From Hirudinaria manillensis (Eukaryota > Annelida > Clitellata > Hirudinida > Hirudinidae), in contig CM067528.1 of NCBI GenBank assembly GCA_034509925.1, positions 11,420,001-11,484,000 on the forward strand: a stretch of 64,000 bases of DNA, in the 5' to 3' direction. The first letter of the stretch is position 1. Each line of letters begins with the position of its first letter. Under the pieces are notes generated by a model. It did not search any database, had not been told where the DNA came from, and worked only from the letters and a program-made list of their open reading frames with translations. Positions 1 through 64,000 of this stretch are shown here, in pieces. The translations under genes were made by a program, and so were the position numbers.

Positions 1-615
1 TTAAAATAAATAAATAAATTATAATAAATGAAGTTGTATTTGAAGATAAAATGCACTCAAATTAGACAACCTTTACAACGTCACCATGGAAAGAACTGTT
101 TAGTTGCAAAGAGATTTTTAATTATTATTTTTATTTTTAATATTATTTTTATTTTTAATTTTATTTTTATTTTATCTTTTACACCTGGAAAAGGAGTGGA
201 TAATTTATTGCCTTCAAGGAAAACAAAGTTATTGATGTTCCGATGCTAAATTTGTCTCAGTTGCTGGACGAATGAATCGGTCGTAAATCAGAAATGTTAA
301 GTTAAGTTGGTCATTTTGATCGGTTCAGATGCCTTCCTAGGTAATCATAGTCACAATAACAGACAATATTTAAATAATAATAATAATAATAATAATAATA
401 ATTAAATATTATTATTATTTATTTAATAATTATTATGTACATTTAAATCTTAAATCTTTAGAATTAAGAGCTAATCATAGTCACAACGACAGACATTATT
501 TAAGTATTGGTTACGGATAACAGATAACATATTATGTATCGATTCCACTGATTTTCAGTTTTTAAGTCCAAGTCATAATCGGTGTACTTTCGACAATAAA
601 AACGAAAACATTAAT
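1..615. other. AT-rich sequence with no recognisable gene
   Basis: No open frame here resembles a known protein. The stretch is AT-rich. Around 374-435 an (AAT)n run is followed by an (ATT)n run, which could form a hairpin. If the SCYL2-like exon at 866-1015 is real, its later exons would have to lie here or beyond the left edge. I could not recognise any of them. Confidence 0.6.
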
Positions 616-861
616 TTATTTCACGGCCATTTTTAATATATTTTTGGCAATAAAATGAATGTTTATGAGCTCGCAATCGATTCCATAAATTCCCAGACTC
701 ATGTCAACGTGACCAATTGAAATTCCTGAAAACGAAAGTCCGTGAATTGGAATTTCAACTTTTCCTTCGAAACCGATCCGTGGAACTTCCATGAATTCCA
801 CGAAATCAATTCTTCCGCTCCTAACGCGCCACACCTGGAGTGCTCCGCTGTGCTTTCCCAC
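616..861 (-). CDS. Unassigned short open frame, possible terminal exon
   Basis: An open frame of about 80 residues ends in a TAA that overlaps an AATAAA. The base composition is less AT-rich than the flanks, and the peptide is varied and not repetitive (for example VEFMEVPRIGFEGKVEIP). I do not recognise the family. It lies just downstream, on the minus strand, of the SCYL2-like exon, but it does not read like the next part of a SCYL2 kinase domain. It could be a terminal exon of another gene or a chance open frame. Confidence that it is coding is low. Confidence 0.2.
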   Translation of the reverse strand: MGKHSGALQVWRVRSGRIDFVEFMEVPRIGFEGKVEIPIHGLSFSGISIGHVDMSLGIYGIDCELINIHFIAKNILKMAVK

Positions 862-865
862 TCAC

Positions 866-1015
866 CTGTTTGTCTTTTATTCTGACTCCGTCATGGATTT
901 TCCAGACCATCATGTGACCCCCGCTTGCCACTTGTTTCCCGATTTTGAAAGTCTTCGAGATGGGATTCGAAGTGTCTGAGACCAGGCTTTGTTTGATGAG
1001 AGAAAACATTTCCAT
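866..1015 (-). CDS. First exon of a probable SCYL2-type pseudokinase (partial gene)
   Basis: The exon encodes 50 residues from an ATG, then a good donor (CAG|GTGAGT) in phase 0. The peptide contains NPISKTFKIGKQVASGG followed by MVWKIHDG. From memory of the family, this lines up with the start of the SCYL2 (CVAK104) kinase-like domain, where NPVTREFDVGRHIASGG is followed by AWKIFNG. SCYL2 proteins are clathrin-coat-associated pseudokinases with HEAT repeats. The rest of the gene should continue on the minus strand towards or past the left edge. The next expected exon, carrying the VAIK-like strand, was not found. It could therefore be a stranded fragment. Confidence 0.5.
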
Positions 1016-1063
1016 GTCCTTTAGGGTACCCCGAATTGAAGTCTCTAGGGGGTCTCGGTTCAC

Positions 1064-2059
1064 AGAGGGTGGAGAGTCTGGCGGGAAATGAGGACGGAAC
1101 GGTGTTTAATTTCAAAATTTCAAATGTTTTGCCATATTTTACTCGCATAATTATCAAAAATGACAACTAGATGAATAGAATGGCAGCCTCAAAAAGTAAA
1201 CATTAACAATATTATTAAATTGAATAAATATTTTTATTTAAAAAAAATTAAGTAAATGTCAATGAAATTATGAACTAAATGGAATTGTGGATGACGACGA
1301 CGACGACGATGTCTCATTCTTGATGGACAGATGCAATGGTGAAGGTGCTGTGCACCACACGATAATAATGACTGTTCCAGAGCTTTGAAGATTTTCTCTT
1401 GTCGCCATAAAGAGATGTCGAATAATGATGATGATGATGATGATGATGATGACGATGATGATAATGATGATGATGACGATGATGACGATGATGAAGATGA
1501 TGAGCATGATGAAGACGACGTTGGTAATGGCGTGCGTACAAGTTCAACAGCGTTGAAGGCATTATGGCCGATCAAATTTCACGAATTCGTTGAAAGATTT
1601 TTTTTTTTAAATTCTAAAAGCCAAATTACGAAATTTGACATTTTTGAAAATGAGACGATTTCTAAAATTAAAAAAAAAAGCCAAATAATAATATGTAATA
1701 AATAAATAAATAAATAAATAATCCGAAGAAAAATAACGCTCAAATTTCGATATAAATAATAATAATAACATCGACATCCGATGCAATAATAAACATAATA
1801 ATTAAAAAAGAAATGCTATTTTTAAAAGCAAAAAAATAATATTAGGACTCGTTCGACGACGAATCCAGAGGGGAGTTTCGCGCCACCCAATTTGGGTTGA
1901 CCCCAGGTTGGGTTGGAACGCAGCATTCCATCTGGACCTAAAAACTGCTCCTCCGCGCAGAAAAATAGTTCCGCACACCAACTCGTGAATCATTTTCAGT
2001 CCTAATTGATTGCTTTTGCATGGAAAATGGAAGATGATGGGTGGATGGATTACTGTCAG
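1064..2059. other. Intergenic with a GAT/GAC microsatellite
   Basis: A (GAT/GAC)n tract at about 1423-1515 explains the long poly-Asp, poly-Ser and poly-Ile frames read from it. The segment at 1850-2000 is more GC-rich and not repetitive, with a 63-codon minus-strand frame (1802-1993), but I recognise no family in it. No gene is called. Confidence 0.5.
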
Positions 2060-3380
2060 GTTAAGAGTCCAAGGTTGAAATTAGGATCACCTTAGATAAA
2101 TTTCCTCTGTTAAGAGTCCAAGGTTGAAATTAGGATCACCTTAGATAAATTTCCTCTGTTAAGAGTCCAAAGTTGAAATTAGGATCACCTTAGATAAATT
2201 TCCTCTGTTAAGAGTCCAAGGTTGAAATTAGGATCACCTTAGATAAATTTCCTCTGTTAAGAGTCCAAGGTTGAAATTAGGATCACCTTAGATAAATTTC
2301 CTCTGTTAAGAGTCCAAGGTTGAAATTAGGATCACCTTAGATAAATTTCCTCTGTTAAGAGTCCAAGGTTGAAATTAGGATCACCTTAGATAAATTTCCT
2401 CTGTTAAGAGTCCAAGGTTGAAATTAGGATCACCTTAGATAAATTTCCTCTGTTAAGAGTCCAAGGTTGAAATTAGGATCACCTTAGATAAATTTCCTCT
2501 GTTAAGAGTCCAAGGTTGAAATTAGGATCACCTTAGATAAATTTCCTCTGTTAAGAGTCCAAGGTTGAAATTAGGATCACCTTAGATAAATTTCCTCTGT
2601 TAAGAGTCCAAGGTTGAAATTAGGATCACCTTAGATAAATTTCCTCTGTTAAGAGTCCAAGGTTGAAATTAGGATCACCTTAGATAAATTTCCTCTGTTA
2701 AGAGTCCAAGGTTGAAATTAGGATCACCTTAGATAAATTTCCTCTGTTAAGAGTCCAAAGTTGAAATTAGGATCACCTTAGATAAATTTCCTCTGTTAAG
2801 AGTCCAAGGTTGAAATTAGGATCACCTTAGATAAATTTCCTCTGTTAAGAGTCCAAGGTTGAAATTAGGATCACCTTAGATAAATTTCCTCTGTTAAGAG
2901 TCCAAGGTTGAAATTAGGATCACCTTAGATAAATTTCCTCTGTTAAGAGTCCAAGGTTGAAATTAGGATCACCTTAGATAAATTTCCTCTGTTAAGAGTC
3001 CAAGGTTGAAATTAGGATCACCTTAGATAAATTTCCTCTGTTAAGAGTCCAAGGTTGAAATTAGGATCACCTTAGATAAATTTCCTCTGTTAAGAGTCCA
3101 AGGTTGAAATTAGGATCACCTTAGATAAATTTCCTCTGTTAAGAGTCCAAGGTTGAAATTAGGATCACCTTAGATAAATTTCCTCTGTTAAGAGTCCAAG
3201 GCTGAAATTAGGATCACCTTAGATAAATTTCCTCTGTTAAGAGTCCAAGGTTGAAATTAGGATCACCTTAGATAAATTTCCTCTGTTAAGAGTCCAAGGT
3301 TGAAATTAGGATCACCTTAGATAAATTTCCTCTGTTAAGAGTCCAAAGTTGAAATTAGGATCACCTTAGATAAATTTCCT
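2060..3380. repeat. 49-bp minisatellite, about 27 tandem copies
   Basis: A unit beginning gttaagagtccaaggttg and ending gataaatttcct repeats head to tail with an exact 49-bp period; for example, taagag falls at 2062, 2111, 2160 and 2209. The 1,321 bp correspond to 26.96 units. Copies are nearly identical. The visible variants are single substitutions: caaag instead of caagg in the third unit, in one near 2758 and in the last, and ggctg in one unit near 3201. No open frame runs through the array. There are no unique spacers, so it is not CRISPR-like. Confidence 0.97.
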
Positions 3381-4729
3381 ACGCTAAAACCATCCATGCA
3401 TGAAATATTCGTGCGCACTAGAGACGTACGGCAGTGGACTGAAGTAATTAGTTCGAATCTATTCATGAGTTTGCGTATATTCAAGAACCCATGCATAATT
3501 TATGCAAAATTTATTGCCTGCTTCAAGAAAGAGAGGCTGATGTATTTGATAGATTTTTAAACATTTTCTTAGAAGAAATCAATTCAATGCTGATATAAAA
3601 ATAATTTATAAACCGTAGAGACCGAGAATTTAAAAAAAGTTAATAATTATTATAATGATAAAATATTTAAACCAATAAATTCGATTTTTAATCTAAGGAG
3701 GAAATAATTGAAAAAGAAATAATAATAATAATAACAATAAACTCCTCGTCTGCCTCAATGAATCCGAATGTTGGAGAAATGAGCATAAATTGTTGGAGGC
3801 AAATTGAGGCACAAACCAAACAACGAAACAACATATACAACGAACAAAACAAACACAAATAATAACAAAAACAAATACAACAAATATAATGAATACAACA
3901 AAGACAACAAACACAACAAATACAACGAATACAATGAATACAACAAATACAACGAATACCACATCTACAACGGATACCTCTTCCAGGAAAACTTCAACAC
4001 CTGCTTCCCGTCTCCGAGTCACATGACCAACGTGGAGCCATTTTGGACGCAACTCGTCACTGCGCATGCGTCTGAATTTTTCCCCTTCCTTTTCTTTTTT
4101 TTTTTTGCAAATGATTTCTTAATTTATTTCTTTTGCTTTAAATTCTACATTTTCTTTTCGGTTAAATTAAAACTTATACTTTACAAACCAAGCACAACAT
4201 TTTCTCGATCTCTGAGCAGTTTGGCTGTTTGGGGCAAAATTTCTAGGACGGGGCCGAATTTGGACCGTGGACTGAAAAATGCTGACCGAGGGATGGTAAT
4301 GTAATGTACGCAAATAATTCGACATTTTAGAGATTAATTATTTAAATATAATTAAATAGTTAGAAAATAATTATAAATTGAATCAATCTCCTAAATCCGC
4401 TAGTGCTCTCATCAACAATATTCTGAGAACATTTAACAAGTTCGAAAGGCTATGCCGGTGAAAAATAAATGTTAATATTAAAATTATTAATACTATAATA
4501 ATAATAATAATAACAATAATAATAATAATAATAACATTAATAATAATAATAATTATAATAATAATAATAATAATAATATCAAACTGTTAAAAATATTAAT
4601 AATAACGATACCAATAATATCAACGGTGGTAGTAAAATACAGCCTGTCGTTTCAACCTGGAAATATCGAACGTGTAATTCCCAGCTCCTTGAGTTATTGT
4701 GATGGTAGGATGGAGAGGAGGATGAAAGC
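3381..4729. other. Intergenic; degenerate ACAACAAATA-type minisatellite and AAT tracts
   Basis: From about 3830 to 3975 a degenerate repeat of caacaaatacaacgaatac type runs on the plus strand. It produces artefactual Asn/Tyr-rich (plus) and Val/Phe-rich (minus) frames. From about 4497 to 4580 there is an (AAT)n tract. The sequence between is AT-rich with no recognisable exon. Confidence 0.6.
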
Positions 4730-4732
4730 CAA

Positions 4733-4945
4733 TTGTTGTCAACAAATGTTGGCCATTTGTTGCCAATTGTCGTCAACAAATGTTGGCCAATTGTTGCCAA
4801 TTGTCGTCAACAAATGTTGGCCAATTGTTGCCAATTGTCGTCAACAAATGTTGGCCAATTGTTGTCAACAAACGTTGGCCAATTGTTGCCAATTGTCGGC
4901 CATTTGTTGGAAATTGTAAGCCAAATGTTGCCAATTGTTGGCCAA
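4733..4945. repeat. Minisatellite built on TTGTTGCCAATTGTCGTCAA
   Basis: Five to six imperfect units contain caacaaatgttggccaattg and a following ttgccaattgtcg segment. The motif CAACAAATGTTG is itself nearly palindromic, and ccaattg occurs repeatedly, so the array can fold on either strand. Open frames in several registers (Cys/Gln/Leu-rich) are by-products. Confidence 0.85.
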
Positions 4946-5019
4946 TGAGGAAGAGGGAAGCAGGAGAAGCTAATTCAATATCCGTGTTGAGAGTCGCATG
5001 GAGATGCTTGCTAACTTCA

Positions 5020-5190
5020 TGGACGGACAAATGGATTGATGGATGGATTGGTGGATGGATGAATGGATCTATAGAAGGATGGATGGATGGATCGATGGAT
5101 AGGTTGATGGATGATAGATAGATAGAATGATGGATGGATGAACTGACATAGAGAAGGAAGGACGGATGGATAAATGGAAATGCTAGTGGA
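5020..5190. repeat. Degenerate (GGAT)n repeat
   Basis: Interrupted GGAT/GATG tetranucleotides such as ggatggatggatcgatgg form a diverged tetranucleotide repeat. A purer (GGAT)n run occurs at 57994-58038, in an intron of the CUB/LDLa receptor gene. Confidence 0.85.
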
Positions 5191-6126
5191 TGGGTATTTA
5201 ATATAGGATTGAATCGCCTGTTGACAAACGCGTGTTGATGAAATACAAATAATATAAATAATAATTAACTAATTTATTAATTAATTTTTACTTGTATGAC
5301 GTCATAGAACACCATGGAATGGACTGGTTTTTGTTTACTCAAATTTAATAAGAAATTTAATTTCATTTCAACAATATTTTTTTAAAAATATGTTTAAGAA
5401 TAATTTTTCAAATATTTGATCAAAGATTTACCTGAATATTCAAATAAACAAGCAGTATTATCGGCGGCATTTATCAAATGAACAACTGATTTAACTTAAC
5501 AACTTAGCATTTCAAACAAACTAATAATTAGTTATGATAATTTATGATAATTTATGCAAAAAGGTTTGAAAAGGTCTTGAAGCATTCATCCTAACAAAAA
5601 AATATATGCAGGTACTTACCTCGGCAGAATAAGTTGATGTTAAAATTCGACCAAAAATTCTCCTTTCTTTTAGCTTATTAAAGTTTCAATCAATCTAATT
5701 ATGATCTAATATAATCTAATTCTTAAATTTATCAAACTTAATTAAATTTTTTAATAAAATATCCGCTTTAATTATTCACAAATGAATAATCAATACCTAA
5801 TTATAAATTCTCCGATTATTTCATTAACACCTTATCGTTTGTGGATTCTTCAAACATTCCGACTGAAGATAACAAGCAACAACAGCTTTAAGAAAGTAAC
5901 GACCAAAACATAATCACAGCACTGCTATAAACATTAATCATCAACCAATCAATGACGAGTTAGTTAACTATATGTTTATGTAATTAATGTATTTGTTAAT
6001 ATATTTGTTAACCGATCATCAGTTGACAATAAGAAATAATCGAGAAGGTTGGTTGTCAGTCCGGAGGTGGAAAAGGTGTACCGATGGAGACCAGCTTCGT
6101 GTACTTCGTGCTCGGAAGGCGGAGGT
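5191..6126. other. AT-rich intergenic sequence
   Basis: No exon-like or repeat structure is visible here beyond general AT richness. Confidence 0.55.
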
Positions 6127-6127
6127 G

Positions 6128-6128
6128 A

Positions 6129-6180
<52 letters not shown>
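6128..6180. repeat. (TG)n microsatellite
   Basis: An almost pure run of about 26 TG dinucleotides. The poly-Cys/Val and poly-Thr/His frames crossing it are artefacts. Confidence 0.97.
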
Positions 6181-6181
<1 letters not shown>

Positions 6182-8032
6182 TTGTCATTGCTAATTAATT
6201 ATTCATTCTTAATGTTTATTTTAAAAACTTTAATATTAATCAGTCAAGTGTTCATGACGTTTATGTTAATCATATTTTTTTCGTTCAGAATTCTACTAAA
6301 TGTTATATTTAATAACGATATTTAATAATAATGATATATTTAATAATAATATTTAATAATGATTAATAATAATAATAATATATTCAATGATAATAATAAT
6401 AATAATAATTAATAACTATCAAAAAAATTTATTTGTAAATGTTTATTAAATTATATTTAATTACATTTAAGTGATGATTAAATATGCAATTTTTTATTTT
6501 ATTTATATTACGTTAAAATAAATGTTATTACAAAGAAAAGGTCCGCTGACTAATTGAGTCGTTAATAATTATTATTAAAAATATTTTAATAATCAATTAT
6601 TTTAATAATTCCTGTTCATATAACAATGCATCTGCCTTCGTTCAAAGCATTAACATCAACAGCAACAATAACAACATAGGCCTCGTCGTCGTCATCGTCA
6701 CCATCATCATCGTCATCGCCAACATCAGCAACAACAAGAATAACATCGTCATCGTCATCATCATCATCATCATCATCGCCAACATCTGTATCAACAAGAA
6801 TAGCAACATCGTCGTCGTCATCATCATCATCAACAACAACAACAACAACAACAACAACAAACTTGCAGCAATTAAGCATTTAACACCGGCTAAGCAGGCA
6901 GACGACAGTCGAAATTGAGCGCGAAATGAACGAAACCGGGCGGGCTTTCCAGGTGCCTTTGCTACGAGTCTCTTAAAAGGTTGAACAGGTGCGCGGGAAT
7001 GTTTAATGTATTTTATTAATTAAATATTAAATTAAATTCTATTAATTAAATATTCATTAATCGACTGTTAATCAATTATTATTATTTCGATGAAATAATA
7101 TTTTTTAATTAAATATAATTGATGGAATAGAATTTGAAACTTATAATAATTTATAAATAAACTTATAAATTCACAATATTGTAATATTTAAATTATATTT
7201 ATATTAATATTTACTCACAAATTTGTGATATTTTCAATTTATAATTTGTAATACTTAACATTTGTAATAAAAATAATTGAGCAATTGAGCAATATTATCG
7301 TAAATAATAAAAAAAAAATGTTTTTAAACGGACGTAATTAGGACAGCAAGTATTAGTCAATAAATCACGTTGGGCGAAGGAAAATTAAGTTTTATAAAAA
7401 ATGGAGGAACAGTTAAGGTCACCATTAAAAAGGTCTCAATGAGGGATTTCCGATATCCTAATCATTCCTCTATAATAGCTCCCCGGCTTATCATTATCAA
7501 CATCGCCATCTTCATCATCGTCATCGTCGGAGTCATCGTTATCATCACCATGATCATCGTTGTCGTCGTCATCAGCTTTAGCAACAGCCCAGTTTTTATA
7601 TCCGAAAATATGATAAATTTGTTAATAATTTTTTTTTAATTTTTAAGCAATTATATCTCAATGGCGATTAATATTTTCTGTAAATAATTAAAATTTTGAA
7701 TTTGAGTAAATTTAAATTTTCCCTTTTAAGTCCACAGCCAAATCTCAACAGCTGAACCAAGTAATAACGAAAAAACCCCTCGCGAATGAACAGCAGAAAC
7801 CCAATGAAAACCTGAAAAAAAATGTCTCTTGACACCCGAACCGGAAACAACATGGCGGAGCTCAGGATACGCAACACAAAATGGCGTTCACGCCGCGACG
7901 ATTTTAATGTCACCAATAAAAGTTCCTGCCAACGTTTTAATTGTTTTGAAAACTTCTTGGTTTGGAAGAATGGGTGACGCTGGAAGGTTAGCACTTGTTT
8001 GAAAGGTGATGATGAATGCGATGATGACGACG
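6181..8032. other. Intergenic, with mixed TCA/TCG/ACA trinucleotide tracts
   Basis: From about 6650 to 6865 interleaved (TCA), (TCG) and (ACA) trinucleotide tracts occur, with a smaller TCA/TCG group at 7493-7575. The segments between are AT-rich with many TTTAATT words. No recognisable coding region was found. Confidence 0.6.
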
Positions 8033-8277
<245 letters not shown>

Positions 8278-8349
8278 GATGGCGGCGGCGGCGACGACGA
8301 CGACGACGACGAAACGAGAAAGAAACAAAAAGTCACGTGGAAATAAATA

Positions 8350-10624
8350 AATTCATTTCCATTTCGAAAAGCGAAAAAAAAAAAATTCCATTGAATTTGG
8401 TAACGTTTTTCAGGTCTCCATTATCGCAATTCAAAGACTAGAAATTCTGCTCCATTTATCCGGGCCTGTCGTCACAAGGCCTGCCTGGGTCTGAGGCCGA
8501 AGAATTACTTTTCCTGCCAACACGCCGTGTGACAGCATTCGACTTCAATCCAAAAAGTCTCCTCCACTTTTTCTTTTTAACTCCTTCGACGATCATTCAA
8601 ACGCTCCTCGCGTTGATTTCATGTTTTTAAATCGTAATAGCGGAATAAAAGGCATTGGAAAAATATCTCCAGGTTCGTATAAATGCTTATAAATAATTGT
8701 TAAATTAGTTTTAATTATCATTAATTGTTTATAAAACTCTAAAATGACGTTTTCTTATTATGAATTTTATAGCATAATTTGATAATTTGATTTATTTTTA
8801 TATAATTTTTAAAGATTATCATACCCTATAATCATATTTTTCAATTTGCTATACCTGTCGAAACTGATATTAGTTTAGCACGTCTTCTGTTTCCAAATTA
8901 GACCAATTTTCAGTTTAAAATGAAAACAATTTCAAATAATCGGACCGAGTTTGAAAACAGAGGACCGCCGAGAGACGCCGACAACAAGAATGAATGACGG
9001 ATTGGAAAATAAACGAGGTGTGGAAAAACCTCTCGAGATGGATCGGTGTCTTGTAATTAAAGCTCATTTTGAAAGCCCGCCGTCCATCACTTGTGAGCAC
9101 ATTTTATGCTCTCCTCAGACCATCTGTAAAGTCTTATACAGCCACTCTCATAAGGTGCTTTTGATTGTAACTCCATCTTCAATGTACAATGATTACATCA
9201 AACTGAGAGAAGATTTTTAATACTTTTAAAATTGCTTTACTATGGACATTTACCACAAAAAAAATCATATAAAAAACATTTGCACAATTATACATAAAGA
9301 GGAATTTTTTTGGAAGCAATTCCTCAACACATTCAGCGATCCCTCTATAAATGATGGTGGCACGTGACAACCAACAAATGACCTTTAGCTGGCAGGCCTT
9401 GACCCCAGAGAGATAAGAAGTACGATGGGCATGCGAGGTTAGGGTATGATAAATTCCCCTCCCTTACTTTACCTGTCAATGGACCTTTAGCAGAATGTTA
9501 TCAAAAATTCCTTTATTTCCGATTCCATTTATCCTTTGGAGGCTTTTGCCATCTTTTGTTCTTTATTAAGGAAGCCACAGACTTGGTTCGGTTTTGCATT
9601 TCCTCGTGGAAGTTGGTTTTCCAGTCATTTTGGTGTTGAACTGCTTCGTAGAATTGAAATCTGGTCCGTTAGGCTGTTTTCAAAGACTGAGCCCGCCACT
9701 TTGTTTTGCCACTTATTTGTAATAAGTTTGTAATTACTCGTAATTTTGAATTATTTAGTAAAGTTATTAGAAATTTTGCAATTATTCCCGGATTTCTCAA
9801 ATGTACAATTAGACGGCATCGCCGTAATTAGTGGTGTAACGTTTAACTTGTTTACTTTTATTTTTTATTAACATTTATCACCAATTACTGATTGCAGATG
9901 ATCTTTATTTACCATCTAAAATAGCTGTTATTTATTTAACTGTTAAATTTAAAATATTTTTAATAATAACCTAATTCTTGAAGCAAGATTTGACAAAGTA
10001 TTTGTCACAGATTATTTCACTCAAAAAAAATTTAAAAAAAGACAAACAAACAGGGAGCAGAAACGTCAAGTTGTAAAGACGGGTTGACATTTTGAAAGAA
10101 GATAAAAGATGGAAGCGATTTTTAAAAAGTTCTGATGGACGTGGAAGACGTTTGATTCAACGAATCGTAACTTTCCCCGTCGAGTTTTTGGACTTCTGTA
10201 AAATTGCTGACAGCCGTACATCAGCATCCTGTACAGTGTTTGTACTACTTTATAAAGGCATTTCAAACATTTTATTGTTTATTTTTTTACAGCAAAACAA
10301 AGACCACACCATTTTTCTTCCATTCCAAAAACTGCATCATTTATCATCTCTTGAATTCCGCACGAAACAGCAAATCGACAACTTAGAATTTGATTGAATG
10401 CAGTCACAGAAAAAACCAGCAGCCATCGTCACATTAAGCAAAAGCTAAGGAGTCCACATCATCGTTACATAGACAAATGAACGCAAAACGTAGAAAATGC
10501 AAATTGATTAGGAAAATACAAATCGTTTTTCTTCGAGCCAAATTGTTGCCAAAAACTGATTTCCGAATCGATTGTCATGTTCACTCAGTCAATCAAAAAG
10601 GACTCCTTGCACTCCATGCACTCT
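8350..10624. other. Intergenic region downstream of the lipoprotein gene
   Basis: No known protein family is recognised here. Short frames such as 8951-9220 and 9536-9733 (plus) have no familiar motif. Candidate polyadenylation signals for the minus-strand lipoprotein gene are the two AATAAA words at 10279-10284 and 10271-10276, about 345 bp past its stop codon. Confidence 0.45.
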
Positions 10625-10998
10625 TTAAACTCTGGCTTGCGGCCTTGACATTCTGTTAGGTCTCTGGTGACGACCTGGTGTATTTTGAGTCACACGCCCG
10701 TGGGGCCTTGGTGTCTGCTGAGGCCCCCTGGTGTACTGTTGAAATTAAGATATCAACGAATTATGAAACATCGTGAAACCAACAGCGTTTATTATTTACA
10801 ACGGTGACACCTTTTTTTAGATGAACACAAATAAATACATACATATACATGAACATTCTCTATAGACCCTTGTCATGAAAGTTTTGAGCCACTTACGCTA
10901 TCTGGTCTGGTTGGCCTAGCTGGAGTTTCTGGCAAGGACGGAACTTCACTCTCTTCTGAAGATTCTTCGAAGTCGTCTTCGAGGAAGTCTCGAATCTT
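10625..10998 (-). other. Acidic then basic, Pro/Arg-rich C-terminal tail of the lipoprotein
   Basis: The last two exons (about 10992-10899 and 10736-10625) encode IRDFLEDDFEESSEESE followed by an Arg/Pro/Gln tail that ends RPNRMSRPQARV before TAA. The charge reversal is abrupt and falls at the exon junction. No known domain is visible. It is probably disordered. Confidence 0.7.
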
Positions 10999-13900
10999 AT
11001 AGAAAGATGGTTTAGGTTTTTAAAAATATGATTGTATTCGTAAAATTTTCATTTGTCTTTTCGTTATAACAATTATGCTACAGTTATACTCTATTATAAT
11101 CTACATAGGCCTACAATTTTACTAGACTCACCCAAGAGAAATAGCTTCTTCTGACGCAACTGACGCATTGGGTGAATCCCGCTCCGACGTTGTCAGAAAG
11201 GCAGGTGCATTCCTGGCATTGAGTGGGCTGAGCCTTCCTGGCTACGAGCCTCGAAAAGACGTCGACGAATGATTTCTGAACCTGGTTTGGAGTATCGAAC
11301 CACTGCCTGGAGCTGAAGACGATGCCGGTCGTGTCGTGGGTCATGGCAGCGCAGAAATCCTTCGGCATTCTGATTAAAGAACGGAGGCTGTTGTCTCCCT
11401 CGAGCTCGCTGTTGACGTCCCTCTTGGTGTAGACCTTTTCGTCATCGAATCCTGAACAACGAGGGCGATTATTGAATTACCACGAATGTAATCACGACCT
11501 AATCATTTTCTCTCACAAATGATAGGCAAAAAAAGTCTAAAAGCCCAAAATCACCAAAAATGAAGGCGGATTTCGTGTGTGAGGAAGATTTGACTCTGAT
11601 GACGTCTGGAAGGAGAGCGTGGAACTTGATGTCAGACTGCATGATCATTCTATGCACATCAGGGTACAAAAGACCAGCGCTTCCGTTGCAAGAGTGGCAA
11701 GGAATGAAGATGATTGTCTTGGATGCACCGGTTCTGAAGGGCAGTTTCGCAGCAAACTGGATTGCAGCCATGCCGTCGACTGGCTTATCTGATGGGCTCT
11801 GAGAGTCGAAGTTTGCCTGGAGATAAATGAAAAAAAATTATGTAAAATTACTATTAACATTTAAAATAGAATCTAAATGATCATTCTGTGATCATCAGTA
11901 AGAGTTAAATATTATTTATTAAATTCAGGATCAGAGAGGATGAAGTCAACAAATGTTTCTCTCACCCTTGGAACTTTGTCGAATGCATTAAACACGCGTC
12001 CATCAATTGTGTGCAGTTTTGGAAGGACATGCTTTCCACCGTAGCTGACCAAGGCAAACCTGGTAAGTTTTATGTCCTCCTGTTGGATCAGCAAGCAAGG
12101 ATTAATATTGATTAGCAGAGTCCCATGCAGAAATCAATAGACACATGAAAAGTAAGGAGTAAAATTATTAAACGTTAAATACAAAATTCGGTTATTAAAG
12201 CCACGAGCAACCCTATGACGATTATTATACTACTAAGATTAAGGATTAAAGTGTTATGTTATAATATGACAATCATTATACTACTAAGATTAAGGATCAA
12301 AGTATTATGTGATCAATTAAAGATTATTGGTTGAAATTGATTGAAAATTCAGCCAACCGATTCTACGAAAGCCTTCTGGAGGTTGTCTGTCAGAGATCTG
12401 ATCCTGTCAAAGACTCTCTTGTTGCACAAATCGCTTTGAATGACTAGGACGACATCAGCCGCTTTGGCGTCGGGATTGACGCTCACGGAAAACATTTCTC
12501 CTTCCAGGTGAGTAGTCTCTTGGAAGCTGCACTTGACTGGAAAGGAAATTTGTTATTGTTAATAAATAAATAAATTAATTTATAATATTTGTAACAGTCA
12601 GGTTATAATTAATTTATGATTAAGAGACAGCAGCTAGATTTCAACAAACGTTTTATTTATTTTTTTCATCGCATATTAAGAGAAATAATCAGAATCGTAC
12701 ACATAAATGTATGAAAACAAGTTCTTGAAGCATTTTAAAAGTTAATTTCCAAAAAGTTAAGTACTTGAAAAGAAAATTAACCATTAATCCATAATGAACT
12801 CACCGCACTGTTTCGGCATTCTGACTTGGATTCCCTGGCTCCTGCATTCCTTTTGGTAGGCCGCTGAGATGCGACAAACTCCCTCCATGACCTGTCCCGC
12901 GGTATCGCCTCTTGGCACTTCGTTGAGGCACATTTGGAAGAAATCAGATGGATCGACGCGACGGAAACAGGAACGGAAAGATGAATCGGTCAAGTTCTGG
13001 AAATCAACGGTGACCATTTTGTTACTATAAAGTCATATTGAAGTAGTATTAGCATTACAAGCTTTGAATTAATATAAGATAATTACCCAATCTTATATTA
13101 AAGCATGGAAAAATAAGATATATTTTCAGAAGCAGACGCTAGAAAAGAATAAGAAAGCGAAACTCACGAAGGTCGAGAGACAAGATTCATGTGCCATGGA
13201 GTTCAACTGGTGCTGATTGAAAACTGCTTTGTTTGTTGATCCACACTGACTTGAAGCGCTCCAACTTGTTGCGAAGCTATCGGCATCCGATACCTAAATT
13301 GTTACTAGCGCATTAGTCGTGGTCATTGAGTTATTGTAAATGGAATTGATTTATATAGATTCATATGAGTAGCGCACGTTAGAGGCGCTTCTTCTATTTA
13401 TATTGCGTTTCTCCTCAAAGCACTTGGAGTAGTGCTAGACTGCTCCTAGCTTGAGGGAGCGCTATCCGGGCTCACTTACATGCCGGTTATTACGTATAAA
13501 TTGTCGTACCAACAGATGATTTCAAAGTAACAGTATCGAACGAGCAGAAACCACAGAAACAATACCTGTAGGCCATCAGAGTTCAAAAAGTCGTCTGCCT
13601 TTTCGAAGTTCTTGGTGCCGAAAAGACCAGCCAACTTTCCGTGGTACCATCCGGTAACTGTCAGACTGCACTGATCGTGGACGATGTCGCAAACCAACCT
13701 GAAACCCCTTTCGCTGACCAATTGGACTTCGTTCTCTCCGACTCTGATGATGTGGGTGTTCAAGTAGTGGAAGGGAAGTTCTGTCTTTGTGTCATCGATC
13801 AAGATTCTTCCGTCAGGCAAAACGTCAAACTGAATTGGAAAATATCAGTCACAATGTAATTATTTCACTGTTTAGTTACTTCCAAATTAATGACAAAAGA

Positions 13901-16900
13901 AAGCAGAAATATCCTTTGAATGAAACTAAAATTTCAGATTGATTTGACATTTGATTTCTCGATAGAAATTAACACTTTGAAACAAGTCATATTTTTACAT
14001 CGCCACAGGTCAAAATTTACCTTGCGACCGTCAGTGAAAGTGGTTATGCTCTTTTTGAAGACATGTCCTCTTCTCAGTCTGCTATCGTAGTTGACAAAAA
14101 CTGAGAAGGATTTGTTGACGAAATCTCTGGCGAGGAGATGAGTACAGTCGCTGGCAAACTGGAACATTCTGCCGTCAAAGGTCCTGAAATGCTGGGCCCC
14201 TGTAAGACTGGCTGTGGCTGTAACACACATAAAAAGCAGTCACGAATTGTTTATGACCAAAAACATATTGAAAATCGTTCCAAAAATTTTATTCCTATGC
14301 AATAGTAACAGTATTAATAGTATATAGTAAGCGTTAAAACTATTAGCTGCTTACATTGGAAAGGTGGAACAAGGTTAAGGATTTTCTCCCAGTTATAAGA
14401 ATACATTTCTTCGATGAAAGCTGTCATGTCCTTCAACTCATCCAGAACTTTGCCAAAAAGATCTCCTAAAATTGTTCAATAGCATAAATAGATATTTAAC
14501 TTGAACAACCTTAGTCAAAGATTGATCAATGCTGGACGAATTCTTAATAATCATATTCATAGTGCACGTTAACTGCGCAGCAAAGCAAAGTTGCTCACCC
14601 ATGTTTCCAGCTAGGCCTTGATACTCAATTCCGATGACAAAGTCAATCCATTCCCTGACTCTTGGTGGAACGAAGTGTTGGTACTCGTAGTTTCCAGTTT
14701 CGGGTTCCCAAATGGTCCAACGATTCTCAGACACTTTGAAGAAGTGTTCCAGTGCATCTTTGAGTTTGTCACTCGCGAAATGATCGGTAGTCAGAGCTCT
14801 GAGACCGTTAACCACGTCGTTCACCCTGCCGCTCGAGTAGATCAGACCATAGATGGACTTGTACTGAAATGGAAAAAAAATAATAATAAAGCGTTTTAAA
14901 TCAAATTCTGACAAAATAAATTTGCGGGTTATTCGATGTCTAGTTCAAGATAAAAGCATTTTTAACAATTTTTCAGTATTTAGTTACCTTTTCAATGCAA
15001 TTGGCAACCTTGTTAATCATGGATTTTATGCATCTGTTAGACAAAACTTTGTCGACTGCATCCCAGAACCTTGCTTTAATTTCTGCTTCAGTCATGGCTG
15101 GAAGTTGCTTCAGGAATTCTAGGAATTCCCTGACTTCTGGTTGGCTCAAGATTTCATGAAGAAGTTCTGTGCGACAAACAGTTTGAATGGAAATGATGGA
15201 AACTGAAGTTTGATTTACTAAAAATGTCAATTAAGACGTTTTATACATCGTCAAAAATTAATTTATTTATCGTTACAATATCAGTCTTTTAGTTATGAAT
15301 TTTTAAAAATCATTAACAAGAATAAGTTTTACGTATACACTAGTTAAGATTAAGAAATTGTAATACCTTTGAAGCGGTTTTTAATATCCTCAAATGCGGC
15401 ATTGAGTTTTATCAAAGTCCTCATGATGTGGGGTTCGAGAACCTTGAGGTGGCTGGCAACTTCTTCCAGAATACGCTCCATCTGAATTCCAAGAGCTCTG
15501 AAACCGACCTTAACCTTCATGTACAAAGATTTCATGGCATCGGCAACAATCTCCAGTGATCTCTTGAAACAGTGCTCCATTTGTTCGACAAAAGCCCTAT
15601 TTTGAGCAATAAATAAAGTAAATCTTTCAATAAGGATCTTATTTATCTTATATTTTTATACTGAGTTTAATCTTTATGTAACCATTTACTGGTAATGCAA
15701 GTAACCAATATGTAACTAAATGCATATATTTAATAATACTAAATCTAACCTGAGAGCGTTGATAATGTCTCTAATGTGATAAATATTTTCTCTGTACATT
15801 CTCTCAAACTCTGCAACGTAACGATGATAGGTCGATCTGATTGAACTGGCCCATTCCTCCATGATCGATGCATAAGGTTCTGCAGCTGCTCTGAACCTAT
15901 CAGCCTTGAAGCTGGCATCGTCGGACAACTCAAACCTCAGAGTGTCCAAGTTGGAGCTAACGACTCTCAATCTCTGAGTGAATTCATCCAAGTTCTGTCG
16001 AACTCTGACCTTCCAATCCTCCCAGAAACGAGGTTTCACGAAATTTTTGACGACCAAGAAGTTTCTGTCGTCGACAGACCAACCTAGTTTAACGGCATTT
16101 TCCTCGAAATTTTCAAATTTGTTGAGCGAAAGAGAAGCTTCGCTGATGCCTTTCAAGTTGCCCTCGATTTGGTAGTATTTTTCTGTGATAATAAATGTCA
16201 TGAAAATAATTCATAAGGCTAGTCAGAAGTTATTTGGAGATATTACCATAAATAAATTTTTCTAATTTATTTTCGTATCATTATTAACGTTTATGTTTAT
16301 TAGTTAATTATAATTATTAATCTTACGTTGATTGGGGTACAGTTTCAGGTCCACCTTCCTATTGGGAAGGTTGAGGTCAAGGACGGATTTCAAATAGAAC
16401 AAGTCATCAGTGGTGAAGATGACGTCGTAGACAATCACCCCATTGTCGATGTCTATTTCGTGACCAGTGGTTTTCAGGGCAGTAGTAGTGACTGGAGTTT
16501 CGAACTGAAGTTAACAATAAAAAGCTGAAAAACCTCTAGAAAATGTTTCATGATTAGTTAGAACTCCAATATTGCATACCTTAACAAGGAAATCGTGCCT
16601 TATGACGTCGTAATTGCTAGTCAGGGTAAACTCCTTCACTTCGTTGGACTGGCTCAATTTGTACAGCAGTTTGGTTTCGAATTCGCGAACGACTTTGAGG
16701 AGCGCCACCCTGGTCTTGAGTTGGATGTCGGTGTTGCTAGATGGGTGAGAGAATCTTATGCCATTAGTCACTTCAAGTTCATTTTCGCCTCTCAAAGCGT
16801 CTTGAAGATAGGCCTCCAGCAAGAACACCTCATCGTTTAGTCGAAGGCTTTGCTTCCATTGGAGAGAATTTTGAGAAACGGCTGCTTCAATTACCGACAG

Positions 16901-19900
16901 GATCTCCTGTTTAAATCATCAATAGCACTTGAAATTGATTGTTGCTTTTAAATTTACAATTAATTGATTGATTTAATCGATTAACTTGTTTAGTTAACTT
17001 ATATTATTTGTAAAAACTTCTTCCAACCTTGGGGAAGTCTGGATGCTCGAACGATGCAACATGCTTGAAAGTCATGAAAGACACGATGAAGTCGCTGTTC
17101 AGTGCAATGCGGCGATTTCTGATGTGGTCCTGACTGTACAACCTGGTCGTATATTGGCTGTTAACTACGACTGTGCGTGTGAAGCCAATTGAGTGATTGA
17201 TTTCCGGGGTAACGATAGTCACGGAGCCCTCGACGACGTGTTTACTCCATCCGCTTGGCTTAGACGACCCCTGGATTGTGTAGCTGAAATCCGGCGTTTC
17301 TTGGTCGTCAGTCCATTTCAGTTTGAGTGAGTGATGGAAAGAGTTGGCATCGAGTTTGTAGCCAAGGCCGAAGCCTGCAGTGGTTTCGGAGGTGATGACC
17401 GTCAGATCGAGCGACCTTTCGGTGAGCGGGCCACTTTGTTCGTTCTTGATGTCGAATTCAAATCTCACCTGATCAATTAATTGATCAATTTGATTACAGT
17501 TCACAGCAAATTTGTATTTAAGATGATAGTTAACCATTAACTTTGTAGCAAAATAGTAAACAAACGTTCTATTTAATGAAAATTATTTTCGAACGATATC
17601 GTTTTCTTTTTACTCACGTTGCTGTCTGGTCTCGTTCTATCCCAGTTCAAATTAACGGTGCCAGAATTGGCATCGCCATTGAAAGATGAATCCATCTGGC
17701 AAGGACTGCGCAGGGTGAACGTGATGAGATTGTCTCCTGTTGTTTGGCGCTTGTAATCGAAATCAATCTGAAAAAAAAAACGGATATTAAAATTTCGAAA
17801 AAAATTTCAATAATTTATTTTATTTCTATATTGTTGGATCCCTAGATCCAATAAATTGAAGAATAATTAAAATTATATTGCCGATTAATTAATTTAATAA
17901 TTAATTAAATTTAGTGGCAATATAATTTGAGAATTAATTGGTGCTATTCAGACTCTTTGGTTATGTACCTTGACAAATGGATTTGTATCGGAAAGTAGAG
18001 CGAGAATTAGAGAACAGCAGATTTCAAGACTTAATCAATTAAGCATCGTGCATCTTCCAAGCCATCTGACAACTTTCAATAAACCTGACCTTCTATAATT
18101 AGTTTGAGGACCCTGGGTTATTACATTGGTGTCAGGAGTGGGATTTAGAGTTAAAGGGTGTCCAAAAGTAACTAAGGTAGAAGCTTGTTTAGTTGAAAAG
18201 TGAAGGATGCCGAAGTACTTGGATGAATTGTACGTGCCTCGATTGAGACAAGAATTGAGAGATCGTGGCCTGGACTGCAAAGGCACGAAAGCTGAGATAC
18301 GGGAGCGACTTGGGGCATGGCTGACAGAGAATGGCCATGACCCGGAGGAATACGAATTCGAGAATCCATCCCATAAAAAAATGGAAGAATTTCTTGATTT
18401 TATGAAAAAGTCCGTAGATGAGTTGAGGAGGAGTATTAGGGGCGATTTGGAAAACACAGCGATTCCATGTCAGGATGTCTCGCTGGTTTCGGGTGAAAAC
18501 TCTACCGAGAAGAGTCCTGTTGGTTCTTTTGAATTCGAGTCCGAATATAGTAAGTGGCGGAGAAAGTTTGTAGAGAACTCTAGGAGGACTATTAGGGGCG
18601 ATTTGGAAAACACAGCGATTCCATGTCAGGATGTCTCGCTGGTTTCGGGTGAAAACTCTACCGAGAAGAGTCCTGTTGGTTCTTTTGAATTCGAGTCCGA
18701 ATATAGTAAGTGGCGGAGAAAGTTTGTAGAGAACTCTAGGAGGATTATTAGGGGCGATTTGAAAGGCACAGCGGTTCCGAGGCAGGATGCCTCGTTCTTT
18801 TCGGGTGAAAACTCTACTGAGAAGAGTTCTGATGTTCCAAGTACCGTTTCTGGCAGCATTGGGATGGAGTCATTCGAAGACACATCCAACCACAGTGCGT
18901 GCGTGTCTCCAGAAACTCTGTGCGTGATGGCAGACTTAGAGAACTCGACGTTGGAGCCCATAGAGTTACCAGATCAGGTCGAGTCGTCAGCAGGGCCCAG
19001 AGAGCTCACGGAGGTTTTAGTGGAGCAAGTGGAACTTTCGGAGGAGCCTGTGGGATTGCCGGTGGATCATGTGGAGTCGTTGGTGCAGCCCGAGGAGTTA
19101 CTGATGAGTCACGTGGAGTTGCCGGTGGAGCGCACGGATTTGATGGTGGAACAAGTAGAGTCTACAGAACAGCCAATGGATTTCCCGACAGAGTCTGCGA
19201 AGTTATTAGTACCGCCCAAGGAGTCACCGATGAAGGACATTGAGTTACCAGTGAAGCACACGAAGTTGATGGTGGAACAAGTAGAGTCTACAGAACAGCC
19301 CATGGATTTACCAGCTGATGTTTCGGCTCCATTGGAAATAACAGAAGGGAGTGCTCGGGATTTCGGGGGAGTGCCTAGCAAGGAAAATGGAGCAGGTGAT
19401 CCTGTAGAGAGTCTGAGATCTGGCGGCATGGTGGAGCAGGAGGTTGAGCATAGAAATGGCGATGTTACGCGACTGAAACTTGCGGGACACAGAAGCAAAA
19501 GGGAGGAAAGAGAAATCCCAGAAGATGGCAAAGCAAATGGATCTGGGATTTGCAGCCATGAGATTGTTGGAAGATTGGATCCTATTCCTAGAGTAAAAAT
19601 GAAAATGGGAATAGATGTCTGTTCGGGACGAACAGATTTAAGGAGGGGGCAGTGTTGGATCCCTAGATCCAATAAATTGAAGAATAATTAAAATTATATT
19701 GCCGATTAATTAATTTAATAATTAATTAAATTTAGTGGCAATATAATTTGAGAATTAATTGGTGCTATTCAGACTCTTTGGTTATGTACCTTGACAAATG
19801 GATTTGTATCGGAAAGTAGAGCGAGAATTAGAGAACAGCAGATTTCAAGACTTAATCAATTAAGCATCGTGCATCTTCCAAGCCATCTGACAACTTTCAA

Positions 19901-22900
19901 TAAACCTGACCTTCTATAATTAGTTTGAGGACCCTGGGTTATTACAATATTTTACCTTTTTCTCGTTGTTGAGTTTCACTTCAAATGTAGCCAAGTGTTC
20001 CTCTCTTATGAGGTCAACTCCGTAAGCTAAGGAGAATTGCTTAAGTTTTGGGAATGGAGATTCGAATTTCAGTAGAAGATTGTGATCTTTCACCGATGCC
20101 AAACCCATGATGAGGTCGGTGGAAATCCTGTAAGCTGTGGATCTGCTTGTGTAATCGAGTGTCAATCCACTTTCTAAGTTTGTGACTGTTCCTCTGTATT
20201 TGAGTTGCACAAGCAATTCTGAGAGGGGTGCGAAAGGAGTGGACATTTGGAAGCTTGTGTCGAAGTGGCCATGGCCTTCACTGGTGTGTTTCAATTGAAT
20301 GAAGAGTCTTTTTTCGCTATCAAAGCTATAATCTGTTCCTGATGCAGTGAACTCATTTGAGGCTACGAGACCATTTGATACGTCCAGGATAAACTTATCG
20401 CTATAGAGAATGTTGTTGGTAGCGATGGAAGCTTGCACTTGACTCTTTGTTTCTTGGACGGTAGCATCGAATTTCAATTCGCTTAGTGCCGTGTATGGTG
20501 TGATCATGTCGAATACGATTTCATTTGAGCCTGGGGCCAGATTAAGCGAAAAGTGCGATTCAAACAAGTTGGCAGTGCTGCTGGCTACGACTATGTCGTA
20601 CTTGAATGAAGAGAAATCCGATTTGTAGTAGTACGACTCTTCGATAAATCTAAGTCTGGGATGTGAGGTCTCGAGTCTGTACGTCATGAGATGTTCGTCA
20701 CTGCCATAAACGTACTTGCTGGTTGCCTTCATTCTTTCCATGTTTGTGATTGGTGTTTCTATTCTTGTTTCGCTAGCCATGTGAGTAGCATATCCTTCCA
20801 TCCATGCTTTGCTTTGTGAAACAATCAAGAACTTTTCAGGACTTGGAGAAAGACCTTCGTCATTCTCTGGACGGATACCAGTAAATGTTCCAACAGGAGC
20901 TTCGAGTGATAAGAGGTAATCCATTTCCGATGCGGTTTGTCTGTACTCTCCATTTAAAGAATATCTGTCGTATCCTGTAATTGATGTTGTCAGAACGATA
21001 TCCACTTTCTTGGTCTCTGATTCTTGGTTGACGTTGAAATCAAGATCAAAGTTTTCATATCCTTCGTGCGGAGTTTCAACCGAGGCTTTCAGAAGAATAT
21101 TGTTTGCATTTTCAACATTAAAGTTCAGAGAATTTTTGTATCTCAAATCTCCAAATTGTGAAGTGAGTTCAGTGTTAAAGTTGTTCCATGGTCCAACGTG
21201 GTTAAGGCTGAGAACGTTGTGTCCTAGTCCCCTGATCGGAGTTTTAAACGTTAATTCCGATTTGGCTTTGTATTCGCTCTCGTCATATTCAGCATGGAAA
21301 GAGAAATTTGCACTCTCGGGATCGAAAGTACAGGAAGCGTCAGTGATAAACTTTTGAAGGGAACCCTGGTGATCGAATGAGAAATCAAAGACTCTGAAAC
21401 CATTGAATGGTGTCTCAGTTCTGAATTTCATTTGGATGGTTTCGCTGTCCGGATATTTGAAAATGAGATGGTTGCTGATTGTTGAACCAGCGATTTTGAT
21501 GTCTAAGTTGGTATCCATGTCTCTGGCATCACCTTTGTGATGCAAGACAAATCCATATTCTAAGGGAACGTTTACTAAGACCTTTGCTACGACCTCTTTT
21601 CTTTCCGGCCAAGATAATTCAGATGATCCAGAGTAGCGCGCTCCGTTGATTTCCAGATGACCTTCGTTTATCCAGCCACTTCCGTAAGCAAAGCTTCTTG
21701 GTGTATGGTTGAAAACGAGGGTGACTTTTTGAACTTGAGTGAAGGGAGTTTCTAGATTTTGCGAGAGGTTGATATTTCCATCTTGAGAGAGCTCAAAGAC
21801 AGTGTCCAAAGTAATCTTGTCGTCGTTAAGTTCCAAGGAAATATCAGACGAATAACTGCTCCAAGGGCCGGTCCTTCCAAACTTGAAATGAGTTCTTTCC
21901 AACCTCTTAATCGGAGTGGTTAAGGTGGCTGTAATCAGGTGGTTGTTTTCTTCGTAAAACACCGAGGATGTCAAATGAAGGCTTCTGCCTTCGACGGTGA
22001 ATTCTGTAGCAGTTGAAAAATTCTTCCAGCTGTTAAAAGTGACCTGATTGAAGAGTCCTGCGCGTCCTCGATTAATTTCGTAGTATACTTGTGAAAGATA
22101 CTTCTGATGTTGACGCTGGTGGTGATGTTTGAGTTCTGCTTTGAGGTTCCTGAATTGTCTGTAAGGAGTGGCAAGAGTATACTGAAGAAGGAGCAGTTTT
22201 TTAGGGTCTCTGACGTCATAAGTGAAACTTTGGCTGATCTTTCCTGGAACGCTATTGTGTTCGATATCGGCTGAGATTTTAAGATGCTTCTCGGTACCAT
22301 TTACAACAGATGCGAGTTTAAAGGTTCTCAACGCTTCCCAAGGAGTGTTTATGTTCAGGTCAAATCTCTTTTCTCTACCTATGTTGGTCTCTCCAGAAAT
22401 CGAAAACTTTCCGTGATTGTAGTCGATTCCAGCTCTTGCTCTCAACAGGTTGTCATTGATTTCGTTCTTCAATGAGAAGGACGCACGTTCCAAGTGTCTG
22501 CAAGTTGAGGTAACTTCAAGGCTGGCATCTAGAGCGCCGGTTCCGTCATTCTTCAAAACTCCTCCAAGAGTTACTTGTCCAGTGGCTCCAAGATTGACTT
22601 CGTTAGCAGCATGATAGGTCGTTCCATCGTAACGATTGTTCATGTCAAGCTCCAGTTTTTCGTATCCTCTGAATGGCGTACCAATAGACAGCTTAAACAC
22701 CAGAGCTTCCCTGGGTAAAAACTGTAGGTTGTGTTGAATGGTGATACGCTGGTGTTCCAAATTACCTGTCAACCTTCCTTCGCCGATGAAAGCATCAATA
22801 GAGTGCTTGTAATTGAGATTGATGCCGAAGTTGGAAAATCCAGGACGAGGTGTCTTGATCGAGAGATCTCCAGAAACTTGTCTGCTGTTTCCGCGGAGAT

Positions 22901-25900
22901 GAGTGGTTCCGTCCAAAGCCAACTGGTATCTTTCTCGGGAAATGTGAATTTCATGGTGGGAATTGACTCCTGTAGAGTTATGTCTGTGATTCCAGGTGAT
23001 GTATTGGTTTTCCCAACCTTGGATGAAAGTCTGAAGTGCAATTCTGCCTTCGAATGAAACTGAATCGTCTGATATTTCATTGTTTGAAGTTAGAGTGAGA
23101 GCGAGTTTATGGTTTCTAGGCAAAGCAAGTTCTGCACTACTTTGGCAGTTTAGACCGGTGACCAAGTTTTTTACATTGAAAGTTAGTGACTCGAAGCCTC
23201 TGAAACCACTGCTTATGACCATTTTACCATCGAAGTTGGGAAGAGAATTGGCGTCAGCTTCTAGAGTAACAGCAACGTAATCGTTTTCCCAGGCTACTTC
23301 AGCGATTTGGTTGAGGCGTCTGTCTTGGATCTCTGTCTGACTCTTGAATTTCAGTGTCTTGTATCCTTCAAATGGTGTGCTTGCATTTATTTTCAAATTC
23401 ATGTTCTCATAAAGAAGATCGGCAACTATCCTCTTGTTCGGACTCCAAGAAACTGAAAAGGTGGAGCGGGTCTGTTGACTGTCATAAATAGCGTGGAAAG
23501 AACTTGCAATCTCTTGGATTCCTGGTATTGAACTCCTGATTGCAACTTGTCCTTGGAGATCGCCAGTTGTTGTCAACCAGCCTCTGGTTTCATATTTACC
23601 GAGTGTGGATATTTCGAAAAAGTTGTTTGGCCATTCGACTTTTGCCATGAAGCTCGGTGTCTCAGATAAAGCAGTGACTGATGTGGTCAACTTGTAAGTA
23701 ATGTGTTCCTTCAAAAGAACGGTTACTTGACCTGTAAATTCCATGGAACGCCTTGTCACTGATACATCGAGACTATGTCTGGATGAAGGATAAAACACTT
23801 CGACTGCAAGTTCAGAATTGTAACGTTCATAGCTGTTTCCCCTGAAATTGTATTTTCCTTCCATTCCGTAGGTGTCTCCATCGTACATCGCAACTCCTTT
23901 GAACTGAACATTGTGTGGATTTGGATTCAGATAGCCCGAAACCTCGATTGGTTTGAACCCTTCGATTTGAGATTTAATATCCCATTCGTGCCTCGAAGCG
24001 TCTACAAGTTTGTAGATTCCTTCAACCCTTCCAGACTTTGTGAATCGTGGGGTAACAAATTGACCATCTACCATGAAACTGTACGTGGGTCCGACCCCCT
24101 CTCTGACCGTTTCAGCCACTTTGAACGAGTAACCCTTAGGTAGGCCAATCTCCACGTCCCCAACGATGTTCAGAGGTCCTCTGGGATCGTTTTTAAGTCC
24201 GATGTTGACAAAGAATTCCTTCCTGCCGTGAACTATGACTGATGTGTTTGAAAGCAGTTGGGCATCGGTGTGAACGTGATCATACTCTGCTATCCAGTCC
24301 CAGAGCTGATAAAATGATTTTTAAAGAAATTTAATAATCGTTTTGAAATAATAAAGTATTTTTTTGCAACATCAATTCTTTCATCCTCAAATTGATAGCC
24401 TATTGTATTAAATTCGTATTAATTAATTGTTAATTAATTAGTTAATCGTTAACTGACCTTAGAAGGTACTTCCAATTGCAGTTTTCCATTTATTCTTTGC
24501 CTTGGACCGTGAAGATCCAAGATTCCGGATTGAGCAATCAAGATCTTCCTAACATCATTCTGTTTCAGCTCCACTTTAGAACGTAGAGTTGTTGTACTGT
24601 ATTCCAGATCCACGAAGGATTTGACATTGAGATGGGGAAGTTCGCTGAATTCCAACGACCTGAAAGGTTTATAGAAATATTTTCTTTTGCATTAAACCAA
24701 CAGAGAGAAATTTCGGTTATTTCTGTATCGATTATTTCCATTAAGATTGCAAATTTTGCAGATTTTTCTCTTTCAAACACTTAGCACAACTTAGTGACGA
24801 ACTAAACCGATATTTGGATTATACATAGAAATATCCAATTTATCAAATAAAACCAATTTTATACAACCTAATAAAGAGTGATGTTAGAGATGCTACTTAC
24901 CCTTCCGTTTGGAATGATTTGAGGTTGCTGGTACTTTCGTCGTTGATCTTTACAAGGAAAGATGCCGTTTGCGGCTGGTTTTGTCCCAACCTGTAGCTGA
25001 GAGTCGACTTAGTGAGCCAGCTGTAATAGCCGGGTTGTTTTCGCTCAGCCGATGATCTGAGGTTTACTTGGAGAAGGTGGCTGGAAAAGCCAGCAATAAG
25101 TTCGTACTTGTTGACTCTCTGGTTGTGATTGTAGTTAACTGAAAATAAATTGTCGCAATTGAGTCATGTAAAGCAAAAGAGTTTCAATCCCAGACTGACA
25201 TCAATACTTACTATTGAGTACGACTGGCTGAAGGAAAAGATTGGCCAAATTTGCGTTGAATTCGACTCTTCTTTCGTTCTTCTTGAGGACTCCCTGCAAA
25301 ACGACGGTGGGTGATTGAGGAACCACGACCTCCAGTTTGTAGTTGAACTGTTGTTTCTGATTGTCGGAGTTGTTGATAATTTCGCCTTTCAATTCGTAGC
25401 GTTGGACGTTGTCAACTGTGATAACAACATCAGCCTTCCACGTCTGAGGAGAGAGGAGAGCTTGGGACTGGAGAGAGAGTGACTTCCAGGGAGAGTAAAA
25501 GTGGATATCGAGCTTTCCATTGTGACGGTGAAGTTCGAAGTCCAATGAGATCTTTCTGTCGATTCTCGATTGTGGGGTGTCAACCTTGAAGCGGAACACG
25601 TCCGTTGGATCGGTCTGAAGTAAATATAAGAAAATTAATAATCTACTCAAATATATTTCTTACTTTTTCAGAATATTATACTAACATGAAAATTGACAAA
25701 ATATTTATGTTTGCTGCCAAAATATTTACTTATAAGTAATTAAATGCTGTTCTCATGTGACAATCAATTGATGTTCAACATTTGCATTTGTAAAATGATA
25801 AACCAGACTATCCTACCGTTGAAGAAATAACAAAAAATAAATAAAACGGACTTTATCACGCAATTGTGACAGTAAAGATGTTTAAAAAGACCACCTTGCA

Positions 25901-28900
25901 TTTAAATGGAGGATGATAAAACACAATACAGACATAATATCAAATATTCAACAACAAAAAAACTCTGATGAAATAAAATGGATAATGGCTTCTTACATGG
26001 GATCGCAAAAAGCTGGAACTGAGATGATATCCGGTGTGTGTGTCAGCCTTTTCCAGGTAGATCCTAAAATAGGCAGGTGTGTAGGAAGTGACGTCACGTT
26101 CAGTGACGCCTTCCAAGTTGTTGAAGGAGAATTCTAAGCAGGGTTTCATACCCAATGGAAGGGCATAGGAATCATCAAGGCATCTGAAGTTTAGTTTTAT
26201 TTTTTTTTTTTTAATGATGATTAGTCCGTAATTGTACTTTAAAATGTTGATATAAATCATTGTAATACTTATTATTTAGTAATATGTTTAATTAGATTTT
26301 AAAATTTTTATGCCAAGATTATTTACTTGAGCTCGCTGACAGCGTTTCTAGTTTCATCGGATTTCTCGATGCTTCTGCTTCTGTGCACCACGAAGAATCT
26401 GGATCTGTAAATAAAAGATTAGAATGAATAATATTGAATAATATTGAATGAAGAAATTAATTTAAATCCCACAATGTAAATTTCAATGCGGAGCAAATAT
26501 CATGCTATTGTAAACAGCAGATTCCCATAAATCTATGTTAAATTTTTCAATATTTATTTTTTTATAATTTTGAGTCTGCTCAATTTATTGGGTGAGATTA
26601 AATACTATTTTGTCTGTTACTGTTTAAAGTATTTTTATATAATTTATTTATTTTTTATCTAATTTCTAAAATACAAATTAAAAATGTTTAAAACACTCAC
26701 TCCATAGAGAAAACATCTGTTCTGTCTTCTGGAGTGTTCCAATCAAAACTGAATGAATTTCCATCCTTAACTTCGAGCTTTCCATCGACAACAATCTTAG
26801 AGTAGAGGGTGTTGACAATTTTTATTCCTTGCTTGATGAGTCTGCAAAACAAATTTACCATTTCAAGTTAGGGAAATTAACGAGCACTTTATTTCAAAAC
26901 ATTTATTATCATAAAATCAGATAATTCAATGCTAGAAAAAAAGTAGCTGAAAAATTAGAAATCAAATTAAATCTTACTTTGAATCAATTCCCATCTCTCC
27001 AGAGATGACGACAGCCGAACTCGGTTTGAAATGACCTCCGACTTCCATTGATGAGGGATAACTCATCAGTCTGAGGATGTCAACTTTGCCCTTTGCTTGA
27101 AGGGTGACTGTGGCTAATCCTTCGACGGAGAGTTTCAGTGGCAATCCAATTTGCGTCGGCAGAGAAAGGCTGGAGTCCAGGATCTTGAAGCTGCGCGTGA
27201 ATTCAACTTGGCGTTCCCTGGCCAATTCCATGAGCCAGTTGAGGTAGTTGAATCTTTCCTTGATGCTGTCGATGTCCAGACCAGAATTGAGTTGTTCAGA
27301 AACCAGCTCGTTGCCGAAGACTCGAATGTAGAGTCCGAGAGACGTTTCGTCTGGTTTCTTCTGGTACTTTTTTTTTTACAAAGTTAATTGAAATATTTTA
27401 ATATTTACAACAAACAATGGCTTAGCACAAAGGCAAGTGGTTCTTACTTTGGCATCAAACATTTCACCACCGTCGGCAACGAGGCTATTGGATTCTTGGG
27501 GTCTCTTGGCAAATGTTTTCTCCAGGAGAGCTTCGACTCCTTGGATTCTGGTGCCAAACTCGATTAAGTTGATGGACTTTCCAAACAGATCCACGGTCAA
27601 GTTAAGGTTAAGGGATCTTGGAACGAATGAATTCTGAGACCAAATGAAATTGCTCTCCATGCTAGCCCCAACGTTGCTCTGAGAAGAAAATTCAAAAATT
27701 TTTCCTAAACAGTTTAATACCTTGACATTAAATTTAAATTAGAAATTACGCCAAAAAGTGATATTGGCTAATCTCAAGATTCATTACCTTTTCATGGTGG
27801 TATGACCATTCGTTGTTTCTGGAGAATTTGTTTTGGTCGAGATCAAATCTTTTAAAGATGTCAACTTCTTTCAGAAGTTTGGAAATGTCGCGCTTCAGTG
27901 GATTTTGAGATTCGGCCAAGTTGGTGAGATGGGTCCAAATGAAGGAACCAACCTATTTAATCAATCAATCATTCAGTCAGTCAATCAGAATTTAGAATTA
28001 ATAATATAAATTAAAATTTAGGAAAGTATGATGCTACCTGATTGATCTGTTCATTGTCAAGGACAATCCTGATGTAGCGCAGGAAATCTTCGTCGAAACA
28101 CTTGGACCTTTGGATGTAAGCAACGATCCTCAATTCGCTGTCCAACTCTTGGTTGTTCAAGATATCCTCAAGGAATTGTGCCTTTAACAGCAAATTAGAG
28201 ACGCATTAACCTCAGAAAAATAGTTAATCTTTCATTATTTCTTCTAGTTTTTCGAATTTGGGACTATTACTATTTTAAAATATTAAAAAACAAACAAACA
28301 AATTAAAGAATCCTCACGTTTTCGCTGCTACAAGTCTGTCTCCTGAATGCCTCCACGGCGGCTACCCTGAGGGCCATCGGGAGATCGGAGTTAGAGGCGC
28401 ATGATTTCAAGCCGCTCACGACATGGGACGAATGACCCGCATTTCCGAGAGCCTTCAGAGTTCTCAAAATGCGTTCCTCTTCTTCTGAATTTCTGAATCG
28501 GCATTCGGATCTGGTCGGATAATGGATAAACGGATGAGTTTTTAGATTAATATGTATATTTAAAATGATTTAATCAGATTGAATTCTTTTCAAATATACT
28601 TATTATGATATTCCATGATTTATGATACAAATTTGGTAATAAATTTAGTAGATAAAAATATAGTAATAAAAATGTAAACATAATCACCCCAAATTGTGCA
28701 GGAAAATGTTGAGAATGTCGAGAACAACAGGACTGTTTACGTTGGAGTTTTTCAACAGAAGGAAATTGTGAACCAGTGTGCTGACGGGCAAAGATGATTC
28801 TTTGTAGCTCAATTCCAAGAAATGCTGGAAATAAAATAAACAAAATTAGAATATTAAACAAATCAAAATTATTCTCATTTTGAATTGAGTATTTTTAATA

Positions 28901-31900
28901 TCGCTAAGACACAAGCTTTGCAAACCTTGGCCTCGCTCAAAATTTCTTCGGATGGTTGTTGGATGAAAGCAAACGATGTGATCCAAATGCTCTGTCTGGT
29001 CGAGTCCACGCTCTGGAATAAGTCCCTCATCGTTCTCACGGCTGCTCCGGTTTCGAGAAGTGGAAGAGCATCGTAGATGAATGATCTAGAAAAAAATGGA
29101 TTGATTTACTTATAAGGTATTTTATTTTTCAAATTTTAAGTGTAAATTTATAAAGAATTACAGTTAAAAGATTTATTTATTTATTTATTTATTTATTTAT
29201 TTGCCTAAACAAAATGAAGGGTCATCCGATGACCATTTACACAATTTTTTATAAGGTTTATCGACAGAAAATAGAGTGAAACAGAATCAAAAGATCGTTG
29301 AAAAGTGACTGACTTTGCTTTGTCCGATCGAGCGAATGTTTGAATTCTCTGCAGCTTTTCGTAATCGAGTTTCTTCAACTGCTTGGCAAACTTGTTGAAC
29401 AACTCAGGAGTGCTTGGAGTGACGGAACTCTCCTGTTGAAGGATTCTCAGAGTTTCTTGGGCTTCGCTGAACGACTCCGATATTTCGGCCTCGCTCAAGG
29501 TGTGGTCGAACAACATAGAAGAACTGATTCTTTGAAGACCGAAGACTAGAATGCCAAAAAAGGAAATTAGTCACTTTCCTTGGCTCTTAGAGAACGAAAA
29601 CAACGCAAACTACTAACAGTCGGTGGGGTAGGATTGGCGGTAGTTGCTGACGTATGTCAGTTTTGTGACAACTGTCGTTGAGGCTCCACTGACCTTCTTC
29701 TCGAGTGGTTTAAAAACAAATTCTTCTTTGCAGGTGGAAGAAGTCAAATGGCCACCCTTTTGCAACTCCTGTCTGCAATCCTGACTTCCTTTCAAGATTG
29801 GCAAAGCGCCCTTCGAAATAAAAGCGAAATGTTACGTGTTGCATACCAATTATTCTCCAGATTTTCACTGACAATATTTGTGACTTCAAAAGACAAAAGC
29901 ACGATCTGATGGGCTGAAAGCTCAATTCAGAAACTCACGGATTTTGTACGATATTCGACTCCTTGGAGAAGGGACTTCCCATAGTAACTGTCGGTGCATT
30001 TGTTGAGGTTTTTCGTCTTCTTGATCGACTGAGGGAGGAGTTCATAAGACGTTGGACAAACACCGCTAATGTCGGTTTCGTCCACAGTTGCCGGAGAATC
30101 GAGATTCTTGAGGTTGAAAAGTTGGATTAAAAAAATTTTTAATTTTATTTAACTTTCTAGGTTAATAAATTTTATGCAACATTAAGTTAACAAATGCCGC
30201 TTGATTGGTTAGATAATTCATTTTCTAGTCATGATGGAAGCATACGTACATCTGCTATTTTTAATTTTTTAATGTAATTTATTTAATTAATTCGCATATT
30301 TAAGTAGGAAACAGTTTAAGACGTAAAATACTTAAGATTTCTTGCGATTACATTCGAAATTGTTCAATCGACGGGCATTATCGTCAAATGAAATTAGAGT
30401 AAATTATAATTTCACGTTTAATTTTTAATTTAAAAAATTAGAAGTTTAGAAAACTCACTGGCATGGAGTTCTGGAGGTGAGACAAAATTGCTCTTTTGAT
30501 GTTCACAGCCCATGGTTCATCGGCAACCACCGGACAGACAGATGTGATGATTCCGTCGTCAAAGCCGAATGTCAGGGGATTTGTCTGCAAACGAATGAAT
30601 GGGAAAATGGTTTTATTTAAATTTTAAGATATAATAAAATTTTAAATCTTAAAATTTATGATAAAAGCAGTCATCGACTTGTAAGACGTTGTCGTTAAAA
30701 TTGGACACATTTCTTAAGAATTTAAAACAAGGACAAATAAAATTACATTAAACAGTAAAATTAAAAATTGAACGAAATATCTGAAATAATCATTTTCAAA
30801 GCATAGGATTCAATTTACTTCACTAAAAAGTGTCGAAATCCAAATCCACACTTAATTTATAATTCCTTAAACATTAAAAACATTAAGTTCATTAAAGAAT
30901 ATTTTAATTTTAATATTTTAATTCTGATTGGAATTAGTGAAATTACGTTGTAATAAGTTTGTGTATAATTAATTCTAATGACCTCCAAAGCTCTCTTGAA
31001 GTGAGAGGAAGAGGGAGAATGGTCACTCATTCTGTTAATTGGGTCGAAATCCTCCAAGGCGACATCGGTGAGCTGTCAAAGATTATTAATGTTCTTATGA
31101 AATGATTATTAAATATTCTTGAATATCATTTTTAATCATAACTTGTCTATTGATTTAATTTCTTTTCAATTACTAGTTATTCTTTTATTCTCTTAATTTA
31201 ATGGCAATTAATGTGGTCTTTTATTTATTTAATTTAATTTATTTAATTAATTAATAACAAATAAATGTGACAATAAATGCAACTGTAAATCAATGAATGC
31301 CCTTCCACCTTGAGAACGAAATCGCAGCCATGTCCGACTTCCACGTTGGCGGATGCCGTGACCTTGACCCCGGTGAACTCGTTTTTGGTGACAAAAGTTC
31401 GAAGGTCACCTTCGTATTTGTACTGGTAAACATTGCCAGGAAGGTAGTTGAACTTCTGACTGGAGTCTGTTTTGTTTTTAATTTTTCAAGAATTTAAAAA
31501 AAAAATAAATTTCTGCAGAAAATTAAGTAATTGATTGATTAATCAATTCATTTATTGTTTTATTAAACATAATATATAAATAAATATTTCAGAAAATATT
31601 ATAACAAAATATTATAAATATCTTATAATAATATAATATTTATAATAAATATAAAAGCTTATTATTATTATTATTTTAAATTAATTATTTTTTAATTTAA
31701 TTTATAGCCAAATAATTATAATAAATTAAAAAATAATAACATTTATAAATAAGTTATAATAAATCCTCCTACTTCCACAGGTGGCCGAGCAGGTATCCCC
31801 TCTGACCAATTGAGCTTCAGGGCCATAACCAGGTTGGGCATCGAATTCGTCAACTTCTGAGAGGCTGTCATCGTTTGGTTGGATCACTTCCGGCTCGGAA

Positions 31901-32697
31901 TTGAAGAAAAAACCTGAAAAGAATTTCGTATATCTTTCGTTGAATCCGGATGAGAGAAAGAATGAATTGTTTTCATTATTTGGATTTAATTTTTAATTGT
32001 TGTTTGGATTATATTTATTTTAAGTCCTTTATTTCAGGCAAATTGAATTCTAAATTGGTGGATTGAATTCTAAAGTAAAGTACAAATTGTTATCAATATT
32101 CCTGATAATGGAGCGTAGATATGTATACAAATTCGTCTATCAATTTTCTTGAATGCAGATTTCAGCAAATTCACAAACGACTTTCAAGCGAATTTCAGGA
32201 TTATTAAAGAATAAATAAGGAAATATGAATAAATTAAAGTAATTATGAAGATTGTAATTCTATGGAAGAGACTTTGTCTATTGTAAGACACATTATTGAC
32301 TGTAATGAACCGATCAGTCTTGTCCTTTTATTACGCAGTTTTTGCAACTTTCTTTTAGACTTTGACAGTCTCTCAAAGATTTATCAACAATAATTTAACT
32401 TTAATAGCACATAATTAAATAATAATTAAATGGTTTTTAAATCAATTATTTATCGATTTGTTTTAAATTGAAAATTAAATCGCACAATTACGACTAGTTC
32501 AAGGCTCGTTCACGGAAACTTAAGTCTTACCAAAACATTCATTGTTTTATTTTTTTTTATTTGCTGTAAAAATAACGACCTTTGTTCTTGTTTTTGAACG
32601 AAAATCGGGGATGTGATGATGATGATGACCATTACGAAATGATTGAAGTATTAAGCAGGGGTTTATCTCCTTGTTAGTGGGACTATTATTGTTCTTA

Positions 32698-32756
<59 letters not shown>

Positions 32757-33353
32757 GTTATTATTATTATTATTATTATTATTAATGCGTAACAATATAA
32801 TATTAATATAGTAAATGTGAATATTAATTCCTTAATACAATTTGTAATTAGAATTAATATTACATAATTATAAATATATAATAGCCGATTATTACTGTTA
32901 TTATCGATGACCTTTGTTATAATTAATTTGATCTATTTAGAAATTAAAATGTATAAATATAAATCATTTATTTTAAATTGCAACACGACAAATTGATTGC
33001 CATTTGAAATTATAATCCAGTAAAAATTTTAATTTAATTTTAAAATAATTTAAATAGTTTTTATTTTATTTTGAATAAATAAAATGTCATCCTGCAGTAT
33101 TTCAAACGAAGAAAGTAAAAGATCGAAACTTACCCGAATGAGAATCATAATTTTAAGTACATAAACTTTAAATTCCTTTTAATTAATATGATAATTAATA
33201 TAAGATTGTTCAATAAAAACGTAAAAACTAAAATTAATTTTTAAAAATAAAAATACAGAAATAAAACCCACCTTCTCCGACTTGAGCATAGATGAAGAGA
33301 GTTGCTCCAAGAAGAAAGACAAGAGCGGCTGGCTGTCTTCCTTTGAACGCCAT
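10625..33353 (-). CDS. Apolipophorin-like large lipid transfer protein (whole gene, about 40 exons)
   Basis: This is a secreted lipoprotein backbone of the large lipid transfer protein superfamily (apolipophorin, apoB, vitellogenin), which carries lipid in the circulation. The ATG at 33353 sits in CGCCATGG and opens a 27-residue signal peptide (LVFLLGATLFIYA core). Phase-checked early exons are 33353-33272, 31913-31773, 31466-31309, 31072-30983, 30584-30459, 30106-29939, 29810-29618 and 29545-29314. Then come many short exons, the giant exon 24305-19956, exons 17767-17618, 17469-17028 and 16906-16580, and further exons to the TAA at 10627-10625. The estimated length is about 4,100 residues, longer than the roughly 3,300 usual for insect apolipophorins. 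Domain order is LLT module, beta-rich lipid-binding region, helical region, VWD, probable vWA-like domain, then an acidic and a basic tail. I saw no clear furin site of the type that splits insect apolipophorin into two chains. Confidence 0.9.
11132..12538 (-). other. C-terminal exons resembling a vWA domain
   Basis: Four exons (about 12538-12360, 12081-11966, 11808-11558 and 11451-11132) give in order ADVVLVIQSDLCNKRVF, EDIKLTRFALVSYGGKHV, PVDGMAAIQFAAKLPFR followed by TGASKTIIFIPCHSC, and SDIKFHALLPDVIRV. The order is a hydrophobic first strand followed by a polar loop, then RFALVSYGG, then a D-G-(x)n-AIQFAA helix, then a KTIIFIPC strand. This is how a vWA fold reads. The metal-site DxSxS is not intact: the loop reads IQSDL. 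A Cys-rich segment (CQECTCLSDNVGAGF, then CVSC) follows. The domain assignment is my inference from pattern. Confidence 0.55.
12176..12312 (-). repeat. Short tandem duplication in a lipoprotein intron
   Basis: The phrase attatactactaagattaa occurs twice about 60 bp apart within an intron (12222 and 12281 areas), with diverged surroundings. It looks like a simple local duplication. Confidence 0.7.
13167..14222 (-). other. VWD-domain exons of the lipoprotein
   Basis: Three exons read TGAQHFRTFDGRMFQFASDC, then VNYDSRLRRGHVFKKSI, then GWYHGKLAGLFGTKNFEKAD with DDFLNSDG, then VSDADSFATSWSASSQC. These are the hallmarks of a von Willebrand factor D domain: a TFDG opening, the GLxG(T/N)xN calcium-loop region and a following Cys-containing segment. 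Exons are about 14222-14021, 13829-13567 and 13292-13168. A VWD domain near the C-terminus is standard for apolipophorins and vitellogenins. The next exon (12999-12804) continues with a Cys-rich C8/TIL-like stretch. Confidence 0.9.
17832..18125 (+). repeat. 5' LTR of the SAP element
   Basis: This 294-bp repeat starts tgttggatccctagatcc and ends ggaccctgggttattaca. It contains an AATAAA (aataaacctgacc region near the 3' end) that could act as the LTR polyadenylation signal. It reads the same as the 3' copy at every base I compared. Confidence 0.95.
18127..18144 (+). promoter_or_regulatory. Primer-binding site, tRNA-Leu type
   Basis: The sequence tggtgtcaggagtgggat begins one base after the 5' LTR. 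TGG pairs with the tRNA CCA end, and the rest is complementary to the 3' end of animal leucine tRNAs (…ATCCCACTCCTGACACCA). The leucine assignment is from memory of tRNA sequences. Confidence 0.8.
18207..19691 (+). CDS. SAP-domain protein encoded by the LTR element
   Basis: The 494-residue ORF starts at the first ATG after the primer-binding site and runs 39 bp into the 3' LTR. Residues 1-40 form a SAP motif (helix, LRQELRDRGLDCKGTKAEI, helix), a fold used in other proteins to bind AT-rich DNA. Residues about 77-232 hold two nearly identical 52-residue units and a diverged third (IRGDLENTAIPCQDVSLVSG; the DNA period is 156 bp, at 18435, 18591 and 18747). Residues about 240-380 are an acidic, proline-rich repeat (VEQVESTEQPMD occurs twice). 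I see no zinc knuckle or capsid-like core. N-terminal SAP motifs occur in some Gag proteins, so this may be a reduced or rebuilt Gag. A DNA-binding tether is the other reading. Confidence 0.85.
   Translation: MPKYLDELYVPRLRQELRDRGLDCKGTKAEIRERLGAWLTENGHDPEEYEFENPSHKKMEEFLDFMKKSVDELRRSIRGDLENTAIPCQDVSLVSGENSTEKSPVGSFEFESEYSKWRRKFVENSRRTIRGDLENTAIPCQDVSLVSGENSTEKSPVGSFEFESEYSKWRRKFVENSRRIIRGDLKGTAVPRQDASFFSGENSTEKSSDVPSTVSGSIGMESFEDTSNHSACVSPETLCVMADLENSTLEPIELPDQVESSAGPRELTEVLVEQVELSEEPVGLPVDHVESLVQPEELLMSHVELPVERTDLMVEQVESTEQPMDFPTESAKLLVPPKESPMKDIELPVKHTKLMVEQVESTEQPMDLPADVSAPLEITEGSARDFGGVPSKENGAGDPVESLRSGGMVEQEVEHRNGDVTRLKLAGHRSKREEREIPEDGKANGSGICSHEIVGRLDPIPRVKMKMGIDVCSGRTDLRRGQCWIPRSNKLKNN
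19639..19652 (+). promoter_or_regulatory. Polypurine tract of the LTR element
   Basis: The sequence taaggagggggcag lies immediately 5' of the 3' LTR, the standard position for the plus-strand primer of reverse transcription. Confidence 0.85.
19653..19946 (+). repeat. 3' LTR of the SAP element
   Basis: This is the second 294-bp copy, matching the 5' LTR at every base I compared. The end of the SAP ORF reads into its first 39 bp. Confidence 0.95.
19956..24305 (-). other. 4.35-kb central exon of the lipoprotein: beta-rich lipid-binding region
   Basis: A single uninterrupted exon encodes about 1,450 residues with no stop. Short beta-strand repeats alternate with phrases such as TPFxGxxxL (TPFEGYKTLKF, TPFRGYEKLEL, TPFNGFRVFDF, TPYTALSELKF) roughly every 100-150 residues. 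This is the expected pattern for the amphipathic beta belt of apoB and apolipophorin proteins. The acceptor is ATCAG|CTCTGG and the donor AAAG|GTAAAA. Cysteines are scarce, unlike in the N- and C-terminal parts. The exon is bordered downstream by the intron that carries the LTR element. Confidence 0.92.
24458..31913 (-). other. Exons for the N-terminal lipid transfer (vitellogenin_N/LLT) module
   Basis: These exons follow the signal peptide. The mature N-terminus has CSATCG, then SSQKFNYLPGNVYQYKYEG, the typical opening of this module. Next come VEVGHGCDFVLK, the helical repeat region (for example FDHTLSEAEISESF, LRVAAVEAFRRQTC, RSKCFDEDFLRYIR), and the open beta-sheet segments SNFIWSQNSFVPRSLNLNL and VTLQAKGKVDILRLMSYP. 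Cysteine spacing and the alternation of helical and beta parts fit an LLT module of about 1,000 residues. Splice sites are canonical and phases match where checked. Confidence 0.9.
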
Positions 33354-33558
33354 GGCGTCTCCTTAACTCGGAAAATCGGAAATCTTGATTTGTTTTTTGT
33401 TGTTTTTTTTTTGTGAAAATTCACAAAATAATTATCACTTCTGAGTCACTGACCAAACACTTCGACTCAAGTTTCGAAATACTCGCTACAGACCAGCTGA
33501 GCCGACTAAGAGCGGCTGAAATCGACTTATTCTGTTTTCAACTTCGATGACAGACCGG

Positions 33559-33567
33559 CTTTTATAG
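33559..33567 (-). promoter_or_regulatory. TATA box of the lipoprotein gene
   Basis: On the minus strand CTATAAAAG lies about 210 bp upstream of the lipoprotein ATG. That leaves a 5' UTR of roughly 180 nt if transcription starts about 30 nt downstream. No other strong TATA word lies between it and the start codon. Confidence 0.6.
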
Positions 33568-33579
33568 ATTTTTTAGGTG

Positions 33580-37000
<3,421 letters not shown>

Positions 37001-37005
37001 CAATG

Positions 37006-37095
37006 GTAGAGTGTCGGAAGTGAAGGCATCCAATTCGGCCCATTCTCATCCAGAAAAATCTTTAAAAACTCAGACGACCGTAAATGGCATTTTCA
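37006..37095 (+). pseudogene. Decayed copy of the V-ATPase a-subunit last exon
   Basis: The phrases gtgaaggcatccaattcggc and cccattctcatccagaaaaa, followed by a gacgac…aatggcatttt tail, match the genuine terminal exon at 47976-48066 and its 3' UTR. An internal deletion removes the part encoding FQSKFYK. It sits about 3 kb upstream of the functional V-ATPase gene and adjoins a HECT-like pseudogene. The same pair recurs downstream of the V-ATPase gene. Confidence 0.75.
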
Positions 37096-37119
37096 AAGAA
37101 AAATAAATTATTTTTCCAT

Positions 37120-38290
37120 TTAAACCGTTATTAAGAAGGTTTATTCTAACCAATTCCAAGCATATCAATAAAAATGATGAAAATGCTGGTTAATTTCACT
37201 CGAAGGATTCAGATTGTGACCTCTGAAATCACAGAGGAACATAATCTTGATAAACTTTTGGACCATTCTTCTCCTCTAAATTTGTCCATATCTGTAATCC
37301 TAAACAGATCATTTTCAATTAACTTGTTCTCAGCTGAAATGTCAAACCATTGATACAAACTGCCACTTAAAACAAATAGGGGTTCCAGTAGTTCTACTGT
37401 TACAACAGCAATATTATTAATGCGTAAGTAATGCTCAATAAACAGTCAACGTGCTTCTTTTGTGCAACTTTTGGATCTTATATCGTACGAGAATGAAACA
37501 ATATAAGATAAAGAATTAGTAACCAGCATAATTAGTTTCTTGTACAGGTTACCGTTCCATATGTAACCGCCTTCAGTGCTAACTTCGAATTGTAGAAATA
37601 CTGTGAGAAATGACTTGATGACCAATGACTGCTCACCGATAACAGAAGAATTGCATAAAAGACTGTGAAATTTCCGCAAAAGACCACTGACAATGAATTC
37701 TTTGAATGAATTCACATTATTATTTTCGTTTCTCAAATTCGAAGCACGTTCCAATGCCATGTTGAGGAATTGACTGTTAAAGGACAATGTCCTTCATAGT
37801 TCTAAACGATTTCACTTCAAAAATATCGTCACAGTTTAAGTTTTTGCCATAGCAATGTGGGATAAAGTTTGGCAAATGGGGTTTAAATTGCTGCGTATGA
37901 ATACTTCGTGGGCTTAAGTTGCTGCGTATGAATACTTCGACATACTCTCTATAAAAAAAATTGTTTATGTTTTTTTTACTGCCCTAGTAAACGACTTTTA
38001 TGATAAAGAAATCACTTACCTTCGTACGATCACGTTTAGAAAACAATGGTAAGACAGACGTCGTAATTATTGATAATAATTTTTCGAATTCTTTTCTGTC
38101 TTGTGCCGAATTACTTTTAAAGATATTTTTATGAACATCGATGTCCATACAAAGGGGCACAGGTGGAATGATTGTATCGGCGAGCATTACGTATTTTTGT
38201 TCATCCTCTTTTGAGTGATTTATATTGAAACCGAGAGCATATCCATATCCAATATCTAGCCATTCATTCAACGATTTTTTTATGAGTTTA
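37120..38290 (-). pseudogene. Broken TRIP12/HECT-like copy
   Basis: Minus-strand readings 38271-37984 (NEWLDIGYGYALG…TIIPPVPLCMDIDVHK) and 37787-37446 (SGLLRKFHSLLCNSSVIGEQ, then LVIKSFLTVF) are collinear with the intronless HECT-like protein at 60978-63044 (MEIGYGDALG…AILPPVPKF; SGLLYQFYTLLCDPSKIGDQ, then FVIKSFLNAF). The two parts are separated by about 200 bp where the intact gene has roughly 330. Further fragments matching the NWYQFYDL region continue to about 37260. Frames are interrupted and the HECT domain is absent. It is about 90% identical by eye to the fragment at 48110-48560. Confidence 0.8.
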
Positions 38291-38586
38291 TGAGTTTATT
38301 AAGGTATCAAAACAACTAAAAGAACAAATAGTAAATTCCCAACATTCCGTTTCAATGCTTCCAATGCATTGTCGGACTTTTATGATATCTTTAAGTATAT
38401 CAATATTCACTTTCATTTCTTCCGAGCAATATATCATCTTGATTTTTAAATTTCTAAATCAGGAGATTCCCTTGTATTTCAACTGCGTTAATCGCCTACG
38501 TTTGGAAATTATTTCTACAAGTTTATAATTTATCCAAAGATACTGAATATTTACGCGGCGTGGTTAATCACATTGCTAAATAATAG

Positions 38587-38665
38587 TGTTGGATTCCTAG
38601 ATCCAGATAATTAATGAATAATTAAATTAATTAATTAGCAATATAATTTAATTTAATTATTTTAT
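38587..38665 (+). repeat. Diverged LTR fragment of the SAP-element family
   Basis: The sequence tgttggattcctagatcc followed by aataattaaatt…agcaatataattt matches the first part of the 294-bp LTR with several changes and a deletion. The rest of the LTR is missing. It lies next to the HECT-like pseudogene. Confidence 0.65.
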
Positions 38666-39052
38666 TTTTAATTATCTTACTTTTTATAATTATTTTAAAT
38701 TTATCATATTTTCATATTCACTTTTTTCATTATGTAGAACGATTTGTAATTTTACTACATTTTTTTCTATCATTTGACCTTATTAATGTATTAATTACAT
38801 TAATTGTATTAGTATTAATTGCATTTTCTCAAATAACATCGTAATCAATGTTGTCACTTGGTGAGTAAAATTGATCATCAGCATCATCATCGGCTTGTGA
38901 TTTTTTGGTGATTCATTCGATTTTAATTCAGAAAATGATTTTTTCCACTTGATTGCTTTGTTGGGCAATGAATCTTCTCTGCTACTGCATTACTCAATGC
39001 ATTAGTTCAATATGGAGTATCAATCCCAACTAAGAACAATCCAACCCTCAGA

Positions 39053-39085
<33 letters not shown>

Positions 39086-39700
39086 GAGCCATAAGTGAAT
39101 GCAACATGATAAATAGCTAATAAAATAAATGAATAAAATGTTAATCAAGAAAGAAATTATTAACGGCTTAGAAATACAGCGGGCGTTCGTATTTCAAATA
39201 ATCTCGTTCGCACCACTTAAGACCGGTATAAGCAGCCATCTATAAAATCGGTGCCAATAATTTTTCAGAATTTTTAAAAAAGAACGCTTCTCGAAAATAT
39301 TATTTACGAGTATGAAATATATTGCAAATAATTAAAACTTCTCGTGTTCAATAGATTCCAGCTGAAATACATTAACAAACAATAACAACAGCATGGCCAA
39401 AATATGATATCTCGTAGTAAAAATTAACCAACTTGAGCTACCATTAAAACAACAATGGCTTATTACAGAGGCCGGTATTCATTGTCTTGTGTTTATCGCT
39501 GCATTGTACTTTTATAAGTGGGTTGGATGAGTGTACGGACGTACGAATGTGTACGTACGTACGAATGTCGTAGAGCGATTGTTTCGGTTGGTTTCGTTAG
39601 TTGGCACCTGTACGGTTCGGTTGCAATCTGTTCGACTGGTTTGAAAACATCCGAGAATTGCTCTCGCAGTGTTCCATATCTTGCTTTGATTTCGCCGAGA
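38666..39700. other. Intergenic, presumed upstream region of the V-ATPase gene
   Basis: AT-rich sequence with a short (ATT)n tract at 39055-39084. Near 39537-39566 the phrase gtacggacgtacgaatg recurs next to gtacgtacgtac, a palindromic cluster. A start site is likely between there and 39812, but I cannot place it. Confidence 0.4.
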
Positions 39701-39714
39701 CGAACGTTTTCAGA

Positions 39715-39812
39715 GCTCAAGAACAACGCGAAGATATTCAGGAGGATTCATTAAAAACTTTTTATGAATTGAAACTGTTTCTTGCAACGTTTCTTGCAAT
39801 CATTCTGTAGAG
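39715..39812 (+). promoter_or_regulatory. Probable V-ATPase 5' UTR exon (end defined, start uncertain)
   Basis: A strong donor, TAGAG|GTAAGG, lies at 39812/39813. A matching acceptor TTTCTAG at 39916 sits just two bases before the V-ATPase start codon, after a (TTC)/(ATC) tract. This implies a leader exon ending at 39812 and a 104-bp leader intron. The 5' end of the exon is not determined. Confidence 0.6.
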
Positions 39813-39918
39813 GTAAGGAGTGGTTTTTTTTTGTCACTTTTTTTTGTGAACGTTATGGCCTTCACAACTCCTCAATATCTTCTTCTTCTTCTTCATCATC
39901 ATCTTCATCTTTCTAGAA

Positions 39919-41375
39919 ATGGGGTCACTGATGAGGAGTGAGGAAATGGCCAAGTGCGTCATGTACTTGGAAACGGACGTTGCCTACGCTTGTACTTCAG
40001 CTCTCGGCGAACTCGGAATAATCCAATTTATCGACGTGAGTTTGATAGTTTGTTCAATAGTGTCTATTGTGACACTTATAGTATTGCAACTATTAATACT
40101 TAATACAATAACTAATACGTAATACAATAATACCGAAGTAATACTTATCACTTAACCAATAAGTAATTGGTCAGTAATTCTATTGCCTGAAAGCTTCCAA
40201 GTGTACTGATTAAATAATCTTTAACCAGTTCATCTATAGCACATTTACATAATTATTTAACAATAACATAATCCAATAAATCTAATCCTAAACACGAATT
40301 CTAAAAGGGGACAATAATAACAACTAGGACGGTGATTAAAAGTTAATCTTTTTGTTTATTTTAATCATATTGATTAGATTAAATTATCATTTTATAAAAA
40401 ATAAATTCACGATTTGCGTGCGTCGAAGTACAACAATTATTTGTTTTGGAGGCTTGTATAGCATACACAATGTATAATGAACAATGCATGATATTTATTG
40501 TTGTTACGCCAACTTTACAACTAGGAATCTCTAAGTAAAGTTCAGTCCGATAGCATAATCCTGATCTCACCCCTCCTTCCAGTCGATGTTTAAGGATATA
40601 TTTTCAGAAAGGCAGTTCCGATACAGTACCGCTTTTTGCTCGCAATAATGAAATTTTTTGCGCCAAAATTTGCATTTGAATTTAGTGATTCCCGTAATTT
40701 AAAGAAATATTCAAATAGTTACATACAAAACTCAAATTATATCATCATCGTCGTCATCATCATCATCATCATCGTCATCATCATCATCATCATCATCATC
40801 ATCGTCATCGTCGTCGTCGTCGTCGTCATCGTCATCATCATCATCATCATCAGATGAACGACGACGTTCTCGTCCACAACCGGAAGTACACGAACGAGGT
40901 GAGAAGGTGCGAAGAGATGGACAGGAAGTTGAGTGAGTCGTCTTTCCTGATTATAATAATATATTCACGATTATAATAATATGTTGTTATTATTAATAAT
41001 TTAATTATATCGAATAATTCGATAAATTAATTAGTCCAACATTTTCAATATTAATTAAATTTTATTAAAGCGATATTGTTTAATGTGGATTTAATTTGAT
41101 ATTTTGATCCTGTCAAGGAAAGACTTGTTCGCAAAATATTATATCACGTAGTGTTAGCGTTAGTAATGGCGATATTTGGATGATGATGATGATGACGACT
41201 ACGATGATGACGATGACTTTAGGATACTTCAAAAAGCAAATCGAAGAGGAGAAAATAGAATCGAGCCAAGAGTACGTCAATCCAGGAGCTCCACCAGTTT
41301 CAAAGATGATCGAAATGGAGGTTATGATTATGATTATGATCGCTTCGATTATAACTTTGGCAGTGATCGATTGTT

Positions 41376-41408
<33 letters not shown>

Positions 41409-42933
41409 AATTGATGATTATCATCCAGTTGATTACGACTATTAACTACAACGCTCACACCATTATCTCGTCTTATCAGACAAAGTTGTCAATCACTTCG
41501 AACCTATCTTTTAACTTCAATCACTCGATTGATTTCAATCAGACTGGATTTGAGAACATGGAAAATAGGCTAGTTGATGTCAATGACAACCTAAAGGTAC
41601 TTGTAAACAAAAAGTCACGCTTCATTGAACTCCAGCATGTCCTTAAGAACTTGAACCTCGTCTTCGATGAGGTTTGTGGTGATGATGACGACGGTGATGG
41701 TGATAGTAGTGCTGATGATTATCGTTGTCGTTTTTATATTTATTAATTTTTTGACTAAATAAAATAGGTAAAATAATAAATTTTTCAAATAATTAAAAAA
41801 ATTTTTTTTTAATAATTTAGAAAATGATATAATAAAATCTCGAGTCCTGCTAATGTCTGTCGTCTATTGGCTTCCTTTTTGTAAATTGTTAATTATTGCA
41901 AAGAAAAAACAAAGCAGACAGATGTTTGTAACAAATGTCAATAAAATATTAACATATTATTATGCTGTTCAAATTATTTAAATAATAACCTTTCAATCAA
42001 TACAAATAGAACCTTCCAGAGAGAAATAACCAACCGGAACAGCAAGACATTGGACAACTGGGGTTGGTCATATCGCAATCATCATCATCATCATCATCAT
42101 TGTCGTCGTCATCATCATCATCATCGTCGTCGCCGTCGTCGTCGTCATCGTCATCATTGCCGTCCAGGTTTACAGCTGGAGTCTTGCCACTTGAGAAGCT
42201 GATGTCGCTCGAGAGGTTGCTGTGGTTCGCCTGCAGAGGAAACGCTCTGATAAAGAATGTCGACATCGTCGAGCCAATAGAAGATCCAGTCACTGTGGGT
42301 GGTTCTCATGCTCATTTGCATATTCAATAGTTTAAGTGATAATTAAGATTATGATTACTTGATATTTAAAAATTCATCGAGCATGAACTACTATACGAGC
42401 CGGACTTGTGTTTTCAAATTGGCACAATTTAATAAGCATAATATCTTACATTGAAATTAAATTATAAATTGTAAATAATCACCATCGTCATCATCGTCGT
42501 CGTCGTCAGAAAGCAACCATCAACAAGACAGTGGTTTACATTTTCTACCAAGGAGAGCAGCTGAAGAGCAGAGTGGTGAAAATCTTAGAAGGGTTAGTTA
42601 TATCACTGATATCATCATCATCATCATCATCATCAATGATAAATTAATAATAATATTAATAATTTTTAAACTTTTATTAATATTATCATTAGAAAATGTA
42701 TAATAATAAATCAATGATTATTGAATCGCAATCATCATCATCATCATCATTGTCATCCCAATGAATGATTGCCTTTAGTTTCCACGCCAGCATCTACAAC
42801 TGTCCAGAAACCACTCAAGAAACGCAGTCTAGACACGACAGTGTCCTGACGGAGATAACGGACATTGAAGTGGTTTGAAAGATTTATTACTAATATTATT
42901 AATTTAACGGTAATAATAACGACGTTTATTTTG

Positions 42934-42982
<49 letters not shown>

Positions 42983-43007
42983 TTTATTATTATTATTATT
43001 ATTATTA

Positions 43008-43060
<53 letters not shown>

Positions 43061-43079
43061 TTTATTATTATTATTATTA

Positions 43080-43126
<47 letters not shown>

Positions 43127-44363
43127 CTTTCACAATTTATGTTTACAAATTAACATTTAATTACATTAATTACATCAATTAACTTTCATCAAGATCATCA
43201 ACGAAACGGACGCCTACAGATCCAGGCAACTGAAGGAGATTGCCAAAAGACTCCCGGAGTGGGAAGTCCAAGTGAGGAAGATGAAGTCCATTTTCCACAC
43301 GCTGAACATGTTCAGTGTGGACATTGCCCACAAGTACCTGGTGGGTCAGTGCTGGTGTCCAGTGGCAGACCTCGAGGTTGTCAAGAAGTCCTTCAGAGAG
43401 ATTACAGTCGGTTTCTTGGAGAGTTATTGCCGTTTTATAATGAATATTCTTCAAATTTAATCTATTCACGATTCTTACCCAGTAGAAGTCATTTCCCCAA
43501 TTATTATTATTCTTATTCTTCTTCTTCTTATTATTATTATTATTAAAATTATTATTATTATTTCATTATGCTAAAAGAAACAGCATTAACGAGCATTTGA
43601 TAACATATATTATTTTATAACAATTCAAATAAACAGCAAGGATCGAGCGACTCATCGGCCATCTTGAACACAATCGACCACGGTTCAGAAATACCCCCAA
43701 CTTACCACAGGACCAACAGGTTCACAAAGGTCTTCCAGGGCATCGTCGATTCGTATGGAATTGCCTCATACCAGGAGGTTAATCCAGGTATGAAAGTGGA
43801 TGTCGTCAGAATAAAGCCATTATTATTATGATTATTATTGTTTTTATTATTATTATTATTGTTATTACTAATAATAAGTAATAGTATTAATACTATTATT
43901 GATTAATAATGTCATTATTACTTATAATTGAACAGTATATATTTAGCAATAATGTTTAAAGTTTATCAATTGATATTTCTTTACCACGTTATAAATAATG
44001 AATAATGATATTTTTGTATATATTAATACTAATTTAGTTAAAAGTCTAATCAACTCAGTACAGCAATCTATAATAGCAATAATATAATTTCTCGATTTAA
44101 TCTGTTCTCCTAGTGATTCACAACATATGTGGCGTTGAATTGTATCAACTCTTATCCTGACCTCATTTTCTTACATCTTGTTTCAACTTTGACAGCTCCA
44201 TTCTTGATCATCACATTCCCATTCCTATTTTCGCTCATGTTCGGAGACGCAGGCCACGGCATCCTCGTCTTCCTCATCGGCCTCTGGATGGTTGTTATGG
44301 AAAATAAATTCATCGATAAGAAGAGCGATAATGAGGCGAGTCGTGAGATTTCGTTACGGATTT

Positions 44364-44400
<37 letters not shown>

Positions 44401-47400
44401 TCATAATAAACGGAATTCTTTATATTCTAAATAAATATGTAAATAGACTTAATTATAAAGCATTATTAAAATTTAATATAACTCGTTCTTGAATTCCAGC
44501 ATGTTCTAGTAGGTTTGCTCTCAATTCGTTAATATCTTTCTATAGATCTGGAGGATATTTTTCGGAGGGAGATACATCATCCTGCTGATGGGTGCCTTTT
44601 CCATCTACTCAGGCATCATTTACAATGATGTCTTCTCCAGGCCGATCAACATTTTTGGATCGGCCTGGTCTGCTGATCCCAGAATCTATACCGAAGAGTA
44701 CGTTCAAGTCGTTACAAAAACAATTAAACATTTTGAAATATTTTGTATATTAAAAATTATTACTACTAGTAATTTATTACTCACTTTATAAGTATCGGAC
44801 GTCATCGGTTATTTTGTATGTCGTTCACTTTAATTTCTTCCAACGAATCGTTCAACAATCGTTACATTTAACAACAACAACAACGACGATTGCAGAATGG
44901 TCGAAAACAACAAAGAGATACATTTGGATCCCTTGGCCGTAGGTCGCAATGCAAGTGACTACAGGGGTTATCCCTTCCCTTTTGGAATGGATCCGGTGAG
45001 TCATCAGACACCATCATCGTCGTCATCATCACATTTCGTCGTCGTCGTCGTCGTCATTGGCAATGGCAATAACTGAAGCGTTCTTGCAGATCTGGATAAT
45101 ATCGGTGAACAAGATCACGTGGTTGAACTCCTTCAAAATGAAAGTCTCGATCATCTTTGGTGTCTTCCAGATGTTCTTCGGTGTCACTCTCAGCTTCTTT
45201 AACCACAAGTAGTTGATCGTGTTGTTGATGGTGTTGATGATGATCGTGTATGACGGTATATTATAAAATATTTAAATATTATAACACCTTCAATTTGTAA
45301 TGTGTCGTGAAACATTGTTTAATAACAGCATCGTTTTTAAAACACTTTTAATTGTTTTTAATGTTTTTAATTATTGAACTCGTGATCGAACTGCGATTCA
45401 ATTTATTGCTTTGACCTTCTAAAATTGTAAATGGTACTGAGTGGACTGATACTAATTCGAATTGGAAATTAATTAATTAATTATTAATTGATTGATTTAT
45501 TTATTTATTCATTCATTTCACCTACTTTAACTTCAAGGTTCTTCAAAGATCCTTTGAACATATTCTGCGAATTCATTCCCGAAGTACTGTTTCTTATGTG
45601 CATGTTTGGATACCTGGTGTTGCTCATCTTTTACAAGTGGATTGCATTCAATGCTACAATGTCCTCTTGCTCACCCAGTCTCCTCATCAGTGAGTAGCTT
45701 TAAGTTACGACATAATAAGGCCTTTTTGATGCGATTATTGCGTTATTTTAAATATTTATTGCACAGATTTGATTAACATGTTCCTGTACAGCTACAGCAA
45801 TGAACCCTGCAGTCCCACGAATTTCTACCCAAACCAGGTAATTTCAATAATTTAACCAACTACTGAATTTAAATTTAAATGTCAAAAATGACGTGGAAAT
45901 CCGGAGGTTGACTTTTATTCTGCAATCTGAACATAAATTCCTCAATCGAAATTTTAACCAACGGTACAATCAATATTACATCCCTTAAAAGGCACCAGAC
46001 ATGCTTTTGTATTTAGCCAATCTTTTTATCTGCCTTATGGATCTTGCAAAAGGAATTGGTGGAACTTTATAACTCCTATTTACATTTGCATTGTGCCCTT
46101 GATCGAGGTCATTGTCTAGTACGGGGTGCTAAGAAGTTTTGAACTCGTTCTAATTACTGAGACTTGGCCGATTCAAAAACTTACAATTATTTATATTTTT
46201 TATTATTTATAATTTTGAGTCTTTCCTCCCCAGAAACCATTCCAGACAGCTCTCCTTCTCGTTGTTGTCGCGTGCATCCCGTGGTTACTTCTGCCTAAAC
46301 CTCTCATTTTGAGAAGGTGGCACAAGAAGGTTGAAAAATTTTAAATTTTATTTATCCAACTCGCTTACATACAATGTTAAGGACAACCGCACACAGCAAC
46401 ATCGATTATATATATTAACAAATAACATTAGCTTAGTTTGATAGGTTCAAAACTTACAACGTTAACTCACACACCCTGACCCCTAGGCCAGAGTCAGTTT
46501 AAACTGGCAGTAACATTGCTGCGATTAAATAAAAAAGATTTATTGTTTAAAACTTTATTTCAATGTTTGGTACAATATTTATATGTATATATTATGGGTA
46601 ATAAATATATTGTAATAACCCGGGGTCCTCAAACTAATTATAGAAGGTCAAGTCTTGAAATCTGCTGTTCTCTAATTCTCGCTCATATATTATGGGTTAA
46701 TAAGGTTTAAGATGTTGGCTGCTACTTACAAAAACATAACCACGAAGTGCGTTATTGGCGTTTTACATCTTTTAAGCCAATCTTATTTCAGAAAGAACTT
46801 CTCAAGAATAGTACAGATGAACACAACAACGTCGCAATTGAGGTTAATCTAACCATTTATTTGCTGCTTACAAATTAATTACTGTTCATAATTTAATTAA
46901 TTAATTTATTTATTTATTCATCTATTACTGTTCATAATTTAAGGAACGACTTATCTTTTATTTATAACATTTAATTTGTAAAAAGCTTTCCTCGATGTCT
47001 GACGACAAATTCATTTATTTGCAAAAGATTTGTGAATTTTAGCGAAGGCTAAACAAGAAATTGGAAGTAGACCAAAGTTGTGCTTCCAATTTAATTTAAT
47101 AGATTAAGCCAATTAATTAATTAATTAAAGATGCAAAAAGTCCAATTATTTTTTATAAAAATAAAAATATTAAAGATGACAAATCGGGGCTTCGAAGCTG
47201 ATGACTACCCGACAGATACTGAAAACAACGCCGTACCTAAAGTGGCCCCTCGTAAGGAGCAGACGTCTCACCAGGATCAAGACGAAGTTCGTTATTATCT
47301 TTTGTTTAAAAATATTTTGAACTTATAACAAAATAGGGTTATAATTACACTTTATTTATTGTGTTTCTTTAAATTGGCATAAATTCTTTATTGCAATTGT

Positions 47401-48066
47401 TTCAAAATTTCTAGTTCAGCTTTGGTGATGTCTTCATACACCAGTGTATCCACACAATAGAATATTGTCTTGGCTGTATATCACATACAGCATCTTATCT
47501 CAGACTCTGGGCACTAAGTCTTGCACATGCCGGTAAAGTTACATTATTTAATTCGTTTTAATATTCTTTAGTTTTGTAGACTTCCTACCGAAATCCAAGT
47601 ACTATTTACATTATGTTTAATGACCTGATTTCGATAAAACGTAATTTGGTCTAAGTTATTATTAAATCACAAACGACAATTTGTTAATTGTGGTACTCAG
47701 AACTCTCCGAAGTCCTATGGAAAATGGTTCTTCGACAAGGTTTTACCAACGGTGTCTCGGATAGTGGATCAGTTTCCTTGGGATGTCTCATCATCTTTAT
47801 TGTTTGGGCGCCTTGGGCCGTACTGACCGTGGCCATCTTGTTACTTATGGAAGGTTTATCAGCATTCCTACACACTCTTCGCTTGCATTGGTTGGTTCCT
47901 TTGAACAATAATCATACGTTTCTTATCTAAGTTCTGATGCCCTTGCAAGTGATGTTCAATTTTTAATAATTTAAGGGTGGAGTTTCAAAGCAAGTTTTAT
48001 AAAGGTGAAGGCATCAAATTCAACCCATTCTCATTCAGAAAAATTCTTAAACACTATGACGACTGA
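39919..48066 (+). CDS. V-type proton ATPase a subunit (Vo, 116-kDa), 21 exons
   Basis: This is the membrane subunit that forms the proton half-channels of the V-ATPase on endosomes, lysosomes and acid-secreting membranes. The start [13 protein letters not shown] is typical. Exons: 39919-40035, 40854-40932, 41223-41320, 41543-41671, about 42043-42294, 42510-42592, 42779-42872, 43194-43406, 43637-43787, 44196-44335, 44546-44697, 44896-44995, 45090-45208, 45538-45689, 45767-45837, 46234-46329, 46792-46842, 47176-47286, 47415-47532, 47701-47890, 47976-48066. Phases agree throughout and total 868 residues. Conserved phrases: [52 protein letters not shown] (containing the essential proton-path Arg) and [18 protein letters not shown]. 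Exon 5 carries about 24 Ser codons from a TCA/TCG tract. Intron 10 has a GC donor. The 43406/43637 junction could shift by four bases with little change. Confidence 0.95.
42938..43124 (+). repeat. (ATT)n microsatellite in V-ATPase intron 7
   Basis: Imperfect (ATT)n with internal ttttattatt and atcattatt interruptions at regular spacing, suggesting that a block was duplicated within the array. Confidence 0.9.
46611..46684 (-). repeat. Internally deleted LTR fragment of the SAP-element family
   Basis: Read on the minus strand, 46684-46611 gives gagcgagaattagagaacag…agact, then tgaccttctataattagttt, then the LTR end to ttaca. It matches the 3' half of the 294-bp LTR but lacks about 53 bp between these two parts, with one visible substitution (cccggggtcc). 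It sits in V-ATPase intron 16. The flanks share an 18-bp near-repeat, atatattatggg(t)taata. Confidence 0.85.
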
Positions 48067-48099
48067 AAATGGCATTTTGAAAGCAATGTAAATAACAAG

Positions 48100-48105
48100 A
48101 ATAAA
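48100..48105 (+). terminator. Polyadenylation signal of the V-ATPase gene
   Basis: An AATAAA lies 34 bp past the TGA of the last exon, in a T-rich context. It is the first such signal after the stop codon. Confidence 0.65.
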
Positions 48106-48109
48106 ATTA

Positions 48110-48560
48110 TTTTTCCATTTAAATCATTAATAAGAGGGTTTATTCCAACCAATTCCAAGCATATCAATAAAAATGATGAAAATGCTGGTTAATTTCACTC
48201 GAAGGATTCAGATTGTGACCTCTGAAATCACAGAGGAACATAATCTTAATTAACTTTTGGACCATTCTTCTTCTCTAAATTTTTCCGTACCTGTAATCCT
48301 AAACAGATCATCTCCAATCAACTTGTTCTCAGCTGAAATGTCAAACCATTGATACCAACTGCCATTGTAAAACAAACAGGGATTCTAGTAGTTCTACTGT
48401 TACAACAGCAATATTATTAATGCCATAAGTAGTGCTCAATAAACAGTACTTCTGTCCAACTTTTGGATCTCATATCGCACAATAATGAAACAAAATATGA
48501 TAAAGAATTAGTAACTAGCATAATTGGCTTCCTGTACGGGTTAATGTTCCGTGATAATGG
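48110..48560 (-). pseudogene. HECT-like pseudogene fragment downstream of the V-ATPase gene
   Basis: On the minus strand, SWYQWFDISAENKL and, further upstream, MLVTNSLSYFVSL align with the NWYQFYDL and LLLTNCLDYFLEI regions of the HECT-like protein at 60978-63044. The block is about 90% identical by eye to 37120-37550, including a very well conserved stretch around gatgaaaatgctggttaatt. Frames are broken by stops and indels. It separates the true V-ATPase last exon from the extra copy at 48628. Confidence 0.75.
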
Positions 48561-48627
48561 TTTCTGATGCCTCTCTTGACAAATTTCAATAATGAAAAGC
48601 ATTTCATTTCGGATCAAAAAGAGATAT

Positions 48628-48777
48628 TCAAATTTTAATAATTTAAGGGTGGAGTTTAGCAATAAGTTTTATAAAGGTGAGGACTCAAAATTCAACCGAC
48701 CAATACTTTACCAAGAAAGCCTTAAACGCTCACGACTGAAAATGGAATTCCAAAAGCAAAAAGGAATACAATTTTGA
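48628..48777 (+). pseudogene. Duplicate V-ATPase terminal exon with an intact frame (alternative last exon or pseudo-exon)
   Basis: The acceptor context ttttaataatttaag|ggtggagttt duplicates the end of V-ATPase intron 20 and the start of exon 21. Because intron sequence is copied, this is a DNA duplication and not a retrocopy. Spliced from exon 20 in the same phase it would read WVEFSNKFYKGEDSKFN, then diverge (RPILYQESLKRS…) to a TGA at 48775-48777. It would thus replace the last dozen residues of the normal tail with about 26 new ones. Whether it is used is unknown, and loss of the FNPFSF motif suggests decay. Confidence 0.55.
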
Positions 48778-48987
48778 TACTTTTTTCTCTATAAATTAAT
48801 TACATGATTTCTAATTATAGCAAGATTTTTGTCGAAGCGATGTTCTTTGCAAATTTCACAGAAACCCAAGTTAATTTATAAAAAGCATTATGTCATATAT
48901 GTTGATCGGCATTGCACAATCACAGGATTGAATGTGGCAGGTACGACCTGTTCATTGACAGGAGAGCTTATCACCAAATCGATTCAT

Positions 48988-50547
48988 TCAGTGCTTCTTT
49001 TTGAGCTCTTGAAATCTTTTTGACAAATCGTCAAAGTTTACTTGATCGCCATGAGTGGCTTCACTTCTTCCTCGGACGGAATCGTTCGGCACAGGTGGAA
49101 GGCATGGAAAGTCATCTACCATAGCGTTTGGGGCGAGTGCTGGGTATGGCGGAACAGCTTGAAAGGGTTGCTAAAGTAACAAAGAAGACGGCTCTATTGA
49201 GAAGCCAAACAAAATTAATAATCAAAGTTGTGAATCTGTGATAAAATACAAATGAAGAAATTCTCATCAACTTCAATGCAAACTCACATAATTAAATAAG
49301 CAATACTATGTTATAAGGAAAACAAAATTTCTCTGTTTAAACCTGCACTGGAGGATAGGATGTGTACTGAGGAGGCACTGAATTGGGACCAATTGTGAAT
49401 CCAAAATCTTGTGGAGGTCTGATCTCACTGCCCATATTGAACGGTGTAAAGTTCATGAGGTCATCACTGGGTTTCACCTTGGCAGCGGGCATTCCTCCTC
49501 CTCCTCCGCCATTTCCTATATTATTACCAAACTCGTCGTCGTCCTTGCCGAAGATTAAGTTCGAACATTCGGTTTCCACGGGAGATACGTAGGGAATGTT
49601 GAATGATCTGAATGTTAGCAGAATGGTCAACAATTTATACATGACATACTGTACATGAGGATAATGTGGCACACCACAAATAGCAGAAAAATTAATATTT
49701 CATTTATTTAGTTATTATTATTGTTATTAAGACTAATATTAATACAAATCACTTGACATGTTTTGTAAATAGTGAAAAATCAATGACCGAATTGAATTAA
49801 ATAAATACATTGAAATGTCAACAACATTGAAAAGGAAACAAACTTTGCTATCTCCTCCATATACTTTTCCACGAGAACTCTAGGCGGAGCATGGATCCCC
49901 AATTTGTGGATGAGTTTTTCATTGACGTTATGAAGATTATTTGCCTTGCAGTTCATTACAAACTCTTTACCATATTTCAAAGCTAACTGTTCAGTGATTA
50001 CTACAAGTTCTTGCACGTCCCCTTGAATCCGAGGTGTGGCCCATATTATACTAGCAATCGGCTCCTCTAGACCATCTTCCAATATTCTTGGCAAGAAATC
50101 AAATAAATCATTGATATCAATCATTTAATTCATACTGGAGTCAATTAAATATATAAAATAAATATGAGAAAGTAAATGAAACTTGGATTATTTTAACAAG
50201 TGTTAGACTTTCTTAGATTAGGTTAGTCACAACTAGCCTTTGAAAAGAGGAAAGTAAAATATCAATTACAGAACTCACTTGGATGTTTGCAAGACTCCCA
50301 TTCGAGCTAATAAGAGATCACAATACATTTCAACAATCTCTAAACCTTCTACCATGTAATCTTCTCTTATTATATGCTCCACTCTTATCCTGGCTCTATC
50401 TTCCTTTCCATTTTTAATGTAATCCGCGATTTCTTTCCTCGATTTCACAGCCATTTCAGATTTCTTTTTTTCTAGTAATTTCAACCTGCTTATGGCAAGT
50501 CTCAGGTTGGTAATCAATTTCTGGTATTTGGGACCACTGGAAAACAT
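48988..50547 (-). CDS. IST1: IST1 homologue (ESCRT-III-associated protein)
   Basis: This is a regulator of ESCRT-III membrane scission that binds CHMP1 and the VPS4 ATPase through MIT-interacting motifs, and acts at endosomes and in cytokinesis. Four exons: 50547-50279, 50086-49844, 49607-49343 and 49170-48988, with matching phases, giving 319 residues (human about 364). The N-terminal core is very conserved: INRLKLLEKKK is matched here by ISRLKLLEKKKSEMA, and RARIRVEHIIREDYMVEGLE by nearly identical residues. The core continues with IASIIWATPR and APPRVLVEKYMEEIAK. The middle is a Gly/Pro-rich linker. The C-terminus is a clear MIM, FDDLSKRFQELKKKH. It is convergent with the V-ATPase gene, with about 0.9 kb between them. 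Confidence 0.96.
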
Positions 50548-51500
50548 CGCAGTTCGTTTTTGCTCTTGAAACTATTACGTGAAAATATCCAAAATATTAC
50601 GCGTGACTAAAGAACTTTTGAAAATTACTCATCAAACATTTGGCGATTCCGCCTTAGTCAAAACAAAAGCCCAAAGCCTATTATGATCATGTTATCAGAA
50701 TAATTTAATAAAAATTTAAAACAAGTCTACGCTTGTAGATAGATTTGATTAATACCAATTCTTGCGATTTTTAAATTAATGTCTATATATAATTTAACAT
50801 CTACGTTAAAACTAGACACTTGGAAGAGGTATCGGGATGAATTAGAAGGATCGCATACTGTCGTACAAAATATTATAGAAATTAGAGGAGTTAGTATTTA
50901 GATATTCAGAGACGCCGTCCGGACGAGGAAGGGGAAAAATTCTGGAAAAATCTCAAGACACTGTCGGCGGATATAGCATTACCCAAGATACTTAATATTA
51001 CCTTAGTGCTATGGATTAAGTAAAGAAACAGTTATTTTACTCAGGAAGCATCCCCCAACAACCAGCAAGCACACAACTAAGCAGCTTCACCAACCCCAAC
51101 TCACAAACTGAACCACAAAAATGTCATGTGGCCCTCAGCCTATCTACACGAATCTTAGACGTTCTATCACAGAACCCAAGTAATGTGGGGTGTGTCACCC
51201 ATTCCGAATGACGTATTGCCAACACGTTTGCCAGACTAGTCAGTTGATATTATGCTGGTGTACAATTTCAGAACCCATGTGACCAAACCTCTGCAATCAT
51301 GGCTTAGAGACTTGGAAAATCCAAGATGAGACCAAGGCAAACCTGTTTCATAGTAACGCGTGGCATCTTTAATGGCATGATATTCAAGATATTTTTAGGT
51401 AAAACATTCCCTATGAATTCCCCAACAATCCTTTCAAATGTTCCTGCAAGGCACAAATAACAAAAGTAAAGCACTAAATTCCTCAACAAAGAATTATCTG
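50548..51500. other. Intergenic between IST1 and Suppressor of fused
   Basis: This should contain the IST1 promoter and the Suppressor of fused 3' UTR, both minus strand. No further exon is recognised. The minus-strand frame at 51304-51543 is an out-of-frame overlap of the last Suppressor of fused exon. Confidence 0.55.
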
Positions 51501-54500
51501 CTATACGTCCACAACATTTATGCTGAGACCCCTTGATGGCCATGATGCAAAGTATGGCAGGTCAATCTGAAATGGACAATAAATGCAATTAAAACCTTCT
51601 AACCATTAAAAAATATGACTCATCAAGTCTTGAGATTAAAATCTAATAATAGTTGGCACGAGTAACATCACGAGGAGCAAGGACCACTTAAATGCAGAAG
51701 GCAGCTTACCTTTCTCAGCCTATTGAGATCAGAGCATTTGTCCAAAACATCTTCCATGAAATTATCATCCAACAAAACCTGATATGGGGAATTTTGTTGT
51801 TTGAAATTTTCTTAAAATCTATTTATCTTGTGAAACCTACCTGCAACCAGTTTCTCTTAGAAGCAAATGGTTCATCTTTTGAAACAAAAGCTCCCTCCAC
51901 ACTTTCTGCTACCAGGGTTACAATAGAGTCATTCATGACATTTTTGAAGGTAAAATGGCGACCGTGCTTAAGACGACCCCTGATAACAAGTTACGAAATC
52001 AAACAATATCACTACGAAGTTTATATCTATCTGCAATTGTGATGAGACTGATACATGTATAAATAAATAAATACTTGTAATGTCCTTTAATATCATATAA
52101 TCCTCACCTGATTGCCAAATGAAGCAGTTTTGCTGAGCTCAGATCCAATGTAATAAGGACTGAATCATGGGGCTTTGGACTGTGGATTGTGGCTTCATTG
52201 CCATCACATGGTGCATCCTTGCTGTGGAATATGATTATTCAACTTAGTTTCTCTCAAAATAGGTGGAGATTACCCTGGTCAATGGGACTTTTTTTTTAAT
52301 TTGTTCCTTTTTGATGCTAGAATTAGCATTATTATCTCTATTAAAAGTAATGTTATTACCTCTAAACCACCTATAAATTTTTTTTCCCTGTCATTGTTTT
52401 GATATCCATTTTGATGCTCTTCCATAAGAAATGTATTTGAAATGATCAGGAGGAGGCAGCAAAAAGAAATGAAATGATCATCCCTGACTTATAAAATGGT
52501 TCTAAATCCATTTTTACTAAATCCAAATTTTCAAGTCCAAATAGAACGAATCCTTACAATTATAGGAAAGGTGTCAGGTAATATAAATAAAATAAAATTG
52601 ATGTTTAAAATAAGAATAGGTGCCAACCAGAAGGCATTCAGAAGATTAAACAACATGTTAATTATTTAAGTCCCATTTCCATTTTTTATATTTGGCAAAT
52701 CCAGGAATAAGAAAGGTCACAAGCATTTTTGTTGAAACGAGAAAGAAACTGCAAGCAGCAGAGATTTAGGGATGCTAATGACAAACATGAAGTTAAATTT
52801 TGATGAATCAGTAGCAACAAAGTTCATCTTTATGAATATTACTCACCTAGTATTTTGTGGCAATTCCATTGAAAATACTGAAACATAAACATTAACTGTT
52901 GAATTTTAAATAGCCATAAATTAGCCTTTAAATGTACTTAAAATGGTCCTAGTTTTCATCAATAATGACATGATAACCTGATGAGTAAGTCTGCAAATGA
53001 TTTTTTGAATCCTTCCAGCAGCATCTTCCAGATACTCCACTCAAATTTGATCCATCATTAAGAATACCTTCATCTAATGTCGCCTTTTAATCAGAAAAAT
53101 TCTTGTTAATAAATGCCAGTTGAATAATAATTAATTAATCAAACTCTGAGGGATGGATCGATGCTAAAGATTGATTCTCGCCTGCTCATGTTTGTAATCA
53201 ACCAGAGACCTCCTGCCCTTGGAACAAACATAAATTCCATTTTCTTGAAATCATAGAAATGGCAAAAAGGAATGCAATAAGCATGGAAGACTTATTAATA
53301 CTTGCAAACTAATACTTCTCACATATTTCTCACAAATAGTTGAAATATAATCCAATAAGGAGACAAAGTTTCAACCAACTGTGGAAGTGTTTTCATGAGG
53401 TCTGCAATTCCAACTCCATTCCACCATTGGACAGCTGTCAATTCTTCCTCAAGCACCCCAACAACCTACAAATTGATGTTTTACTAAAGATGCATTACGA
53501 ATATTTACAACATGCATTTACATTCTAAAAGTCACTTTGAAAGAAATTAAATTCAATTAAAAAAGATATTAAAATGTCATTTCATCTTGAGTCATTCAGA
53601 CATAACTAGCAGCAGTATTAACCAAAAAATAATCAAAGTCCTCTCTTCCATGACATTAAGCATCTGCAACGTAATTCAAAATAGCAATACTTGAAAACCT
53701 GAAAGAAATTGACCGATCCAAATTCGGTTGTCATTGGTTCCAACTGAGGATCAGCACAGATGATCATGCTTTGAACCAAAGATGTCAAAGTGCCATCCAA
53801 GGAAGATTTCCATGGAATGTGATCTCCAATGCAGAAAGTATTCCCTGCATGATTAGTTGTTACCCTATATTTGATTAAGACTTTAATTCAAACATAATAA
53901 ATGTTAATCTTCATTAAAACAGATGATTTCAACACCTTAGAATTTAAGAAACAAACTAGTTTATTGAGATTTTCAAAAATCTTTGTAATTTTTAAGAACA
54001 CATCCGAAAATTTGGCCAAAATGTGCTTGTTTTCATGAAAAACATTGATAATCAATCAAAGTATGCCCAAGAATTTTGAGTGATGAATTTGAGGACATAA
54101 AATCCCCAAACAATATTAACAACCTGAACTGAAAATGTATCTTGCTAAAGATTGGAGAAGTGAAGCAGGCCAGAGAGGTGGCTCTGACACATTTATGTGA
54201 TCTGCTTTTAATCTAAATGTGAGCTCAAAACCATGACCACTTGGCTGATCAGGACCTGAGATTCTAAAATTAAAAACCCAATCATTAGATATAAATCATG
54301 TAAAGTCAGTTTGGAATTATGTATCACAAGAGTTATTGCCATAAATTCTTTTAGAAATATTTGAATGAAACACTTTGACTCACTTGTGAACTCGGCCATC
54401 ACCATGAAGGTCTGAGAGTCCAAAACTGATGTAGTGCCAATGGGGAGGTATATTTTTCTTCGGATCTCCATTATTTAAATACATGCTTATGTAATCTAGT

Positions 54501-54760
54501 GGATCAGGGCCACCAAACCTTCAAATTATCAATGCAAAATCAAAGCCAACTGCCTTTTTCTTTAGTAAAATACAGACAATTCTTGTAAAATGTCTATTTG
54601 TAGTTTAGTAAATCCGCTAAATACAACGCGTCAATAACACAAACCAGTATTTTACAATGGCAGTTACTTGGAGAGGATTCGGCTGGTCGGGATAAATTTT
54701 CCGACATGCAGAGTACATGGCCTTAAGACCTGCCGGTGCTAAAGACGTACAGTGAGCCAT
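51501..54760 (-). CDS. Sufu: Suppressor of fused homologue (Hedgehog pathway inhibitor)
   Basis: This cytoplasmic protein binds and restrains Gli/Ci transcription factors in Hedgehog signalling. Twelve exons with consistent phases: 54760-54645, 54518-54384, 54263-54124, 53844-53699, 53465-53380, 53217-53145, 53083-52978, 52877-52847, 52221-52108, 51979-51841, 51778-51710, 51566-51501; 406 residues. Diagnostic runs in order: YPDQPNPLQVTAIVKYW, HWHYISFGLSDLHGDGRVH, GHGFELTFRLK, NTFCIGDHIPW, AGGLWLITNM, GSNLSGVSGRCCW, GRLKHGRHFTF and the tail WPSRGLSINVVDV. The two-lobed fold is covered from end to end. The protein is about 80 residues shorter than human SUFU, mostly because the disordered central loop is reduced to about 45 residues, part of it on a 31-bp exon. 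Confidence 0.96.
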
Positions 54761-55537
54761 TTGAACCAATAACACAAAAAAAAGCAAGCTTTCGTAGCAA
54801 GTCTTTTGTCAAATTTCCTGGACTACCCGACTCCTCTTCGCTCCTGACGGAAGAAGTTAACCTGAAGTGCTTTGTCTAGAGATAGCGATGTTGTTTAGCT
54901 ATTGCCCCAGGATTTAAATCTCAGTGAGAACATTAATTACAACAACACCATACTTAGCACGCAGTCAGAATGCACTTTTTCCCCTCGCTTCACCAGTAAC
55001 AACAGCAACAACCCTAGATTTCTAAGAGCTAAACGAATGTGATTTTGCGCCTATGCCCAACAAATGCCTCAGCGCATGTCAAATCACAAATAATCCTATT
55101 TAGAATTTTAAACCTAGTCTCATAAAACTTATTTTTGGCTTCCAGTCAATTCCCAGGATTCCTCAAATTGACAAGTTTACAGAAGACCACAAATGAAGGT
55201 TTTATTTAAGACCACTACTTAACTAATACAAAACGTTTCCGAATCAAAAGATTAGCAACAAAGAAGAAAAACCATTGCTAAAACCTATGAAAATGATCAC
55301 ACAGTATCTGAGACAAAAATATCAAAACAAAAGAATCAGTCTAGCACAGTTAAAAAGGCATCAAATTTGCAGTTTAAAACTTAATTCAGGTTAAAAACAA
55401 AAAAACAACATTATCAACAACCTCTAAAAATGTCATGCCTTTGCGTATCTGATATTTTACAGATTAACACAACTAAGCAATATACTCAAGATTAGGATAA
55501 CAAGAATCGGACAAAAACTCATGGATTTACGTAAAAG
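54761..55537. other. Intergenic between Suppressor of fused and the CUB/LDLa receptor
   Basis: This holds the presumed promoter of Suppressor of fused and the 3' UTR of the receptor gene (both minus strand). No other exon or repeat is recognised. Confidence 0.55.
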
Positions 55538-58500
55538 TTAACAATCCTTTTCACCATTTTCACTTTCACTGCCAGCCCCAACATTGTAATCGCCCTCATA
55601 TATTCCTTCGGCAGTGAAAGCCCCTTGACAACTTGTCAGAAGACCAAATTCAGGCATTCCCTGGGGTGAAATGCCTGGCAGAAGCTGATCATCACTTGAA
55701 ATTCTTGAAAAACTACTGGGATTACTTGAATCACGATCAACTTCCCATCGTATTTGATTGGCATCGACTTCCAGAGTTTGTCCCTCCACATTCAGCAAAT
55801 CACTTTGGTTTGACCATCTTGAAATTTCTCCAGTAGAAACATTTCCACTATTAAGATTTGGTGCACTGGCCAAGATTAATCTCTGAATATCCTGCTCAAA
55901 ATTGTATATCGTTGAGAATTCCTCTTGTCCTTCTATGAGCTCTGTCAAGGACGACGAATTTGACCTGCCATTCCAACGCAAGAACATCGATTTCAAACTT
56001 TGCAGTGGAGTTTTGAAGAATGAAAACTTTTTAGCCAAGTTTTGATTCTCATTCTGATCTTCAGGTGTCGGATCAGATGTTTGTTCCACGCCACGGATCG
56101 AAGGAAAAAGTGAGGAATAAGAGGGTGGAACGCGACCGGAATCGTTTTCGGATCCTTCGGAATCCCCGCTGCAGTCTCGACTCGTCAGGACGGTGCTGCT
56201 GGTTTCACCGACAGCTTCTTCGAAGGTAGGCGGTTCGTCGTCGTAAACTCTGTTGCGGCAAATCCTGTGCACGTGTCCTTCGACCGATCTCGGGTTAACT
56301 TTATTCGACTTCTTGAGCGTTTTTCTTCCAGGACCATTTCCGGGAATGTCTCGGCAGCTAGACGGAAGGTTGTCCTGCAGAATGAGAAGCGAATCGTCTT
56401 CCGAAGCTGCCCCTTCGGGCTGACAGTCGCTCAGGTTAAGTAATTCGTCGTCGCTTTGCTCTCCTGAAATTGAATTAACCACGTCAATCTTAGGCAAAGT
56501 TATTATTTATGACCATTTATTCATTCATTCGCTTGGCATGCTTTATCAGAATTATGATGATGAATCAACAAACTTAGCCTAATTTAATAATTAATTATAG
56601 TTAAATGAATAATTAATCATCCTTGATTTAATAATTTAATCCTAAAATAATCATTCTGATGAAATTTGCCAAAAAAAACAAACCAGATGTTTCCAGTGCT
56701 CTCTGAGCCCTCTCTTCTGCCATAACCTCCTCGAACGGTCTCGACGTTGCCATGGCGATGAGGTAGGGAGGCGGTGCCGAGAGGCGGGCATAAATCTCGT
56801 TCTGGACCTCCGTGATCGGGCTCACGTGCTGGCCATGGTGACACGTCAACCGCGATTGGCTGTCGGGCCCCCAATCTCTAAAGAAAAAGTCCCACCATTC
56901 CCTCTCGCCGGTTCTCAAGGGTCCCGTCAAAGCGTCGTCGCCTGAAATCGCGAAAGTTCACCCGAATGAATCGACTTCGATGCCGCCGAGGGCCGCCGAT
57001 CCTCACCTCCCAACATGGCCGCCCTTTCTCTCGACCTTTTCTTCCTCAGCATGTACAACTTGCATGAAAACCATATGATGATGAACGAGAGGATGACACA
57101 CGACAACGATCCAGTCACTGCTATCATGGTCACTTGGCCTTTAGTTGTAAAATTTCCTATGAAAATTATTTATTAGCAAATAATTTATCACTATTAAAAT
57201 CCCTATTATATTATTTATTATCATTCATTATTATTATATTCTTAAAATATCAAAAATTTCTCTGAAATGTTCTAATCAATGTCAAGTGCACATCATCATT
57301 TTCCCTGAGGCCGTATGATTATTTTCTACAAAACCCATTAAAAAGACTCAGACTGAAATCGATGAAGTGTACGGCATCAGAACAACCTGTACCGAGATAC
57401 TATTATTATTATTATTATTTTATTTATATATTATTATTATAATTAATATTGTTGTCCATTGTTTTGGCAGTCTCTATAGGCTATAAGATGTCGAGATGTC
57501 AAAACTTTTATACTTATGGAAACAAGGTTGAGATTGACTAGGTTTTCAACAACAAACCTGAGGAGCAGTCGTTTTCATCAGAAGAGTCGTGGCAGTCATG
57601 GATTCCGTCGCAGACCCAGGTGGAACGGATGCACTTTTTATTCTTGCACAGAAAAGCCTCATTTTTTTTATTGCACTGTTTTTCATCTGCGTGGGAATTT
57701 GAATAAAAGGTCATCAAAATCATTCTTCAAGTTTCATTTGATCTGCATTTTGTAAAGTTTGTGTACCTTCGAGACAAAGACAAAACTTGCACGAAGTTTT
57801 GACTGCAAAGTTTGAAGCAGATTTAAGCAATAATTGAGAAGTTTAGAACTGCTCACTGCAATTTCTTTGGTCGTCTCCGTTCAAGCATATGGGTCGACCG
57901 GTGCACCTGTCACTGGAGCGGAAACAGATGACCTCGCTGGTCGTCTTGTTCCGACACCTGTACATGTTGCTGCAGCCGGCTGTGATCAAGAATTGGATGG
58001 ATGGATGGATGGATGGATGGATGGATGGATGGATGGATAGGCAGTTGAAAAGTAAAGAGAATTTTGGATAGGTGAACAAGTGAGTTTGCAGAAGGAAGAT
58101 TCAGTAGATGGCTAAGAATAAACTTATCTATGGTAAAATGGATGAAATTGAATGAATGAAATGAACAAATCAATGAATGAATGCACACATAGGTGAGGTA
58201 GGAAGTGAATGAATTGATGAATACTTTCATTTTGCCAGAAAACTCATAAAGAATCTATGTAATCTCCTCTATGCCAATTCAATTGAGATTAATTTTAATC
58301 GAAATTCAATTAATCTACAGATCGGTCAATTATTCTTCCTCTGCTTAAGGTGGAAGGACTTACTGCAGTTGAGTTCATCTGACCCATACTCCATGCAATC
58401 CCAAACCCCATCACACCTTCTCAAATTGTCAAAGCAATCATCCTCGTCCAAACACCTGTTGTAACCAGAAGGACACAATCCTGTAGCAAAAAGAAATTAG

Positions 58501-59988
58501 AGAGTCCAATTAGATCCTCAACCAATCAATTATTTTGTTATGTTACGTTATATTAATTATTTCATTTTTAAGTTACATGGTTTTACAGAAAGTATTGTTA
58601 AAACAAAAAGAAATTAATTTGCATCCAAATTAAACAACTACGATTACCTTTTGGTCTGTAGGTTGCAGTAAACGGTATCCACGAGTTTATCTTGAGCTTG
58701 AAGACCCTGAGGATGATGGTGCTGCGAGATGAGGTGAACTTCAGAACTTTCGTGCTCTCCCCTGAGTCGGTAAAGTTGTTGCTGCAATGTTTTCCAACAT
58801 TTTTGTTCTAAGTTTATGATTATTATTATGAAGATATGATTATACACATTATATTAATATTAACTTTGAATTAACTGCAAGACTTTAACCTGTTACATTT
58901 TACGATGTTATATTGATTGACCCTCTTTGTATTTGGAATAATTTTTGTTAAGTGGAGTTTCTTGTTGATATTTAAAATAAAAATATTTAAAAAAAAAAAA
59001 TTCAACCGAAAAAACATCGTAAAAATTCTGCAAAATTCTGCCTCGTGTCATTCAAGGTTTCAAAGAAGTTGGAGGGGATTTAAAAGTAAATAAAATGAAT
59101 TTAAAAAAAATAACTTCAACAATTTTAAAAGTGCTTATAACAAGCTACCAATGAGGAAGTCAAGTGTTTTGGGATTCCTTTGTATTGAGAAGTCGTGACC
59201 AATGTATACAAATGAGTAATAGTAACAAAGGACCAGAATCAATTTTTTAAAATATTCAAAATACTAGTAAACCTTTACTGTTGACTCGAAATCTTAATTA
59301 ATATTTGAAATATCTAGATAAATGATGAAAAATAAATAAATTGGGCCAAAATAAGGTGTGCATCATAAAACATTGTTGCCTCTAACAAAGAAAGTACAGA
59401 AATAACTGAAGCATGACCCAAGTAAACTATTACATTTTAATGATTTTCACTTTTCTGATTCAAATATATTAAATCACTTATAATTAAAAATGTAATTTAA
59501 TAAACTCAGATTCAAACAACGAATCTGAACTTATGAGTTCAACAAAGTTCAACATAAAGGCAACACCATCAGGACAAGAACAACAACAATCAAATACAAA
59601 TGACAATTGTTGGAACCTGGAGATGGTCTCCATTGGAGTCAATGGGAAATGATTGTCAAATATCTCAAACAGGATTTCCTTGGTCTTGCTCCTGAAGATT
59701 TTTTCTACTTCAAATCTCAGCTTTAAAACAACATTCTGGTTGGATCCAACTGATATCAGGTAGTTGATGTGACTGCAATCCATCAAGTATGTACTTAAGG
59801 AGTCATGGCTCACTTTTCCTGTGTTTTCCAGTCTGTGGTTGCATTTGGAATCTGTCAAGTGGTAGCTCATTATTGAGCAGATTTCATGAGGAATCACAAC
59901 AGCTGGTTTATCTTGAGGCATGTAGATTTAATGTGAGAAAAACTGTTGATTCTACTAAGTAATAATAATAAGAATAATAAGAGCCTCC

Positions 59989-60025
<37 letters not shown>

Positions 60026-60583
60026 GCTATTAAATACTATGGCATGCAAAATATTACTCTAATCTTAAGGTCCAATTGCAGTCAATTATTTAAGGAAATG
60101 ACTCAAGCAACATCTACATTTTTTCCTTAGGATTTTGTTGCAAATTACGTTAATACCATATTGATTTTTGAAATTCAAAATTGTTAAGAAGGGAGACAAT
60201 TTTATTTTATTCTGACTAAATTCAAAATCTAGTATAATGATAATTGAGATGTTTTAATTTGACAGTGAGCCATTCTTTATCAAAGTGTTTGCCAGTTTAT
60301 ACAAAAATATTAAAAAAATCCTCACCTTTGTTGGAATAATTCAACATTGATGTACTTGGCATGACTGCAAACAAGTGCAAATCATTATTTTCATAAATTA
60401 TTTTTTAATTATGCCAAATAATGCCATACTGTCTTACAAAAAAATTTCCAATGTCATAACAAATACATGCCAATTGAGAAGTAAAGGAAACATTTAATGC
60501 AAACAAAAGTTACAGAACTCTTATTGAAAATATTTATTATACTCACTAAAATTCAGAGCAAGTAAATAGATAATCCTTTCCAT
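55538..60583 (-). CDS. CUB/LDLa transmembrane receptor related to LRP3/LRP10/LRP12
   Basis: This is a predicted single-pass endocytic or signalling receptor. Ten exons with consistent phases: 60583-60547, 60364-60326, 59911-59617, 58781-58648, 58480-58364, 57979-57857, 57686-57558, 57156-57007, 56941-56684, 56463-55538; 735 residues. Order: short signal peptide ([12 protein letters not shown]), a CUB-like domain ending [19 protein letters not shown], three LDLa modules ([49 protein letters not shown]), a TM helix ([19 protein letters not shown]) with a basic stop-transfer KKRSRER, then a cytoplasmic tail of about 430 residues. The tail has APPPYLIA and VPPSYSSLF (PPxY, binding sites for NEDD4-type WW domains) and acidic/serine segments. 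Human LRP12 has a comparable APPSYGQLIA. Relatives have two CUBs and five LDLa modules, so this is a shorter version. Confidence 0.85.
57994..58038 (-). repeat. (GGAT)n microsatellite beside a receptor exon
   Basis: A pure run of GGAT units on the plus strand lies about 15 bp upstream, in gene orientation, of the acceptor for the second LDLa exon. Confidence 0.95.
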
Positions 60584-60977
60584 AATTATAAAAGCCTAGC
60601 AAGACGAGTGTTCAACGCTCAATTAAATGTTACTTTACCAGAAATAATCGGTCAAAGGTAAATCAAACGCATACTTTCGTCTAATTTAAATATAACAAGT
60701 TATAATTTTTCAAAAAATATCTAACAATTATCATCAATAAAAACATAAATCCCAACGGCAGTCCAAAATTATCTTAGCCGGTTGACAAACCCCATTGTGT
60801 AAATAGAGTAGGCTTTTCTTTGACAGGCTGATACTTCGACTCTTAATATGAGCATAACAAAAAAATAACGTCGCCATATTTACGATTTATTTAATGTAAT
60901 TGATAATAATAATTTGAGGAAACAAACATTTAAACATTTATCTAAGCGAATTGAAGTATTTTGCCAAATCCTTTGTG

Positions 60978-63044
60978 TCATGTTCTTTCTCGTAAATCAT
61001 CGATCAATGTTTTCAGATCTTCTGGGTAAAGTAAGTCAATGCTTCCAGGCGTGAGAACTTTTTCAAATCCAGTCCTTATAGCCTCAAAATATGTTGCTGA
61101 ACGAGGCCGGATTTTGAGAAAATATAACTTTTCTAAATACAAATCGAGGTTATGAGAAGATAGCTTGACATCACGTCCACCCTTAATAAGTTCTATATCT
61201 GTGCCAGGAACTGTGAGGCTTAAGCCATCGAAAGGTCTTCCTCTACACAAAATCAAATCATTGATTATTTCCTCCTTTCGACACTGAGAAAGACCGCGAT
61301 CAGCTCGAATTTTACTAAGTTCCATTTTAATTGAAAGAAGTCGTGAAATCGACGGAAACTTTTCGATTAAATCGGAATAATCCCTTCCCAAATGGGAATT
61401 GTTCTTACATTTGATTGCTAACAACCGTCGAAAAAACTCAATATCTGCTTTAATGTTAAGATATTGCTTATCTATGATCGCCTTAGCCATAATTTTTCCT
61501 AACAATTCAAATTCTTCAACTTTTTCTGGCAAAAGAGTATGAATAACTTCGTCATTTGACATTCTATTTGGTTCTCCTTGCCAGAGACCAGCATATTTCG
61601 TTTGCAACTTCCGAGATAAAATTGTGTAAACCTCCCTCGTCATTTCAGATCCAATTTCAATTTCATTTTTGAATGAGAAATTCCAATAGGAAGTAATATT
61701 TTCATCATTTCTTCGGAATATATCAAAAATATCATTCAGAAAGTCTTTTCTTGATACTTTAAAGTTTAGTTTTACAGGTGGTATCGGTTGAAGGTTGGTG
61801 AATAGTTCGCGTCTCATGTTCCAATTAACTATTGCAGGGCAGGTTCTTATTATACTCCAATTGTCCTTGATATGACTTTGGTTGGAAGTTTGTGGAAAAT
61901 GCTTTGCAAGGCACCTAAAACCAATTCTTGTACTTATTTCACGCTTTTTCATTAAGTCATAGAATTGATACCAATTGCTATTCAGTTCTCTTAAGGATTC
62001 AAGTACTTTCGCTATTGCAATGCCGTAACTTTCAACGCCATCGCTGATGCTTGAATCAAAGTTTTCGGTAATGCGACATAGCGCATCCTTATTCATCGTA
62101 ATTTCAAGAAAGTAATCTAAACAGTTAGTAAGGAGAAGACTAAATTTGTCGAATAAGCCGCTATGGTATGATAAATCATATGTAAAGGCATTTAGAAAAG
62201 ACTTAATAACGAATGTTTGATCACCGATTTTAGAAGGGTCGCATAACAGAGTATAGAATTGATAAAGAAGACCACTGAGAATGAATTGCATGCAAAAACT
62301 GTACCTGTAAATGTCATTTTCCTCGATTATTTTTGATGCACAGTCCAAAGCTGTGACAAGGCATTGTTCATTGAACACAATGTTCTTCATTGCTTTAAAA
62401 GTAGGACATTTCAAATCAATTGTCTCTCCGGGGTTGAAGCAATAAAATATTTTTTCTAGATGTTCCGTGTGGGGGAGATTAATCTCGTCTTTCAGCGCAA
62501 ATTTCAATTTGATTTTGTTCCAGATATTTAGATCATAAAACCAGGATATTGGCATTTTTTCGATTAATATGGCAAATAACGTCACGGCAGTATGGGATAA
62601 TCTATCACAACACGGACTTAAATGATTTATAAATCTGGCCAACTCACAACACGGATGTAAATGACCATTTATAAATCCAATCAACATACTTGACAGGTCC
62701 TCATTATTAATGGTTAGTGGATTGGCATAGTATATAAGTTTTAGAACAATATCACTTTTAAACTCCTTAAGACCCTTTTTAATGATAGGCCTGATAATCG
62801 TAGATACGAAATACTGTAGTTGCTCCAAATCGTTTTGGAACGCAGAATTTTTAAAATTACTTTCGTGAATTTCGTTATCCAAGAACTTTGGTACAGGCGG
62901 AAGGATGGCATTGACAATCATTAAGTATTTATCAACGGAAGAAGTTGAACTATTTATGCATTCACCAAGAGCATCTCCATACCCGATTTCCATCCATTCT
63001 TTCAACGACTTAGTTCCAACGTTTTCTTTCAATGCTAGGATCAT
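60978..63044 (-). CDS. Intronless TRIP12-like HECT protein lacking the catalytic C-lobe
   Basis: The ORF encodes 688 residues with no introns. The TAA just upstream of the ATG supports this start. Residues about 1-430 match the paralogous fragments in this window. From about 440 the TRIP12/Ufd4-type HECT N-lobe appears: FSFKNEIEIGSEMTREVYTI followed by KYAGLWQGE, then FELLGKIMAKAIIDKQYL, then LSLTVPGTDIELIKGGRDVK, then HNLDLYLEKL and FEAIRTGFEKVL…LYPEDLKTLI. HECT ligases pass ubiquitin through a Cys in the C-lobe, about 100 residues further on. Here the frame ends at LIDDLRERT, so that lobe and the Cys are absent. It could therefore bind an E2 or substrate but should not form a thioester. It is open over 2 kb, which argues for selection or youth. 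The absence of introns suggests a retrocopy. Confidence 0.85.
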   Translation of the reverse strand: MILALKENVGTKSLKEWMEIGYGDALGECINSSTSSVDKYLMIVNAILPPVPKFLDNEIHESNFKNSAFQNDLEQLQYFVSTIIRPIIKKGLKEFKSDIVLKLIYYANPLTINNEDLSSMLIGFINGHLHPCCELARFINHLSPCCDRLSHTAVTLFAILIEKMPISWFYDLNIWNKIKLKFALKDEINLPHTEHLEKIFYCFNPGETIDLKCPTFKAMKNIVFNEQCLVTALDCASKIIEENDIYRYSFCMQFILSGLLYQFYTLLCDPSKIGDQTFVIKSFLNAFTYDLSYHSGLFDKFSLLLTNCLDYFLEITMNKDALCRITENFDSSISDGVESYGIAIAKVLESLRELNSNWYQFYDLMKKREISTRIGFRCLAKHFPQTSNQSHIKDNWSIIRTCPAIVNWNMRRELFTNLQPIPPVKLNFKVSRKDFLNDIFDIFRRNDENITSYWNFSFKNEIEIGSEMTREVYTILSRKLQTKYAGLWQGEPNRMSNDEVIHTLLPEKVEEFELLGKIMAKAIIDKQYLNIKADIEFFRRLLAIKCKNNSHLGRDYSDLIEKFPSISRLLSIKMELSKIRADRGLSQCRKEEIINDLILCRGRPFDGLSLTVPGTDIELIKGGRDVKLSSHNLDLYLEKLYFLKIRPRSATYFEAIRTGFEKVLTPGSIDLLYPEDLKTLIDDLRERT

Positions 63045-63600
63045 AGGAATTTATAATTTGTTCAAGTGTACTGACGACCATCTTCTTTGTGGCGCACATG
63101 TTTACTTATGAATTTTAAGGTCAGTTGAGATTGTAGATGAGCAAGAAAGGAGCTTCTTAAAAAAGACTCTGAATATGTTCAGACATAATAATTAATTTTT
63201 TTCAATTTAATTTAATTTAAATTTTATAAAGCACTTTTTAGATCAAGATTTAGACAGATAATTGTTGATACTAATTTCTAAACCTGCTCGAAATTCGCAT
63301 TGAACGTACGTTCAACTTCTTGGATCGAGTATGAATTCACTCACAGGGCCTCTACCTTACCTAACCACGGACATATTAATTAATATATAAATATATAAAC
63401 GAATATGACGCCTTCTATCACTAAGCGCTCAACTTGTCGAGACGAGTATGAATTCATCCACAGAATGCTGGTGATCGACACCATATTTGGCTTCCTTCCA
63501 CTTTATTAGCATTTGTGAATAAGGCCTCACGATTTCCAAGCCTGCGACAAGCCTCTGACGCCACCATCGGAGTGATTTCGACTAACACACTTACCGATTC
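63045..63600. other. Right-edge sequence with two related short segments
   Basis: The phrases caacttcttggatcgagtat followed by gaattcactcacag (near 63312) and caacttgtcgagacgagtat followed by gaattcatccacag (near 63431) are similar copies about 120 bp apart. This may be part of the repeat that carries the LINE fragment. No gene is recognised. Confidence 0.45.
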
Positions 63601-63609
63601 AACAATTTT

Positions 63610-63862
63610 ATGAAAATGAACGAACTCATACCACCACGACTGACTCGAAGTAACGATGAAGGTTAGCTATCTGGGTTGCTATAGCATTTGTGAAAACGGC
63701 CGACCTGAATCTGTCTATGGCGATGGGGCTGGTATCGTGCCAGGTTTCGGTCACGAAGAAAACATAAATGGCTTCGTGATGAATTAACTCCATGATTTTG
63801 TCGACTTTGTTGTTGAGTGACCTCACGTCAACTCCACCTACCAGCTTCTTTTAAAACATTTG
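63610..63862 (-). mobile_element. LINE (non-LTR retrotransposon) endonuclease fragment
   Basis: The minus-strand reading GGVDVRSLNNKVDKIMELI…VFFVTETWHDTS is the start of an APE-type endonuclease domain as found in CR1/Jockey-like LINEs (pattern NxRSLxNKxD…I.alTETW). The frame then drifts into unrelated sequence after about 65 residues, and no reverse transcriptase follows in this window. It is a short, broken remnant. Confidence 0.75.
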
Positions 63863-64000
63863 TAACACTCAAGACCTCCCACGAGAGACTTTAATAAAGA
63901 TTAAGTTCGTGAACCCTCGCTTTACAAGAATTTTAGACGTTAACTCCTCCTTATTCCTGATCGCAAGCTATCTCTGAAAACTGTGATTCTATTTTGCTCT

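Follow-up and report, generated by a model that had tools for sequence, protein, structure and literature searches.

A non-autonomous Ty3/gypsy-type LTR retrotransposon whose single open reading frame begins with the SAP domain of a Gag protein

We find that the element at 17832..19946 of the window (the whole 64,000-nucleotide stretch of Hirudinaria manillensis DNA analyzed here) is a non-autonomous Ty3/gypsy-type LTR retrotransposon, with LTRs, a primer site, a polypurine tract, a target-site duplication and ends in common with a Ty3-type relative. Its only long sense ORF starts with the SAP domain of the relatives' Gag, and this ORF appears to be kept open by selection. We think it probable, if well short of certain, that the element derives from a lineage with SAP-headed Gag, is mobilized in trans, and encodes a Gag-fragment protein that is useful to the element itself.

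The element is 2,115 bp long and its LTRs start with TGTTGG and end with ATTACA. The original prediction had called it structurally complete, and the identical LTRs, ATAT duplications, tRNA-Leu primer site and polypurine tract were all confirmed at their exact coordinates (Table 1), as was the presence of one 494-residue protein with an N-terminal SAP motif (Pfam PF02037, residues 7-35, E 3e-8, above the curated cut-off). SAP is the only domain above the Pfam cut-off in this sole long sense ORF and no reverse transcriptase (RT) or integrase was found in the element, in agreement with the predicted non-autonomy and borrowing of enzymes. The final 12 residues of the ORF are encoded by 3' LTR sequence; this ending and the 156-bp in-frame tandem repeat were absent from the original description. 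A Pfam search of two neighboring host ORFs gave no match.

Table 1. Features of the element and its flanks (positions in the window)
Feature	Position	Strand	Basis
Target-site duplication, 5' copy, ATAT, 4 bp	17828..17831		Sequence
5' LTR, 294 bp	17832..18125	+	100% identity with 3' LTR
Near-palindrome, 59 nt, within LTR; repeated at 19691-19749	17870..17928	+	Inverted repeat, arms 29 nt, 83% complementary
Primer binding site, tRNA-Leu	18127..18146	+	19/20 bases complementary
Single long sense ORF, 494 aa, stop within 3' LTR	18207..19691	+	Reading frame, copy comparison
Gag-derived module, residues 2-67: SAP plus start of a predicted helix (54-82)	18210..18407	+	Pfam, profile match, predicted model
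In-frame 156-bp (52-aa) repeat, three copies, the third only 68% alike to the first	18404..18871	+	Repeat analysis
Acidic tail, residues 206-470, pI 4.4	18822..19616	+	Model of low confidence, no clear fold; Gag/Pol pieces tested showed no similarity
Hairpin CTGTTCGGGACGAACAG directly 5' of the polypurine tract	19619..19635	+	Same sequence in one full-length relative
Polypurine tract AAGGAGGGGG	19640..19649	+	Sequence, shared with full-length relative
3' LTR, 294 bp	19653..19946	+	100% identity with 5' LTR
Target-site duplication, 3' copy, ATAT	19947..19950		Sequence

The primer site TGGTGTCAGGAGTGGGATTT differs from the complement of a tRNA-Leu 3' end in the host genome by one mismatch, a G-U wobble. 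The host tRNA-Leu genes that carry the primer-site complement were identified by Rfam and are intron-bearing, and ARAGORN did not detect the intron-bearing tRNA-Leu; by our own reading, the anticodon is CAA and CCA is added at the 3' end. No perfect tRNA-Leu complement to the primer site was present among the 100 genome places listed out of 322, each being one base off.

The same genome harbors SAP-headed Ty3/gypsy elements (a copy at C2:9259-9265 kb, which is L030, L051, L052 and L047, and also L034, L035 and L045) whose Gag has the same SAP start as the element but which, unlike the element, keep a zinc knuckle, protease, RT and integrase. These domains were each tested on one copy only: zinc knuckle and protease at L045, whose Gag is SAP-headed, and RVT_1, H2C2 and rve on pieces of the C2 copy, where the RT piece has Ty3 as its closest PDB match (E 1e-44). 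By coordinates, the C2 frame, which opens at SAP and closes ahead of the polypurine tract, spans 1,651 codons and was reported without internal stops; frames of at least 1,500 codons occur at 47 of 150 scored SAP hits. The C2 copy shares with the element the primer site, the hairpin-PPT-TGTTGGATCCC junction, the LTR start and the ATAT duplication, and its two LTRs, the only pair read from a full-length copy, are identical. It differs in having an LTR of 224 bp rather than 294 bp, and the 5' part that the two lineages share is about 69% identical at the DNA level. A full-length relative whose LTR nearly matches that of the element could not be read; the best candidate, L044, is 94% identical over 667 bp and runs into N after codon 100, which counts against our preferred explanation. 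A 1,779-codon frame at C1:13697113 was rejected as evidence given the N stretch after codon 100.

Residues 2-67 of the protein match the Gag of the full-length relatives with 62% identity over 66 residues (profile match, E 2.6e-18), SAP being the N-terminus of that Gag, and the homology is confined to these residues, with the detected match ending at residue 67. In correction of the original prediction, the SAP motif is no special addition but the Gag N-terminus of full-length Ty3-type relatives in the same genome; a newly captured host gene was rejected as its source on the same ground. SAP domains bind AT-rich DNA and the insertions lie at AT-rich sites, as would suit a protein newly acquired for DNA targeting independently of Gag. 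The title of 1h1j mentions S/MAR DNA. An acquisition of this kind is nevertheless extremely improbable and is largely refuted by the SAP-headed Gag-Pol copies. Further, the C2 full-length copy also has an ATAT duplication and the duplications of the ORF-less PbTRIM elements are mostly ATAT (PMC3532108), so the SAP-only protein is not required for this preference.

Beyond residue 67, hhalign against the relatives' Gag gave an E of 0.58 with shallow alignments, and blastp of the tails against the same Gag proteins gave only matches of E 0.09-0.19. The single-sequence AlphaFold model is mostly below pLDDT 50 past residue 82, and the acidic tail is probably disordered. In a fold comparison that barely probed the remainder of the model, the top matches were SAP-type chains on residues 1-59. 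A capsid was not matched by Pfam, PDB sequence search, hhalign or the single-sequence AlphaFold model, a weak test with such shallow alignments. The tail DNA showed no similarity to the RT, integrase and Gag pieces of the relatives with which it was compared. An N-terminal Gag fragment with no detected capsid could be a trans-dominant protein by which the full-length relatives are held back or diverted, and truncated Gag restricts Ty1 by a comparable logic. We regard this as unlikely since the element would restrict its own spread too and it is difficult to see how cis selection could favor this, while the C2 copy with its identical LTRs indicates that the lineage has not been shut down.

In the host genome we identified 502 LTR-primer-site junctions of the element's type. 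At least 17 further copies, found among 40 scored of 1,238 candidates, match over nearly the whole length at 94-98% identity and thus place the element beyond chance. Open frames of 340-999 codons are present at 135 of 150 scored SAP starts, and frame lengths in other copies (443, 495 and 547 codons) are spaced by 52, the repeat unit being 52 aa. Matching 4-mers flank 23 of the 26 copies examined, 13 of them ATAT, and in each of the 23 positions 2-3 read TA. Where the two LTRs are equally long (n = 24), they are identical in 18 cases, with one difference in four and two differences in two. With the 502 junctions, these mostly identical pairs show that the element is present in many young copies. 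Of the outcomes named in advance as adverse to the original prediction, one was observed, as SAP is the start of an ordinary Gag-Pol in full-length relatives; the remainder, a deletion confined to this copy or breakage of the ORF in every other one, was not, and the one-off deletion is rejected by the junctions, the near-full-length copies and the open frames at SAP starts. Of 20 loci selected through the primer site (L009-L028), only 8 have two LTRs and a frame open from the normal start into the 3' LTR, which counts against our preferred explanation; the other 12 are damaged and many copies are therefore dead, and L016 and L017, also selected in this way, are truncated and lack the ORF. The SAP-plus-tail layout recurs in a relative that is 70-78% identical in DNA.

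Among 241 single-base variants in 25 two-LTR copies there are no stops, whereas 7.8 are expected (p 0.0004). Codons 67-470 alone give 0 of 204 (6.2 expected, p 0.002); codons 1-66 alone give 0 of 37 (1.65 expected, p 0.19), which is not significant and counts against our preferred explanation. In seven damaged copies, 5 of 225 variants are stops versus 7.4 expected (p 0.26). Indel lengths are divisible by three in 12 of 16 cases in the ORF versus 2 of 18 in the LTR plus leader, and pN/pS is 0.28 in the SAP part and about 0.6 in the tail. The stop deficit, the in-frame indels and the SAP ratio together support the maintained ORF of the original prediction. The mostly identical LTR pairs, the 12 damaged loci and the near-neutral tail would also fit a passive deletion derivative with a frame left intact by copy youth alone, without selection on the protein. 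This too is improbable, given that many substitutions and indels separate the subfamilies and yet the 25 copies lack stops and the ORF indels are mostly in frame, and that the 70-78% relative keeps the layout.

Three further results count against our preferred explanation: variant tests of residues 206-470 gave omega of 0.67 and 0.83 (p 0.07 and 0.32), residues 53-100 seem to evolve neutrally or faster (15 N : 1 S among singletons), and shared SAP variants alone (7 N, 5 S, p 0.18) are not significant. Apart from SAP, the protein sequence is nearly free of constraint. Retroviral packaging signals can reach into gag, and the ORF might matter as an open frame on the RNA rather than as a protein, with ribosomes running to the 3' LTR giving protection from NMD and the SAP stretch doubling as a packaging signal. 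The frame is open throughout, even across the freely varying tail, and ends inside the 3' LTR, and the tail is near neutral at the protein level, both consistent with such a role. However, non-synonymous divergence is lowered in SAP while synonymous divergence is not (0.064, versus 0.069 in the tail and 0.046 in the LTR), which points to constraint on the protein and makes the RNA role doubtful.

Under the preferred explanation of a trans-mobilized derivative with a useful protein, the element would have retained the parent's 5' end (LTR end, primer site, leader, and the Gag SAP with the start of the next helix) and its 3' end (short hairpin, polypurine tract and LTR start), and would have lost the capsid, nucleocapsid, protease, RT and integrase between them, with a repeat-rich acidic tail instead. 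Copying and integration would be carried out by the parental Gag-Pol machinery, as the cis signals and target duplication common to both suggest. We hypothesize that the element's protein is made and is useful to it, that the SAP/helix module most likely enters Gag assemblies of the parent or binds to AT-rich chromatin, and that the element's own RNA or cDNA may thereby be favored. The DNA-targeting or packaging role put forward in the original prediction would be a candidate function. More tentatively, the Gag SAP module may be a dedicated one-gene adaptor that connects the element's RNA or cDNA with Gag assemblies of whichever SAP-headed Ty3 family is active and is renewed by recombination to match its partner, while the tail is open and free to vary. 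The SAP of L014, an old relative, is 63% identical to the L045 Gag-Pol family versus 50% to L030, and the window-type SAP is 71% identical to L030 versus 60% to L045; yet their tails are homologous, suggesting SAP renewal by recombination, although such partner-tracking is seen in two cases, one of them decayed.

BARE-2 and LARD-type parasites, also non-autonomous LTR elements, are believed to be carried by relatives, but in other hosts and with other layouts than the element, and we know of none that keeps only a SAP module. A LARD has a non-coding interior longer than about 4 kb, and the element is no LARD in this sense. Nor is it a TRIM, defined as under 1,000 bp and encoding no protein for mobilization (PMC10886601), with its 2,115 bp and conserved 494-codon ORF. 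The TR-GAG elements of plants, described in a source that also names BARE1/BARE2, are like the element in having two LTRs, one Gag-type ORF and a full-length relative able to supply enzymes; they retain a whole Gag, capsid included (562 aa in AT5TE33540), whereas in the element only the N-terminal SAP part of Gag is recognizable, with an apparently unrelated tail (PMC8704663). PbTRIM of the harvester ant resembles the element, by description rather than by sequence, in its tRNA-Leu primer site, 4-bp duplications that are mostly ATAT and many young elements; it is small and non-coding, in contrast to the 494-aa ORF here, and its autonomous partner was reportedly not found (PMC3532108). Among the literature matches listed for SAP plus retrotransposon and truncated insect Gag, judged by title and abstract start and with subscription papers mostly outside, there was no report of a SAP domain in an LTR-retrotransposon Gag.

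Some of the SAP-domain genes counted in insect genomes may, in our view, belong to transposons; a bumblebee genome paper lists SAP motifs with the most copy-variable domains (PMC7826183). The present findings also suggest SAP-headed, tRNA-Leu-primed, ATAT-inserting Ty3 elements as a candidate partner lineage for PbTRIM of the ant and similar elements. On the question of how enzyme-less LTR elements come to share in the particles of another element, the known cases compared here are non-coding or retain a whole Gag, while in the present element one small Gag domain is apparently kept by selection. The question is thereby reduced to a module of some 66 residues, open to testing in isolation.

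In the window element, the original prediction of two LTRs, a 4-bp target duplication, a tRNA-Leu primer site, a polypurine tract and a single 494-codon ORF with a SAP domain was borne out: the LTRs are identical at 294 bp each, the duplication reads ATAT, and SAP covers residues 7-35. Because the ORF extends across the polypurine tract into the 3' LTR and terminates there, its C-terminal 12 residues are LTR-encoded. Three in-frame copies of a 156-bp unit follow the SAP part; the third resembles the first at just 68%. Of the 20 bases of the primer site, 19 are complementary to the 3' terminus of tRNA-Leu genes that carry an intron in the same genome, and the remaining one forms a G-U wobble; we read the primer tRNA as having anticodon CAA and a CCA end. 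A long tandem array of such genes with a 246-bp period was also observed; its tRNA-Leu end fits the primer site of the SAP retrotransposon lineage, and Rfam recognised two complete tRNAs in 651 bases of it. The tRNA-Leu 3'-end pattern matched 321 times on the reverse strand and once on the forward strand genome-wide, and all of the 100 matches listed fall within one interval. Both LTRs carry a 59-nt AT-rich near-palindrome. A 1,384-codon ORF, for which a Pfam search gave no match, adjoins the insertion, and the element probably lies within an intron of that gene in opposite orientation.

Coordinates of the window element and of associated loci in the same genome (G000)
Feature	Location	Strand
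SAP-only LTR element	window 17832-19946	
Near-palindrome, 5' LTR	window 17870-17928	
Near-palindrome, 3' LTR	window 19691-19749	
1,384-codon ORF	window 19920-24074	minus
Full-length Gag-Pol relative (C2 copy)	C2:9259-9265 kb	
Close relative running into N (L044)	G000:C1:13694900-13697009	
Two Gag-Pol copies beside a SAP-only copy	L020:1-6914 (C1)	
Old SAP-only relative	L014:3978-5622	
tRNA-Leu array (L053)	G000:C1 from 4489177	
The 100 listed tRNA-Leu 3'-end matches	C1:4489177-4514296	

The original prediction proposed a search for further copies and for an autonomous relative sharing the LTR ends and a SAP-headed Gag; further copies and full-length relatives of this kind were found. Searching the same genome at the DNA level, with 40 of 1,238 candidates scored, yielded at least 145 matching stretches; at least 18 copies, the window's own included, align to almost the full element with 94-100% identity. 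With up to two mismatches allowed, the genome contains 502 LTR-primer-site junctions and no match to the reversed pattern. Among the best 150 of 567 candidates matching the first 66 residues, 135 fall in open frames 340-999 codons long, most commonly of 385 (52 copies), 495 (13), 443 (11) and 352 (9) codons, a sample biased to young copies because the best matches were scored. LTR pairs, reduced from 30 to 24 by removing five nested, cross-element or truncated pairings and one of unequal LTR length (L013), are identical in 18 cases (including L025, which has one LTR in common with a neighbouring copy), with one difference in four and two differences in two. Of 26 copies, 23 have matching target duplications, with TA central in all 23 and ATAT in 13; among the three that do not match, L028 is truncated by the end of its locus. 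Twenty primer-site loci outside the DNA-search list were also read (L009-L027, taken in succession along C1 except for two close neighbours, and L028 from C3): eight (L009, L010, L012, L014, L018, L019, L021 and L022) have two LTRs and an ORF that stays open from its normal start as far as the 3' LTR, and the remaining 12 are variously truncated, frame-shifted, interrupted, stopped early or without a start. All results come from one genome, in which a small part of the family's copies was read.

With 150 of 513 candidates scored, 47 of the 150 SAP-profile matches lie in frames of at least 1,500 codons, a count in which a run of N reads as open, as happened for L044. Read in pieces, these copies run in the order SAP, short repeats and Gag body, then by eye a CCHC knuckle and protease start; in the L045 piece, Pfam identified SAP, CCHC and protease. 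Further down, the C2 copy yields RVT_1 and H2C2 + rve in Pfam; for its RT piece, the best match in the set of solved structures is Ty3 (E 1e-44). By coordinates its frame, counted from the SAP start, is 1,651 codons long and closes at a stop codon shortly ahead of the polypurine tract; the copy has 100% identical LTRs of 224 bp and is flanked on both sides by ATAT. Its primer site, hairpin, polypurine tract and LTR start are the same as those of the window element, with 85% DNA identity over 82 bp at the 3' junction; across LTR end, primer site, leader and SAP, the relatives show about 69%. Given these SAP-headed Gag-Pol relatives with shared ends, the SAP of the window element is an inherited part of Gag.

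Locus L020 holds two SAP-headed Gag-Pol copies, head to tail and adjoining a SAP-only copy; one ends within RT and the other extends past the locus edge. L044 is very close to the window element in LTR and SAP (94% over 667 bp) before a long N stretch, and could be a full-length partner. The old SAP-only relative in L014 has 70-78% DNA identity, and its SAP part resembles another Gag-Pol family more than one would expect from the tail, a hint of module exchange.

The dN/dS-type comparison across copies that had also been proposed found the SAP part constrained: pooled pN/pS over 23 intact ORFs is 0.28 for residues 1-52, 0.65 for 53-205 and 0.60 for 206-470, while pS is similar in the SAP part (0.064) and tail (0.069), both above LTR divergence (0.046). 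SAP singletons comprise 2 nonsynonymous and 9 synonymous variants against 7.0 and 4.0 expected from opportunity (p 0.003), and shared SAP variants 7 and 5 (p 0.18). Residues 53-100 are neutral or faster; omega is 0.67 and 0.83 (p 0.07 and 0.32) for residues 206-470, and 0.61 and 0.72 (p 0.005 and 0.07) for residues 1-470. In a set of 25 two-LTR copies whose start is recognisable, including two with a frameshift, the 241 single-base variants include no stops against 7.8 expected (p 0.0004), with 0 of 204 against 6.2 in codons 67-470 (p 0.002) and 0 of 37 against 1.65 in codons 1-66 (p 0.19). Seven damaged copies, with the frame broken or the normal start missing, have 5 stops in 225 variants against 7.4 expected (p 0.26). 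L028 (insertion) and L023 (3' end not found) were left out, and L040 served as background only. The Poisson and binomial tests take variants as independent though the copies share ancestry, and the set of 25 is weighted toward young ones. Of the distinct indels, 12 of 16 in the ORF and 2 of 18 in LTR and leader have lengths divisible by three (Fisher p 0.0003); the ORF gaps of 22 and 29 probably represent a single 51-base event that the aligner divided. The reading frame is therefore kept open along the whole ORF, with clear amino-acid constraint only in the SAP part. The main rival to a use for the protein is that selection keeps an open frame on the RNA itself.

Searches of the accessible literature turned up no report of a SAP domain in an LTR-retrotransposon Gag of this kind. 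According to the text available for each source, plant TR-GAG elements retain the whole Gag (PMC8704663), whereas the SAP-only element keeps just the parental Gag front end plus an acidic tail; the harvester-ant PbTRIM, without coding capacity or known partner, resembles the window element in primer and duplication habits (PMC3532108); and Helenus TRIMs of Hymenoptera use several primer tRNAs, tRNA-Leu included, with animal Helenus showing primer-site similarity only to Gypsy elements (PMC10886601).

As for how the element works, the parental machinery most likely recognises the ends common to both elements, then copies and integrates the SAP-only element, whose predicted protein consists of the parental Gag front end followed by an acidic tail. 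The SAP/helix part may join parental Gag assemblies, favouring the element's own RNA, or the protein may hold the complex on AT-rich chromatin. The C2 copy and, in the available text, the ORF-less PbTRIM show the same insertion preference, so this preference needs no extra targeting factor; for that reason we prefer the Gag-assembly use, or a mix of the two, over chromatin holding alone.
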